Below the pieces are notes generated by a model. The model made no database searches. It saw only the letters and a list, made by a program, of their open reading frames with translations, and had not been told where the DNA came from. This document shows positions 1-57,844 of a stretch of DNA of 57,844 nucleotides, in pieces (position 1 is the stretch's first letter; each line of letters opens with the position of its first letter). The position numbers and the translations under genes were made by a program. Source of the stretch: Oscillatoriales cyanobacterium PMM_0008 (lineage in GTDB: Bacteria > Cyanobacteriota > Cyanobacteriia > Cyanobacteriales > Aerosakkonemataceae); the NCBI GenBank assembly GCA_949128025.1, contig CASBRD010000071.1, forward strand, positions 1 to 57,844. Direction: 5' to 3'.

Positions 1-227
1 CGTAATTGATAGAACAATGACAAGATTGTTTCTCGCCATACATTGTCTGCTGGTAATGCCGACAATTCATCAATTGCTTGTTCTTGTACTTTTTTCTTTC
101 CCAATATTCTCAGCCAAAGAGTTGACGGGGTTTTGGGTAATTGATGAATTACTACAATGGCTGTTCTCAAATAATGAGGTAGGAAATAAACTCCTGCGCC
201 CCAAGTTTCCTCATTCCCAAATTTAGA
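1..227 (-). pseudogene. 5'-truncated fragment of an Rpn/DUF4351 family protein, running off the window
   Basis: The minus strand from 227 to 1 reads about 75 codons without a stop. The peptide is clearly paralogous to residues ~127-203 of the protein at 3570-4481: it shares GVYFLP, the pattern HQLPKT..TLWLRILG (NQLPKT..TLWLRIMG there) and a following KK..Q.QAIDELSALP-like helix. A TAA lies immediately upstream in frame at 228-230, so the N-terminal half carrying the nuclease motif is absent here. The gene may continue off the left edge. Either this is a decayed copy, or the missing part was lost when the neighbouring RM gene was placed here. The paralogy is seen directly; decay is inferred. 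Confidence 0.7.
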
Positions 228-260
228 TTAGGGCCGATCGCATATCTCATCACATCTCAC

Positions 261-3200
261 TTATTCAATTGGATATCCCCCATATTCAGTAATGGCTTTA
301 TCTATTTCATCCATTAATTTAATCGTTTCTGCCAAAGCAGAAACTATCTTTTGATAATGCTCTAAATCATCATAATTCAGTTGGCGACCTTTCCGATTCT
401 TGAGCCATTTTTCACATACTTTGTAACCGCCGATCTGAAAGTTCCAGACTGACAGCGATATCCCTTCAAAATACTGACTCTTGTTAATCCAAACTCTTCC
501 TTTCTCCCCCCTTGCTAAGGAGGGTTGGGGGGGATCTGGTTCTGTATAGCGTACTGCTTCAATTGTATCATTACCAGCAATCGGATAAGTAGTGATTTCA
601 TCTCCACTTTCTTCTAAAAGGTGAAGTTTGACAAGTTGGTTGCCAAAGTTGCAGAGATTACGGAATAAATCGGGATTTGATGTTAGCGCTAGACGGGGGA
701 AGTCGATTTTGAGAAATTCTGCGTAACGGGTGCGGTAAGTGGGAGAATGGAAAATTGCATACATATAATCAAACACATCTTCTGGCCCAAATGTGTGATT
801 TTTATCGCCTTTACCATCTGGAATAAATTCCATATTCAGGCGTGATGAAAAGTCTTTGATAAATTCAGATGATAAGTTGGGACGGCGTACCATTCCCATT
901 TGTATTTCGGCTTCTGTTTCAGGGTAGAGGTAGAGAGGGAAGACATAGGATCGATCGTATGGATCGACAATTTTGTGTTGTCCGAAAGGAATTCTACTAG
1001 GAAAGAATGAAATACTTTGTCGCGTTTGTCTTGTGGTAGCAAGTCCTAAAGAATCTGTTGATAAAAAGTGCCTAGTTGTCTCCCATCTAGGATATCCTAC
1101 AAAGTCATCATGGAGAATAATTGAGCGAAAATCAAAAGGACGATAAAGGCATTGTTTTATACTATCTATGAAAATATCGATATTTTTGGCCATAGCCTTT
1201 CTGCGACATTCTGAAAGTTTCCAATCTCGCGAATCATTTGCTAGATTGTATTTATCTCTAAAATATTCATCTGATATCTCAGGATTTAATGCGTCTTTTA
1301 GCATTGATACTAAATCAGCTTTATTGAAGGATATAACTAATCCATCTCGAAGAGTATTCATACCACTTGAATATACCATAAAGATTTGATTTAATTGCCA
1401 ATTAGGTTGATATTCTGACAACAAATTCGTATTTTGTGGCACAAACAAATAAAAGGGTTTACGAGGAGATACTATACTCCATTTAGTTCTTTGAATATCA
1501 TTTTCCCATAACCATTGATACTTACCTCCCACAATCCGAGACTCATTTTGTTTAGATTTATCCACTTCTCGCACCCCCCATAATTCGGCATGATGAACAG
1601 TGGCAGATTGCTTTTGAGATGCCATTCTTTTAACAAAAATACCAATCGCTACACCTTGTTGAATATCAAACACATTTTCATCTTTTGAGCCATCAGGAGA
1701 TTGTTCTTTTTTCTTACTGTTACCATGTAAATCTAAAACATAAATATCATCAAAAGTTTCCATCAAACTTTGACGCATTCCCCGAAAAGTGGGATTATCC
1801 AAATAACCGTGATTGGTAATAAAAGCCAAAACACCATATCCCGTTTGTTCAATTCGCCATTGAGCAAAACGAATAAATTTCACGTAATCATCTTGCAAAC
1901 CTTTGGGATTGCGTTCGTTTAAAGGTTTACCATCTACTTGATAGTAATCTCGAACTAGAGAAACAATCCAATCTCCTGTATTTTTTGACTCATAAGAATA
2001 GGGAGGATTTCCCAATACCACCATCACGGGAATATCTTGCTTAACATCTTTAGCCTTATCCGCCTCATCTCGAATCCAATCAGTAAAACCATCTGCCGGA
2101 GGAATTTGAAAAGCTTCTTGCAGCGTATTAGTTAAATAAATCTGCAATCTTTGCGCTTGTTCAAAATCATAACCAAGTTCTTTTAATTGCAATCCTAATT
2201 TAATATGAGCTACCGTGTAGGGAGCCATCAATAATTCAAACCCAAACAAACGGGGTAATAAATGTTGCGATACATATCCAGACCACATTCCTTTTTTATT
2301 CTTAAACGATTCATAAATATGGTCAATTACTCCATGTAAAAAAGTACCCGTTCCCGTAGCAGGATCGAGAATTAAAACTCGATGAATTTCTGTGGTATTA
2401 TTGCCATCCTTTGTAGGTATTTTAATCTTGCTATCATCCGCTAAACCTTTCTTAATTCCAAAATCATTTTTCAGGATATAATCAACACTGCGAACAATAT
2501 AAGAAACCACAGGTTCCGGTGTATAATAAACTCCTCTTGCTTCTCGCATTTTGGAGTCATATTCAGCCAAAAATGTCTCGTAAAAATGAACAACTGGGTC
2601 TTCCTGACGAGTGCGTTTACCGAAATCTTTGAGAATTTGCTCCATTTCAGTACGCTTGAGCAATTCTGCCAAATCATCAACCGCCCAAGCAATTCTCTCA
2701 TCTAAATTTGGCCCTGCAATATGCCCAAACATATCGCGCAAAAATGGGTTAGTTTTGGGTAATTCATAAGGTGCATCGCGGCGACTAAATCGACTAATAT
2801 CTTTAGTATTACAACGAGCGGCAAACATTCCATAACAGATTGTTTGGGCGTACATATCGGCAAATTGCGCTTGTGTTAAATCCGCCAGCAACACTTTCCG
2901 AAAAGATTCTAATTGACTTTTGAGTGTACCGCCTTCATCAGTATCAACAAAAGCTTGTTGAATCGCATCCCGAATTAATTGGGCAATTGATGCCATCCGT
3001 TTAGCTAATTCCTTCGGACTGTTGACAGTGGGAGCATTAACAGTTAAGAATTGAGTAAGCAAGCGGGTAACATTTTCTACCCCATTTTCTTCTAATTTGA
3101 GTTTTTTATTGCTACCAAATTTAGCAAGTTTGGCAGTTAAACGATGCTCACCGCCAACGTACCAACGAAACTCTAGATAATTGGTTAATATGAGATTTCC

Positions 3201-3476
3201 CAGTCCTTTAAGGTAACGCGCCATTTGTTGACTGCGTTCTTCTTTATCCAGAGATTTACCAACATCTTTAGATTCGATATAACCGAGAACGATTTGCCCT
3301 TGAGTGACGATATAATCAGGCGCACCACATTGAATTCGTTTTGGTTCGTTGGTGGCGCGTATTCCCTTAGATAAAGATTCAATTAATATTTGAAGTGCAG
3401 CACGGTGGGTATGCTCAGTGGATTGACCTGAGCGTAAATTAGTTTCAATTTTTTTGAGATATTGTGTAAATGGCAT
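261..3476 (-). CDS. Single-chain restriction-modification enzyme (type IIG / type ISP-like)
   Basis: A 1071-residue protein that probably both cuts and methylates DNA. An N-terminal PD-(D/E)xK-like nuclease motif is visible: PD at 53-54 and ExK at 68-70 (YIESK). A helical region leads to an N6-adenine methyltransferase core with SAM motif I DPATGTGTF at 371-379 and catalytic NPPY at 490-493. The C-terminal ~450 residues resemble the target-recognition part of ISP-type enzymes (established for the family). No helicase motifs are seen, so it is closer to type IIG than to full ISP enzymes. Near the C-terminus (DNA ~495-540) a proline-rich stretch (DPPQPSLARGEKGR) is encoded by a G-rich dispersed repeat inserted in frame. 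It stands alone, with no separate specificity subunit nearby. Recognition sequence unknown. Confidence 0.85.
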   Translation of the reverse strand: MPFTQYLKKIETNLRSGQSTEHTHRAALQILIESLSKGIRATNEPKRIQCGAPDYIVTQGQIVLGYIESKDVGKSLDKEERSQQMARYLKGLGNLILTNYLEFRWYVGGEHRLTAKLAKFGSNKKLKLEENGVENVTRLLTQFLTVNAPTVNSPKELAKRMASIAQLIRDAIQQAFVDTDEGGTLKSQLESFRKVLLADLTQAQFADMYAQTICYGMFAARCNTKDISRFSRRDAPYELPKTNPFLRDMFGHIAGPNLDERIAWAVDDLAELLKRTEMEQILKDFGKRTRQEDPVVHFYETFLAEYDSKMREARGVYYTPEPVVSYIVRSVDYILKNDFGIKKGLADDSKIKIPTKDGNNTTEIHRVLILDPATGTGTFLHGVIDHIYESFKNKKGMWSGYVSQHLLPRLFGFELLMAPYTVAHIKLGLQLKELGYDFEQAQRLQIYLTNTLQEAFQIPPADGFTDWIRDEADKAKDVKQDIPVMVVLGNPPYSYESKNTGDWIVSLVRDYYQVDGKPLNERNPKGLQDDYVKFIRFAQWRIEQTGYGVLAFITNHGYLDNPTFRGMRQSLMETFDDIYVLDLHGNSKKKEQSPDGSKDENVFDIQQGVAIGIFVKRMASQKQSATVHHAELWGVREVDKSKQNESRIVGGKYQWLWENDIQRTKWSIVSPRKPFYLFVPQNTNLLSEYQPNWQLNQIFMVYSSGMNTLRDGLVISFNKADLVSMLKDALNPEISDEYFRDKYNLANDSRDWKLSECRRKAMAKNIDIFIDSIKQCLYRPFDFRSIILHDDFVGYPRWETTRHFLSTDSLGLATTRQTRQSISFFPSRIPFGQHKIVDPYDRSYVFPLYLYPETEAEIQMGMVRRPNLSSEFIKDFSSRLNMEFIPDGKGDKNHTFGPEDVFDYMYAIFHSPTYRTRYAEFLKIDFPRLALTSNPDLFRNLCNFGNQLVKLHLLEESGDEITTYPIAGNDTIEAVRYTEPDPPQPSLARGEKGRVWINKSQYFEGISLSVWNFQIGGYKVCEKWLKNRKGRQLNYDDLEHYQKIVSALAETIKLMDEIDKAITEYGGYPIE

Positions 3477-3531
3477 AACACACCAGTGCTAATTTGCTGT
3501 AGGGGAAGTAAACTAATTATATCACAAAAAG

Positions 3532-3564
3532 AGAAACCGGGTTTCTTCAAGAAACCCGGTTTCT
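3532..3564. repeat. Palindromic AAACCCGGTTT repeat, possible terminator
   Basis: Two 16-base arms (AGAAACCGGGTTTCTT and its complement) are separated by a single base. A closely related palindrome occurs at 37137-37169, and half-sites occur at ~15478-15490 and ~26470. It lies just downstream of the Rpn-family gene (3570-4481, minus strand) and upstream of the RM gene, where it could fold into a terminator hairpin. Confidence 0.75.
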
Positions 3565-3569
3565 GGGGT

Positions 3570-4481
3570 CTAATTAGACCCCCCTCCAAACCGTTCCAAC
3601 AACTCCTCGCGAGAAAGCGTCAACAACAACCGAGTCAACTCCTCTAATGGTAGCCGCAACATCGAAGGTATCGCCCCAGCTAACACCTCATCCAGCGCAC
3701 CAAATCGAACCCTTAGCAGATTTTCCACCATTTGGATCTGACCTTGTTGAAGACCTTGCTGAAGACCTTCCTGTACCGCATCTTCCCGCCATTTCAGATA
3801 AGCTGGTGATAAGTTCATAAGTACCTCCCTATCCTCTTCATCTAAATTTTGACTCGTTTGCAAGTTGATGTACCACTTACCCACAATTCCCAGAATATTT
3901 TTGGAAAAAGGATGATTACTGGGTAGCGCTTCTATTTCTCGCACTGCTTGTTTTTGAGTTTCCTTGCGTCCCATAATTCGCAACCACAAAGTTGCTTCCG
4001 TTTTTGGTAACTGATTAATCGCTATCAGTGCCGTTTTCTGATATTCTGGCAAAAAGTAAACACCTTTAACCCAATTTCCAGAACTATCCAACTTTGCGCC
4101 AAAACCATTCAGCAAATTTGCCGAACAGGTAGGTGATAAAATCCACAAAACTGGCAGTTCCGCTTCCGAAACAGAATCGTTCTCTCGTCTAGCCTTACGT
4201 AAAAGTTCGCCATGCAGCGAATACAATTTAAGCAAGCAGTTTCGCACGTCAACAGGGCTAGGCTGATTCCGAAATGGTTCAAACGAACAAGCAGAAGATG
4301 CCATTTGTCCCAACAAACCCAAAAGTTGTGCTTCTGTCGAAGGCGACGCCGTTGGTACAAACCAAACATCCACCTGACGGATTTCTGGCGATACATCCCG
4401 ACTCGTTTCCACCTGGCCCAAAGGTGCTAATAATTCCTCCAGATATTCTTTAGCAAATTGGTCGTGAAGCTGTCGCGTCAT
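3570..4481 (-). CDS. Rpn family / DUF4351 domain protein
   Basis: A 303-residue member of the Rpn (recombination-promoting nuclease, PD-(D/E)xK) group typical of cyanobacteria. The N-terminus (HDQFAKEYLEELLAP...RQVDVWFVP, residues 6-43) is the nuclease-fold start with Asp38. The C-terminus (residues ~245-300: RFGALDEVL...LPLEELTRLLL...LERFG) is a DUF4351 tail. A short coiled stretch with repeated QGLQQGLQQG precedes it. The cellular role is unproven; E. coli RpnA-type relatives nick DNA. The paralogous fragment at 1-227 shows this family is multicopy here. Start ATG at 4481. Confidence 0.8.
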   Translation of the reverse strand: MTRQLHDQFAKEYLEELLAPLGQVETSRDVSPEIRQVDVWFVPTASPSTEAQLLGLLGQMASSACSFEPFRNQPSPVDVRNCLLKLYSLHGELLRKARRENDSVSEAELPVLWILSPTCSANLLNGFGAKLDSSGNWVKGVYFLPEYQKTALIAINQLPKTEATLWLRIMGRKETQKQAVREIEALPSNHPFSKNILGIVGKWYINLQTSQNLDEEDREVLMNLSPAYLKWREDAVQEGLQQGLQQGQIQMVENLLRVRFGALDEVLAGAIPSMLRLPLEELTRLLLTLSREELLERFGGGSN

Positions 4482-4788
4482 CTAATTACCCAAGTTAGAT
4501 TAACTTAAATATATAGCATTAGATTTAACAAGAGGCAGAGCCTCAGTAATTTTGTGATCGGGTTGAACCTGGTCACGAGGATAATTTAGTGATTCTGTCG
4601 CGTCATTTAATTTCCTAGTTATATCATATCCGGTTACATCGGCATTGTCTGTAGGAATCATTGGTTAAATTTAACCGCAGATGAAGACAGATGAACGCAG
4701 ATGAACGCAGATAAGAGCGGATGCTACCGGACACGATATTAGATTATCTTTGCGCTCTTGTTTCGGAATCTGCGTTTTCGATCGTTGT
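4482..4788. other. Intergenic region holding a MITE copy
   Basis: No gene is visible in these 307 bases. Most of the region is the MITE-like element at 4623-4737; the rest is AT-rich sequence upstream of the Rpn-family gene. Confidence 0.6.
4623..4737. mobile_element. MITE-like element, copy A (~115 bp)
   Basis: It is bounded by imperfect ~20-base terminal inverted repeats: ATCATATCCGGTTACATCGG on the left and the complement of ATCGTGTCCGGTAGCATCCG on the right. The core contains tandem GATGAACGCA units (..CAGATGAACGCAGATGAACG..). Copy B at 15337-15466 is the same element in reverse orientation, with the core order preserved and a short extra segment. There is no coding capacity, so it must be mobilised by a transposase encoded elsewhere, if it is still mobile. 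Confidence 0.75.
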
Positions 4789-5133
4789 TCATGGTAAGTT
4801 CCAATTTCTGATAATTTCTTGAACGCTTCCTTCTGTGACAAATATAATCTCCTCTGCCTGTTCTATTATTTTTTCCACTAAATTTAAAATCTCAGAACTA
4901 AGCGTCGGCTGAGTTTGAGCTATTTTTAACAGTAGCGTGGCAAACCTAGAGGATAAAGCGTTTGTATTTCGTACAATATTATCGAGTTCCTCTAGTTGCT
5001 CAATTGTTTCCTCTGTCTCGCCAAACTGATCGAATATATTTAATTTGGCTGATGTTGTATAATAGATGATATCCCACATCCGTCGCTCTAATTCAAAAAT
5101 TATTGTTGTGGTTGGTTCAGGTAATTTTGCCAT
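4789..5133 (-). CDS. Hypothetical helical protein
   Basis: 114 residues, start ATG at 5133. I do not recognise a family. The sequence is predominantly helical and acidic (ETEETIEQLEELDNIV, LNLVEKIIEQAEEIIF), without a signal peptide, membrane segment or catalytic motif. The clean start, length and lack of an overlapping better ORF support it being real. It stands alone between the MITE and dps. Confidence 0.5.
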   Translation of the reverse strand: MAKLPEPTTTIIFELERRMWDIIYYTTSAKLNIFDQFGETEETIEQLEELDNIVRNTNALSSRFATLLLKIAQTQPTLSSEILNLVEKIIEQAEEIIFVTEGSVQEIIRNWNLP

Positions 5134-5266
5134 AGGTATTCTCTATGTATAAAATCAGCCGAAAGTGCCCATAAAAAAAGTGCCAGGGGGCACCCAGTTT
5201 GGCAATAGTTAAGGTTCGGCAATTAGTGCAAATGCTTCCCTAACATTGGACTAGCGGAGATATCAG

Positions 5267-5824
5267 CTAGTTGCCGTTACGAGCTTGAACAAAGCCCAAT
5301 GTGAGGCTATCATGGGCGAGGAAGTGAGCGAGATGAAATGCTCTATCTTCAGTTTCGTAGAGGATTTTTTCGTACAGATAACGAGTGGCCCGATCGCCTA
5401 AACTTTCTGCTTGTCCCGCTTGACTGCGGATCAGTTTGATGATGGCTTGTTCTGCTTCGAGATCGTGTTGCACCATCTCTGTGCAAGTATAGACGCCATC
5501 CGCTTCTGGAGTGAAACAGCACAACTCGGCCAATTTGGTGAAACTAGCTGCTGGAACGCCTCCCAATCCATTCAATCGTTCGCCAATTTCATGGACGTGC
5601 CCCTGTACTTCTTCGTAGCTGTCTTGAAAGAACTTGTGCAGCGAGTAAAATTCGGCACCTTCAACTACAAAATGATGCTTCTGGTATTGCAGGTACATCG
5701 CCTGAAAACTAGCCAGTGCAATGTTGAAGCCTTCGCAGATCGGTGTAGTTACAGATTGCTCGAACAAAACTGCATTGTCATACACCCGATCGGCAGACCG
5801 TAACAAACCTTGAGCTTGAGTCAT
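5267..5824 (-). CDS. dps: Dps-family miniferritin with His-type ferroxidase centre
   Basis: A 185-residue DNA-binding/iron-storage miniferritin that would oxidise Fe(II) with peroxide and store iron in a 12-mer. The Dps signature is seen at residues 50-83 ([15 protein letters not shown]...HVHEIGER). Numbering happens to match E. coli Dps: H51, H63 and E82 are present, but the ferroxidase Asp67 is Gln67 and Asp78 is His78, and a further His164 lies near the C-terminus (FHLAHF). His78 and His164 are, as I recall, the positions that define the atypical His-type centre of Thermosynechococcus DpsA. The gene is monocistronic with ATG at 5824 and is probably stress-induced (inference). Confidence 0.88.
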
Positions 5825-6080
5825 GGTTTTCCTCTCTTTTTCTTACGAGACTCGGTTGCAGCTACTGTCAATTTATCACTATTACTGTTTGAGTCAACAT
5901 AGAGTTTTCCAGTTAATAACAGTAATTCTCAATAATTAATGACAGGTTAAGCTAGAGATTCAACAAGCTATTAAGTAACACAATTCTCAATCGCTGTGCC
6001 TGCTAGCAAGTTGATATAAATTCACAGTAAGCAAATAAATAAAAATTTTGTTAAGAATCACCGATTCACCCATATTGGCT

Positions 6081-7502
6081 TCAAGCAATTTGACATTGGG
6101 CTAGCTTGGACGCCATGATAGCGGCGTGACGCCACCACTGATATCCACCAACCCAACTGCGGGAGGGCAGGTGTCCCAAGGGGGCTGATAAAGTAAATTT
6201 TAAGTAAGGAGTGCGAACCTCGTGGGACGGCCACCCAATGCGATCGCAAAATTTAGCGTAATCTTCCTCAACAAGCTCAAAAATTTGCTTTTGCACGCTC
6301 AAACCAAAGCGCCCTTTGCTGTATTTTACCCACAATCGATCGATTATCTCCAAATCCTCACAAGGCAACTTGTCAATATCGCCACACTGGACGTAACTGC
6401 TGGGTGACTTGCCCAATATCTGACACACCAAGGCCCAACTTTCCTTATCTGCCTCTTCCCATTTACCGACAGCTAGGAAATGCTGTAATTTGCCGTAATC
6501 AACCCCCGCTTCTGAGATTAGATTTCCCCCCTGCGGTTTAGCAGCTTGGGGATGTAATAGTTTGGTAAAAAAGTTAACACGAGTAAGTGCGGGTGTTTGT
6601 GACTGGAAAGGTACAGGCGACGGCGCTTGGATTGCCTGCAAAACTTCACCAACAGATTGATAGCGATGGCTAACGGCAGTTTTGATCAGTTTATCTAGAA
6701 TTCGACCCATGCGATCGCTCATTTGCGTACCGCTAGGTAAAAAATCTCGCCACACCCAACGATTATCCACGACATCAAACAAATCGAAGGGAGGAACCCC
6801 AGTCAGCAAGTGAATGCAGGTGACCCCCAAACTGTAAAGATCGCTAGCAGGTAAGGCTTTGCCCTTCAATTGTTCGGGAGACATATATTCTGGGCTACCC
6901 ACCGTAGTACCAGTGCGAAACAGGGCGCTATCGGTAATTTGTTTAGCAACACCAAAATCGATCAGAACGAGTTTGCGATCGATCGTTCTTCGCATAATAT
7001 TTGCTGGTTTTATATCCCGGTGCAGCACCTTATTGTCGTGGACAAACTTCAGCACCGGCAGCAAATCCCCCAACAGTTCCCAAATCTGAGTTTCGTTAAA
7101 AACCCCTTTTTGCCGCGACTCCTGTTGTAATGTTTGCCCGTCTATAAATTCCTGTATCAGATAAAGTTGCTTTTGCTGTTCAAAGTGGGCATATAATGCC
7201 GGAATTTGAGGATGCTTGCCCAACTCATTTAGACGCGCCGCTTCTTGGTGAAATAGTTGCGTCGCTTTTTTCAAAATCAAAGTGTTTTGACCCTCCATAT
7301 AGAGCTGCTTGATTACACAGCGCAACTTGGAAGGATCGTCTTCATCAACAGCTAAAAAAGTTCTGCCAAATCCCCCTTTGCCAATAGGTTGCAGCGAGCG
7401 ATATCGGTTTTTCAGCAACAAATGCGAGCCACAACTCAGGCAAAAGCGAGCATTGTCTGGGGCTTGGGGGTTGAAGCATCCAGGGATGACACAGTAGGTC
7501 AT
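6081..7502 (-). CDS. Serine/threonine protein kinase with N-terminal zinc ribbon and C-terminal GUN4 domain
   Basis: 473 residues. A four-Cys zinc ribbon (C4, C9, C21, C24) precedes a Hanks-type kinase with glycine loop GKGGFGRTF at 41-49, Lys65, HRD at 161-163 and DFG at 182-184, so all catalytic residues are present. From ~335 to the end is a GUN4-like domain (DYGKLQHFLAVGKWEEAD, then LPCEDLEIIDRLWVKYSKGRFGLSVQ), the fold that binds porphyrins and stimulates Mg-chelatase when free-standing. This architecture is common in cyanobacteria and suggests a kinase coupled to tetrapyrrole or another small-ligand sensing; the substrate is unknown. Start ATG 7502. Confidence 0.9.
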   Translation of the reverse strand: MTYCVIPGCFNPQAPDNARFCLSCGSHLLLKNRYRSLQPIGKGGFGRTFLAVDEDDPSKLRCVIKQLYMEGQNTLILKKATQLFHQEAARLNELGKHPQIPALYAHFEQQKQLYLIQEFIDGQTLQQESRQKGVFNETQIWELLGDLLPVLKFVHDNKVLHRDIKPANIMRRTIDRKLVLIDFGVAKQITDSALFRTGTTVGSPEYMSPEQLKGKALPASDLYSLGVTCIHLLTGVPPFDLFDVVDNRWVWRDFLPSGTQMSDRMGRILDKLIKTAVSHRYQSVGEVLQAIQAPSPVPFQSQTPALTRVNFFTKLLHPQAAKPQGGNLISEAGVDYGKLQHFLAVGKWEEADKESWALVCQILGKSPSSYVQCGDIDKLPCEDLEIIDRLWVKYSKGRFGLSVQKQIFELVEEDYAKFCDRIGWPSHEVRTPYLKFTLSAPLGHLPSRSWVGGYQWWRHAAIMASKLAQCQIA

Positions 7503-7635
7503 GGCAGAATCGAATGATAATTGTAATTAAATATACCAGCAATTAAGAAATTTTACTTTCAACCTTGCTTTTTTTGTGGTATCCTAGCTTTAACAATAAA
7601 CCTAGCATATTTTCGGCTGTAATAGAGGTTACCTG

Positions 7636-8544
7636 ATGCTTTCTGTTATTATTCCCGCTCGCAATAGTAAATCCCTCACTTATAATTGTTTAACATCAGT
7701 CAATTTTACGTTTCAGTCTATCCCCGGCCCCAAGGAATTTATTTTAATTGATGATAATTCTGATTCAGAGTCGGAAATAGTCGATCTGTTCTTAAATTTC
7801 AGGAAGTCTACTAATTCAACAGTAAAGATAATTCGTTTTAACCATAGACAGCATTATACGGGAGTTTTTAACTGTGGATTATCAGAGGCAAAAGGTAATC
7901 TCATCTTCTTCCTTAGCAACGACATGATGCTGACACCATACTTTCTACAAACTGTCCTAAGCGTAGCTGCTCTAGAAGAAGAAATTGGTATTGTTAGGGG
8001 GACTTCACAGTATACAGATAGTCATCCAGAGCATCGCTGTCCGCCGCCTTTTTCCCTGCGGGGATACCAAGATATTCTAGATTTTTCCGCATATATTTCT
8101 AAATATCACGGATTTCATTATGTTCAAGATAATTTATTGTCAGGAGATGCTATCTTAATTAAACGAAGTCTGATCGACAAGATAGGCGTGGCAGATCCCA
8201 GATTTTTTGGCTATTTTGGAGATGTAGATTACGGCATCAGAGCCCGCCGATCTGGATTCAAATTAGTGTGTGCAAAAGGTGCATGGCTGCATCACGAAGG
8301 TGCTGGTCATGTTAAACACGAATCAGTTACAGAAAAAGTAGATTTACACCAAAAGCATCAATCTAGAATGGAAATGGTTCAGGCTGCTTATGTTAAATTT
8401 ATGGAAAAGTGGGAGCTTTCAATTCCTGAAATTTATCCTGGACTGTCTGAGTTAGATTTTGAAAAGCTGAGCCAACAGAAAGTAAGTTTCAGTGAATACG
8501 AAGCGCCTATTTCTTTGAATAGCCAATTATGCCAAGTTTTATGA
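7636..8544 (+). CDS. Glycosyltransferase family 2
   Basis: A 302-residue GT-A fold sugar transferase. The N-terminus LSVIIPARNS is the nucleotide-sugar binding strand, followed by the LIDDNSDSESE acidic loop and a later GYFGDVDYGIRARRSGFK segment typical of rhamnosyl/hexosyl transferases of GT2. An AGAGGT Shine-Dalgarno lies ~7 bases before ATG 7636. No membrane segment is seen. It stands alone, so donor and acceptor cannot be inferred; surface polysaccharide synthesis is likely for the family. Confidence 0.85.
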   Translation: MLSVIIPARNSKSLTYNCLTSVNFTFQSIPGPKEFILIDDNSDSESEIVDLFLNFRKSTNSTVKIIRFNHRQHYTGVFNCGLSEAKGNLIFFLSNDMMLTPYFLQTVLSVAALEEEIGIVRGTSQYTDSHPEHRCPPPFSLRGYQDILDFSAYISKYHGFHYVQDNLLSGDAILIKRSLIDKIGVADPRFFGYFGDVDYGIRARRSGFKLVCAKGAWLHHEGAGHVKHESVTEKVDLHQKHQSRMEMVQAAYVKFMEKWELSIPEIYPGLSELDFEKLSQQKVSFSEYEAPISLNSQLCQVL

Positions 8545-8642
8545 TTAATATGAAAAACTAAGGTAGCCTAAGTGACAAAGTTATCCTCATTGCAGGGACA
8601 TCTTTAACAATTGGACAATTGGGTTGTCAAATGGGCAGTAGA

Positions 8643-9023
8643 TTATTGCATTTCGGCTTGATAAATGTAGAAATTTTGAAAAATTCCCACGGTTTCAAAG
8701 CGATAAGCAGGCAAAAACGGGCTGATAGACAATTCTGTCCGATAAATGCTGAAAAATATAAAATTTAGCTGGTAGGTATTCTGGGCAACGATCCGTTTAA
8801 GTTTAGGACGCCCAGTATCGACCAGTATGGTGCATTGACGGGCTAAAAAGTTACCGAAACTTTTGGGGACTTCGGTACAGACGTTATTCTTTAAGTATAC
8901 GGTCAGTTGGCCCAGGGCGTACTCCTCGTAGTCAGACTGACTGGGATTGCCTAGCGCCATCGACAGTCCCAACCCAGCCAGAGCCACAAGGCCCACAGAT
9001 TTGAGAATATTTAAGCTTTTCAT
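8643..9023 (-). CDS. DUF4359-like small exported protein
   Basis: 126 residues. An N-terminal hydrophobic segment (VGLVALAGLGLSMALG, residues 11-26) looks like a signal peptide or anchor. The mature part has two conserved Cys (NNVCTEVP and RQCTILVDTG) and resembles the cyanobacterial DUF4359 family; the assignment is from memory of the motif pattern. Function unknown, probably periplasmic. Start ATG 9023. Confidence 0.65.
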   Translation of the reverse strand: MKSLNILKSVGLVALAGLGLSMALGNPSQSDYEEYALGQLTVYLKNNVCTEVPKSFGNFLARQCTILVDTGRPKLKRIVAQNTYQLNFIFFSIYRTELSISPFLPAYRFETVGIFQNFYIYQAEMQ

Positions 9024-9131
9024 GCCGACCTTAAGTGGTGCTTAAATTCCAGGTTAGCCGAGAAAAATTTGTAAATCCAACCAATCCTCTGGATCTATTT
9101 CCCAAACAAGTGCTATAGTAGTTAATGCAAC

Positions 9132-9205
9132 GGCGGGCGTAGCCAAGTGGTTAAGGCAGTGGATTGTGATTCCACCATCCGGGGGTTCAAGTCCCCTCGT
9201 TCGCC
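9132..9205 (+). tRNA. tRNA-His (GTG)
   Basis: Cloverleaf read directly. The acceptor GCGGGCG (9133-9139) pairs with CGTTCGC (9198-9204). The extra 5' G at 9132 pairs with discriminator C9205, the hallmark of tRNA-His. The anticodon loop is TTGTGAT with anticodon GTG on a GTGGA/TCCAC stem. The T arm is GGGGG-TTCAAGT-CCCCT. A T-run (9207-9211) follows. Confidence 0.97.
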
Positions 9206-9275
9206 CTTTTTGTCAAATAACAAATCATCATCTGCGGGTGCGATCGCAAAGTATGCCGTTAAGCTCATCACTAGC

Positions 9276-9830
9276 TTAGAGCGTTAACCAACTAAAAACC
9301 TGCTCAACCCTCAGATCTAACGCAATCCCGCTAAGAATAGGTAACTGAGCCGTTCCTCTGAGCAATTGCACCCTTTGTTCGGGAAACACAACTAGAATAG
9401 TCTCCTCTTCTGGATCGATTAACCAGCCTAACTCTGTGCCATGCTGGGAGCAGTGGAGCAGCTTGCTCAATACTTTCGTTTGACTCTGATCGGGGGATAA
9501 GATTTCAATTGACCAATCGGGATGAATCTCGAAACGATTGGCAATCCTTCCAGAAGGACGAACCGGAATTCTTTCCCACCGAAACACCACAACATCTGGA
9601 ACAATCGAGTCTCCCCCAAACGTACAGCGTAGCTCTGGGAATGCGATCGCAATTTTCTGCGGTTCGGCGACTTCGTTAACAACCGCGCAAAATTTAAACT
9701 GCAATCGGCTATGCTCTCCTTGTGGCATAGGTTTTTGAACGCTCTCTCTGTTGATAAACTCAGATGCGGGTTTAGTTTCTGGGAGTTTTAAGAACTCTTC
9801 CAGAGTTAGGGGTTGCGTGGCTATACTCAT
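9276..9830 (-). CDS. Uma2 family (DUF820) PD-(D/E)xK nuclease-like protein
   Basis: 184 residues, ATG 9830. Typical Uma2 layout: N-terminal LTLEEFLKLPE, then PDVVVF with the first acidic residue, then WSIEILSPDQS and LGWLIDPEEETI. The family has a restriction-endonuclease-like fold and is strongly amplified in cyanobacteria, but its biological role is unresolved. It stands alone after tRNA-His. The usual lysine-bearing part looks weak, so activity is uncertain. Confidence 0.82.
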   Translation of the reverse strand: MSIATQPLTLEEFLKLPETKPASEFINRESVQKPMPQGEHSRLQFKFCAVVNEVAEPQKIAIAFPELRCTFGGDSIVPDVVVFRWERIPVRPSGRIANRFEIHPDWSIEILSPDQSQTKVLSKLLHCSQHGTELGWLIDPEEETILVVFPEQRVQLLRGTAQLPILSGIALDLRVEQVFSWLTL

Positions 9831-9994
9831 CTTCTCACTCAGTAGATCGCCATTCCCCCCTTCTAAGAGGGGATCGTTCCTGTAATAGTTTCTCCAATTC
9901 TCGCACTTCCTCCTAAGAAAAAAATATGTAGGGGCACGGCGTCTGAGATATTTTGGGTAGAGGAATAAGGTTAATTAGCTGTGCTACTACACAA

Positions 9995-10678
9995 CTATAT
10001 TCCTGCGTACCCCCCGGAAAAGCTCGATCGCATAGTCTGATGCACTGGAATTTCGATCGCAAACTCTGCGCCTTGACCCGGTGAAGAACAACACCTTAGT
10101 TGTCCGTGATGTTTTTGCACGACGATTTGATAACTAATCGATAATCCCAATCCCATACCGCTCCCCACCGGCTTTGTGGTAAAAAATGGGTCAAATAAAC
10201 GCGATCGGGCTGACTCTGAAATGCCTGGGCCATTATCTGCAATCCGAATTCTGACAGTATCCAAGTTTGTCAGTTCCGTACTAATCCTAATCCAGGGTTT
10301 AGGGTCTTTGGTGTCAGGTGTCAACGGGGTATATTCCCCACACCCAAGTTCTAAGGCGTCGATCGCATTATTGAACAAATTCATGAAAACCTGGTTTATC
10401 TGACTTACATAACAAGCTATTAAAGGTAGTTTTCCGTAATCTTTGATTACTTCGATAGCAGGACGACTTTCTGTTTGCTTAAGTCTATGCTGCAACATCA
10501 GGATTGTGCTATCGATACCTTCATGGATGTTGACTAGCTTCACTTCAGCTTCGTCAAGCCTAGAGAAGTTGCGTAAAGAAACTACGAGCTGTTGGATGCG
10601 ATCGGCTCCTCTGTGCATTGCACCCATGATGTTTTGTGCGTCCTCCAGTAAAAAATTTAAGTCTATATCATTAATCAT
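9995..10678 (-). CDS. Histidine kinase C-terminal part (dimerisation remainder and ATPase), downstream of an in-frame stop
   Basis: 227 codons from ATG 10678. It contains the rest of a HisKA-type helix pair (RADRIQQLVVSLRNFSRLDEAE, shown only in part by its LRNFSRLDEAE signature) and a full HATPase_c with N box (QVFMNLFNNAIDAL), DNGPGIS (G1), the F box region RLFDPFFTTKPVGSGMGLGL and G2. It lacks the phosphoacceptor His, which is in the upstream ORF. The 10 codons between TAA 10711-10709 and this ATG (FPNPTPKIKE) are in the same frame and fit the family. The two ORFs are therefore one gene broken by a single stop. The AAGGA before this ATG is too close to be a good ribosome site. Confidence 0.8.
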   Translation of the reverse strand: MINDIDLNFLLEDAQNIMGAMHRGADRIQQLVVSLRNFSRLDEAEVKLVNIHEGIDSTILMLQHRLKQTESRPAIEVIKDYGKLPLIACYVSQINQVFMNLFNNAIDALELGCGEYTPLTPDTKDPKPWIRISTELTNLDTVRIRIADNGPGISESARSRLFDPFFTTKPVGSGMGLGLSISYQIVVQKHHGQLRCCSSPGQGAEFAIEIPVHQTMRSSFSGGYAGI

Positions 10679-10708
10679 TTCCTTAATTTTTGGTGTAGGA
10701 TTTGGAAA

Positions 10709-11329
10709 TTATTCTTGGTAAACTTCGATCAGATTCACCAAATCTTCAATATATTGACTGGCATAAGTGAGATTGCCATAAATAAAATTAATAGGATTGT
10801 TGATTTCATGGGCAATTCCTGCTACCAACTGCCCCATTGCCACCATTTTTTCATTTTGGATGAGTTGGACTTGAGCGCTCTTTAGTTCGCTGAGAGTCTG
10901 TTCCAGCAAGATATTTTTTTCCTGAAGTTTGATTTGTAGCGATCGCACTTTAATCTGATTTCCAATTCGCGATAAAACTTCCGCCAATTGAAAAGGTTTA
11001 GTAATATAGTCAACTCCCCCAACATCAAAAGCCTTTACTTTATCTAAAGCATCATTAAGGGCGCTAATAAAAATCACCGGAACCCCGCGAGTTTTGTCAT
11101 CGGCTTTCAGCTTTTGGCAAACTTGATAGCCATCCATCCCAGGCATCATCACATCTAGTAAAATTAGATCTGGTAAGAGTGTTTTACACGCAGTTAAAGC
11201 CATCTGACCATTTAAGGCTTTGCGAACTGTGTACCCCTGTTCGCTCAGCAGGGCCGACAAAAGACGTAAGTTATCAGGTGTATCATCGACCACCAAAATG
11301 TTTTCTTTGGAAGTATGATTGGGATTCAT
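10709..11329 (-). CDS. Response regulator receiver fused to start of a histidine kinase (upstream half of split gene)
   Basis: 206 codons from ATG 11329. Residues ~10-125 form a REC domain ([14 protein letters not shown]; phospho-acceptor Asp in [13 protein letters not shown] near 125). A coiled linker ([19 protein letters not shown]) follows, then the HisKA H box [18 protein letters not shown]. The frame then ends at TAA (10709-10711) after IEVYQE. Intact cyanobacterial relatives run straight on into an ATPase domain. As a protein this half has both phosphorylation sites but no ATP-binding domain. It could be a pseudogene, a sequencing error, or a split pair working in trans. Confidence 0.8.
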
Positions 11330-11374
11330 GTTGCCGATCTGATTGGTAATATATACTTAACCTCTCATTCAAAG

Positions 11375-12154
11375 TTAAAACTGACGCCGCGAGAAAACGA
11401 GAATAGCGATCGCTAACAACAGGACAATATAAACCAATCCATAGATAAGATTTATCAGCAGCACTCCTGGATGAGGGAGTAGTTGTATACCATAAACTGC
11501 CTCATTTTTCAAATCGAGTCGTGATAAATCTGGCAATACTAGATAAATTGCTCGCGTCAAACTCTCAATACTGGGGTTTTTGGATATTTGACCCAACTTG
11601 ACTATATCTGGACTCAGGTGTCCCATCAAATAGATTGCCAAGGTGAGGAAAGTGGCTAGTAGCGAACTGGTAAATACACCAAATAGAATTGCTACAGCGG
11701 TGAGTAAAGACAATTCGACGAACAGGTAGAAAACTGCTATTAAGATGCTCCAAAAAGGGAAAGAAATACCATTGAGAAGCAGAACTACCACATAAGTTAC
11801 TGTCATCGAACCCAGCAGTGCTGCCAGTACTGCCGATAATCCCAGATGTTTGCCAATAATGAATTCTGCGCGACTGACTGGCTTAGCCATTAATACTAGC
11901 ACTGTCCGATTTTCAATCTCTTTGTTCACCAGTCCGGTGCCGACAAATATAACGACGATTAAGCCAAATAAACCAATGCCTGCCAAACCTAGATCGAGAG
12001 TAATTTTGTCTTCTGTGCTGGCGGCTACTTGGGGTAATAGCGCCGCCGCAGCAACAAACAAAATGGCAAATAAGCCAACTAAATACAGGACGCGATCGCG
12101 AATTACTTCCCTAAACAGATGAGTCGCAATGACTAATATTCTACCCAGACTCAT
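11375..12154 (-). CDS. fraE: FraE: ABC-2 type permease of the filament-integrity operon
   Basis: A 259-residue integral membrane protein with about six membrane spans (e.g. YLVGLFAILFVAAAALL, LGLAGIGLFGLIVVIFVGT) and the ABC-2 permease signature around GTGLVNKEIENRTVLVLMAKP. It is third in an operon after the FraC- and FraD-like genes, matching the fraC-fraD-fraE order known from Anabaena, where FraE is needed for filament maturation. No ATPase gene is adjacent, so the nucleotide-binding partner must be encoded elsewhere. Start ATG 12154. Confidence 0.85.
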   Translation of the reverse strand: MSLGRILVIATHLFREVIRDRVLYLVGLFAILFVAAAALLPQVAASTEDKITLDLGLAGIGLFGLIVVIFVGTGLVNKEIENRTVLVLMAKPVSRAEFIIGKHLGLSAVLAALLGSMTVTYVVVLLLNGISFPFWSILIAVFYLFVELSLLTAVAILFGVFTSSLLATFLTLAIYLMGHLSPDIVKLGQISKNPSIESLTRAIYLVLPDLSRLDLKNEAVYGIQLLPHPGVLLINLIYGLVYIVLLLAIAILVFSRRQF

Positions 12155-12195
12155 ATCAATTTTAGATTTTCGGTTTTATGTTTAAAATTATATTA

Positions 12196-13281
12196 CTATG
12201 GCTTTGCGATTTTAGGCTGCCCGTTTATGCGATCGCTTACCGGCCCGCATTGTACCTGACTCAGAGTCACAGACGACGGCGCTGCTAACTCTGCTGGTGT
12301 ACTTGCAGCAGTTGCGGGAAAACCTCCGCGCCTAACAAAACGAGATTTTGTGCTTCTGATATCCTTCCGTTGCTCACGGAACGTGGTACGCAGCCTTTCT
12401 GGTCGGGTAGGCGCAAGTCTGCTAACTGGGATAATCTTACAGGATTTCTTCAGATGATACCCATCAGGCATAGAACCCAGACCTTGCCACTTGACTAACA
12501 ATTCTAGATTATAGCCTGAATTGCTTGGTAAAAACACCTCCCCAAATTTCCACATAGCATTTTCTTCAACACTAGGAAGTTGTTTCTTAGCTTGTTCTCC
12601 CAGTATTTGGATATTTTTAGAAGCATTTATTCGCCATTTTTCTACTTCAGACCAAGGTTTTTCATTTATCTGAGTTTTCAGTAGTGACTCCATTGAGTTT
12701 AAAATTACTGCGCCTCTTGAATTTGCCTTAGATAAAACTTCTATTTTTACTACAAAAGTACTTTTACTAAAATCATCCGCCAGTAAACTTGGATAACGCT
12801 GTAACCAATTTTGAATAAAGAAGTTAAATTGCAACCAACAACTAATGAGGACGTGACTTAAAAACAAAATTAACAGTTTTTGACAAACTCGCGGTGGCGG
12901 AATTTTAAATTTTGCTCCAGGTTGTACAAATTCACGCATAACCGCGATCGCTCCTGACGCTGTTGGCCAAATTACTAAAGCAATCGAAGGTATTTGATTG
13001 CTTAAACTACCAAACATAAAAATACATATCAATCCGCCTGGTAGCCAGGAACTTATAGAAATGCCACTAACCATGAGAGGGTTTTCTACCGCGAACCAAA
13101 CAGTGCCTATAATTAAAAATAGCCAACTCAAAAAAGCCAGGATATTTTTTAATTCTCCCACCGCAAATAAGGCTATTACCCAAATCAAAAAGCTAATTAT
13201 AATTCCGGTTTTCCACGCAAAGAATTGAGGTGGTTTGACTATTTTTATAATGAACGTTAAAAAATTGATTATTTTTTTCAT
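12196..13281 (-). CDS. fraD: FraD: septal-junction (DUF5357-like) membrane protein
   Basis: 361 residues. About five N-terminal membrane spans occupy residues ~25-160, followed by a periplasmic part (WLQRYPSLLADDF and beyond) with helices. This is the layout of FraD, a septal-junction component that lets filament cells exchange metabolites. ATG 13281 is preceded by GGAGG about 14 bases upstream and lies 18 bases after the fraC stop. The last ~65 residues are odd: an Arg-rich run (FREQRKDIRSTKSRFVRRGG) then an Ala/Ser/Pro stretch, unlike the rest. This may be a repeat-derived insertion before the genuine C-terminus (CGPVSDRINGQP). Identification rests on topology, motifs and operon order. Confidence 0.8.
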   Translation of the reverse strand: MKKIINFLTFIIKIVKPPQFFAWKTGIIISFLIWVIALFAVGELKNILAFLSWLFLIIGTVWFAVENPLMVSGISISSWLPGGLICIFMFGSLSNQIPSIALVIWPTASGAIAVMREFVQPGAKFKIPPPRVCQKLLILFLSHVLISCWLQFNFFIQNWLQRYPSLLADDFSKSTFVVKIEVLSKANSRGAVILNSMESLLKTQINEKPWSEVEKWRINASKNIQILGEQAKKQLPSVEENAMWKFGEVFLPSNSGYNLELLVKWQGLGSMPDGYHLKKSCKIIPVSRLAPTRPERLRTTFREQRKDIRSTKSRFVRRGGFPATAASTPAELAAPSSVTLSQVQCGPVSDRINGQPKIAKP

Positions 13282-13299
13282 GATCGCACCGCTAACCTC

Positions 13300-13860
13300 C
13301 TATATCTTTTGGATTAAAAAAGAAACAATTAATATTAATGTTTGACTATAAACATTAGCTATAAAAAGGCTTTTTGATTTGTTGCGCTCAAGATAATGGT
13401 CAATATTTTCTCGTCTAACAGATTTTTTTTCCCCAGAGTCAGACTGAGAGATAATTTGTCCGTTAAATTGAGCATCTTTACTGATTGACTTTAAATTCAT
13501 TAAAAGCTCTAGGGCTATAAATTCAATCACAAGAATTAATAAAAATATCAATAAAGTGAATAAACCTAAATCAAAAAATATTATAACTAAGGGTAAGCCT
13601 GATTTTGTAGCGAAATGACCGAACAGAATAAAATTTATCAATTGTTTTTGCCAATCTAATGGAAGTAAGGGGTGAAGGAAAAAGAAGATTAACCAACCTA
13701 ATATGGTAGAAAGTAAGTTAAGAGATGCTGCATACTGTATGCTAACTCTACGGGTAAGAATCATTTTTTGTTGGATAATGAATGCTTCTACAGAGATCGC
13801 TATCAGCAAAAATAAAAGTTGGAACATAACTGCCCGCAAAGGCAACACAGTTACCAGCAT
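13300..13860 (-). CDS. fraC: FraC: filament integrity protein
   Basis: 186 residues, ATG 13860. Three hydrophobic spans are visible (VMFQLLFLLIAISVEAFII; LNLLSTILGWLIFFFL; LVIIFFDLGLFTLLIFLLIL), then a polar region and a hydrophobic C-terminal end. Size, topology and first place in the fraC-fraD-fraE order fit Anabaena FraC, which localises to septa and is required for filament integrity and intercellular transfer. The three genes run in one direction with small gaps, so they are probably one transcript. Confidence 0.83.
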   Translation of the reverse strand: MLVTVLPLRAVMFQLLFLLIAISVEAFIIQQKMILTRRVSIQYAASLNLLSTILGWLIFFFLHPLLPLDWQKQLINFILFGHFATKSGLPLVIIFFDLGLFTLLIFLLILVIEFIALELLMNLKSISKDAQFNGQIISQSDSGEKKSVRRENIDHYLERNKSKSLFIANVYSQTLILIVSFLIQKI

Positions 13861-13987
13861 AAATGCTCCTTGAAAGAAAAAGTATTTGGGGATATTTCAA
13901 ATTTTAGATGGTAAATTGAATAAATCTAAAATCTAAAATTGTTTGGACTATCATTTTCACGGAATCAATGACATCATTATCTATATA

Positions 13988-14086
13988 GTACTTCAAGTTG
14001 CTAGTTAGGTACGTTGTTGCGCTAAAGCGCAACAACGTACCTGGTGCAAAAGCCTTAATAATATAACTAGCAACTTACTTTAGTAC
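13988..14086. repeat. Nested palindromic repeat (MITE-like, ~99 bp)
   Basis: The outer arms share AAGTTGCTAGTTA and its complement with GTACT at both extremities. The inner hairpin has perfect 17-base arms (AGGTACGTTGTTGCGCT at 14007-14023 and complement at 14026-14042) with a 2-base loop. A second copy of the inner palindrome lies at 43717-43748, and a CTAGCAACTTAC end-like motif occurs at ~16818. No coding capacity. It sits between fraC and the divergent CobA-like gene. Confidence 0.75.
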
Positions 14087-14116
14087 TTATTCACCATAGC
14101 CTCGACTACTGAAAAT

Positions 14117-15250
14117 ATGACTAGAACCGGAATAGGCATTCGCACGGCTCAGATGCGTTCGGAACGCATCGTCGGACAAATCCACGTCTACGATGGCGTA
14201 GGTAAAGGAAAATCCAGAGCAGCTTTGGGGGTGGTTTTGCGATCGATCGGGCTAGGTATTAATGCAAAAACACACAATAGAGTGTTGCTGCTGCGTTTTC
14301 TCAAAGGCCCAGGACGGACATACGATGAAGATGGAGCGATCGCAGCGTTACAGCAAGGCTTTCCCCATTTAATAGACCAAGTTCGCACAGGGAGAGCCGA
14401 ATTTTTCGGGCCAGATGAAATTGTACGCTTTGACAGACTAGAAGCGCAACGAGGTTGGGACGTAGCAAAAGGTGCGATCGCATCCGGCTTGTATTCAGTC
14501 ATCGTTTTAGACGAACTCAATCCACTGCTAGACTTAGGCTTGCTACCAGTCGATGAAGTTATCCATACCCTAAAGCATAAACCAGAGCATTTGGAAATCA
14601 TAGCCACAGGTAGAGCCGCACCGCCAGCACTCCTAGATATCGCAGATTTGCATTCGGAAATGAAGCCCCACTACCACCCGATCGCCATAGAACAAGGAAT
14701 CGAGGGTATAGAAATTTATACTGGTGCAGGTAAAGGAAAATCTACAAGTGCCTTGGGCAAAGCCTTACAGGCGATCGGCAGAGGCATTAGTCAGGATCGA
14801 TCGCACCGCGTTTTAATCTTACAATGGCTTAAAGGTGGCTCTGGCTATACAGAAGACGCTGCGATCGCCGCCTTGCAGCAAAGCTACCCTAATTTAGTCG
14901 ATCATCAACGGTGTGGAGGAGATGCGATCGTTTGGCGCGGACAACAGCGAGAGATAGACTATGTAGAAGCAGAACGAGGCTGGGAAATAGCCAGAGCTGC
15001 GATCGCCTCCGGTCTATACAAAACTATCATTCTCGACGAACTAAATCCCACCGTTGACTTAGAACTGCTACCGCAAGAACCGATCGTACAAGCCCTCCTA
15101 CGCAAACCTCACGATACCGAAATAATTATCACAGGTCGATGCCTCAATACACCTGCTTATTTCGACCTCGCCAGCGTTCACTCCGAAATGATTTGCCACA
15201 AGCACTATGCCGATAAAGGCGTAGAACTCAAACGAGGAGTAGATTTTTAA
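14117..15250 (+). CDS. Tandem-duplicated cob(I)yrinic acid a,c-diamide adenosyltransferase (CobA/BtuR/CobO type) protein
   Basis: 377 residues made of two homologous halves (~19-190 and ~192-377). Each half has a BtuR-type P loop (GVGKGKS at 27-33; GAGKGKS near 204) with the unusual GKGK pattern, a VLLLRFLKG / VLILQWLKG strand, the ERGWE-like helix (QRGWDVAKGAIASGLY; ERGWEIARAAIASGLY) and a VLDELNP / ILDELNP Walker-B strand. The family adenosylates corrinoids using ATP. Normal members have one such domain of ~190 residues, so this is an internal duplication or fusion. The first P loop is less canonical (KSRAALG rather than KST). Both halves keep the DEL acidic residues. Confidence 0.85.
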   Translation: MTRTGIGIRTAQMRSERIVGQIHVYDGVGKGKSRAALGVVLRSIGLGINAKTHNRVLLLRFLKGPGRTYDEDGAIAALQQGFPHLIDQVRTGRAEFFGPDEIVRFDRLEAQRGWDVAKGAIASGLYSVIVLDELNPLLDLGLLPVDEVIHTLKHKPEHLEIIATGRAAPPALLDIADLHSEMKPHYHPIAIEQGIEGIEIYTGAGKGKSTSALGKALQAIGRGISQDRSHRVLILQWLKGGSGYTEDAAIAALQQSYPNLVDHQRCGGDAIVWRGQQREIDYVEAERGWEIARAAIASGLYKTIILDELNPTVDLELLPQEPIVQALLRKPHDTEIIITGRCLNTPAYFDLASVHSEMICHKHYADKGVELKRGVDF

Positions 15251-15336
15251 TTAGTTTTGCCCAGGACATTTAATGAAATTCTTGTGGGATGGGCATTTTG
15301 CCCGTCCCTAACTACAATTTAGATGCGTGAGAGCTT

Positions 15337-15466
15337 ATCATGTCCGGTAGCATCGGTTGTCTAAAAAATTCCCCCTCTTATCTGCGTTCATCTGCGTTCA
15401 TCTGTCTTCATCTGCGGTTAAATCTAACCAATGATTCCTTACAATGCCGATGTAACCGGACATGAT
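15337..15466. mobile_element. MITE-like element, copy B (~130 bp, inverted relative to copy A)
   Basis: Terminal inverted repeats are ATCATGTCCGGTAGCATCGG at 15337-15356 and the complement of ATCATGTCCGGTTACATCGG at 15447-15466, differing at two positions. The core repeats the CATCTGCGTT units and AACCAATGATTCC of copy A in reverse orientation, with a few extra bases (..AAAAAATTCCCC..). It is the less damaged copy and gives the cleanest ends. Confidence 0.8.
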
Positions 15467-15522
15467 ATGACAGGCCAAAACCCGGTTTCTAAAAAAGTGC
15501 AATATCTGATTTTTGCATAAAA

Positions 15523-15550
15523 AAATACCTGGCAGTATAGCCAGGTATTT
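15523..15550 (-). terminator. Rho-independent-like terminator of the PEP-CTERM gene
   Basis: AAATACCTGGC and GCCAGGTATTT form a perfect 11-base stem with a 6-base loop, and the stem ends in T-rich sequence on the minus strand. It lies 65 bases past the end of the gene at 15615-16463. Confidence 0.75.
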
Positions 15551-15614
15551 CCTATCTAGTTCCGGGGAAATCAATAATTTGTATTTGCGTAGCCTGCTTT
15601 AGGCAGATGGCGAC

Positions 15615-16463
15615 CTAAATGCAAACGTCTCCACTGTTGTTGGGTACAGTTTCTAACCTCAACTTTGCATTTTGTTGGCGTTGCCGTTTCAACATTAAAC
15701 CGATACCGCACAAGCCAAATACTAACAGACCGCTCACCGTCCCTGGTTCGGGAACCTTCGTCGGCTCAACGGATTCTACCATAACCACCAAGTCATTAAA
15801 ATCGCTGTCGGAATTACCACCTACACGCAACAAATCCTCAAAAGCGATGATAAACTCATTATCTGTAAATGTCCCCGCACTCTTACCGGGAATCTGAAGT
15901 TTAGTCTGGTTGTTGCCCTGATAAATCACAGCCTGTTGAGAGCTGTTGTTGTTGCGGCCATTCTCAGTATAGAAAACTTGGCCGTCTTGTCTTTCTAAGT
16001 AAAAACCGAAAACGTTGCCAAAGTCCTCATAGTCTGCCGAAGTAAGGTTTCCCGTGTAACCTGGTAAAAAACCCTTGGTGATCACCGAGAGGTCACCGTC
16101 GTTGTAGCTCACCAAAGCTTGATCCGACACATCATTAGCACCGCTAAAAAGTTGAGCTTTGACGCCGCTGGAATTGTATATCCCGAACTTATTAGTGGAG
16201 GCAAAACCTGCAATCTCGAACATGAAGGTGGCTACAGAGCCGCCGCTGGCAGTGTTCGTGAACAGATTGTAACCTGTTTGACCTCCTACTGTATCGATTT
16301 GTGGCCCAAATGTAGTGATCGCGTTCAACTGCTCTTGGAGCGATTTACCTGGCCCATCCGAAGAAGTCCCGAAACTAACGGCTCCCACTGAAGCGGCGGA
16401 AGAGATCGTTGCCCCCAAAGCGATACAAGCTACCGCTGCTGTCTGAGTCAAGAATTTTTTCAT
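15615..16463 (-). CDS. PEP-CTERM sorting-domain exported protein with DUF4114-like domain
   Basis: 282 residues from ATG 16463. An upstream in-frame start at 16499 would add 12 residues, but AGAGGAAG sits 4 bases before 16463 and the signal peptide begins MKKFLTQTAAVACIALG. The mature part carries a DUF4114-type segment (FIIAFEDLL....SDSDFNDLVVMVE) with acidic residues suited to Ca binding. The C-terminus is a PEP-CTERM signal: VPEPG, a hydrophobic helix (GLLVFGLCGIGLML) and a basic tail (KRQRQ). It is probably exported and processed by an exosortase system encoded elsewhere, as a surface or matrix protein. Confidence 0.88.
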   Translation of the reverse strand: MKKFLTQTAAVACIALGATISSAASVGAVSFGTSSDGPGKSLQEQLNAITTFGPQIDTVGGQTGYNLFTNTASGGSVATFMFEIAGFASTNKFGIYNSSGVKAQLFSGANDVSDQALVSYNDGDLSVITKGFLPGYTGNLTSADYEDFGNVFGFYLERQDGQVFYTENGRNNNSSQQAVIYQGNNQTKLQIPGKSAGTFTDNEFIIAFEDLLRVGGNSDSDFNDLVVMVESVEPTKVPEPGTVSGLLVFGLCGIGLMLKRQRQQNAKLRLETVPNNSGDVCI

Positions 16464-16894
16464 AACTTCCTCTGGTTTTTTAAACGAAATTTGGAACATG
16501 GCGATCGCACTTATTCGGATTCGGCAAACCCCATCACCGTAGATCCCACATCAGTAAAATCAAGTGCTTTAACTAAGAATCAAAACGAAATCCACCTTTT
16601 TCGGAGCGAACACTGAGATTATACGGAAAGTTTGACCATATATTTGTAAGTCAAAAACTGTTATTTTCTACGTCTTTATGCGTATATCTGGTTCGCTCTC
16701 CCCTATTTAGATTAACCTAACCGTATCAATACTAGCACTACTTTAGCGATCGACTTTACCAACGCTTTAATTAAATAGCGATATTTCCTAGCTTTTGTAA
16801 AGCCTTGATAAAGTAGGCTAGCAACTTACGTAAGTAAGGTAAACACTGATACAGAGTGTTATTAAAAAAATCCTACGTAATATTACTCGGCAGG
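16464..16894. other. Intergenic region, probable promoters, no gene seen
   Basis: About 430 bases upstream of the PEP-CTERM gene and downstream of the ClC gene. It contains AT-rich sequence, a CTAGCAACTTACGTAAG motif shared with the repeat at 13988-14086, and a weak AACACT/AGTGTT hairpin near 16844-16862 that could end the ClC transcript. No small ORF is convincing. Confidence 0.4.
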
Positions 16895-19549
16895 CTAGGC
16901 GATCGCACCCCGCACTAAAATGACAGTGCAATCGCAACCGCGTGCGATCGCTTCTGGTATATTCCCTCTAATCGCCTGCTGCAACATCCCCTCCCGACTA
17001 GCGCCCAAAACAATGACATCGCATTGTTCCTTCTCGGCCAAATCGATCGCAGCCTCCGGGACAGAACGCCCGCAAACAGGTGCGATAATTACGGGACATT
17101 TGATTTTGCGGCGCAGAAAATGAGCGGCTTGTTCTAGCTCATCAGTATTTGGTAGAGTTTGAGAAGGTAGAAAAACTTGAGTAAGCCTGATTTCACTTCG
17201 ATCGGACAAACTACACAAAGCAGGTAGCAGTTGAATTGCCTGCTGGGCATTCGGGCCACCAGCCATCGGCACCAGCCACCGATTCCATTTTAGATTTGGG
17301 ATTTGGGATTGGCTATTATTCGACTGCTCTTTTGCTTCCCAGTCAAGAGTCCCCAACTTCACCAGTATCACATCGCAAGAAGCTTGGCGGATGACTGTAT
17401 CAACCACACTGCCAAAGATCCGACCAGGGGTGGGCGGCTCCGCATTCCAGCCCATCACAATCAAATCTATATGTTCTTGTTTAATTGTTTCCAAAATTGC
17501 CTGAGCCGCATCGTGGGCAACCCTTACCTGCGTATGAACCGACAACCCCAACTGACGTCCCAAAATTTCCGCTTGACGCAGTAAACGACGGCTTTTGGCA
17601 GTCCGTACAGATGTTTCCGATGGAGAACTGTGGCGCGGTGCCAGCATGACTTGGAGGCACTCTAATTCATAATCCCGATTCAGAGCAATAGCACCTGCCA
17701 ATCGCAGCAGCGATGGTGCTGTTTGGGGATTAGCCAGAGGCACCAGCAAACGTCCTTTTCCCACAGCGGGCGATCGCGTTTGATACACTACATAAGATAT
17801 TTCCGGCCCAGAGCCGATCCCCTTACCTTCGATTTGGTCTGCCTCTGCCCGAATAATATCGGCGCGAGTAATAATTCCAATCAGCTTTCGACCTTCAATC
17901 ACTGGTAATCGGCTGAGTTGATATCGATTTAAGAGATAAAGTACATCTGCCAAAGAAGCTTTCGGGCCGATCGTCACTGGTTGCCCTGTCATAATTTTTG
18001 ACAGTGGTGTATTCCCCGATAACTGAAGTTGACCCATTTTGGCCAGGTCTGTCTGAGTGACAATACCAATCAGCTTGCCATCGTCTACCACCGGAAAGCC
18101 ACGATGATGAGAACGGGAGAATGCCTGCACAACTTCATCGAGAATCATTTGGCTACTTAGAGTTTCCACCCGTCGCTGCATCACATCTAGCGCTTTGATC
18201 TCTCCTAAAATTCCTCCTTTGGGCGTTTCTTTGTCTAAATAAATGCCATTCCACTCCAGCAATTGGTCATAAAGAGATCTGGGCGCGATCATTTCAGCGA
18301 CTAAGTAAGAGGTCACCGAGGCAATCATTAACGGTAGCACCAGATCGAAATTAGTTGTCATTTCAAACACGATCACGATCGCTGTAATCGGCACCTTGGA
18401 AACCGCGCTAAAAAAAGCTCCCATTCCCGCTAAGGCATAGGTAATTGGCGTACCCAATCCCAGAAAATGGCTTGCTAGGAGTCCGACCAGATAACCCAAA
18501 GCCGACCCCAAAATTAAAGAGGGAGCGAACAATCCTCCTGGTGCTAAGGAGCCAAAGGCAATTAGCGTTAAAATGAACTGAGCTGCAAAAGCGATCGCCG
18601 CCATCTGCCAAGTAGCATCGCCGTTCAGCAAAAACTCTCGCAGTCCCGTATTATCCCGAAAGCTATCTGGCAGTAGCGCGATAGCCAAACCAGAAACCAG
18701 GCCAGCCAGCCCTATTCGCCAAGGCAACCCTACACGGATAGTACGTTTGTAGAAAGCCAGACTGACAAAAATACCGCGACAAAACAGCGCCCCAAAGATA
18801 CCAGCCAATATTCCCAACACCAAATAGCAGGGAATCTCTGGCATAGAAAAGCTAATTTGAACCGCAGTAGAACCCAGGTCTGGGCCGAAGCTTTGGGAAG
18901 AATTGAGATTTAGGCTGCGACCGCCTAACAGCCGGGAAACTACCGCACCGATGAACGAAGCTAAGATAGCAGTGCCAAGGGTGAAGCCAGAGACATCGTG
19001 TAAAAGTTCTTCTACCACAAACAGGACGCCCGCTAGAGGTGCGTTGAAAGCAGCAGCCAATCCCGCACCCGCACCAGCGGCAATCATCTGGCGTCGGTGA
19101 TCCGGGGAAGTGGGAAGCCAGCGACTGAGTTGAGCCGCTAATGCTGCCCCTACCTGTACGGTTGGCCCTTGCCGCCCTACTGTTAGGCCAGCACCCAGCG
19201 TTATCACGCTGCTGACTAACTTTACAGATGCGACCCGCCAAGAAAGCTCCATTGGCACTCCTGCGAGTGCCGCTTTGACGTTAGGAATGCCCGAACCAGC
19301 GGCTTCCGGTGCTAGGCGTTCTACCAGTAAACCCGCTGCGAAACCAAAGCAAAGACCGATCGCCGGTAGTACTAAGTACGGCGGGTAATGGGAGGAGATC
19401 TGAACCCTCATGGTTCCCAATGTACCCACCCCAACTTTCAGCAAGACTGATGCCAAACCTGCAACTAAACCAATTAAGCAAGCTTCTGCGATCGCTAGCC
19501 GTCGTCTGGGCCGCAATATCTGGCGTAGGCGCTTCGGGATGGTGGGCAT
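16895..19549 (-). CDS. ClC-family chloride channel/transporter with CBS pair and two UspA domains
   Basis: 884 residues, ATG 19549. The ClC membrane domain (~20-430) shows GSGIP at 85-89, GRQGP at 125-129, VVEELLHD near 180 and GSLAPGGLFAPSL. A CBS pair follows (~455-570: GFPVVDDGKLIGIVTQTDLAK and LPVIEGRKLIGIITRADI regions), then two universal-stress-protein-like domains (~600-740 and ~755-880, each ending in a VMG/VLGASREG-type loop). The gating glutamate of the usual GREGP motif is Gln127 (codon CAA) here, while the internal proton-pathway Glu is present. By family knowledge this change uncouples proton exchange, so channel-like anion flux is possible. The UspA linker (NSQSQIPNLKWN) is encoded by a dispersed repeat. 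Confidence 0.9.
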   Translation of the reverse strand: MPTIPKRLRQILRPRRRLAIAEACLIGLVAGLASVLLKVGVGTLGTMRVQISSHYPPYLVLPAIGLCFGFAAGLLVERLAPEAAGSGIPNVKAALAGVPMELSWRVASVKLVSSVITLGAGLTVGRQGPTVQVGAALAAQLSRWLPTSPDHRRQMIAAGAGAGLAAAFNAPLAGVLFVVEELLHDVSGFTLGTAILASFIGAVVSRLLGGRSLNLNSSQSFGPDLGSTAVQISFSMPEIPCYLVLGILAGIFGALFCRGIFVSLAFYKRTIRVGLPWRIGLAGLVSGLAIALLPDSFRDNTGLREFLLNGDATWQMAAIAFAAQFILTLIAFGSLAPGGLFAPSLILGSALGYLVGLLASHFLGLGTPITYALAGMGAFFSAVSKVPITAIVIVFEMTTNFDLVLPLMIASVTSYLVAEMIAPRSLYDQLLEWNGIYLDKETPKGGILGEIKALDVMQRRVETLSSQMILDEVVQAFSRSHHRGFPVVDDGKLIGIVTQTDLAKMGQLQLSGNTPLSKIMTGQPVTIGPKASLADVLYLLNRYQLSRLPVIEGRKLIGIITRADIIRAEADQIEGKGIGSGPEISYVVYQTRSPAVGKGRLLVPLANPQTAPSLLRLAGAIALNRDYELECLQVMLAPRHSSPSETSVRTAKSRRLLRQAEILGRQLGLSVHTQVRVAHDAAQAILETIKQEHIDLIVMGWNAEPPTPGRIFGSVVDTVIRQASCDVILVKLGTLDWEAKEQSNNSQSQIPNLKWNRWLVPMAGGPNAQQAIQLLPALCSLSDRSEIRLTQVFLPSQTLPNTDELEQAAHFLRRKIKCPVIIAPVCGRSVPEAAIDLAEKEQCDVIVLGASREGMLQQAIRGNIPEAIARGCDCTVILVRGAIA

Positions 19550-19558
19550 AATTTTATG

Positions 19559-19715
19559 AGGGGCTAGGGGCTAGAAAAGTCAAAAGTCAAAAGTCAAAAG
19601 TCAAGAAGGGATTGGGGGCTAGGGGCTAGGGAACAGGGAATTTCAGATTTAAAATTGTCAATCTAAAATCTAAAATCTAAAATCTGAAATTCCCCTAGCC
19701 CCTAGCGGCTAGAAT
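19559..19715. repeat. Short tandem repeats (AAAAGTC heptamers, CTAGGGG and AATCTAAA units)
   Basis: Four consecutive AAAAGTC units, flanked by GGGGCTAGGGGCTAG on both sides, then repeated AATCTAAA units. The same classes recur at ~44944-45020, ~53770-53835, ~55014-55098 and inside panC. They fill the ClC-purM gap; no gene. Confidence 0.75.
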
Positions 19716-19777
19716 ACATCGTGCAGTGATATGCAGTTAAGTACACAGTGGCGCAGCAGGCTAGAGCTTTAGTTATT

Positions 19778-20806
19778 ATGGATTATCGAGAAGCAGGTGT
19801 TGATGTTGAAGCGGGTCGTGCTTTTGTGGAGCAAATCCGCAGCTTGGTGCATCGCACCCGTAGACCTGAAGTGATCGGCGGACTGGGTGGCTTCAGCGGT
19901 TACTTTCAGTTGCCGGGGGGGTTTAAGGAACCTGTTTTGGTTTCAGGCACAGATGGCGTTGGCACGAAGCTAAAACTGGCTCATGACCTCAACCGTCATA
20001 ATACAGTTGGGATTGATTTGGTGGCGATGTGTGTGAACGATGTTCTGACATCGGGCGCTGAACCTCTGTTTTTTCTGGACTATTTAGCTACTGGGGAACT
20101 CAATCAAGCGGAATTGACTCAGGTGGTTGCGGGTATTTCTGAGGGATGTCAGCTGGCTGGCTGTACGCTGTTGGGAGGAGAGACGGCTGAAATGCCTGGA
20201 TTTTATCCAGTGGGTGTGTACGATCTAGCTGGGTTTTGTGTTGGGATTGTAGAAAGGAGTCAGCTGCTCGATCGTTCTCAGGTGCAAGTTGGGGATGTTG
20301 CGATCGGACTAGCTTCTTCTGGTGTCCACAGTAACGGTTTTAGTTTGATTCGCAAAATTGTCGATCGCTATCAATTAAGCTGGACCGATCGTCCAGAATT
20401 GTTGTCTGGCCAAAGTTTAGGGGAGGTTTTGCTGACGCCTACTCAAATTTACGTTAAGCCGGTTCTCGCCGCACTCACCGCCGGTATTCAAATTCATGGT
20501 ATGGCTCATGTCACTGGTGGAGGATTGCCAGAAAATTTACCCCGCTGTCTGGGTGAGGGCCAATCTATCCAGATTGACACTAGCACTTGGCCGCTGCCAC
20601 CTATTTTTGACTGGATAGCTGCCGCTGGTGAGGTTAGTCCAAATGCTATGTTTAACACTTTCAACATGGGAATTGGATATATGTTGTTGGTGCCACCAGA
20701 CCAAGCTAGCCAAGCTATCAACTGGTTTGAGTCCCATAATATGCCCGCTTTTGCGATCGGTCACGCGATCGCTGGAGAGGGTGGCGTCGTCGGCCTACCA
20801 GATTAA
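19778..20806 (+). CDS. purM: Phosphoribosylformylglycinamidine cyclo-ligase (AIR synthase)
   Basis: 342 residues from ATG 19778 ([13 protein letters not shown], the usual cyanobacterial beginning). A GTG at 19748 would add ten residues ([10 protein letters not shown]) not typical of the family; neither start has a clear ribosome site. The enzyme closes the imidazole ring of purine synthesis using ATP. The signature [43 protein letters not shown] and [13 protein letters not shown] blocks are intact and length is normal. Monocistronic. Confidence 0.95.
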
Positions 20807-20928
20807 TGATGCTGTTGGCACGATCGCCCCTCTGAAGGTGGTATTGTTGAGCGTCCTTTCGGTACATTTAACTCTGATTTGCTGGCGATCGCGCTGGTGG
20901 TGGGAGTGGAGGCGCGACGGATTTTTCT

Positions 20929-23733
20929 TTATCGAGATGCAATTCTCTCCAAAATCATCCTAACATCAGCCGGATTTCTTGATATAGCCCGTTGCCAAGT
21001 ACCAAAACTGGCCTGCTGATTAACAGCTTCAATCCACTGATCCAGAAATCCCCATTTAGCTTGATCTTGGCGTGTCTGCTGTCCTTTGGTTTCTAATATC
21101 AAGAAATCTCCATTTTTGAGCCGAACAATGAAATCGGGGCGATATTTGCGAACAACACCATCAAAAATATAGAGAATCTCAAATCCAAGATGGTCATTTT
21201 TCACCCAAGCATCAACATTTTCATTTCGATCTAGTTCAAATGCTTCGCTGGCTTCCCATGTACTATCAAAAGTGCTACAATTAATGTGGGATTTTTGAGT
21301 ATATTCACAGGGTTTACCAGTGTACCAAGGACGCATATCACCTGTAGAACGGATAGGATGTTCGGAATCAAATATAGGCTCAATTTTTTCAGTGTTTTCT
21401 AAGTAAATCGCTTGCCAGATATGCTGCACTATCTTTCTCAAATTTAGGGTAATCAGAATGCGTCGCCTGATTTCATCTACACCAAATGATGGCGGCGTAA
21501 TTTTAATTAAATCTGAATGGATAACTTCTTCAACCAATCGAATTAATTTGCCTAGTAAGTATTCTCGATTACCTTTCCAACCGGGTTTCATTTCCTCAAA
21601 AATATCTATCGCAACCTCAAAGGCAATTTTTTGCATCCGCTGTTTGCGCCCTAAATCTTCTAAGTCAATTGCCCTAATTTTAGTCACATCTGGTTTGCCA
21701 TCAACAATCGGTGCTAATTCTGCCAGTGTGCTATTATCAAAGGCATCTAATTCTAAAGTCTCAACTTGACTCATATTCAGCTTCAGTTCGGGCTGATAAA
21801 TGTAATCAATGCGGACAATATTAGGAAACTTAATTTCAAACTGCTGCTTATCAGGATCTGGTTTAATTTCTGTTTTAGGTTGAGGTGGTGGGGGTGGTGT
21901 TCCTTCATCGGATTCGTGGGGAAGAAAGGTAAAGGGAACACCAAAAATATTCACATATTCTGCTTCTAATAAATTTGTTTCTGGGTTGATTTCGTAAGCA
22001 GTTCTCCGCAAACCTCGCCCTACCACTTGTTCGCAGAGAAGTTGACTAGAAAATGCTCTAATTCCCATAATGTGAGTGACTGTTTTGGCATCCCATCCTT
22101 CAGAAAGCATCCCCACTGAGATCACATTTTGAATCTGTTCCCCTGGTTTTCCAATTTGACCAACAGTATCAACCGTTTTCCTTAAATATTCTGCTTGTTC
22201 TTTCTTGGAAAGTTTGCGGATAGGTTCATCATCAGGGGTATCATCTTCGCTATCGTCTGATGTTTGGTCTTGTAATTCGCTAGTTTCTTCCTGAGATTCT
22301 GCCATTTTCATCACGTTAGAGTCTATGTGGAGAGTACGTTCTGAAATGCAAAGTTCTTCGATCTGAATTTTGTGATGATCGAAAGCATATTTAATTCTAG
22401 CCGCAGTTTCAGTACGGTTAGCAATAGAAATCATTACCGGGGGAATTTTATGGCCAGCTTCTTGCCAATCTTTAGCGGTTTCTAGCCAATCTTTGCCAAG
22501 TAAATAATAGGCATTATTCAGCAAATCTGGGAGAGATTCGTTAGGTTTAGCTTTGCGATTCACGTCATCATTAACTTCAGGATCTCGATAGAGATGGTAG
22601 AGACGAGATTTGTAATCTTTTGTGAGTTTACCATCATCACGAATCACGACGCGAGGGGTTTTGACTAAACCTGATTCAATGGCATCATTTAATCCAAAAT
22701 CACTAACAATCCAGCCAAATAAAGCTTCTTCTGAGCTTTTTTTACCAGAAGGTGCAAAGGGTGTGGCGGAGAAGTCAAAACAGGTGATGATTTTTCTAGC
22801 TTGGTGGATTCTATCAAGTCCACCTACCCATTTTGTCGCCTCGTCTAATTCTTCTTTACTAACCCCTTTAACTTTAGATTCCGCAGAAATCCGCCATGCG
22901 TGGTGCGCTTCATCATTAAGGACAACAATATTGTGAGAATTTGCCATTTCTCCTAACACTTCGCGGGCGTAAGCTTCATTACTTTTAGCACCGCGTTTAT
23001 CAACTCCTTTCCTTTTGGCAATTTGTTCCTCAGTTTCCCAATTCAGGGCGTGCCAATTGCAGATGATAACTTTACCTTGACGGAGTTTATCGAACAAACC
23101 AAGAGGAACAACATTGAAAACTTCGTAGTAGTTATTTTCGGCAGAGAGAGTGAGAACTTGCAGGCGACTTTTAACTGTTAGTCCCGGCGCAACAATAAAA
23201 ATAGCTTTAGAAAAACGGGTATCTTGGGGATAAGTAATTTTATTTAATATTTGCCATGCAATTAACATCGCCATGACGATAGTTTTCCCCGAACCTGTCG
23301 CCATTTTCGAGCAAAGACGTTTGAAGTTTCCACCATCTGAAGGAATATCAATGCCAACTTTTTCGGACGGTGGAGATTCAGTTATCCAGATTAAGGTTTC
23401 TATGGCTTCTAACTGACAGAAAAAGAAAGGATTATTGCGTTCTTCTCGGTTGTTCCAGTGTTCTAGGAGACGCTTGGTAACGCCTGTAACGCCGGGGTAT
23501 CCTTGACTACTCCAAGCTTTGACGCGGGGACGGATTTGGTTAACTAAAGGTATTTCAACGAATTTACCGGGGTCGTCGAAGGTTTTGGAGTTTTCTGAAG
23601 CAATGATATAGCCTGCGGGTCGTCTTCCTTCTGTCAGGTTGAATAGGCGAGATGTGCGATCGTAATGCCAATATTGTTTGGGTTCTTCGTAGGGTGAATT
23701 AATAATAAGTTGATCGATGGTTGTTGATGACAT
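20929..23733 (-). CDS. DEAD/DEAH-box restriction endonuclease (Res-like, BPTD_3080-type)
   Basis: 934 residues, ATG 23733. It is a superfamily-2 helicase/translocase with Walker A MATGSGKT at 144-151, DEAH at 274-277, SAT motif FSATPF at 321-326 and motif VI QVVGRGLRR. A C-terminal PD-(D/E)xK nuclease carries D867, E881 and K883 (PDFIV...LILETKG). This matches type III-like Res subunits. The matching methyltransferase is probably the gene at 26492-29122, same strand, with four small genes between. An acidic linker (SEDDTPDDEP) lies mid-protein. All catalytic motifs look intact, so it could be active. Confidence 0.88.
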   Translation of the reverse strand: MSSTTIDQLIINSPYEEPKQYWHYDRTSRLFNLTEGRRPAGYIIASENSKTFDDPGKFVEIPLVNQIRPRVKAWSSQGYPGVTGVTKRLLEHWNNREERNNPFFFCQLEAIETLIWITESPPSEKVGIDIPSDGGNFKRLCSKMATGSGKTIVMAMLIAWQILNKITYPQDTRFSKAIFIVAPGLTVKSRLQVLTLSAENNYYEVFNVVPLGLFDKLRQGKVIICNWHALNWETEEQIAKRKGVDKRGAKSNEAYAREVLGEMANSHNIVVLNDEAHHAWRISAESKVKGVSKEELDEATKWVGGLDRIHQARKIITCFDFSATPFAPSGKKSSEEALFGWIVSDFGLNDAIESGLVKTPRVVIRDDGKLTKDYKSRLYHLYRDPEVNDDVNRKAKPNESLPDLLNNAYYLLGKDWLETAKDWQEAGHKIPPVMISIANRTETAARIKYAFDHHKIQIEELCISERTLHIDSNVMKMAESQEETSELQDQTSDDSEDDTPDDEPIRKLSKKEQAEYLRKTVDTVGQIGKPGEQIQNVISVGMLSEGWDAKTVTHIMGIRAFSSQLLCEQVVGRGLRRTAYEINPETNLLEAEYVNIFGVPFTFLPHESDEGTPPPPPQPKTEIKPDPDKQQFEIKFPNIVRIDYIYQPELKLNMSQVETLELDAFDNSTLAELAPIVDGKPDVTKIRAIDLEDLGRKQRMQKIAFEVAIDIFEEMKPGWKGNREYLLGKLIRLVEEVIHSDLIKITPPSFGVDEIRRRILITLNLRKIVQHIWQAIYLENTEKIEPIFDSEHPIRSTGDMRPWYTGKPCEYTQKSHINCSTFDSTWEASEAFELDRNENVDAWVKNDHLGFEILYIFDGVVRKYRPDFIVRLKNGDFLILETKGQQTRQDQAKWGFLDQWIEAVNQQASFGTWQRAISRNPADVRMILERIASR

Positions 23734-23783
23734 ATTGTGTTATTTTGATTTGTTTATGGTTCCCAGATTAGCCATAGATTTAT

Positions 23784-24389
23784 TTACCCGCCATTGAAAA
23801 TTTGCTCCGCCGTCAAATTTAACTCTGGAAATACCCCAGACTCAATTCTTTCATTTCCCCGAAACAGCTTAATTTGATACTCACCATCTACCAATTGACA
23901 AACCGATAAAGTAGGCTGTTTAGGAGAACCAATATAACGCCTACCTCCCAAACCCAAATAATCGACAATCCAGTATTCAGGAATGCCGAAAGCTTCATAG
24001 TCGCTCATCTTATGTCCATAATCATCGCGCCAATTTGTGCTGACAACTTCAATCGCAAGAGGAATGAATGAGCCTTGAGTAATTGTTGAGGATTTTGCCC
24101 ATAAAGGCTCTAGCGCTAAAGCATCACGATTAACTGCTAAAACATCAGGCAAATAACCAGTTTCTTGTTCTGGAGATTTAACGAGGGCATTCTTGGGGAA
24201 TCGATAGGGAAGTTGCAGTCTCCGAGTTTCTAGGATTAGTTCTGTCTGCAAAAATTCAACAACTTCTTCATGTTTTCCTGTCGTCTGCATTTCAACAATA
24301 ACTCCGTTATGTAGTTCATAGCGTCCGTTTTCAGGTTTCCATTCCAAAAAATCATCAAAAGTTATTAACTTAGATATCGCTTGAATCAT
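23784..24389 (-). CDS. Uma2 family (DUF820) nuclease-like protein
   Basis: 201 residues. I start at ATG 24389 because GGAGG lies 8 bases upstream; a TTG at 24404 would place that site inside the coding region. Seen motifs: ITFDDFLEWKPENGRYELHNG, GYLPDVLAVNRDAL, PLAIEVVSTNWRDDYGHKMSDY and YWIVDYL. This is the classic Uma2 pattern with the D...E.VS..K active-site series intact (Lys in HKMSDY). Family members have an endonuclease-like fold of unproven role. It lies inside the RM island. Confidence 0.87.
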   Translation of the reverse strand: MIQAISKLITFDDFLEWKPENGRYELHNGVIVEMQTTGKHEEVVEFLQTELILETRRLQLPYRFPKNALVKSPEQETGYLPDVLAVNRDALALEPLWAKSSTITQGSFIPLAIEVVSTNWRDDYGHKMSDYEAFGIPEYWIVDYLGLGGRRYIGSPKQPTLSVCQLVDGEYQIKLFRGNERIESGVFPELNLTAEQIFNGG

Positions 24390-24449
24390 GGGAAAAACCT
24401 CCAATATTCTAATATCATATCCGGTTGATTAATTTTTGTATATGGTTGA

Positions 24450-25634
24450 TTACTCCTTATTTTCTGGGGTAATTAGTGAGTAGCTGCTTTCAAAAAGGTC
24501 AAGATATGGTTCATAACGATATAGTCTGTTGCGCTGCCAACCTGTGACTTCACATAACAAGCCAAGTTTAACAAATTGTTCTACGATTTTCCTCGCGGTT
24601 GCATAGGTACATTGTAGCTCATTTTCTACCAAACGAATATTCACAATCGGATGCTGGAAAAGTATATCTAACAAGCGCAACCCATAACTGCTACTAGAAA
24701 TTCTTTGACCAATGATTTCACGGTGTTTTTCGCGCATTTCAAGAATAGAACGGGCTGTGGCTGTTGCTGACTGGCTGACTTCAAAAATACCTTGAAGAAA
24801 AAACTTTAACCATCCTTCCCAATCTCCATGAGTGCGAATTGCCATCAGGCGATCGTAATACTCTATTTTGTGAAATTTGAGATAATGACTGAGGTATAGT
24901 AAAGGCTTTTGCAGAATACCTTGCTGACAAAGTAAAAACGTAATTAGCAATCGTCCAATCCGTCCGTTTCCATCTAAAAAGGGGTGGATTGTCTCAAATT
25001 GAGCGTGAGCTAATCCGCAATGAATAAGTACAGGTAAAGAATTGGTATCGTGCAAAAATTTCTCTAGGTTGTCGAGGGATTTGTGCATTTCTGCAACTGT
25101 TGGAGGTACGAAAGCCGCAGTAGAAAGATTACAGCCTTGAGAACCAATCCAATTCTGACTTGTCCGAAATTCTCCTGGTGTGCGATCGCTACCTCGCACA
25201 TCTTTGAGCAATTCTGCATGAATCTCTCGCAGTAAGCGCAGACAAAGGGGGAAATCTTGAAGTCGCTTTAAACCATAGTTCATGGCATTAACATAATTAA
25301 CAACTTCCCGCACATCTTTAAAGCGTTCTTGACCTTTAACATCAATTTCATATTGAAGTACGTCTTCTAGGGTGCTTTGTGTGCCTTCAATTTGAGAACT
25401 AAGAACCGCTTCCTGACGGACATACATCGCTACAAATAGGTCAGGATTGGGCAAAATAGAAGTGGCACCGTCCAGTCTGCCAAGAGCGCGATCGGCATCG
25501 GAAAGCAAGCGATTGAGCGCTTCGTCCATTTGGATGGGCGGTTCGGGGGGAAGTGGCGCTGGAATAAAGGCGCTGTATCCTTCGATTTGTTGGATGTATC
25601 GACCAGATCGCATGATTGGGTGACTGAGGGGCAT
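24450..25634 (-). CDS. Fic family AMP-transferase-like protein with C-terminal winged helix
   Basis: 394 residues, ATG 25634. The Fic core motif HPFLDGNGRIGR at 217-228 is complete, including the catalytic His. An N-terminal inhibitory motif (S/T)xxxE(G/N) is present as S79-SQI-E83-G84, so this is a class II, self-inhibited Fic enzyme. The C-terminal ~70 residues (ILFQHPIVNIRLVENELQCTYATARKIVEQF) form a winged-helix DNA-binding domain. It probably AMPylates a target when relieved. Its position inside an RM gene pair suggests a regulatory or back-up toxin role; this is inference. Confidence 0.9.
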   Translation of the reverse strand: MPLSHPIMRSGRYIQQIEGYSAFIPAPLPPEPPIQMDEALNRLLSDADRALGRLDGATSILPNPDLFVAMYVRQEAVLSSQIEGTQSTLEDVLQYEIDVKGQERFKDVREVVNYVNAMNYGLKRLQDFPLCLRLLREIHAELLKDVRGSDRTPGEFRTSQNWIGSQGCNLSTAAFVPPTVAEMHKSLDNLEKFLHDTNSLPVLIHCGLAHAQFETIHPFLDGNGRIGRLLITFLLCQQGILQKPLLYLSHYLKFHKIEYYDRLMAIRTHGDWEGWLKFFLQGIFEVSQSATATARSILEMREKHREIIGQRISSSSYGLRLLDILFQHPIVNIRLVENELQCTYATARKIVEQFVKLGLLCEVTGWQRNRLYRYEPYLDLFESSYSLITPENKE

Positions 25635-25750
25635 TCATTTGAGGTCTTGGTGTCTTATGTTAGTCCCGTGAAATAAGACGGCTGGATCTGAATCTTATTA
25701 TAGTAAAATGCTTTTTAGTATAATAAGATTGACCGAACACTTACCCGCCA

Positions 25751-26179
25751 TTAAAAATTTGCTCCGCTGTCAAAAATTAAATCTATCATCTGATTTTTAT
25801 GCTTCCGATAAACGAGAAAATCGCTATCCAATGTTAATACACAACTACCGGAAATTAACTCACTCATTCTGACTAAACAAGCATCTGCTAAAGACATCGG
25901 TACATTCTGATACCGTTTCATCAATTCTCTAATCGCTTCGCTGTCATCATTCAGTTGAAAAGGAATTGAAATGATTTTTTGACTGATTAAATTCATCACT
26001 GCCTCCTCACCTTCATAGACATCTTGCAGTAGAAAACAAGCCTCAGTTATTACCGCTTCACAAGTTAATAAAGGCGGTTCAATCTTTTTCCATTGTTCAT
26101 TTGTCCAGGGATGTAGTTTTTCTCTTTTATTAATAAATGTCACTAACACCCCTGTATCTAGTAATACGTTTCTTTTCAT
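25751..26179 (-). CDS. PIN-domain toxin (VapC-like)
   Basis: 142 residues. PIN nuclease acidic residues are in place: D8 (LLDTGVLV), E46 (ITEACFLL), D99 (MSLADACLV) and D118/D120 (LDSDF). The start ATG overlaps the antitoxin stop as ATGA (26176-26179), a tight translational coupling typical of toxin-antitoxin pairs. Such toxins cut tRNA or mRNA. It lies inside the RM island and is likely maintained by or protecting it (inference). Confidence 0.88.
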   Translation of the reverse strand: MKRNVLLDTGVLVTFINKREKLHPWTNEQWKKIEPPLLTCEAVITEACFLLQDVYEGEEAVMNLISQKIISIPFQLNDDSEAIRELMKRYQNVPMSLADACLVRMSELISGSCVLTLDSDFLVYRKHKNQMIDLIFDSGANF

Positions 26180-26427
26180 TTTTTACCCATGCCTTTTAAA
26201 TATTCTTTATTTGTCCCTAAATCACCAGGGCCAAAATCTACACATCCCGCCCACTGTTTCGCTGCTTCATAAGCAGAAATTGGTTGTTTTTCCTCTACCT
26301 GTTCCTCCTGCTTTTGGGCTTTATATCGCATAAATTCAATAAATTCTAAAACTGCATCCTGTTGTTGTACTGTTAGAGTTTCGATGTTCTCTAAAATTAC
26401 ATTTTTTTTATTGATAGCCAAAGTCAT
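26176..26427 (-). CDS. Antitoxin partner of the PIN toxin (DUF2281/VapB-like)
   Basis: 83 residues, ATG 26427. The N-terminus ENIETLTVQQQDAVLEFIEF is the DUF2281-type helical domain. The C-terminal part (YEAAKQWAGCVDFG..LGTNKEYLKG) is the toxin-binding tail seen in many cyanobacterial antitoxins. It is first in the pair and overlaps the toxin gene by four bases. Probable autorepressor. Confidence 0.82.
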   Translation of the reverse strand: MTLAINKKNVILENIETLTVQQQDAVLEFIEFMRYKAQKQEEQVEEKQPISAYEAAKQWAGCVDFGPGDLGTNKEYLKGMGKK

Positions 26428-26491
26428 AGTTAAATCCTCTTGAAATTAAAAACTTTAACCCATTATAGCACACATCCAGAAATCGGGTTTC

Positions 26492-29122
26492 TTAGGTTAA
26501 CCGAATAATCTTCAAACTTTCAATGCCTCTATCGTCCACAATCTTAACAGCAACGCGCTGATACTCTCCCATTTCAAAAGGCAAGGAAACAGTACCCTGA
26601 TAAGACTCAATTAAATCCTCATCTATTTCGGCTTTAAGATTGCGGGCTAGACGTGACCAAGCATCTTTTTCCCCTGCCATTGGGAAGAAAACCTGACGGG
26701 GGAAAACGCTTCTACCATCATAGTCAATATCTAACATCCATACGGCAATTTTTTCGACGCTGCCAGATTCAATATTTCCGGTTTTGGTATTATAATAATC
26801 GAAGCCAAAAACTTCGACTTCCCACTTACCTTGATTTTCCCCTTTATCGATGCGGCGCAGTGCAACATCGGGTTGACCCATCAGCCAGAAACTATCGTTA
26901 CTAGCGCGTTTTTTCTTGAGGTCTTCTGTTAGTAAATCGGCGTTCATTTGTGCTTTCAGAAGTGTGACTCCCGGCCAGTTAGTTTCGTCGATGTCTTTGG
27001 ATGCTTCGGGGTCAAATTGGAAGGCGGCAAAGATGATTAATTTGGGTTTGGGGACTAAAGTTTGTGCTTCTTCAAGTGCTTGGGTAACTTGCCGTTGTTC
27101 TAGGGGTGCGTGTTCTTGCCCGAAGGAAATAACGACTCGCGTGGGTTTATCGTAATTACTAGCAGCTTCTTTGACGGTATTAGCGAGATTTTCTTCCCCC
27201 TGTTCACGGGGGGACTGAGGGGGGTTAGGTTTGGTTTCGGCATCGGCATGAAGCCAACGAGTGCCTGGTAAAGGTTCGACTCGCGAGAATAAAATGTATT
27301 GTCCGTTTTTACCGCGAATCCCTGTTTTTAGCATTTCATCGCGCCATTCTGATTGTCGCAATGTTTCGCCGGAACGGGTGATTGAATTGTCAGCAACGGG
27401 GGGATTGATAATGTCATCAATGGGTTTTACTGTGGGGGCGGGAACTGCCTCAACTGTAAATGGGCCTGTGACTCTGACTTTGGATTTGTCGGGTAAAGGT
27501 TGGTCGTAGAGGGTTTCTTGGTCGGCGTATTTATTAATCGCTTGTTCTATTTGTATCGGCTTCATGCCTTCCCGGATTTCGGGGTTATTGGCGATAGATT
27601 CGAGGGTGATGTGAGGGACGGTTTTGTATTTGAAACCACTGCCTACGCCTTCCTGTGGTATTGCTAATTGGTAATAGTCAAAGGTAGCGGTCATTAACCG
27701 TTGTTTTGCTAGGGTTATTGCTACTCTTGAAGTATCGCAGGTTATCCATCTGCGTCCCCATTGTTCGGCAACATAGGCAGTCGTGCCGCTACCGCAGGTG
27801 ATGTCCAGGACTAAATCACCTGGGTCTGTTGACATTAAAAGACAGCGTTGTATGACTATTGGAGAAGTTTGAACGACATAAATTTTGTCACCAGGTCTAC
27901 CAGCTATTCCTGTATCTGTCCAACAGTTAGTAATTTCAAATAGTGGGAAATCATCTAAATATCTTATGTATCCTAGTGAATTAGAACGAGTATACAATCT
28001 TGAAGCTTTCTCAAGATTATTCATTCCTTGTTGATTAGTTTTAAATCCGCCCCAATATTGTTTATCGTTAATTTCATAAGATAAAACTGGATTGCCTTGA
28101 CTGGTTAAGTTGTCTATACGAAATACTTTTGATCCTTTCCCTAGTATAGAATAATCGTCTATTTCATCTTGAGTTATCGAACGTTTTTCGCCAGTCGATG
28201 ACATTACATATTTATATTCACCTCCACCATCCCCACCAAGTTCTTTTTTTGAAAATAGTTGTCGGTACTTAATTTTATTCTTAGACTTTCCATAGTAAAT
28301 TAAGTAATCAGAAGTTCGAGACAATAGACTTCCTCTTAATCCACTGGTTTTGGCAAAACTAATCATACTTACCAAATTTTCCCGCCCAAAAACCTCATCC
28401 ATCAAATTTCTAACTAAATGCAAATTTTCATCAGAAATCTGCACAAAAATACTACCACTTTCGGACAATAACTCCCTCGCCAATAACAATCTATCTCTTA
28501 AATAAGTCAAATAAGAATGAATCCCCAACTCCCAAGTATCCCGAAACGCTTTAATCATTTCTGGTTCTTGAGTCAAATCCTCATCTTTCCCATCTTTCAC
28601 ATCGCGCTTATTCACAAAGGGCTGAAAATTTGAACCATATTTAATCCCATAGGGCGGATCGAAATAAATCATCTGCACTTGTCCCGCCATGCCCTCTTTT
28701 TCTAACAGGGAATTCATCACTAACAGCGAGTCTCCAGCAACTAAACGATTACTCCAATTATGCTGATGCTTGTAAAACTCGATCGCCTGTCGAATGGGAG
28801 GATTTTCTTCTGGTATCTCAAACAGAGATAACTGCACACCTTCACTTTGATTCGGCTTGCGAACTGCTTCTATAATAGTGCGAGGATCGATGCGTTCGTG
28901 AACGTGCAGCGAAACAGTCGGTACTGCAAAATTAGTATGTTCTGCCTTACCCGCCCAAACTAACTGCGGATCGAGGTGCGGATCGTAGCTATAATTTTTA
29001 CGATCGCCATCGGGATCGGTTTCCGGGGTAACAAGTCCCACAGGTGGGTTATTGACTCGTTGCTTGTCTTTGTGATCGTATTGGGCGATCGGTTTTTGGT
29101 CGGGTTTCTTTTGTCTCGCCAT
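26492..29122 (-). CDS. Site-specific DNA methyltransferase (type III Mod-like, beta class)
   Basis: 876 residues, ATG 29122. Catalytic DPPYGI at 155-160 precedes the SAM-binding motif (LDITCGSGTT, 439-448), the order of beta-class N6-adenine/N4-cytosine enzymes. A variable central region (~240-420) probably reads DNA. The long C-terminal third (~500-876) has Mod-associated domains. A stretch NPPQSPREQGEE (~640-655) is encoded by a G-rich dispersed repeat in frame. It probably pairs with the endonuclease at 20929-23733 and would protect host DNA while Res cuts unmodified DNA. Confidence 0.88.
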   Translation of the reverse strand: MARQKKPDQKPIAQYDHKDKQRVNNPPVGLVTPETDPDGDRKNYSYDPHLDPQLVWAGKAEHTNFAVPTVSLHVHERIDPRTIIEAVRKPNQSEGVQLSLFEIPEENPPIRQAIEFYKHQHNWSNRLVAGDSLLVMNSLLEKEGMAGQVQMIYFDPPYGIKYGSNFQPFVNKRDVKDGKDEDLTQEPEMIKAFRDTWELGIHSYLTYLRDRLLLARELLSESGSIFVQISDENLHLVRNLMDEVFGRENLVSMISFAKTSGLRGSLLSRTSDYLIYYGKSKNKIKYRQLFSKKELGGDGGGEYKYVMSSTGEKRSITQDEIDDYSILGKGSKVFRIDNLTSQGNPVLSYEINDKQYWGGFKTNQQGMNNLEKASRLYTRSNSLGYIRYLDDFPLFEITNCWTDTGIAGRPGDKIYVVQTSPIVIQRCLLMSTDPGDLVLDITCGSGTTAYVAEQWGRRWITCDTSRVAITLAKQRLMTATFDYYQLAIPQEGVGSGFKYKTVPHITLESIANNPEIREGMKPIQIEQAINKYADQETLYDQPLPDKSKVRVTGPFTVEAVPAPTVKPIDDIINPPVADNSITRSGETLRQSEWRDEMLKTGIRGKNGQYILFSRVEPLPGTRWLHADAETKPNPPQSPREQGEENLANTVKEAASNYDKPTRVVISFGQEHAPLEQRQVTQALEEAQTLVPKPKLIIFAAFQFDPEASKDIDETNWPGVTLLKAQMNADLLTEDLKKKRASNDSFWLMGQPDVALRRIDKGENQGKWEVEVFGFDYYNTKTGNIESGSVEKIAVWMLDIDYDGRSVFPRQVFFPMAGEKDAWSRLARNLKAEIDEDLIESYQGTVSLPFEMGEYQRVAVKIVDDRGIESLKIIRLT

Positions 29123-29216
29123 CCAACTTTACCTAGCTTCAAAACCTTGAGTTTACAATTTATTTGACGCTTTTGCCGAAGTTGTTGAGGTTTTTTTGCG
29201 ATCGCACTCTACCCCC

Positions 29217-29513
29217 TCACCCTCTCACCCTCTCACGCGATCGCCCATAAATCACATCTAACCACACCGGCACAACAAACTTCCCCTCAGCCCAAGCTGC
29301 TACTACCTTCTCAACATCGAACTCTACCAGCTTAGCCGTGCCTTCCTGCAACTCTTTGACAAAAATTAACCGCTTTGGCTCTCGATCGCTCAAAACCCCC
29401 GGATACTGCTCCTTAAGCGTCTTCAGCACTTCCCGCGCCACCTCAAACGTAAAACCCGCCCACCCCGAAGCTGCTATCCCTTGCGGATAGGAATGTAGGT
29501 GCGCCCCCAGCAA
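29217..29513 (-). CDS. Hypothetical protein, possibly a gene fragment
   Basis: Up to 98 residues from a TTG at 29513; no clear ribosome site. The frame stays open a further 16 codons upstream to a TGA, reading FSGHHCGKPAPV, which looks protein-like, so the true N-terminus may be missing. The sequence has helix/strand-like content (VAREVLKTLKEQYPG, RLIFVKELQEGTAKLVEFDV) but I recognise no family. Confidence 0.35.
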   Translation of the reverse strand: MLGAHLHSYPQGIAASGWAGFTFEVAREVLKTLKEQYPGVLSDREPKRLIFVKELQEGTAKLVEFDVEKVVAAWAEGKFVVPVWLDVIYGRSRERVRG

Positions 29514-29539
29514 TACGGGTGCGGGTTTACCGCAGTGGT

Positions 29540-29640
29540 GGCCACTGAATCACCTCCGACCAAGGGGGAACCCACCTTATTTTTTTCGTGAACCTAAGCG
29601 GGAGTGAAATCCCCAAGAGGTTGACGAATCTTCTGATGTA
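29540..29640 (+). ncRNA. Possible partial c-di-AMP (ydaO/yuaA)-like riboswitch segment
   Basis: The plus strand carries CTGAATCACC, then GGGGGAACCCA, an AT-rich hairpin region, and GGGAGTGAAATCCCC. This resembles the order of conserved blocks (CGCUGAAU, GGGGAACC, GGGGUGAAUC) at the 5' side of ydaO riboswitches. The usual 3' block (GACAGCUAAC) is not seen, and no plus-strand gene follows closely before the antisense of tRNA-Cys. It may be a remnant or a chance match. Confidence 0.28.
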
Positions 29641-29650
29641 CAGTACATAA

Positions 29651-29722
<72 letters not shown>

Positions 29723-29835
29723 GTAACTCAGGAATACCAATATAACAAATTTACCTCTCCTTGAAAAGCTTTATCCAAACAAATCTCACAATGTAAACAA
29801 ATGTAACAATAATGCAGTCAAAGCGTTTTAATGTC

Positions 29836-29864
29836 TTGACAGCGGGCTATCTAATCGATAAGGT
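29836..29864 (+). promoter_or_regulatory. Candidate sigma70-type promoter before the RHH-ycf46 genes
   Basis: TTGACA at 29836-29841 and TAAGGT at 29859-29864 are separated by 17 bases, followed by ATATAC and the RHH start at 29901. The -35 box is a consensus match; the -10 box is weak. Confidence 0.4.
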
Positions 29865-29900
29865 GATATACATACCCGGGTAGAACGACTGAAGAGTCAT

Positions 29901-30245
29901 ATGCAAGATAAACAAAAGGTTACGTTGTATCTTTCACCAGAGCTGCATCGTCAACTCAAGATTCGAGCCGCAATTGACTCAGAACCGATGTCATCGATTG
30001 CCGAACGAGCCATTATCTTCTACCTAACTCACCCAGAAGTGATAGACGAGATAGAGGCATCTTACGGGCAAACGCATCGAGTTTACAGTTGTCCGGAGTG
30101 TAAGGGTTCCGTCGTAGTCCAACAGGGAGATTTAGTTTCCCTAAACAAACAGCCAGGTGTACTTGCAGAAGAACTTTCGGTTGAAAAGGTGACAGTAACA
30201 TCTGGAACCGATCAACAGGGAGAGCAAGAGTTGGTTCCCTGCTAA
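29901..30245 (+). CDS. Ribbon-helix-helix-like protein with CxxC motif
   Basis: 114 residues, ATG 29901. The N-terminus (KVTLYLSPELHRQLKIRAAIDSEPMSSIAERAI is described by its KVTLYLSPELHRQLKIRA start) is a ribbon-helix-helix domain of CopG/MetJ type. A CPEC motif follows (YSCPECKGS). Only two Cys form the pair, with a third at the C-terminus, so full Zn binding is uncertain. It precedes ycf46 on the same strand by 92 bases, so it may regulate or act with the Ycf46/Ycf35 genes; this is inference. Confidence 0.7.
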   Translation: MQDKQKVTLYLSPELHRQLKIRAAIDSEPMSSIAERAIIFYLTHPEVIDEIEASYGQTHRVYSCPECKGSVVVQQGDLVSLNKQPGVLAEELSVEKVTVTSGTDQQGEQELVPC

Positions 30246-30337
30246 AGTCGCAAACTCGATCGCAGCAGGCAACTCTTTAGGAAAATTCTAGCAAGGTCTG
30301 CACCGTCTCCATTCGGTCGATAGTAGGTCGTGGCGAA

Positions 30338-31861
30338 ATGAAAGAAGAACTCAGCGTTCTGATTCAAGCTCAATATCCTCTGATCTACCTCGTGACATCC
30401 GAGGAAGAGCGGGCAGAGCAGGCAATAGCGACAATCGCTCAAATGAAACCCCCGCGACGGGTGTTTGTGTGGACGGTGACTCACGGAATGGTCGAGTATG
30501 GCCAACCGCGCCACGTTACCCAGCACAATACCGTTTCGCCAGAAGCAGCGATTGAGTGGGTGATGAACCGACAGAAAGACCCTCAGCGAGATTCTAGTAT
30601 TTTCATCTTCAAGGATCTGCATCCATTTATCGAGTCTCCAGCAACGACGCGATGGTTAAGGGATGCGATCGCCAGCTTCAAAGGCACCCAAAAAACCATC
30701 ATCCTGATGTCCCCGGTGCAAACCATTCCGATCGAGCTGGAGAAGGAAGTTGTAGTTCTGGACTTCGCGCTGCCGGACATGGCAGAGCTCAATCAGGTGT
30801 TGACGCAGCATTTAGATCCCAGTCGTGCGCGTAGACTGACGACAGAAGCGCGGGAAAAACTCCTGAGAGCAGCCCTGGGGCTGACGAAGGATGAAGCAGA
30901 AAAGGTGTACCGTAAAGCACAGGTCACCAATGGCCGCCTGACCGAATCAGAAGTAGACATCATACTTTCCGAGAAAAAACAGTTAATCCGTCGCAACGGT
31001 ATTCTGGAATATATTGAGGAAGACGAAACGATTGATTCGATCGGTGGTTTAGAAGAGCTAAAACGATGGCTCAAACAACGCTCCAATGCTTTTACAGAGC
31101 GAGCCAGAGAGTATGGTCTGCCTCAGCCAAAGGGGATGCTAATCCTGGGTGTACCCGGTTGCGGCAAGTCCCTGATTGCTAAGACAACTTCCCGCCTTTG
31201 GGGTCTGCCACTTTTGCGATTGGACATGGGCCGCGTGTATGACGGCTCAATGGTAGGTCGCTCAGAGGCCAATCTCAGAAATGCTTTAAAAACGGCAGAA
31301 TCTATTTCCCCAGTGATCTTATTCATTGATGAGTTGGACAAAGCTTTTGCGGGTAGCACTGGCTCAGCCGACTCTGATGGAGGCACTTCTAGCCGCATAT
31401 TCGGCTCCTTCCTCACATGGATGCAAGAGAAAACCTCACCAGTATTTGTGATGGCGACAGCAAACCGAGTGGAACGCCTACCTGGGGAATTTTTGAGGAA
31501 GGGTCGCTTTGATGAGATTTTCTTTGTAGATTTGCCTACTCCAGAAGAACGCCAGGAGATCTTTAAGATTCACATAGGTAAGCGACGCCGAGATGTAGCT
31601 CGCTTCGACCTAGAACAATTAGCTAAAGTCTCCGATGGTTTCTCTGGAGCAGAAATTGAGCAGGGATTAATTGCTTCGATGTACGAAGCCTTTGCTCAAG
31701 AACGAGAATTCACGCAGCTTGATATTATTGCCGCAATTAAAGCGACACAGCCGCTGTCTAGAACAATGACAGAACAGGTAACGGCCCTGCGAGATTGGGC
31801 CAGACAGCGTGCTAGACCAGCTGCATCCTCCGTCGCCGAATATCAGCGCATGGAGTTTTAA
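30338..31861 (+). CDS. ycf46: AAA+ ATPase, Ycf46 family
   Basis: 507 residues, ATG 30338. The N-terminus (LIQAQYPLIYLVTSEEERAEQ) and architecture match plastid/cyanobacterial Ycf46. The C-terminal AAA+ module has Walker A VPGCGKS (~269-278), Walker B VILFIDELDK (~325-335), a sensor-1 region (VFVMATANRV) and Arg-finger/sensor-2 features. The role of Ycf46 is poorly defined; it has been linked to inorganic carbon use and to stress in cyanobacteria. It is followed by ycf35 with a 140-base gap. Confidence 0.9.
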   Translation: MKEELSVLIQAQYPLIYLVTSEEERAEQAIATIAQMKPPRRVFVWTVTHGMVEYGQPRHVTQHNTVSPEAAIEWVMNRQKDPQRDSSIFIFKDLHPFIESPATTRWLRDAIASFKGTQKTIILMSPVQTIPIELEKEVVVLDFALPDMAELNQVLTQHLDPSRARRLTTEAREKLLRAALGLTKDEAEKVYRKAQVTNGRLTESEVDIILSEKKQLIRRNGILEYIEEDETIDSIGGLEELKRWLKQRSNAFTERAREYGLPQPKGMLILGVPGCGKSLIAKTTSRLWGLPLLRLDMGRVYDGSMVGRSEANLRNALKTAESISPVILFIDELDKAFAGSTGSADSDGGTSSRIFGSFLTWMQEKTSPVFVMATANRVERLPGEFLRKGRFDEIFFVDLPTPEERQEIFKIHIGKRRRDVARFDLEQLAKVSDGFSGAEIEQGLIASMYEAFAQEREFTQLDIIAAIKATQPLSRTMTEQVTALRDWARQRARPAASSVAEYQRMEF

Positions 31862-32001
31862 AAGCTTTCTCCTGCTCCCAACAGGAGGAAAGGCTAGCAA
31901 AAGCTAGCGGGTTAAGAGAATGCCGCGATCGCTCTCATACGCGGCTAGATCGTCACAAAAACGTTGTCGTTTGTTTGTAACTTCTCTAGGAGGAAATCCG
32001 A

Positions 32002-32355
32002 ATGTCTCACTTTAGCACACTGCGTACCAAAATCACTGAATCCGAAATCCTCAAGGCTTCTCTGCGCGACCTGGGCATCAGCGTCAAGAGCAATGCCGAT
32101 GTGCGTGGATACAACGGCCAACGAGTTCGGGCTGACTTGGTTGCAGTTCTGGAAGGCGAATACGATTTGGGCTGGTCTCGCAATAGCGATGGGTCTTTCG
32201 ACCTGATTGCTGACCTGTGGGGTGTCGCTAAGAAGCACAACCAGACCGATCTGATCAATTCCATCAATCAGAAGTACGCTGTTAACAAGACTCTGGCTGA
32301 AGTGAAGCAGCGCGGTCTCCAAAACGCCAATGTCAAGTTGGTAGTGCAAAAATAA
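32002..32355 (+). CDS. ycf35: Ycf35 / DUF1257 family protein
   Basis: 117 residues, ATG 32002, with AGGAGG 9 bases upstream. A small plastid/cyanobacterial family: start SHFSTLRTKITESEILKASL, centre VRADLVAVLEGEYDLGW, end GLQNANVKLVV. Function unknown. The ycf46-ycf35 order on one strand suggests a shared transcript. An imperfect hairpin (TTTCTCCTG...CAGGAGGAAA) at ~31866-31893 lies in the gap and could tune expression. Confidence 0.9.
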   Translation: MSHFSTLRTKITESEILKASLRDLGISVKSNADVRGYNGQRVRADLVAVLEGEYDLGWSRNSDGSFDLIADLWGVAKKHNQTDLINSINQKYAVNKTLAEVKQRGLQNANVKLVVQK

Positions 32356-32494
32356 TTGCTCTGTTGCGTTCCCAAGCTCACGGGTTAATCGACAGGAGGT
32401 TAGCCCGTTTCTATTCCACTTCCTTTCTACTAAGCCCCTTTACCGAAAAGGGGAACTAATGAACCAAAAATCTTCTACCCTTGTAAACGCAAAA

Positions 32495-32521
32495 AAAGGC
32501 CAGCTTTTCTAGCTGGCCTTT
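32495..32521. terminator. Bidirectional terminator between ycf35 and aroF
   Basis: AAAGGCCAGCT and AGCTGGCCTTT form a perfect 11-base stem with a 5-base loop, with A-run and T-rich flanks, serving both convergent genes. Confidence 0.85.
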
Positions 32522-32530
32522 CTCATTTCA

Positions 32531-33589
32531 TTATGCTAAGGCGGCAACAGCTTGAGGCCAGCGTTCCATTGCTTTACCGATCGGAGCCATTTCTTGCATC
32601 AAACGATCGAATCTTTCGGGAGTGAGAGATTGAGGGCCATCAGACAAAGCTTTGGCTGGGTTGGGATGAACTTCAATCATCAGGGAATCTGCACCAGCTG
32701 CGATCGAAGCCATTGCCATTGCAGGGACGTATTCGGCGCGACCGGTGCCGTGGCTGGGGTCGATCATAATAGGCAAGTGGGAGAGACTCCGCAAGACGGG
32801 TACTGCCGATAAATCGAGCGTATTGCGTGCGTACTGGCGATCGAACGTGCGAATGCCTCGTTCGCACAAAATCACATTCTGGTTGCCAGCAGCGAGAATA
32901 TACTCAGCCGCCATCAACCAATCTTCGATCGTCGCCGCCATCCCCCGCTTCAGAAGAACCGGCTTTTCCTGCGCCCCCACTTTTTTAAGCAGAGAGAAAT
33001 TCTGCATATTGCGGGCTCCAATTTGGATTACGTCTGCATACTCTCCCAGTACTTCCAAATCTGCGGCATCCATCAATTCTGTAATAATCCCCAAACCTGT
33101 CGCTTCACGGGCCGCTGCTAGCAATTCCAACGCACTCTCACCGTGACCTTGGAAGGCGTATGGAGAAGTACGAGGCTTATACGCACCGCCACGCAGGAAC
33201 TGCGCCCCAGCTGCCTTTACCCGCCGCGCTGTTTCCACAATCATCTCCTCATTCTCAACGGAACAAGGCCCAGCAACGACTACCAGGGGATGGTGCAAAC
33301 CAATGGAAACAGGCCCGTTGGGAGTAGGAACTACTACTTCCGAAGCTTCGCCGTGGCGGTACTCCAGGCTAGCTCGTTTAAACGGCTGTTCCACCCGCAG
33401 AACTTGCTCGATCCAGGGGCTAATTTCCTGCATTTGCAGCGGGTCTAAGTGAGCCGTATCGCCGACTACACCAATCACCACTTTATGCTTACCAACAATT
33501 TTTTCTGGCGTCAGTCCCCAGGTGGAGAGTTCTTCGGTAAGACGGGTAATCTCGACTTCTGGGGAGCCGATTTTCATGACCACGATCAT
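32531..33589 (-). CDS. aroF: 3-deoxy-7-phosphoheptulonate synthase (DAHP synthase, AroF type)
   Basis: 352 residues, ATG 33589 (a second ATG four codons later is also possible). The enzyme catalyses the first step of aromatic amino acid synthesis from PEP and erythrose-4-phosphate. An N-terminal ferredoxin-like/ACT-type domain (~1-90) precedes the barrel. Signature segments: GPCSVENEEMI, GGAYKPRTSPYAFQG, GARNMQNFSLL, KRGMAATIEDWL, ERGIRTF and DPSHGTGRAEYVPAMA with metal-ligand residues. This is the beta-type I enzyme usual in cyanobacteria. Confidence 0.94.
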   Translation of the reverse strand: MIVVMKIGSPEVEITRLTEELSTWGLTPEKIVGKHKVVIGVVGDTAHLDPLQMQEISPWIEQVLRVEQPFKRASLEYRHGEASEVVVPTPNGPVSIGLHHPLVVVAGPCSVENEEMIVETARRVKAAGAQFLRGGAYKPRTSPYAFQGHGESALELLAAAREATGLGIITELMDAADLEVLGEYADVIQIGARNMQNFSLLKKVGAQEKPVLLKRGMAATIEDWLMAAEYILAAGNQNVILCERGIRTFDRQYARNTLDLSAVPVLRSLSHLPIMIDPSHGTGRAEYVPAMAMASIAAGADSLMIEVHPNPAKALSDGPQSLTPERFDRLMQEMAPIGKAMERWPQAVAALA

Positions 33590-33734
33590 ATTGAAAATCC
33601 TTTGTTAAGTTCTTTGCGTGCAGAATGGCTAAAAGCTAACCTATAGGTTCTCATATCAGCCTGGATGGAGCCAACGTGCGTCTTGCACTTTTGGCATAGG
33701 CAATATGCCTAGCGTCATTGTGGCACCAGGAATA

Positions 33735-34232
33735 TTAATTTTTTTGCTTACTCGATCGCCAAGCTGCCGTCATCCGCCCCCAGTTGGTGGTAAATTGTTC
33801 CCACCCTAATTTGCTCCCTGATGTTTCTTCATCCCAGGATGCAGAGAGGACGCCATAGGTCAATCCTAAAGCACCCAGACCGAAAAAGCCGATGCTAACC
33901 AAGACAACTACCGGGTTGGGAAGGTTGAACCAGGCATGACTTACCACAACGTAGCTGATAATAAACGTGGCAATCCCCAAAAAAGTGGGAATACCAGAGA
34001 AAAGTGCCATCCGCGAGATCATGCGCTGGCTGACTGCTTCTGGAATGGCCATTGCTTTTTGGGAAACCGATCGCGGTTTATTATCCTTTTTATCCGCAAC
34101 GGACGTTACGGGTTGGTTTTTAGCTGGCTTTTTGGCATTTTTCTTCGGTTCAAAGGGTAAGCGTTCCTTAGTTTGGGAAGACTCCTTTGGAGTGTCGTCA
34201 GCTTTGCTTTTGGGTTGAGGTTCGGAAGCCAT
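33735..34232 (-). CDS. PAM68 family photosystem assembly protein (DUF3464)
   Basis: 165 residues, ATG 34232. A lysine-rich soluble N-terminus (~1-65: FEPKKNAKKPAKNQP) is followed by two membrane spans (GIPTFLGIATFIISYVVVSH and VVVLVSIGFFGLGALGLTYG) and a short tail. This is the PAM68 layout; the plant homologue assists photosystem II assembly. The gene starts 5 bases after rpsO, a conserved cyanobacterial pairing, so it is probably co-transcribed with rpsO. Confidence 0.9.
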   Translation of the reverse strand: MASEPQPKSKADDTPKESSQTKERLPFEPKKNAKKPAKNQPVTSVADKKDNKPRSVSQKAMAIPEAVSQRMISRMALFSGIPTFLGIATFIISYVVVSHAWFNLPNPVVVLVSIGFFGLGALGLTYGVLSASWDEETSGSKLGWEQFTTNWGRMTAAWRSSKQKN

Positions 34233-34237
34233 AACCT

Positions 34238-34507
34238 TTAACCGCGAATGCCAAGGCGACCGATTAACCCTTGATAGCGCTCTGGATTTTCCTTGGAAAT
34301 AAAGGACAGCAGGCGCTTGCGTTGACCAATCAGCTTCAACAAACCCCGCCGGGAAGCGTGGTCTTTGTGATTGGCTTTGAGGTGTTCGCTCAGGCGGTTA
34401 ATGCGTTCCGTCAGTACGGCAATTTGCACATCTGCCGAACCAGTATCTGTCTCATGGATTTGATACTGGTCAATGATCTCGTGCTTTCGCTCTTGCGTAA
34501 GGGTCAT
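34238..34507 (-). CDS. rpsO: 30S ribosomal protein S15
   Basis: 89 residues, exactly the family length. Conserved segments: [43 protein letters not shown] and the end of the protein. Binds 16S rRNA in the small subunit platform. First gene of an rpsO-PAM68 pair. ATG 34507. Confidence 0.98.
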
Positions 34508-34809
34508 AGTTTCAGTGTGTGTACGTTAATTCAGCAGCTTTTTATCATACCATAGCCGACTCGGAGTATGTGTTGGGGTCGATCGCATCTACCAATTCAA
34601 TCGGTTCCCCAGACCAAACTTTCAGAGTTGTGAGACTTTATAGCAAAGTGCAAGGTCAGCCGTAAAAACACAGTCGCTTCCTTCCGGGGAATAGCTCTAT
34701 ACTGTCCTAACATAAATGACTGTGGCTGTAATACAAAAAGTCCCTAAACTCTAACTTTAGGGACTTTTACGCTGAACAAATATTAATAAGTAACTCGAAT
34801 CAGTTGCTC
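34508..34809. other. Intergenic region with terminator, no gene seen
   Basis: It holds the rpsO upstream sequence and the terminator hairpin at 34736-34768. No ORF of interest is seen in 302 bases. Confidence 0.5.
34736..34768. terminator. Terminator downstream of the cyanophycinase fragment
   Basis: AAAAGTCCCTAAA and TTTAGGGACTTTT make a perfect 13-base stem with a 7-base loop, flanked by T-rich sequence. It lies 42 bases after the stop of the minus-strand cphB fragment. Confidence 0.8.
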
Positions 34810-35169
34810 TTAAGCGGCTTTCTGAGCGGTTTTCTCAAGGATAGGTTTTCGTGTTTTTAGATTAAACCGATATCCATGTGGAAGAATATGCAGCTTGGCT
34901 CCACAAATTGCCAAAGCCTCATCCTTCAAGAGTTCGTCCACATTGATATGGATAATCTCTGCTACATCGACAACGGTGACAGCGCCCTCACCCACCACTT
35001 GAAACTCGTCGCCCTGCACTACAACAGCTGTATCTTCATCAATACCGAATCCCAAAACGGCTGGCTGCTGTGCCAATGCTGAAAGTAAGCGTCCCAAACG
35101 TCCGCGCTGTGAGAAATGCTGATCGATTACTATCCCCGGCAGGTAGCCCATACCCGGCCCCATTTCCAC
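34810..35169 (-). pseudogene. cphB: C-terminal part of cyanophycinase (5'-truncated cphB)
   Basis: 119 codons matching the C-terminal half of cyanophycinase: GPGMGYLPGIVIDQHFSQRG, then LLSALAQQPAVLGFGIDEDT and the GEGAVTVVDV strand, with the DQHF His region. Full-length CphB (~270 residues) hydrolyses cyanophycin with a Ser nucleophile in a G-SAG motif in its N-terminal half. That half is missing: the frame upstream runs only four codons to a TAG (35182-35184). The first ~54 bases overlap the cphA2 start on the opposite strand. It is therefore probably inactive. The 3' terminator remains. Confidence 0.8.
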
Positions 35170-36975
35170 AGCGTCAACGCGCTAGTATTTGATTTCGCCC
35201 TCACCGGGCATTTGTCGCCTCGGCCCATCGAGGAATATATCTCGGCTATTAGCGATCGCTATCCGCACCTGCGCGATGAAACATCCGAATCCTATGCCCA
35301 TCTATTTGCCCGAACAGTATCGGAAGTGGGAAAACTCGACATGGGTTTGCACCTCAACCGCTTGAATTTGAAACAACATCCCAATTATTTCACAATAGCC
35401 GCTCAATCAGTTCATTTCCGTACCAGCCGAGCCGTAGTTTATTGCGTTTGGGACTGGTTTGAAGCTATTACTCAAGACGAAGATTTTGAATTAGACGATC
35501 GCATCAGCAGGCTTCAGGACACATTCCGATACAGCGTTTATGGTGGCCCGACAGTCTACGCCTTATTACGCACAGCCCAAGAGAAAAAAATTCCCGCCTT
35601 TTATTTGTGGGACGAAGGGTTAATGCAGTACGGATATGGGAAAAAACTAATTCGCGGCGTAGCAACAACATTTGATTGCGATAGCCATTTAGATTCCGAT
35701 TTTACCACCCGCAAAGATGACTGCAAAGCTTTCTTGAGTACGCTGGGCTTCCCTGTACCAAAGGGTGCTGTTGTTGTCTCCCTTACGGAAGCCAAAGCGG
35801 TAGCAGAAAGAATTGGCTACCCGGTGGCAGTTAAACCTGTAGCGGGTCACAAAGGCATTGGCGTGACAGCTGATGTACAAAACCCGCAAGAATTAGAATT
35901 TGCCTTTAGCAGGGCACTCAAAGGGATTCCAGAAGAACAATCGATCGCAATAATCGTTGAGAAAAGCATCAAGGGCGCAGATTTCCGCCTGTTATGCGTC
36001 AACGGCAGATTTGTTGCCGCTACCGAACGCCGTCCAGCATCAGTTACTGGTGACGGTTATTCAACCATTGCTGAATTAATCAAGCGGGAAAATCGCAAAC
36101 CCGCACGTTTGGACACACCAACCTCTGCCATGAGTAAGATTCAGTCCGACGACGCAATGGAAATGTTCTTATCCGAACAAAGCTTATCATTGAACAGCGT
36201 AATTGAAACAGGACGCATCGTTTATCTTCGCAAAGTTGCCAATCTCTCAGCGGGAGGTTTGAGCATAGATGCAACGCCCACTGTTCACCCAGACAATATC
36301 ATTTTGGCGCAAGACATTGCACAGCATTTTCGACTCACTTGCCTGGGTATCGACGCGATTTCTCCAACTCTCTCTCAATCTTGGAAATCCGGCAACTTTG
36401 GCATTCTCGAAATAAATGCCGCACCGGGCATTTTTATGCACCTTAACCCCGCTGTTGGTGAAAGCGTTGATGTGCCGTCGCATATTCTGGAAACCTTCTT
36501 TAAGTCTGGGGCAGATGCGAGAATACCAACGATCGCCTTCAACCGAATTTCAGTTCAGGAACTTCAGGAAACTATTGACCATATTCTTTTGAAACACCCC
36601 GATTGGACTATAGGTGCTGTTTGTCATCAAGCAGTTTGCGTCAACCGTTCGGAGAAGATTTTGAATAAGGATTACAACACCAATGTCCAAAATTTGTTAC
36701 GCAATCCCAAGCTCGATTTGCTAATTGCCGAGTATCCAGAAGATGTGCTGGAGAAAGATGGAATGTTTTACCAAGGCAGCAACATTGTAGTCCTGGATAA
36801 TCCGACCGAAACCGAAATGATGCTGACGCGGGATCTCCTCGAAGATTCAACCGTAGTTGTTAAGGAAGGAAATAACATCTCAATCCGGCATAAGGGTTTG
36901 ATAGAACAGTATACCCTTGGAGAAAACGAACCATTTACGCGGGTTTATCTGAAAGAAATCGGAACGATACTGTAA
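35116..36975 (+). CDS. cphA2: CphA2-type cyanophycin synthetase (ATP-grasp, lacking the Mur-ligase domain)
   Basis: 619 residues. The N-terminal domain (~15-200) resembles CphA's N domain. An ATP-grasp core follows (~200-460: KDDCKAFLSTLGFPVPKG, VAVKPVAGHKGIGVT, FRLLCVNGRFVAATERRPAS). The C-terminal ~150 residues are a short remnant without the Mur-ligase P loop. CphA1 enzymes are ~880 residues; this shorter form fits CphA2, reported to re-polymerise beta-Asp-Arg dipeptides in nitrogen-fixing cyanobacteria. ATG 35116 follows an in-frame TGA two codons upstream, so no longer start exists, and the start lies inside the antisense cphB fragment. No clear ribosome site is seen. Confidence 0.85.
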   Translation: MLIDYYPRQVAHTRPHFHSVNALVFDFALTGHLSPRPIEEYISAISDRYPHLRDETSESYAHLFARTVSEVGKLDMGLHLNRLNLKQHPNYFTIAAQSVHFRTSRAVVYCVWDWFEAITQDEDFELDDRISRLQDTFRYSVYGGPTVYALLRTAQEKKIPAFYLWDEGLMQYGYGKKLIRGVATTFDCDSHLDSDFTTRKDDCKAFLSTLGFPVPKGAVVVSLTEAKAVAERIGYPVAVKPVAGHKGIGVTADVQNPQELEFAFSRALKGIPEEQSIAIIVEKSIKGADFRLLCVNGRFVAATERRPASVTGDGYSTIAELIKRENRKPARLDTPTSAMSKIQSDDAMEMFLSEQSLSLNSVIETGRIVYLRKVANLSAGGLSIDATPTVHPDNIILAQDIAQHFRLTCLGIDAISPTLSQSWKSGNFGILEINAAPGIFMHLNPAVGESVDVPSHILETFFKSGADARIPTIAFNRISVQELQETIDHILLKHPDWTIGAVCHQAVCVNRSEKILNKDYNTNVQNLLRNPKLDLLIAEYPEDVLEKDGMFYQGSNIVVLDNPTETEMMLTRDLLEDSTVVVKEGNNISIRHKGLIEQYTLGENEPFTRVYLKEIGTIL

Positions 36976-37020
36976 TACCAAATTCGGGTTTCTTACCCGT
37001 TTAATTTTTGGCCTAAACAT

Positions 37021-37128
37021 TGTAGAGACGTTTCATGAAACGTCTCTACAGTCATTTCTTTGTAGGTTGGGTTGAGCGCGAGCGAAACCCAACGCATTTG
37101 TTGGGTTTCGTACCTCAACCCACCTACT
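37021..37128. repeat. Palindromes: TGTAGAGACGTTTCA hairpin and GTTGGGTTTCG-type repeat
   Basis: 37021-37050 is a perfect 30-base palindrome (TGTAGAGACGTTTCA and complement). 37062-37128 contains GTAGGTTGGGTTGAGC with GCGAAACCCAACGC, then TTGGGTTTCGTACCTCAACC, the class also seen at 47332-47487 and 56904-56975. No gene. Confidence 0.75.
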
Positions 37129-37136
37129 CTAATGCC

Positions 37137-37169
37137 AAAAACCCGGTTTCTTTAAGAAACCGGGTTTTT
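37137..37169. terminator. Palindromic AAACCCGGTTTC terminator between cphA2 and the GH13 gene
   Basis: Arms AAAAACCCGGTTTCTT and AAGAAACCGGGTTTTT flank one base. It sits six bases beyond the minus-strand GH13 stop and ~160 bases after cphA2, so it can end both. Same repeat family as 3532-3564. Confidence 0.8.
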
Positions 37170-37174
37170 CCAAA

Positions 37175-38926
37175 TTATTGCCAGACAAATACCTTTGCTT
37201 CGTACTCCGCCAGGTCAATCATTATTTGACCGCTGCCAGCTTCCACATCGTAATCGTAAGTCCATTCGTGCCATGTGCCATCCGAAGGGAAGTTTGGAAC
37301 GGTGTAACCAGCTAAATAGTTGTCTGAAAAATTAGCGACGACGACAACGCGAGAACCTTCATCATTCCAGCGGGTGTATGCTAATACCTTGGCCTCTTCA
37401 TTTTCATGGAAAAAATCAATATTCTCAGTGTAAAGAGCGTGATTGTTTTTACGCAGGTTAATCAAGCCTTTGTAGTATTCAAAGAAACCGCGATTTAGGT
37501 CATTGCTTAGCAGCGCCCACTCAATTTTTGTTGGCTCGATTGTTTTAGGTTTGTACTCGCCAAACTCTTGTCCCATCCAAAGCATTGGCACACCGACAGA
37601 TGTCATCAATATGGCCGCTCCCAACTTGGCACGTTTAAAAGCTTCGCCATCAAAAATGGTGCGATTTGCCAATTCCACCATGACGCGATTTTGGTCGTGG
37701 TTGGTCAGGTAATTGATTACATTAGTAGCACCCATGAAGCCTTGTCGCTTGCAGTCGATCGCATCTTTGAGGCGCTCTAAATCAAACGTATCCCCGCAGA
37801 TATGTTCGATCAGACAGAAACGGTAACTGTCGTGCCAGCAACCATCCATCGGCCCGTCGAAATTGGTGATACTGGTAGTTTCCGGGATGTGTTCGGCAAT
37901 ACTGTAAAACGGCTTCGGCCCAGCCGTATTTTTGGCTTCTTCCACAATCCAGTGCATGAAGTCGTAGTTGGCAATTTGCCGCGCTGCGTCGAAGCGAATG
38001 CCGTCAATGTGATATTCCCGAACCCAGAAACGCACCGTTTCGCCGATAAATTTCCACGCAGGTTTTACTTCTAGCTTTTCGTCGTAATGTTCGTAATTAA
38101 ACTCTGGCCCCCAGTTATTATCAGGGTCGCGGGGAGAGTGGTAATACCAATAATCGTGGTCAATTTGGGTAAGAGGACAAGATGCTTCCGAATGATTATA
38201 AATCCCGTCCATGATGATGCGAATTCCACGAGCATGGCACTCATCAATCAAATGCTTTAATTCGTCCGTTGTGCCGTAACTTGTTTCGGTGGCAAAGAAA
38301 TAACGCGGGTTATAACCCCAACTATAATCGCCCGGATATTCTTTGACAGGCATCAATTCAATGGCGTTGATACCAAGTTCGCAGAGATAATCTAACTTTT
38401 CTACAACGTGCTTGTATTGACCGCGAACGTAGCGATCGGGTTCGCCGCCGGAGAAGTCGGCAACGTGAAGTTCGTAGATAACTAATTCGCGATCGGCAGG
38501 TAGCGGCTTGTCGTCGTGTTGCCAAATATATGTATCGACAACTCGTTTGCCGTCTTTAATTGTTACGGTACCGACTCCTTTGCTCTCATCAACATTTGTT
38601 GCATAAGGATCGATGATGTCTACCCATTCATCTGGTTCTTTAAACCAACTTTTAGATTGAATGCGGATTTTATATTCATAAATTCCATCTTCTAATTCTA
38701 CTTGGGTGCGGAAATAACCATCCTCACCTTTTTCCATCGGTATTTCTTTCCAATCAGAAAAAGTCCCGATTAAAGCGGCTCCTTCGTTATAGGGTGCAAA
38801 TAAATTAAATTCAATCAGACTAGCCTTATGAGTTTTTGTGCTTGTCTTATGAGTTTTTTGGTCAGAATCAGTTTTTGTGCTTGTCTTATCTGTTTTTTGA
38901 GAAGAATCAGTTTTTGTGCTTGCCAT
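37175..38926 (-). CDS. Glycoside hydrolase family 13 (alpha-amylase type) with N-terminal CBM48-like domain
   Basis: 583 residues, ATG 38926. Residues ~5-34 are a KTD/KTH/KTS repeat tail (see repeat entry). ~36-135 is a CBM48/isoamylase-N-like domain (GTFSDWKEIPM). The (beta/alpha)8 catalytic domain follows, with region I DGIYNH 240-245, nucleophile D313 (RFDAAR), acid/base E345 (SIAEHI) and region IV NHD 409-411. The catalytic set is complete, so it should cleave or transfer alpha-1,4/1,6-glucans; exact specificity (branching, amylase) is unclear. No signal peptide, so it is cytoplasmic and likely linked to glycogen. Confidence 0.88.
   Translation of the reverse strand: MASTKTDSSQKTDKTSTKTDSDQKTHKTSTKTHKASLIEFNLFAPYNEGAALIGTFSDWKEIPMEKGEDGYFRTQVELEDGIYEYKIRIQSKSWFKEPDEWVDIIDPYATNVDESKGVGTVTIKDGKRVVDTYIWQHDDKPLPADRELVIYELHVADFSGGEPDRYVRGQYKHVVEKLDYLCELGINAIELMPVKEYPGDYSWGYNPRYFFATETSYGTTDELKHLIDECHARGIRIIMDGIYNHSEASCPLTQIDHDYWYYHSPRDPDNNWGPEFNYEHYDEKLEVKPAWKFIGETVRFWVREYHIDGIRFDAARQIANYDFMHWIVEEAKNTAGPKPFYSIAEHIPETTSITNFDGPMDGCWHDSYRFCLIEHICGDTFDLERLKDAIDCKRQGFMGATNVINYLTNHDQNRVMVELANRTIFDGEAFKRAKLGAAILMTSVGVPMLWMGQEFGEYKPKTIEPTKIEWALLSNDLNRGFFEYYKGLINLRKNNHALYTENIDFFHENEEAKVLAYTRWNDEGSRVVVVANFSDNYLAGYTVPNFPSDGTWHEWTYDYDVEAGSGQIMIDLAEYEAKVFVWQ
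38818..38926. repeat. Tandem coding repeat at 5' end of the GH13 gene
   Basis: Units of the type GTTTTTGTGCTTGTCTTAT with spacers recur three times in the first ~105 bases of coding sequence, giving repeated TKTDS.QKT.KTSTKT peptides. Length is likely to vary between strains. Confidence 0.75.
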
Positions 38927-39086
38927 ATAATTTTTTGGTTAGGAAAAGCCGACGCTTGTATTTTGCCGCTCTTAACTCTGCTGTAGTATCGTTCTAGAGA
39001 AATAAATCTGTTTATATTGCTCTAAGTCTTAGGGAATAAACCCTATTGATTTCACGAGTCGTATTCCTTTGGATAGACTACTTAAA

Positions 39087-39713
39087 TTAACGGCTCAACC
39101 AAGCGATCGCAGATCGAATCCAATCTTCTGCCTCTTTACTTTTAGCCACCAACCCATCTTGACTGACTGCGTTGAGGGCCTGCACTACCTCGCTGCTGGT
39201 ATACCCCAAGGCTAGTAGCGTCATTTCCACATCTTCGATAATGGCAGGATTTGGGCCACTTGAGGTGGAACCGGCTACGCCAGCTAAGTGTCGCCATTGT
39301 GCCAGCTTGGTTTTTAGTTCCAGCGCAATGCGTTCGGCTGTTTTGTTACCGACACCGCGAGTTTTGGCTAAGGCGCGGATATTGCCAGTAACGATCGCCT
39401 GCACCAAGTCTTGCAATCCCAGGGTATCTAAAAGTGCGATCGCCAAAGCCGCACCAATTCCACTCACACTTACCAGCTGGCGAAACAAATCTCGCTCGGC
39501 GGCTGAGGCAAAACCATACAAACTTATCTGATCTTCCCGCACTTGCAAGTGAGTGAAAACTTGGGCGGTTTCTCCCACTGGGGACAAATTCTGGGCCAAA
39601 CGCGGCGGGATTTGGAGTTCGTAGCCAATCTGGTTAACTTCCAGAATTAGAGTAACGCGATCGCTACTACTTTTCTGAAAACCTACTACCGTTCCTTTTA
39701 GATAACTAATCAT
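39087..39713 (-). CDS. ruvA: Holliday junction branch migration protein RuvA
   Basis: 208 residues, ATG 39713. RuvA binds Holliday junctions and directs RuvB. N-terminal OB-fold (MISYLKGTVVG), central helix-hairpin-helix (QLVSVSGIGAALAIALL; KTRGVGNKTAERIALELK) and C-terminal domain III (MTLLALGYTSSEVVQAL) are all seen. Length normal. Monocistronic. Confidence 0.96.
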   Translation of the reverse strand: MISYLKGTVVGFQKSSSDRVTLILEVNQIGYELQIPPRLAQNLSPVGETAQVFTHLQVREDQISLYGFASAAERDLFRQLVSVSGIGAALAIALLDTLGLQDLVQAIVTGNIRALAKTRGVGNKTAERIALELKTKLAQWRHLAGVAGSTSSGPNPAIIEDVEMTLLALGYTSSEVVQALNAVSQDGLVAKSKEAEDWIRSAIAWLSR

Positions 39714-39856
39714 ATAGCGTTTTCAAATGAGTCGTGAACACATATTTAATACTGAATGTTGGGTGACGACGCGGTCAAAGACGTATCTGTGAGCATTATT
39801 AAGTTAATTACCGCGTCTAACCCAACCTACCATTGTTTACATCTCAAATGGAAACA

Positions 39857-40609
39857 CTATAGCAAAAAGCCGAAATGGTACAAACCTTCCAAAATCCCAC
39901 CAGCACAACCAGCCTTTGCCAAATACCGATAATCGGCCTGATTGGCTGACAGCCACTGGAGGAGTTCAGGCTGAGCATTTCCTACAATAATCCCTTTTGG
40001 TTCCCCCACACTAAATAAAGCAATATCGTTTCCAGAATCACCGCAAACAACTGTCTGCGTTGCGTCTATTTCCCAGTGCTGGCGCAGAAACTCTACCGCC
40101 AAACCTTTATTGCTTTGGCTGGGCAAAATATCTAAATCTTTGCCGCCACTGTAGATTAACTGAGCGTATATTCCCTGTTCTTTAAGCAGAGATTCTAAGT
40201 GCGGGATAACTTCTTCGGCTGCTTGTTCTGTCAAAAAATAACTAACTTTGAAAGGTCGCTGTTCGGATGCTGGTTGAGGTAAAAGATCCACAAAATTAGT
40301 ACCTGTAGCTACCACCACGTCGCGGTTCCACCCTGAAGAAAGTTGTTTTTCCCAAGCTGGATCTGGGTCACTTTCACTTGCGTTGTAATAAATTTCGGTT
40401 CCCACCGCCGCAATCAGAGCATCTGGCACCAACAATTCTTTTTGAGTTAAAAGTTCTCGATAGAGAATGATAGAACGACCTGTGGCATAAACGATTTTTG
40501 TTCCATGTTCTTGGCGATGCTGGCTCAACTGCTGGTTGAGTTCTGCCAGAGATCGATCGTCGCCCACAAGGGTATTATCTAGATCTGTCACAAACAAAAA
40601 TTTTGCCAT
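39857..40609 (-). CDS. spp: Sucrose-phosphate phosphatase-like HAD hydrolase
   Basis: 250 residues, ATG 40609. HAD motif I DLDNTL near the start (D9, D11), motif II ATGRS, then LDILPSQSNKG with the conserved Lys, and motif IV GDSGNDIALF. The pattern and length fit sucrose-6-phosphate phosphatase (final step of sucrose synthesis, a compatible solute in cyanobacteria). A related HAD-IIB sugar phosphatase cannot be excluded. Confidence 0.82.
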   Translation of the reverse strand: MAKFLFVTDLDNTLVGDDRSLAELNQQLSQHRQEHGTKIVYATGRSIILYRELLTQKELLVPDALIAAVGTEIYYNASESDPDPAWEKQLSSGWNRDVVVATGTNFVDLLPQPASEQRPFKVSYFLTEQAAEEVIPHLESLLKEQGIYAQLIYSGGKDLDILPSQSNKGLAVEFLRQHWEIDATQTVVCGDSGNDIALFSVGEPKGIIVGNAQPELLQWLSANQADYRYLAKAGCAGGILEGLYHFGFLL

Positions 40610-40772
40610 AGCAACATTATACTGAAATGCTTTGTGAATTAAAAATAAACCTTACGCCTGTTCAAGGTGTAGTTAAGAGTTTTGAAGAGCAGGAAATTTT
40701 TCATTCAAAACTCTTATCTCATAATCAATGAAATCCTTGAATTAGCTGTGTAAGTTCTAAATATCCAAATCG

Positions 40773-40801
40773 AAGCAGAAAAACAGAAGGGTTTTCTGCT
40801 T
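40773..40801. terminator. Hairpin with T-run downstream of the TPR gene
   Basis: AAGCAGAAAA and TTTTCTGCTT pair over 10 bases around a 9-base loop, with seven T on the plus strand after the stem. It lies 16 bases after the minus-strand TPR gene stop; the T-run favours plus-strand reading, so its effective direction is uncertain. Confidence 0.55.
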
Positions 40802-40816
40802 TTTTTAATTCCTTAT

Positions 40817-41782
40817 TCAAGTTCTGGTTTGTTGAATGGTTCTGATTGCTTCCTGTGTAGATTGAAGAGCTTGTGTATTTCCTTGTTCTCGAAAAAGATC
40901 GGCGGCTTTTTGGAAATCCCTAAGCGCTGCTTGGGTATTTTTGAGGCTGTAGTAAGTAACACCGCGATTGAAGAAAGCTTCAGCAAAGTCGGGCCTGATC
41001 TGGATAGCGCGAGCGTAATCCTGAAGCGCTTCTTGATTTTTTTGCAGTTTGTTGTAGGCAATACCTCGGTTGTAGTAAGCTTTATCATCATTTGGGTCAA
41101 GGCGTACTGCCTGGTTGTAATCCTCTATTGCTGCCTGATGTTGTTTAAGGTCATCGCGAGCGTTACCCCGATTGATATACGCTTTGGCATTATTAGGATC
41201 GAGCCGAATTGCTTCGGTGCTGTCATCGATCGCACCTTGGAAATCCTTTAAGAAATAGCGAGCATAACCCCGGTTAACGTAGGCTTGTGTGAGTTCGGGA
41301 TTGAGCTTTATAGCCGCATTGTAATCCTCGATCGCACCTTTATAGTCGCCTTGCTTAGCCTTTTCTATACCCCGGTTGTACAAGTCCACAGCACTCATTT
41401 CTGTTCCGGGATTGGTTCCTGGGGTTGACTCTGTGCTGGGAGTTGGCGTAGTAGTGGGAGTAGTTGGCGGGGTTGACTCTGTGTTGTTTGGTTGTGACTC
41501 ACCACCGGCTGGGGTTGTTGGTTGAGCCTGGTTTGGTGTTGATTCTGTATCGGCTGGAGTAGACTGTGTACTGGGGGCTGGTGTTCTTGACCCATCTTGG
41601 GTTGGCTTGGGCCGATCGTTAGTTGGCGTTGACTCGTTGCTGCGAGTTGGCTTTGACTGACCCTCGGTTGGCGTTGGTGACTGGGACTGGCTTGGCTTTG
41701 ACTGAGCCTGAAGAACAGGTGCGATGCTACCCAGTGTAGTGGCGATGCCTAAAATTGCGATCGTTCGGTGAATACGGTTCAT
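40817..41782 (-). CDS. Exported TPR-repeat protein with Pro/Thr/Ser-rich linker
   Basis: 321 residues, ATG 41782. Signal peptide (TIAILGIATTLGSIAPVLQA), a low-complexity linker of P/T/S/Q/E residues (~27-130), then tetratricopeptide repeats (~130-305) in units such as YNRGIEKAKQGDYKGAIEDY, YINRGNARDDL and YYNRGIAYNKL. Likely an extracytoplasmic scaffold with unknown partner. The linker's Thr-Pro runs are repetitive at DNA level. Confidence 0.85.
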   Translation of the reverse strand: MNRIHRTIAILGIATTLGSIAPVLQAQSKPSQSQSPTPTEGQSKPTRSNESTPTNDRPKPTQDGSRTPAPSTQSTPADTESTPNQAQPTTPAGGESQPNNTESTPPTTPTTTPTPSTESTPGTNPGTEMSAVDLYNRGIEKAKQGDYKGAIEDYNAAIKLNPELTQAYVNRGYARYFLKDFQGAIDDSTEAIRLDPNNAKAYINRGNARDDLKQHQAAIEDYNQAVRLDPNDDKAYYNRGIAYNKLQKNQEALQDYARAIQIRPDFAEAFFNRGVTYYSLKNTQAALRDFQKAADLFREQGNTQALQSTQEAIRTIQQTRT

Positions 41783-41905
41783 GACTTTAGTTCATTGACT
41801 TGATGCCAGTATAAATCCAGGTGTGAAAAAAAGAGCTTCTTGTAGCCTAATAGGATATCAGAATTTGGTAGCTATTATTCGACTTCGATCGGCTTCTTAA
41901 GATGG

Positions 41906-42076
41906 ATGCGTAACTATCTTGTCTTTTTTGCTAGCATCTCTCAATCGCAAGGACAATCTAAGCAATGCCCAATACTGTTGACTCAGCTGCTACAAGCCTC
42001 TGCCAAATTACTCTCATATCCTGTCGAAGTAGATGACTTTTTTAGTGCCATCAGACAAAATACATATTGGGCGTAA
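41906..42076 (+). CDS. Short ORF, possible gene remnant
   Basis: 56 codons, ATG 41906 to TAA 42074-42076. The C-terminal part (LLTQLLQASAKLLSYPVEVD) looks helical and protein-like, but there is no ribosome site and no recognised family. The frame has no stop for some distance upstream of the ATG, so it may be the end of a decayed gene. Confidence 0.2.
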   Translation: MRNYLVFFASISQSQGQSKQCPILLTQLLQASAKLLSYPVEVDDFFSAIRQNTYWA

Positions 42077-42154
42077 TGCCGAGCTAGACGAACTAAATCT
42101 GCTTGTTGTTCCTGATGCCAATCACCCATACTATTTTTGAGTGAGTTATACGGA

Positions 42155-42213
42155 ATCAGCCTGACGACTAAAGTCGCGGCTACACATACAAAGTCTGCCT
42201 ACGCAGACTTCTA
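42155..42213. repeat. Cyanobacterial dispersed repeat (ACTAAAGTCGCGGCTACAC type)
   Basis: GACGACTAAAGTCGCGGC, then TACACATACAAAGTCTGC and CTACGCAGACTTC. Two small inverted pairs (GACT..AGTC; AGTCTGC..GCAGACT) form the hairpins. The type is, from memory, widespread in cyanobacterial genomes. Confidence 0.55.
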
Positions 42214-42230
42214 GAAAAGACAAAGCCTGA

Positions 42231-43520
42231 ATGAAATTTTCAAATCGTACCAAATGGCTATCTTGGTTACCTCAGCTAAATCCTCAAGTCTGGATTCTAG
42301 CTATGGGGAGATTTCTTTCCGATCTTGGCAGTGGTTTCACTCTTTTTTACGCCCCCATCTTTTTTGTTAATCAAGTACATTTATCAGCAACTCAGGTGGG
42401 TATTGGTTTGGGTAGCGCTTCTATTTCTGGAGTGCTGGGGCGTATACTTGGCGGTTCGTTTGCGGACTCTCGGTTTTGGGGCCGGCGGCGTACTATGTTA
42501 TTATCCGCAGCTGTATCTGCGATCGCATCTTTAGTATTAGCGGTAACCAGTGATTTTTCCAGCTTTACTGCGGGTAACTTGTTGATGGGCTTCGGTATGG
42601 GTTTGTATTGGCCAGCTACGGAAGCCCTAGTAGCAGATTTAACAGCGCCCGAACATCGTCAAGAAACTTATGCGATCGTGCGATTTGCAGATAATCTCGG
42701 TTTGGGAGTAGGCATTATTCTGGGTGGAATATTAATTGGCACAACCGGCGCTTATCGCTCTCTGTTTATAATTGATGCGATTTCTTTTGTTGTATTTTTT
42801 GGAGTAATTTATTTTGCGATTGCAGAAACTTATCGACCACCCGAAGAAATAAAAAATAAAAAAGTAAAAGAAAAAAACAAAGCATTTTTTCTTTTGCCTA
42901 TTTCATGGACTACAGCACTAAGCGATCGCCGTCTCCTAGTCTTTATCGCCGTCAATATTATCTTCACAACTTACATTTCCCAGCTACACAGCACCCTTCC
43001 TTTGTACTTGAGCAAGTTTGTGCAACTGGGAAACTCAAAAGTAGGATTTTCCACCACAACTATCAGCGCTTTATTTACCTGGCACATGATTATAGCGATT
43101 GTTACGTTGATACCAATTGCCCGCTTCTTAAAACGGTTTAGCCATCCGCAGAGTTTAACAGTTTCAGCCATACTGTGGGCAGTAGGATTTAGTTTCATCT
43201 GGGCTACTGCGATCGCCCCCGTCGGCCAACTATACTGGACTATATTGGCAATGGGAATATTGGCGATCGCAACCGTCTCTTACACACCGTCGGCATCTTC
43301 CCTCGTCGCCGACATTGCACCAGCATCCCTGCGCGGCGTCTACCTTTCCATCAACTCCCTCTGTTGGGCAGTTGGATACGCTGTTGGGCCTCCCTTGGGT
43401 GGTTGGGCAATCGATCGACCTCCCACAATAGCAAGCAGCTTTTGGCTGGCTTTAGCGTTGAGTGTAGTCATAGTTGTGGCGATTTTGCAATATCTAGACA
43501 GAATTTTAACCTCACAATAA
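42231..43520 (+). CDS. MFS transporter
   Basis: 429 residues with ~12 hydrophobic spans; ATG 42231. The MFS cytoplasmic loop between helices 2 and 3 is seen as GGSFADSRFWGRRRTMLL (motif A type). A central lysine-rich loop (EEIKNKKVKEKNK, ~210) splits the two bundles. Substrate unknown; efflux-type sequences are nearest in general look. Confidence 0.88.
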   Translation: MKFSNRTKWLSWLPQLNPQVWILAMGRFLSDLGSGFTLFYAPIFFVNQVHLSATQVGIGLGSASISGVLGRILGGSFADSRFWGRRRTMLLSAAVSAIASLVLAVTSDFSSFTAGNLLMGFGMGLYWPATEALVADLTAPEHRQETYAIVRFADNLGLGVGIILGGILIGTTGAYRSLFIIDAISFVVFFGVIYFAIAETYRPPEEIKNKKVKEKNKAFFLLPISWTTALSDRRLLVFIAVNIIFTTYISQLHSTLPLYLSKFVQLGNSKVGFSTTTISALFTWHMIIAIVTLIPIARFLKRFSHPQSLTVSAILWAVGFSFIWATAIAPVGQLYWTILAMGILAIATVSYTPSASSLVADIAPASLRGVYLSINSLCWAVGYAVGPPLGGWAIDRPPTIASSFWLALALSVVIVVAILQYLDRILTSQ

Positions 43521-43918
43521 ATCTAGATCTTCATCTGCGTTTATCTGCGTTCATCCGTCTTCATCTGCGGTAAAAAAAATCCACGCAACCAACAAATATC
43601 TTTAAAATCGAAGCGATCGCATCTTCTCATACCTACAACATTGCATCCGCCTTTAGGATGATTTTGCTAAGGTTATAATTGACTAAGATAATTTATCTAG
43701 TGCTGGTAATGGGTAAGTTGTTGCGCTTTAGCGCTAAAGCGCAACAACGTACCTAATAACTATCATATAACATTACTGAATCGGTGTTTTACCATAGCAA
43801 TATCTTGGTAGCCAAATAAATAAAACCGACTTTCTAATTGAGCGATCGCGAATCGAAGATTGTGTTTGGATTTGTGTTATCCTAATATAGGTCGATGACC
43901 TTCATCAAGGAGAATTCT
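43521..43918. other. Intergenic region with repeats
   Basis: No gene. It contains a MITE-core fragment at ~43530-43572 (TTCATCTGCG units without the terminal repeats), the 32-base palindrome at 43717-43748, and AGGAG at 43908-43912 just before the DUF3386 start. Confidence 0.6.
43717..43748. repeat. 32-base perfect palindrome, second copy of the 13988-14086 core
   Basis: GTTGTTGCGCTTTAGC joined to its exact complement, and continued by GTACCTAATAAC as in the copy at 14007-14042. Confidence 0.85.
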
Positions 43919-44569
43919 GTGACAGAGCAAACGAGCGCTAGCCAATTATTTCGAGCCGCTTACGAAAACCGTTACACATGGGACACCAACTTTCCCGGCT
44001 ACAGCGCCGATATTGAACTCAAGCAAGGCGATGAAGTTTACAGCGGCAAAGTTCGCATTAACAGCGACCTCACCGTAGAAGTCACGGGTATAGAAAACGA
44101 AGAAGTGCAACAGAGCATTTATACCCAAATGCGCGATGTCGTCACCCATCGCAAACGAGGCTCTTTCGAGCAGTCTCATGGGAAGAACCAGTTTAGCCTG
44201 GGTGAAACAGACGCCACAGATGCGATCGAAATTCTCGTCAAAGGCGACGCGATGGGGTCGAACTACAAGATCAGAGGCACAGAAATTTGCCAGGTAAGCC
44301 GAGTAATGGGCCGTGTAGCGTTCACGATCGACACCCACGAAAGTCTAAACACCTCTGAAGGCTACCTTTCCAGCCGTTACGATGCCATCTTTCGCAATCC
44401 TCAGACCAATGAAGTTACTAAACAACTAGAATTTGAGGACACCTACGAAAAAATTGGCAACTACTACATCATGACCCATCAGGTAGTGCGATCGCAGGAG
44501 CAAGGTCAACCGACGACAACCGAATTTAACTACTCAAACGTAAAGCTGCTCGAACCAGCAGTTGTTTAG
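43919..44569 (+). CDS. DUF3386 domain protein
   Basis: 216 residues. I use GTG 43919 because AAGGAG lies 6 bases upstream (43907-43912); the ATG at 43895 has none and would put that site inside the gene. The sequence (LFRAAYENRYTWDTNFPGYS, then DIELKQGDEVYSGKVRI and CQVSRVMGRVAFTIDTHES) is a cyanobacterial/plastid family of unknown function. No signal peptide. Confidence 0.85.
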   Translation: MTEQTSASQLFRAAYENRYTWDTNFPGYSADIELKQGDEVYSGKVRINSDLTVEVTGIENEEVQQSIYTQMRDVVTHRKRGSFEQSHGKNQFSLGETDATDAIEILVKGDAMGSNYKIRGTEICQVSRVMGRVAFTIDTHESLNTSEGYLSSRYDAIFRNPQTNEVTKQLEFEDTYEKIGNYYIMTHQVVRSQEQGQPTTTEFNYSNVKLLEPAVV

Positions 44570-44712
44570 TTTAAACCTAAAAACGTTAACTGCGTAGCTC
44601 AACGGTTTCCCAGGTCAGCAATCTCTGTGAAAGCTTTTCTCGCTGAGTGGTCTAGAATCAACGATAGCGGCTACTTAACAAAATATTCTCCAAGCGAACG
44701 AGGTTTCTAACT

Positions 44713-44943
44713 ATGGAACTTACAACTATTAACGTCGAACAAGTTTTGGATGAAATGCGCCCTTACTTGATTTCCGATGGCGGCAATGTCGAACTGGTCG
44801 AATTAGACGGCCCCGTCGTCAAACTGCGGCTACAGGGTGCCTGCGGTTCTTGCCCCAGCTCGACAATGACCCTGAGAATGGGAATTGAGCGCCGCCTGCG
44901 CGAAGCAATCCCAGAAATTGCCGAAGTCGAGCAGGTCATGTAA
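44713..44943 (+). CDS. nfu: Nfu (NifU C-terminal-like) iron-sulfur scaffold protein
   Basis: 76 residues, ATG 44713, the normal size for the single-domain cyanobacterial Nfu. The cluster-binding CGSCPSS motif (CxxC) and the surrounding [19 protein letters not shown] are intact. It supplies Fe-S clusters, including to photosystem I in related organisms. A gap of 84 bases of AAAAGGC-type tandem repeats separates it from the GH57 gene. Confidence 0.94.
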
Positions 44944-45026
44944 AGTCAAAAGGCAAAAGGCAAAAGTATTTTCCCTCATGTTTCTTTTGCCTTTTGACTT
45001 TTGACTTTTTACTTTTTACTTATCCT

Positions 45027-47297
45027 ATGTCTCATCCCCTATACGTCGCCTTCATTTGGCACCAGCATCAACCGTTGTACAAAAGTCGGAGTAGAGATTT
45101 TCTAGCCGATCCGACGGCGTTGGTGCCTAATATGGGCCAATACCATCTGCCTTGGGTGCGGCTGCATGGTACTAAAGATTACTTAGATTTAGTACTGCTG
45201 CTGGAACGCTATCCCAAGCTGCATCAAACAGTAAATTTAGTTCCGTCTCTGATTCTGCAACTGGAAGATTATATCGCTGGCAAGGCGATGGACCCTTACC
45301 TAGCAGTAGCGTTGACGCCGACAGAACAGCTAAGCCAAGAACAGCAGATATTTATCATTGAGCATTTTTTTGATGCCAACCACCATACTCTAATCGACCC
45401 CAATCCCCGTTATGCCGAACTTTACACCCAACGGCAAGAACAAGGAAGGTCGTGGTGCAGAGAAAATTGGCAGGCCAGAGATTACAGCGATTTGTTAGCT
45501 TGGCATAACTTAGCTTGGTTCGATCCGCTGTTTTGGGATGACCCAGAAATTGCCAATTGGCTGGAACGGGGGAAAGATTTTAGTTTAAGCGATCGCCAGC
45601 GGATTTACTCCAAGCAGCGAGAAATCCTCAGCCGAATCGTTCCCCAGCACCGCAAAATGCAGGAGAACGGGCAGTTGGAAGTGACCACAACACCCTACAC
45701 CCACCCCATCTTGCCCCTGCTAGCCAATACTGATGTGGGAAGGGTAGCAGTGCCCAACATGAATCTGCCCCGCCATCGATTCCAGTGGGAAGAAGATATC
45801 CCCAGGCACTTACAAAAAGCCTGGGATTTTTATGCAGAACGCTTTGGATGCGAGGTTCGTGGCTTGTGGCCCTCGGAAGAGGCAGTCAGTCCCCAGATTT
45901 TGCCCTACGTAGCCAAGCAAGGATTTAAGTGGCTAGTTTCTGATGAAGCTGTGCTGGGCAATACCATCAACCACTTTTTCCACCGCGATGGTTCTGGTAA
46001 TGTTGGCGAACCGGAGTTACTGTACCGTCCCTATCGCTTGGAAACGCCCGCAGGTGAATTGGCGATCGTATTTCGCGATCACCGCTTGTCGGATTTGATT
46101 GGTTTTACTTATGGGTCGATGGAACCGAAGAAGGCAGCATCTGATATGGTGGGCCATTTGGAAGCGATCGCCCGTTCCCTCAAACACCGTCAATCTGGTG
46201 GCGAAACAGCTTTGCAAGAACCTTGGCTAGTTACAATTGCCCTCGATGGCGAAAACTGCTGGGAACACTACCAACTCGATGGCAAGCCCTTCCTGGAAGC
46301 TCTTTATCAGACTTTCAGCGACCATTCAGAAATAAAACTCGTAACCGTCTCGGAATTTATCGACAAATTCCCTGCAACAGCAACCCTGAACGCCGAGCAA
46401 TTGCACACAGGTTCCTGGGTTGATGGCAGTCTTACTACTTGGATAGGCGACCCAGCCAAAAATCGCGCCTGGGATCTGCTTACAGAAGCACGGCAAGTTC
46501 TGGCAGACCGCCCAGAAGCAACAGAAGAGAACAATCCAGAAGTCTGGGAAGCTTTATATGCCGCCGAAGGTTCGGATTGGTTCTGGTGGTTTGGCGAAGG
46601 TCACTCCTCTAACCAAGATGCCATCTTCGATCAACTGTTCCGCGAACATTTGGCGGGTATCTATCAGGCGTTGAACTTACCAGTTCCAGACAATGTACGC
46701 CGACCAGTAGAAGTCCATGAAGCGCGGGGCGATCGCAGACCCGAAAGCTTTATTCATCCAATTATAGATGGAGTGGGTGATGAGCAAGACTGGGATAAAG
46801 CCGGTCTGATCGAAATTGGTGGATCTAGGGGTACAATGCACCGCAGCAGTGCCATCCAACGCATCTGGTATGGGGTAGATCACCTCAATTTCTATTTGCG
46901 ATTGGATTTTCAAACCGGAGTTCTGCCGGGGAAAGGTTGTCCGCCGGAGTTAAATTTGCTCTGGTTTTACCCTGACCGAACAATGTCAAACAGTCCAATT
47001 CCCCTAATAAATCTACCAGAAGAACCACCCTTAAATTATCTGTTCCACCACCATCTGGGAATTAATTTACTCACCAATACACTTAGGTTTCAGGAAGCAG
47101 GCGAGAATCACCAATGGCATTCTCTTCCTACTCGCGCTCAAGTGGGGCTTCAGAGTTGTTTGGAGGTGGCGATACCTTGGGCAGATTTGCACGTTGAGCC
47201 AGATTATCCGATCAGGCTGATCTTAGTTCTTTCGGAGGGCGAGCGTTTTTCTAGTTATATGCCAGAAAATGCGCTGATTCCGATCGAAGTGCCGTAG
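45027..47297 (+). CDS. Glycoside hydrolase family 57 protein
   Basis: 756 residues from ATG 45027 (MSHPLYVAFIWHQHQPLY, the expected family start); an earlier in-frame start at 44994 lies inside a repeat and adds only MTFDFLLFTYP. GH57 core motifs: HQHQPLY, LWPSEEAVSPQ with the likely nucleophile Glu, and ALDGENCWEHY with the likely acid/base Asp. The C-terminal third resembles long GH57 glucan-active enzymes (amylase/branching type). Cytoplasmic. It complements the GH13 at 37175-38926 in alpha-glucan metabolism (inference). Confidence 0.88.
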   Translation: MSHPLYVAFIWHQHQPLYKSRSRDFLADPTALVPNMGQYHLPWVRLHGTKDYLDLVLLLERYPKLHQTVNLVPSLILQLEDYIAGKAMDPYLAVALTPTEQLSQEQQIFIIEHFFDANHHTLIDPNPRYAELYTQRQEQGRSWCRENWQARDYSDLLAWHNLAWFDPLFWDDPEIANWLERGKDFSLSDRQRIYSKQREILSRIVPQHRKMQENGQLEVTTTPYTHPILPLLANTDVGRVAVPNMNLPRHRFQWEEDIPRHLQKAWDFYAERFGCEVRGLWPSEEAVSPQILPYVAKQGFKWLVSDEAVLGNTINHFFHRDGSGNVGEPELLYRPYRLETPAGELAIVFRDHRLSDLIGFTYGSMEPKKAASDMVGHLEAIARSLKHRQSGGETALQEPWLVTIALDGENCWEHYQLDGKPFLEALYQTFSDHSEIKLVTVSEFIDKFPATATLNAEQLHTGSWVDGSLTTWIGDPAKNRAWDLLTEARQVLADRPEATEENNPEVWEALYAAEGSDWFWWFGEGHSSNQDAIFDQLFREHLAGIYQALNLPVPDNVRRPVEVHEARGDRRPESFIHPIIDGVGDEQDWDKAGLIEIGGSRGTMHRSSAIQRIWYGVDHLNFYLRLDFQTGVLPGKGCPPELNLLWFYPDRTMSNSPIPLINLPEEPPLNYLFHHHLGINLLTNTLRFQEAGENHQWHSLPTRAQVGLQSCLEVAIPWADLHVEPDYPIRLILVLSEGERFSSYMPENALIPIEVP

Positions 47298-47825
47298 GAA
47301 GCGATCCAATACTGTTGGGTTAACAGGAATTGCTTTGTTGGGTTTCGAGATCTCGAAACCCAACAAAGCTAAACCCAGCGTTGGGTTTCGTTACCTCAAC
47401 CCAACCTACGAAATTTCTACTGCTCAACCCAACAAAGCAAAACTCAGCGTTGGGTTTCGTTACCTTAACCCAACCTACGAAATTTCTAAATTGTACTTCG
47501 GGACGGGCAGGATGCCCGTCCCACAAGAATCTTATCAAAGTTGACTGTAAAATTAGATGCACAGCTTATGACATCCTCCAACGCTCATTTTTCTTGGCAA
47601 TAGACCTCTTGCAAAAGGAAAATATATCCATCTTTTCAACTGTGTTTATCTGTGGTTAAAAATTATCCGAAATTTCGGATTTTTGCAAGAAGTCTAATAG
47701 ACCTTTGGCAAGGTCGTAGCAAAAACAGTTGCGATCGGCTTTACCAAAGTTACCAAAAATCCTGGCTATGATAGTAGCTTCTCTGGTACAACTACATAAA
47801 AGACTTTTTTACCTACCAAAACCCT
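47298..47825. other. 528-base intergenic repeat cluster
   Basis: It contains the palindrome and tandem units described separately, a GGACGGGCA/TGCCCGTCC hairpin at ~47501-47521, and a 16-base palindrome (ATCCGAAATTTCGGAT) at ~47667-47682. The promoter of the hybrid kinase presumably lies at the right end. No gene seen. Confidence 0.6.
47332..47487. repeat. GTTGGGTTTCG repeat cluster with 38-base palindrome
   Basis: 47332-47369 is a perfect 38-base palindrome (GCTTTGTTGGGTTTCGAGA plus complement). Two 43-base direct copies follow at 47376-47418 and 47445-47487 (CAGCGTTGGGTTTCGTTACC...), differing at one position and separated by 26 bases. Related copies are at 37062-37128 and 56904-56975. Confidence 0.85.
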
Positions 47826-50800
47826 ATGTCAGAAGTGCCTCTTGCAGTTCGTTTAACCACTGCTACTCTGCCGCCTAACGAAGTAGAACGGCTAGAGGCA
47901 CTGCGTCGATACAATATTCTCGATACTCCACCTGAAGAAAGCTTCGATCGCATCACTACTCTAGCAGCGCGTCTGTTTGACGTACCGATCGCTCTAGTTT
48001 CCTTAATTGACCAATTTCGCGCCTGGTTTAAATCCGGCTACGGTTTTGAGGGCCGCGAAATCAGCCGCGAGGACACAATTTGTAGCTTCGCTGTCTTGGC
48101 TAATGATGTTTTCGTAGTTCCAGATACCAGAAAAGATCCTCGTTTCGCCTGCATCCCTGCGGCGCTGACGGAACCGGGCATTCGCTTTTATGCGGGAGGG
48201 CCTCTAATTACCCAGGATGGCTTTAATCTTGGGACTCTCTGTATTCTGGACACCAAGCCGCACGACGATTTTAGTGCCGAACAGCGCTCCACTCTGGCTG
48301 ACTTAGCGGCGATGGTGGTTGACCAATTAGAACTACGCCTAGCTTCTCGCCAAATTATCCAGTTCAATGCTGCCCTCCATGAGGTAACTGAGGGAGTCTC
48401 AGCAGCGATAGGAAAGACGTTTTTCTCCTCGCTGGTACAACACCTGACTAAAGCTTTGGGTGTTGATAGCGCCTTCATTGGTCAGCTAGTTGATAACGAC
48501 AGCGAAACCGTCACAACTATTGCCCTCTGCGTGGAGGGGCAGATAGTAGATAACATTGATTATTCGCTTGGCGATACACCTTGTAGTGATGTGATCGAGC
48601 AGCGTAAGATATGTTGCTATCCCCGTGAAGTTAAATCCCAATTTCCACAAGCTAACCTGCTTAGAGAAATGTCTATTGAGAGCTACATTGCTGTGCCGTT
48701 GTTTGACTCTACAGGAATGCCGCTAGGATTGCTAGGGGTGATGGATAAAAAACCTTTAGAGAATATCCAACTAGCAGAATCGCTGCTTACCATCTTTGCT
48801 ACCCGCGTGACAACAGAACTGGAACGCCTGCAACTTGAAGCAGAACGCGCCCAACTACTAGCACAGGAACAAGCTGCAAGGGCAGAGGCAGAACTACAGC
48901 GCACTTACCTCCACTCATTACTCATGGAGGCTCCAGCATCCATAGCTATCGTTAATGGGACTAAGGGTTCTGAACTTGTTTTTGAGTTCGCCAACCCACT
49001 TTACTATCAACTTGTGGGTAAACAAGAACTGATCGGTAAATCACTTGGCGAATTGTTTCCAGAGCTTGAAAGCCAGGTAATTTATGAAATATTGGATGGC
49101 GTGATTGCTACTGGTATACCATTTGTAGGACAAGAGTTTCCCATCAGGTGGGATAGGCGCGGTAACGGAAAGACTGACGAGGGTTTCTTCAACTTTGTTT
49201 ACCAGGCTAAGTACGGTGTGGATGGCAAAATTGAAGGCGTGCTGGTCTTTGCATTTGAGGTGACTGACCTAGTATTGTCACGCCAACAAGCTGAGTTACT
49301 GGCTGAAGACTTGCGCCTTCAACAAAAAGCTTTAAGCGAAAGTGAGGAGCGGTATCGCGCTCTGGTAATTGCTACTTCGCAAGCAGTCTGGACAACAAAT
49401 GCTGAAGGACTGATTATTGACGATCAACCATCTTGGCGAAGTTTGACAGGACAAAGTGCGTCAGAAGTTAAAGGATGGGGCTGGCTAAACGCGATTCATC
49501 CAGAGGATAGAGACTGCACTGCAAAATGCTGGACTGATGCAGTTGAAACGAAAAGTATCTATGAGATTGAGCATCGGTTGCAGACAGCAGATGGAAGTTA
49601 CCGCTATTTCTTTGCTCGTGGCGTACCAGTTGTTGCCGAAGATGGCAGTATTCGAGAGTGGGTAGGCGCTCACACGGATATCACTTTTGCTAAACAGATT
49701 GAGTCGGAACGCGCTCAAATTTTGGCTAGAGAGCAAGCTGCACGCGCCCAAGCGGAATCAGCAAATCGCATCAAAGATGAATTTCTGGCAGTCCTGTCTC
49801 ACGAATTGCGATCGCCTCTCAATCCCATTCTCGGTTGGGCAAAGCTCCTGCGAACCCGTCAGTTTGACAAAGTGAAGACTGACAAAGCTTTAGAAACGAT
49901 CGAGCGCAATGCCATGTTGCAGACTAGGCTAATTGAAGATTTACTCGACATCTCCCGCATCATGCAGGGCAAAATTAGCTTAAATGTCTGCCCAGTTAAC
50001 TTAACATTCCCAATTGAATCAGCGATCGAAACTGTACGTTTGGCGGCTGAAGCTAAATCAATCGATTTGAGATTTTCGATTTGGGATTTTGGATTGGAGG
50101 ATGCACCTGAAAACTCAGTATCTATAGAATCCGATCGATTTTCCTCTAATCCAAAATCCCAAATACCAAATCCAAAATTCCTCGTTTCAGGCGATGCGAG
50201 CCGCTTACAACAGATAGTGTGGAATCTGGTGGGCAACGCGATTAAGTTTACTCCTCCCGGCGGATGCGTTGAAGTGGAACTTTCATTAGTTGAGAGTGGA
50301 GAATTCTTAACTCAAAAATCTTATGCTCAGATTCAAGTAAGAGACACAGGCAAAGGGATTAATCCAGAATTTCTCCCTCACGTCTTTGAGTATTTCCGTC
50401 AAGCAGATGGCGCAATCAATAGAAGGCATGGCGGACTGGGATTGGGTTTAGCGATCGCACGACATCTGGTAGAAATGCACGGCGGCACTATCTATGTAGA
50501 AAGCGAGGGTGAGGGAAAAGGCGCAACTTTTACCGTGCAACTGCCGCTGATGAAGGCGCAGGCGCAGACGGGTGAACCAAGTAAGCCGTGTGAAAATGCT
50601 CTACAACTCAATGGCGTGCGGATACTTGTAGTCGATGATGAGCCTGATACCCTCGAACTTCACGTTTTCATGCTCCAACAGTATGGGGCCCAAACGATCG
50701 GAGCCTCATCAGCAGCAGAGGCATTTCAACTCATCAAACGGCTGAATCCAGATGTGCTGGTAAGTGACTTAGGGATGCCAAATGAAGATGGCTACAGTCT

Positions 50801-50984
50801 CATTCGTCGAGTCAGAGCCTTAGAGTCCTCACAAGGGAGAGCCATTCCTGCCATTGCCGTGACGGCATATGCTAGGGCAGAAGACAGCACAAAGGCTCTG
50901 GCAGCAGGGTTTGCGAGGCATATTTCTAAGCCAGTCGAGCCTGTTGAATTGGTTGAGGCGATCGCCAATCTCCTCCGAAATTAA
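47826..50984 (+). CDS. Hybrid sensor histidine kinase: GAF-GAF-PAS-PAS-HisKA-HATPase-REC
   Basis: 1052 residues, ATG 47826. In order: GAF (~25-165), GAF (~180-330), a coiled coil, PAS (~350-480), PAS (~510-640), HisKA with phosphoacceptor His659 (LSHELRSPLNPILGWAKLL), HATPase (NLVGNAIKFTPPGG, DTGKGINPEFL, GGLGLGLAIARH) and a C-terminal receiver with Asp981 (VLVSDLGMP). No membrane segments, so it is cytoplasmic. An insert at ~748-787 (FSIWDFGLE..., NPKSQIPNPKF) sits between the dimerisation helices and the N box and is encoded by a dispersed repeat; the ATPase motifs are otherwise whole. The signal is unknown. Confidence 0.92.
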   Translation: MSEVPLAVRLTTATLPPNEVERLEALRRYNILDTPPEESFDRITTLAARLFDVPIALVSLIDQFRAWFKSGYGFEGREISREDTICSFAVLANDVFVVPDTRKDPRFACIPAALTEPGIRFYAGGPLITQDGFNLGTLCILDTKPHDDFSAEQRSTLADLAAMVVDQLELRLASRQIIQFNAALHEVTEGVSAAIGKTFFSSLVQHLTKALGVDSAFIGQLVDNDSETVTTIALCVEGQIVDNIDYSLGDTPCSDVIEQRKICCYPREVKSQFPQANLLREMSIESYIAVPLFDSTGMPLGLLGVMDKKPLENIQLAESLLTIFATRVTTELERLQLEAERAQLLAQEQAARAEAELQRTYLHSLLMEAPASIAIVNGTKGSELVFEFANPLYYQLVGKQELIGKSLGELFPELESQVIYEILDGVIATGIPFVGQEFPIRWDRRGNGKTDEGFFNFVYQAKYGVDGKIEGVLVFAFEVTDLVLSRQQAELLAEDLRLQQKALSESEERYRALVIATSQAVWTTNAEGLIIDDQPSWRSLTGQSASEVKGWGWLNAIHPEDRDCTAKCWTDAVETKSIYEIEHRLQTADGSYRYFFARGVPVVAEDGSIREWVGAHTDITFAKQIESERAQILAREQAARAQAESANRIKDEFLAVLSHELRSPLNPILGWAKLLRTRQFDKVKTDKALETIERNAMLQTRLIEDLLDISRIMQGKISLNVCPVNLTFPIESAIETVRLAAEAKSIDLRFSIWDFGLEDAPENSVSIESDRFSSNPKSQIPNPKFLVSGDASRLQQIVWNLVGNAIKFTPPGGCVEVELSLVESGEFLTQKSYAQIQVRDTGKGINPEFLPHVFEYFRQADGAINRRHGGLGLGLAIARHLVEMHGGTIYVESEGEGKGATFTVQLPLMKAQAQTGEPSKPCENALQLNGVRILVVDDEPDTLELHVFMLQQYGAQTIGASSAAEAFQLIKRLNPDVLVSDLGMPNEDGYSLIRRVRALESSQGRAIPAIAVTAYARAEDSTKALAAGFARHISKPVEPVELVEAIANLLRN

Positions 50985-51119
50985 AGTCGGGACAGCCTTG
51001 CTCTCCAAAGCTGCACGACTTATAAGGCAAGCTTATAATCAGATTTAGGCAGAGCCAGAAGCTGATAACCTGATATCATGCCAAATGGGCGATACTCTCA
51101 ATAAAAATCGCAGAAACTT

Positions 51120-51983
51120 ATGGGAAAAATATGGGAGCTTGACTATTATTCAAGGCCCATTCTGGACGATAACAAGAAAAAATTATGGGAAGTGCTGATC
51201 TGCGAAAGCCCCCAAGACGTGCGCGACTCGCCTGAGTCCACGTTCCGGTATGCTAAGTTTTGTTCCAATCAGCAGGTAAATTCTGTTTGGTTGCGGACGG
51301 CTTTGGAGGAAGCGATCGCTCAATTTGGGCAAACCCCCCAAAAAATCCGCTTCTTCCGCGTCCAGATGAGTAATATGATTACCAAAGCCTGCGAGGATTT
51401 GGGTATCCCAGCTTACCCCAGCCGTCGCACATTTAACCTCAACGGGTGGCTCAAAGAACGGATGGAGGAGGTATATCCACACTATCCCGGCTTTGTGCCC
51501 GTTGGCCCCAATCCCTCTGTGCTAATAGAAAGTCAGCCACCCCAACCCCTACCCGATGCTTTGATCGGACAGCAATGGGCGTTTGTTACCTTGGAGGCAT
51601 CGGCATTTGAGGAAATGCCGGAATGGGACATTAGCTTTAAAGAAGCTTTTCCTTTACAGGCGCGGGGAGTGACTCCCGATTCCCGCATTCCAGGTTTGAT
51701 AATTTTCTCATCCAGAGCGGTACCTTTAGCTGCGTGGATATCCGGTTTGGAACTAGCTTGTCTCAAATTCGATCTGATTCCCCAGGCGAGATTGCTATTA
51801 GAAACAGGTGTTAGCGATCGCTGGATTCTGGCTAATATCAAAGATGCAGCCACCATTGCCGAAGCCAAAGGATTTGAAGAAGCCAAGCAAAAAGCCCAAA
51901 GCGTGCATTTTCTAGCTGTTCAGTCCGATCCTCAAGTAGAATCATTTGCCGGATTCTGGCTGTTGCAAGATGATATCGCTTGA
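51120..51983 (+). CDS. Tab2/Atab2 family RNA-binding protein (DUF1092)
   Basis: 287 residues, ATG 51120. Start KIWELDYYSRPILDDNKKKL, centre IPAYPSRRTFNLNGWLKERM, end FAGFWLLQD are hallmarks of the family. In algae and plants, Tab2/Atab2 activates translation of photosystem mRNAs. In cyanobacteria the role is inferred by homology. Confidence 0.92.
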   Translation: MGKIWELDYYSRPILDDNKKKLWEVLICESPQDVRDSPESTFRYAKFCSNQQVNSVWLRTALEEAIAQFGQTPQKIRFFRVQMSNMITKACEDLGIPAYPSRRTFNLNGWLKERMEEVYPHYPGFVPVGPNPSVLIESQPPQPLPDALIGQQWAFVTLEASAFEEMPEWDISFKEAFPLQARGVTPDSRIPGLIIFSSRAVPLAAWISGLELACLKFDLIPQARLLLETGVSDRWILANIKDAATIAEAKGFEEAKQKAQSVHFLAVQSDPQVESFAGFWLLQDDIA

Positions 51984-52137
51984 CAAAAAATTCGCCAGCC
52001 TGCGTTGCGCGACCTCCGCAAATCGCTTACATCCCCAGCCTGAAAAGGACGGGGCTGTAGCTCGTTTTTTGGTAACTTTAGATTTGAGAAGAAGAAATTT
52101 AATTTTCAATTTTTCAGTCTAAATCAAAAATCGCGTT

Positions 52138-53448
52138 ATGGGTTATGACGATTTCCAACCAGAGGCACTAGCAGAACAGCTCCTCGAACTAGCAGCCAGA
52201 TCGGGGGCTCAAGCAGCTGAAGTTTATCAGTCGCGGTCGCTCTCCAAACCAGTATTTTTTGAAGCAAATCGACTAAAGCAACTGGAAAGCGCCCAAGCTG
52301 AAGGGACAGCACTGCGACTGTGGAAAAATGGTTGTCCGGGATTGGCAGTCGCCTACGGGCCAGTGGAACCGAAAGCTTTAGTGGAAAGTGCGATCGCGCT
52401 TTCTCACCTCAACGAACCAGAACCAGTAGAACTGGTCGGGGCCACAAAAGCAATATATCCCGATGTAGGACAAGCCGTAACAGTAGAACAACTGGTAGTT
52501 TGGGGAAAAGAAGCGATCGCCCTAATTCGAGACGCCTACCCAGAAGTCCTGGTAAGCGCCGAATGGGAATGCGAAATTGAAACTACGCGCCTAGTCAATT
52601 CCCAAGGACTCGATTGTGACCACACCGATACTACCCTCAGCTGCTATCTAGGCGCAGAATGGGTGCGAGGCGATGATTTTTTGAGTGTTGCTGACGGTCA
52701 AACCCAGCGCGACAGCCTCGACCCAGTAGCACTGGCGCAACAAATTTTACAGCGGTTGAATTGGTGTAAAGAAAACGTTTCACCTTCCGTCGGTCGGGTG
52801 CCGGTATTATTCACCGCCAAAGCCGCCGATATGCTATGGGGCACCGTTCAAGCTGCTTTGAACGGCAAAATGGTCATAGAAGGCGCTTCTCCTTGGAGCG
52901 AGCGCCACAGCTGCAAGGTAATTTCCGAAGCCCTGACTCTCGAACAACGGCCCGATCGTGGCCCATTTAGCTGTCCCTTCGATGATGAAGGCACTCCCAC
53001 CCGACCCCTGACTTTTATCAAAAACGGCATCTTGCAGCTTTTTTACACCGACACCACCACTGGTCGGCGTTTAGGATCGGGCACTACCGGCAACGGATTT
53101 CGTCCCGGATTGGGCAGCTATCCCACCCCAGGTTTATTTAACTTGCTGATTCAACCCGGTAGTGGGTCAATGCTTGACTTAATCGCTCAAATGGATGATG
53201 GATTGGTGGTCGATCAAATGCTGGGTGGCAGTGCCGGGATTTCTGGGGAATTTTCCATCAATATCGATCTGGGCTACCGGGTAAGTGGCGGTCAAATAGT
53301 CGGCAGAGTGAAAGATACTATGGCCGCCGGTAACGTTTACACAGCCCTCAAGCAAGTCATTGCACTGGGAGGTGATGCCGAGTGGAATGGCAATTGCTAC
53401 ACACCTTCCTTGATCGTAGAAGGTTTATCAGTTACAGGAAGGCACTAA
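52138..53448 (+). CDS. TldD/PmbA family metallopeptidase-like protein
   Basis: 436 residues, ATG 52138. PmbA-like layout: N-terminal helical domain (ALAEQLLELAARSGAQAAEVY), then the PmbA/TldD core with DRGPFSCPFDDEGTPT and GTTGNGFRPGLG segments and the C-terminal VKDTMAAGNVYTALKQV. In E. coli TldD and TldE work as a pair that processes modified peptides. A partner is not seen nearby. Confidence 0.9.
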   Translation: MGYDDFQPEALAEQLLELAARSGAQAAEVYQSRSLSKPVFFEANRLKQLESAQAEGTALRLWKNGCPGLAVAYGPVEPKALVESAIALSHLNEPEPVELVGATKAIYPDVGQAVTVEQLVVWGKEAIALIRDAYPEVLVSAEWECEIETTRLVNSQGLDCDHTDTTLSCYLGAEWVRGDDFLSVADGQTQRDSLDPVALAQQILQRLNWCKENVSPSVGRVPVLFTAKAADMLWGTVQAALNGKMVIEGASPWSERHSCKVISEALTLEQRPDRGPFSCPFDDEGTPTRPLTFIKNGILQLFYTDTTTGRRLGSGTTGNGFRPGLGSYPTPGLFNLLIQPGSGSMLDLIAQMDDGLVVDQMLGGSAGISGEFSINIDLGYRVSGGQIVGRVKDTMAAGNVYTALKQVIALGGDAEWNGNCYTPSLIVEGLSVTGRH

Positions 53449-53839
53449 ACCGACATCTAATCCCAACATCGGTAACCAACCACCCATAAATCGGCAACTG
53501 CTTATGTAAAGTTTTCATAAAGTTTAAAGGAAGGCCCTATGGGCAAAATCTCCCTAAACCCTTCTTAGAAGGGGATTTTTATCTCAATTTAATTTTAAAG
53601 TTTTGATAAAGTTGTGGCTCAGTACAGAGTGACACCGATCCCCAAACACAAAACTTCGTGCTAGTCTGTTGCAGTTACGAATTCAGAAGTGTACACGGAA
53701 CGAGTACGAGTTTATAGGGTGGAATTCTACCGTCGAGCAGAGGAGAATTTTAGATTTAATTTCAAAAAATAAATCTAAAATCTTGTTTTTCTCCCCTAGC
53801 CCTGAGCCGCCTAGTCCCTAGCCCCTAGCCCCTTCCTCT
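53449..53839. other. Intergenic region upstream of rlpA
   Basis: 391 bases with AT-rich sequence, TTGATAAAGTT-type motifs, a CCCTTCTTAGAAGGGG palindrome near 53558, and at the right end repeated AATCTAAA and CCTAGCCC units. I looked for a c-di-AMP riboswitch, which precedes some rlpA-like genes, and saw no convincing core. Confidence 0.45.
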
Positions 53840-55009
53840 ATGAATCTAAAACTTTGGAGTGGCCTTATTGCCGCGTTACTTACAACTGCATTTAGTACCG
53901 CATCATCCAGTCATGCAGAGGCTACCAAGCCAGTTGAGCGACAAACTGAAGCCAACTATTTAACGCATAAAGCTTTACCTTCTCTTGTGGCGATCGCTAA
54001 GCCAGTCGATCCAGTCACGATGGGGACAGAGTATAAGCTTAACAGTAAGACAGATCCCCAGGAAAATAAGGCTAACTTACCTACATTTCAAACAAATCGA
54101 TCGGGTGAAACCAGATCTGGGCTAACGCCAAGTCCCGGCGGCGCAGATACTATCGCCCAGGTTAAACCCCACGAATTCGCAGGTCGTCAGGCTGCAACGC
54201 TTTACTTGCGGGATATCCCCGTCCTTACCTTTCTTAGTTCAACCTCAGCTAGCCAGATCGCGATCGATCCGGTTTGGCGTGCAACGGCGGTGGCTACAAG
54301 GCTAAATCAGTTTAATCGCGACAATATAGATGCTAATGCCATTACAGTTGCCTGGAATGGAACTCGCGATGCTTCTACAACTCTACCGTCTTCCACAACA
54401 AGACTTAACAGACAACAACAGTTTCAGTCTGCAATTCCCTCTAGTCGCCATACATCCCAAGCAAGAGAAACGGGCGTAAGCTACATCATCAAAATAGGTG
54501 GTGAAAACCTAGTCGATATCAATGCAGACACCATCCTTCCAGACAGTACCAACAACCTTGCTGAAGATGCCCTCCAAGTAACCAATCGACTCCGCCGACT
54601 CATGGGCAACGCTCCACCCTTGAGGTATATTGCCGGTATACCTGCGCCAAAGCCAGTACAAGTTACTTTAAGGGCGATTCCAGTGGTATCAAGCTTTAAA
54701 GGATTGGCTTCCTGGTATGGCCCAGGCTTTCATGGCAATCGCAGCGCTAACGGTGAGATTTTCAACCAAAATGCTCTAACTGCTGCCCATCGTACTTTAC
54801 CTTTTGGAACCCAAGTACGGGTAACGAACCTTAATAACGGTCTTTCTGTGGTGGTACGCATTAACGACCGTGGGCCTTATTCTGGGAGACGGATTATCGA
54901 TCTTTCAGCAGCAGCAGCTCGGACTCTGGGAATGATGCAAACTGGGGTGGCGACAGTAAGTTTAGAAGTTCTCGGCAAACCGCAAACCGTAGCGATCGAT
55001 GAAAATTAA
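53840..55009 (+). CDS. RlpA-like septal ring lytic transglycosylase family protein
   Basis: 389 residues, ATG 53840. N-terminal signal sequence (LIAALLTTAFSTASSSHA), a long variable region, and a C-terminal double-psi beta-barrel (~285-385): GLASWYGPGFHGNRSANGE, then LTAAHRTLPFGTQVRVTN and INDRGPYSGRRIIDLS with the catalytic Asp. It cleaves naked glycan strands at septa in some bacteria. In a filament this could act in septum remodelling alongside the Fra proteins (inference). Confidence 0.88.
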   Translation: MNLKLWSGLIAALLTTAFSTASSSHAEATKPVERQTEANYLTHKALPSLVAIAKPVDPVTMGTEYKLNSKTDPQENKANLPTFQTNRSGETRSGLTPSPGGADTIAQVKPHEFAGRQAATLYLRDIPVLTFLSSTSASQIAIDPVWRATAVATRLNQFNRDNIDANAITVAWNGTRDASTTLPSSTTRLNRQQQFQSAIPSSRHTSQARETGVSYIIKIGGENLVDINADTILPDSTNNLAEDALQVTNRLRRLMGNAPPLRYIAGIPAPKPVQVTLRAIPVVSSFKGLASWYGPGFHGNRSANGEIFNQNALTAAHRTLPFGTQVRVTNLNNGLSVVVRINDRGPYSGRRIIDLSAAAARTLGMMQTGVATVSLEVLGKPQTVAIDEN

Positions 55010-55122
55010 GGGGGAAATTTCAGATTTCAGATTTAAGATTTTAAATTTCAGATTTAAAACAAATTTGAAATCTAAAATCTCAAATCTTAAATTACCCCAT
55101 GACTAACAACTAATTAACAAAA

Positions 55123-56748
55123 GTGCTAGTTTTTACTACCGTTGCTGCGCTGCGCTGTTATTTGCGTATAGGGCAGCTTGGAGGAGATCGGATAGAGCGA
55201 GGGGTCGGCTTGGTTCCTACGATGGGAGCTTTGCACGCTGGTCATCTGACGCTGATCGAACGTGCTAGACAACAAAATGCTGTTGTCATTGTCAGCATTT
55301 TTGTTAATCCGTTGCAATTTGGACCAACTGAAGATTTTCAAAAGTATCCCCGCCAATTAGAACCGGATCGGCAACTCTGTGAAGAAGCTGGGGTAGATGC
55401 CATTTTTGTCCCCACTGCTGAAGAGATGGGATTGGGGAAGAAAGAAAAGTCAAAAGTCAAAAGTCAAAAGTCAAAAGAAAGAAAATTCTCCCTCTTAAGA
55501 GTTCCTAGTCAACAGTCCCCAGTCCCCACTCAGGTTGTTCCTCCTGAGTCGATGACATCTGTTTTGTGCGGTCGCTCTCGGATCGGCCACTTTCAAGGAG
55601 TTGCGACAATTGTGACGAAACTCTTGAACCTGGTACAGCCGACTAGGGCTTATTTTGGTCAGAAGGACGCTCAGCAATTAGCTATCATCCGGCGTCTGGT
55701 GGCAGATCTAAATTTATCTGTGGAAATTGTCGCCTGTCCGACGGTGCGCGAGTCTTCTGGACTGGCGCTCAGTTCTCGCAATCGGTATCTGACGGAGCGG
55801 GAGAAGGAGGAAGCGTCAGTTTTGTATCGCAGCTTACGGCAAGCGGAACGGGCGTTTTTGACGGGTGAGCGATCGAGTGACGAATTAATTGCTGTCACTA
55901 AGCTAGAATTGGCAAGGGTTCCGGCTATTGAGCCTGAGTATGTTGAGTTGGTAGACCCTACTACCCTGATTCCTTTAGACAAAATTGAGGAGGTCGGACT
56001 TTTGGCGATCGCAGCGAGGTTGGGTTCTACCCGCCTCATAGATAATATTCTTCTCAGAAACCGTCAGCCTATTGTGGCAATTGATGGCCCAGCGGGAGCG
56101 GGAAAATCTACCGTAGCTCGTCAGGTAGCCCAAGCTTTGGGGCTGCTATATCTGGATACGGGAGCGATGTATCGATCTGTAACTTGGCTGGTTCTGCAAT
56201 CTGATATTCCAATTGAGGATGAACCGTCGATCGCAGAAATGGTGTGCAAGTGTGAAATTGAACTGCGGATGAGCGATGAGCCTCAAGCTCCTGTCCGCGT
56301 CTTTCTTAACAGCCAGGAGGTCACGCAAGCGATTCGCAGTCTGGAAGTAACATCCCACGTTTCTGCGATCGCAGCTCAGCCTGCTGTCCGCCGCCAGCTA
56401 GTCAAACAGCAGCAGTTGTGGGGTGAAAAAGGCGGTATTGTTGTGGAAGGCCGGGACATTGGCACTCATGTCTTCCCGGATGCAGAACTCAAAATCTTTT
56501 TGACTGCTTCAGTGCAAGAGCGAGCTAAAAGGCGTCAGCAGGAACTCAAAAGTCAAGGTGAGGCAGACTTGAGTTTGGAGCAGATGGAGCAAAACCTTGT
56601 TTTACGCGACTGGAAGGATAGCAACCGGGATGTAGCGCCTTTGCAAAAAGCACCCGATTCTATTGAGATCCTGACTGATGGTCTGAGCGTAGCTGAGGTT
56701 ACGGCTCGGATTGTCAGTCTTTACCGGGAAAAGGTGGATGGTCATTAG
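55123..56748 (+). CDS. panC/cmk: Bifunctional pantoate-beta-alanine ligase / cytidylate kinase
   Basis: 541 residues from GTG 55123. PanC half (~1-310): PTMGALHAGHLTLIER, VNPLQFGPTEDF, FGQKDAQQ. Cmk half (~316-541): IDGPAGAGKSTVAR P loop, YLDTGAMYRSVTW, and DIGTHVFPDA. The fusion is a known cyanobacterial trait. Between PanC segments, residues ~105-137 (KKEKSKVKSQKSKERK... then SQQSPVPTQ) come from tandem AAAAGTC repeats and a CAGTCCCC unit inserted in frame, at a surface loop. Both active sites remain intact. Confidence 0.93.
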   Translation: MLVFTTVAALRCYLRIGQLGGDRIERGVGLVPTMGALHAGHLTLIERARQQNAVVIVSIFVNPLQFGPTEDFQKYPRQLEPDRQLCEEAGVDAIFVPTAEEMGLGKKEKSKVKSQKSKERKFSLLRVPSQQSPVPTQVVPPESMTSVLCGRSRIGHFQGVATIVTKLLNLVQPTRAYFGQKDAQQLAIIRRLVADLNLSVEIVACPTVRESSGLALSSRNRYLTEREKEEASVLYRSLRQAERAFLTGERSSDELIAVTKLELARVPAIEPEYVELVDPTTLIPLDKIEEVGLLAIAARLGSTRLIDNILLRNRQPIVAIDGPAGAGKSTVARQVAQALGLLYLDTGAMYRSVTWLVLQSDIPIEDEPSIAEMVCKCEIELRMSDEPQAPVRVFLNSQEVTQAIRSLEVTSHVSAIAAQPAVRRQLVKQQQLWGEKGGIVVEGRDIGTHVFPDAELKIFLTASVQERAKRRQQELKSQGEADLSLEQMEQNLVLRDWKDSNRDVAPLQKAPDSIEILTDGLSVAEVTARIVSLYREKVDGH

Positions 56749-57107
56749 TCATTAGTCATTGGTCATTGGTTATTAGTCATTAGTCAGTTGTTTAGTCGAT
56801 GAACAATAAAAAATAAACAATAAACAATGAACAATGGCTCTCCCGTAATTGAAGTGATCGTAAAATATTATGAATTACGGCGATAGCTTGTAGCGTAAAG
56901 GTTGTAGGTTGAGTTGAGGAACGAAACCCAACTTATTACTCTAAGTTGTTGGGTTGCGCTTCGCTCAACCAAACCGACAAATAGATTAGCTAAAGTTATC
57001 ACCCTAAGTATGCTAGAGCCCTGACAGCTGACAACTTGGTGGAGTGAAAAAAGAGGTAATTTGACTAAATTTAACTCAATAAGTTTAAAGCTTTTAGTAT
57101 TCATTTC
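56749..57107. other. Intergenic region with tandem and GTTGGGTTTCG-type repeats
   Basis: Tandem CATTAGT/CATTGGT units at ~56741-56787, AACAATAAACAATGAACAAT units, then a diverged GTTGGGTT/AACCCAAC palindrome at ~56904-56975. No gene seen in 359 bases. Confidence 0.6.
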
Positions 57108-57305
57108 GTGCTGCCGCACATTCAACTAGAGGATAAAGTTGCACTTCCTCTGGATTTGTATGCTTACCAAAATATTGAGAAAACATATACCAAACAAGGT
57201 CAAGAAATCTCACAAGCAGAACCAGAGACCAAAACTTTTGTACGTACCACTCAGTTTCAGGGAAAAATCGGAAATGAAACGGTGAAATTTCAGATTTTAG
57301 GTTGA
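57108..57305 (+). CDS. Small hypothetical ORF
   Basis: 65 codons from a GTG at 57108 with no clear ribosome site and no ATG. The peptide is polar (NIEKTYTKQGQEISQAEPE...). Its last codons (VKFQILG) are part of the hairpin repeat at 57287-57325. I recognise no family; it may be chance or a fragment. Confidence 0.25.
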   Translation: MLPHIQLEDKVALPLDLYAYQNIEKTYTKQGQEISQAEPETKTFVRTTQFQGKIGNETVKFQILG

Positions 57306-57325
57306 AAATCTAAAATCTGAAATTC
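57287..57325 (-). terminator. Hairpin downstream of the glutamate synthase gene
   Basis: AATTTCAGATTTTA and TAAAATCTGAAATT pair over 14 bases around an 11-base loop, 6 bases after the minus-strand gene stop at 57332. It is built from AATCTAAA-type repeat sequence, so it may be a repeat acting as a terminator. Confidence 0.55.
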
Positions 57326-57331
57326 TTCTGT

Positions 57332-57844
57332 TTACTGAACCGAACTGAGAACTTTTTCTTGAGCAACTTCCGGATTAGCCTCCAAAGAGTCAGCCTCTGA
57401 AGGAGGCACAACTTGCCAGAATTTCGGTAAAAACTCTGCCCAGTTCTCAAGAATAATCTTAGCTTTTTGGCTGCTGGTGCGATCGCTATGAGCTTCTATT
57501 AGCCCTTTCAATTGCTGTTCTCCAGCAGCAGTCACTACCCGTTGCAGCTTGACAATTTCTGGATTGACATAAAGCGGGAAGCTGCCATCTTCGTCTAGGT
57601 AGTAGGCTAAACCGCCAGTCATGCCAGCGCCGACATTCCGGCCTACTTTGCCCAATACTACGATAACGCCGCCGGTCATGTATTCGCAGCAATGGTCGCC
57701 TGCGCCTTCTATTACTGCTACTCCAGCGGAGTTCCGCACGGCAAAGCGTTCTCCTGCTTGACCGGCGGCAAACAAGGTGCCGCCGGTTGCGCCGTATAGG
57801 CAGGTATTGCCAACGATGACGTTCTGTGCTGGGTCGTAGGTAGC
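57332..57844 (-). CDS. Glutamate synthase large subunit, C-terminal part (continues beyond the window)
   Basis: 171 codons open to the right edge. The GXGXG beta-helix domain of GOGAT is clear: [37 protein letters not shown] and [20 protein letters not shown]. The enzyme transfers the amide of glutamine to 2-oxoglutarate. Ferredoxin-dependent (GlsF) and NADPH-type (GltB) enzymes share this end, so the electron donor cannot be decided. The tail after ~residue 115 is poorly conserved. Confidence 0.92.

Follow-up and report, generated by a model that had tools for sequence, protein, structure and literature searches.

A lineage-specific deletion that most likely inactivated both members of a conserved divergent cphB2/cphA2 pair in a cyanobacterium

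Introduction

In the DNA stretch analysed here, the open reading frame of a cyanophycin synthetase 2 gene (cphA2) starts inside a cyanophycinase 2 gene (cphB2) that lies on the opposite strand and has kept only its C-terminal part. This raises the question of how the two genes came to meet in this way, and whether either of them can still function. The original prediction was that a rearrangement had joined the two genes head to head exactly where an intact cphA2 begins, and that cphA2 must now be driven from within cphB sequence.

The window, the whole 57,844-nucleotide stretch, is contig C71 of the source genome (G000). This draft of 5.83 Mb comprises 469 contigs and is 98.75% complete. The source genome is a third Argonema genome, beside the two same-genus relatives used for comparison, G001 and G002. 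G002 is Argonema antarcticum A004/B2, and G001 probably corresponds to A. galeatum A003/A1. G006 served as the outgroup in the comparison of intact orthologues. The other comparison sets were 28 named loci and 20 other whole genomes with CphA2, with 3 genomes common to both. The features discussed below are as follows.

34736..34768, minus strand: possible intrinsic terminator 3' of cphB2, a 13-bp inverted repeat with A/T-rich ends, read from the sequence
34810..35181, minus strand: cphB2 remnant, codons 153-275 with the stop codon, from a cyanophycinase 2 gene of 275 codons (G001 alignment, TIGR02069, codon arithmetic)
35116..35178, plus strand: spurious stretch at the 5' end of the cphA2 ORF, comprising 21 antisense codons of cphB2 from ATG 35116 (the same DNA lies within the intact cphB2 of G001)
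35179..35181: deletion junction, GCG, a 3-bp microhomology common to both ancestral ends, with the same breakpoints against G001 and G002
35179..36975, plus strand: cphA2 remnant, codons 39-636 with the stop codon, from a cyanophycin synthetase 2 gene of 636 codons (G001 alignment, codon arithmetic)

Results

Comparison of the locus with its relatives

The locus was compared with relatives, as the original prediction had proposed, and the intact divergent genes were present there. Both G001 and G002 carried cphB2 (275 aa, with GTSAG) and cphA2 (636 aa); in G001 the start codons of the two head-to-head genes were 969 bp apart. Intact orthologues, as expected where a pseudogene arises by deletion, were thus found in both sisters, and also in the outgroup G006. 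On the left, window positions 33500-35181 were collinear with G001 at 97.7% identity, which ended at 35181; on the right, 35179-38000 were collinear at 94.4% DNA identity. G001 had extra DNA between the two points where the window flanks meet.

Relative to G001, 1,542 bp were absent from the window, and relative to G002 8,440 bp, because the G002 spacer holds three additional genes. The 1,542 bp consisted of cphB2 codons 1-152, the spacer, cphA2 codons 1-38 and the shared codon 39, so that alignment and codon arithmetic located the fusion at 35179-35181, between codon 153 of cphB2 and codon 39 of cphA2. The cphA2 Shine-Dalgarno and the whole spacer with an NtcA-like site were removed too. The comparison shows that one deletion on the lineage of the source genome took the facing 5' parts of the divergent genes and everything in between: 152 cphB2 codons, the spacer with its control sites, the cphA2 Shine-Dalgarno and the first 38 cphA2 codons. 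The GCG overlap would fit illegitimate end joining or replication slippage. As about 5% of random joins would share 3 bp, it hints at these processes without proving them.

Of the 28 named loci, 20 had cphB2 and cphA2 divergent and one had them in tandem; in the other 7, cphB2 was outside the flank. It was full length in all 21 loci where it stood beside cphA2, and a short cphB shared by relatives, which would have spoken against the original prediction, was thus not seen there. The 20 other CphA2 genomes had the two genes divergent on one contig (12), in tandem (1) or on different contigs (6), and one had no close cphB2. Because divergence is widespread in both sets, the head-to-head order is older than the deletion. 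The predicted rearrangement held in part: the 5' half of cphB2 has been lost together with the divergent control region, but from a locus already arranged head to head, not by a joining of genes.

The cphB2 remnant

The minus-strand ORF at 34810-35169 (119 aa) matched positions 148-250 of 250 in TIGR02069, the C-terminal part only. As predicted, the C-terminal half with DQHF was retained and the N-terminal half with the Ser motif was gone. GTSAG, which carries the nucleophile, was missing from the remnant; in G001 CphB2 it starts at residue 130, inside the lost codons 1-152. Since the nucleophile half is lost, cphB2 would be dead. A 3' terminator had also been proposed, and the inverted repeat at 34736-34768 could serve as one, although an automatic scan of the region did not list it.

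The cphA2 remnant

The plus-strand ORF at 35116-36975 (619 aa) was CphA2-like, with 97% protein identity from residue 19. Matches of relatives began at ORF residue 8-22, not at residue 1, and residues 1-21 were an antisense reading of cphB2. ATG 35116 indeed lies in antisense cphB2, two codons after an in-frame stop (TGA 35110-35112, then GAA), as had been noted. cphA2 does not begin at the junction, however, and is not intact, having lost its own first 38 codons and its Shine-Dalgarno. The remnant frame was open across 598 codons. An upstream ATG ahead of any stop was found in 29% of random frames, so the open 5' extension is no evidence of design.

The N-terminus is a regular part of CphA2. 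In each of the 28 named loci its alignment began no later than residue 8. In all 20 other whole genomes the best copy was aligned from residue 12 at the latest; a second copy in G034 (51% identity) was aligned only from residue 20. Conservation was scored on 26 of the 28 named loci, leaving out L104, where a contig end cuts the gene, and L105, which has a broken frame. Residues 1-38 contained 8 invariant and 8 near-invariant columns (42% conserved, vs 49% in the remainder of the protein; 56% in residues 12-38 alone). The window copy had the ATP-grasp core of cyanophycin synthetase without a full Mur-ligase domain, as a functional CphA2 does, but lacked the conserved N-domain stretch (about residues 11-38) that such an enzyme also has, residues 1-38 being absent.

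GGAG stands before the native start of cphA2, with a Shine-Dalgarno pairing energy of -6.4 in G001 and G002 and -6.6 in G006. At ATG 35116 the energy was -1.5, vs a median of -1.9 at random window sites. In a scan of 34500-35500, no promoter-like site was found on the plus strand upstream of 35116; the promoter scans returned counts at or under the shuffled expectation and decide nothing alone. That cphA2 is driven from within cphB thus does not follow, and the simpler reading would be that it is no longer properly expressed.

In a model of the intact A. antarcticum CphA2, a strand was predicted at residues 20-28, within the lost stretch. Overall this model was weak (mean pLDDT 63.2, pTM 0.37, TM-score 0.39 to 8FXI), with confidence confined to the N domain. 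The truncated 619-aa protein scored higher overall (mean pLDDT 73.6 vs 63.2), with its new residues 1-20 predicted below pLDDT 50. To our knowledge, AlphaFold cannot demonstrate a loss of stability, and the models therefore count as minor support.

The deletion deprived cphA2 of its promoter and ribosome-binding site, and its N domain of the first conserved segment. For this reason, we consider that cphA2, too, is most likely a young pseudogene, and that the functions of both cphB2 and cphA2 were most likely lost. An automatic caller would label the 619-aa ORF as a complete CphA2 starting at 35116, an annotation corrected here.

Control sequences and gene content of the spacer

An NtcA-like site, GTATAAATATCTAC, was located about 85 bp upstream of cphB2 in G001 and G002 and is lost from the window. 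The pattern GTA-N8-TAC, which we take to be the NtcA consensus, was present at similar positions upstream of cphB2 in half of the divergent spacers, 14 of 28 (7 of 8 from whole genomes and 7 of 20 from named loci), and the Nostoc loci among the spacers examined were without it. The site is thus conserved, and putative as a functional site. Two blocks recurred in 36 regions upstream of cphB2: one of the TCTACC type in 21 (0.4 in shuffles), and [CTG]ATG.TTTA in 20 (1.3 in shuffles). These blocks point to a conserved promoter for cphB2 that in part resembles an NtcA site.

The A. antarcticum spacer holds a cassette between cphB2 and cphA2 (L064:2856-10047) coding a dynamin-like GTPase of 884 aa, an Hsp70-like ATPase of 1132 aa and a 377-aa protein without a Pfam match. 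In G006, a three-gene dynamin/Hsp70 cassette with 64-75% identity was found on the other side of cphB2 (C68:30731-37895), and all that the G001 spacer (L063) keeps is the final ~96 codons of the gene for the 377-aa protein. The window had no match to the cassette, nor did any PADLOC model match it. The cassette seems to move or to have been lost repeatedly.

Other variation was seen at L023 (contig C112 of G034), where two adjacent CphA2-like genes lie on one strand, with 58% and 51% identity to the query, and no close cphB2 was found. Within the window, 40633-41408 has about 7 kb fewer than G001 and G002, and the flanking genes are also close together in G006; 20820-29225 is a variable region of about 8.4 kb, vs 4.8 kb of unaligned DNA in G002.

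Selection on the branch

Changes in cphB2 and cphA2 numbered 15 N and 16 S on the branch of the source genome, 11 and 26 on that of G001, and 30 and 68 on that of G002; the counts are rough, as site-by-site polarisation splits multi-hit codons. Twelve neighbouring genes with presumptive labels, a set from which a short ribbon-helix gene with 0 N and 2 S was left out, had 80 N and 139 S on the first branch, and the two sets did not differ significantly (Fisher P = 0.24). The ratio of 15:16 was far under the neutral 3.4:1, rejecting neutral drift over the whole branch (P = 0.0005), and a rough fit gave a neutral share of 17% (1-50%). A recent loss and a gene in continued use would be equally compatible with this pattern. 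The branch test was dropped as proof of decay, relaxation not being significant. Because the cphA2 frame is open and N:S is neither neutral-like nor unlike that of the neighbours, the loss looks young.

Related genes elsewhere in the genome

The proposed search for another full cphB was made with the lost cphB2 half. Its sole match in the source genome was cphB1, at 37% identity, and no second copy was found; cphB1 is distinct from cphB2, with 37-40% identity between them. Open frames of cphB1 (300 aa) and cphA1 (902 aa) are paired on contig C413, with the same lengths in G001 and G002. CphA2 family enzymes polymerise beta-Asp-Arg, according to PMC9262961. The cphB2-cphA2 pair would make sense as a degrade-and-rebuild unit, and the source genome would now be without the CphA2 route for re-polymerising beta-Asp-Arg, depending on the cphB1-cphA1 pair.

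Of the 21 genomes with CphA2, 7 had a nifH above the curated cut-off, as did 8 of the 19 without CphA2; none of the three Argonema genomes had one. Among these genomes, CphA2 showed no tie to nitrogen fixation.

Discussion

Taken together, the best explanation, in which we have considerable confidence, is that a single deletion left cphB2 dead and cphA2 most likely a young pseudogene. It competes with the view that cphA2 still works from a new start, either ATG 35116, with 21 residues of antisense cphB2 replacing the native N-terminus, or ATG 35341. The open 619-aa frame, the constrained N:S and an in-frame ATG just past a stop agree with such a restart, and a better Shine-Dalgarno-like pairing (-5.4) precedes 35341. 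Yet a start there would leave out 75 residues of the ORF and with them roughly half the N domain. A start at 35116 would do without the native Shine-Dalgarno and the conserved N-terminal stretch, put residues of low predicted confidence in their place, follow no promoter-like site found on that strand, and use an ATG of a kind common by chance. We regard a restart as unlikely, and hold it quite unlikely that cphA2 works from the antisense of its dead neighbour, with a new N-terminus and no longer subject to nitrogen control or tied to its cyanophycinase partner.

The junction might also have arisen as an artefact of the library or of assembly, or represent a single variant within a mixed population, given that the genome is a draft, possibly metagenome-derived, in 469 contigs and that the two ends have just 3 bp in common, an overlap also seen in some random joins (about 5%). 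We give this only a small chance. The junction lies deep within a 57.8-kb contig with both flanks collinear, and the missing DNA was found on no other contig: its 47 matches in the source genome (40 of 321 candidates scored) were all simple heptamer repeats at query positions 578-674. Repeat-mediated assembly errors need far more than 3 bp. A rearrangement that brought formerly separate cphB and cphA2 together would explain why their present ends meet head to head, but that order, found in G001, G002, G006 and most named loci, is ancestral, which makes such a joining scarcely credible.

A single deletion in an ancestral pair thus remains the preferred explanation. The sequence comparison points to a lineage-specific deletion that truncated both members of a conserved divergent pair, an ordinary gene loss. 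No paper on a truncated or pseudogene cphA2 was found in a search covering the literature on CphA2 outside subscription. The locus would offer a natural case in which cphB2 and cphA2 were lost together, where two other Argonema species keep both. As no Argonema nifH passes the curated cut-off, a comparison of these strains could address the role of the pair outside nitrogen fixation.

Microhomology-bounded deletions that produce pseudogenes are a generally known kind of event. The present case resembles them in its clean ends, 3-bp overlap and unrelated deleted content, and differs in that both ends lie inside the coding sequences of two divergent genes at once. The intact G001 CphB2 is like the cyanophycinase 7UQV (255 bits) and Synechocystis CphB 3EN0 (162.5 bits), whereas the window copy differs from TIGR02069 and these structures in having codons 153-275 alone, without the Ser motif. 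The intact G001 CphA2 belongs to the same family as Stanieria CphA2 8FXH/8FXI (aligned over 1-635 with 8FXH, 962 bits), was aligned with Gloeothece citriformis CphA2 7TA5 over 17-632 (754 bits), and is without the long C-terminal Mur-ligase region of CphA1 (636 vs 902 aa). The window copy differs from 8FXH, 8FXI and 7TA5 in that residues 1-38 are replaced by 21 unrelated residues.
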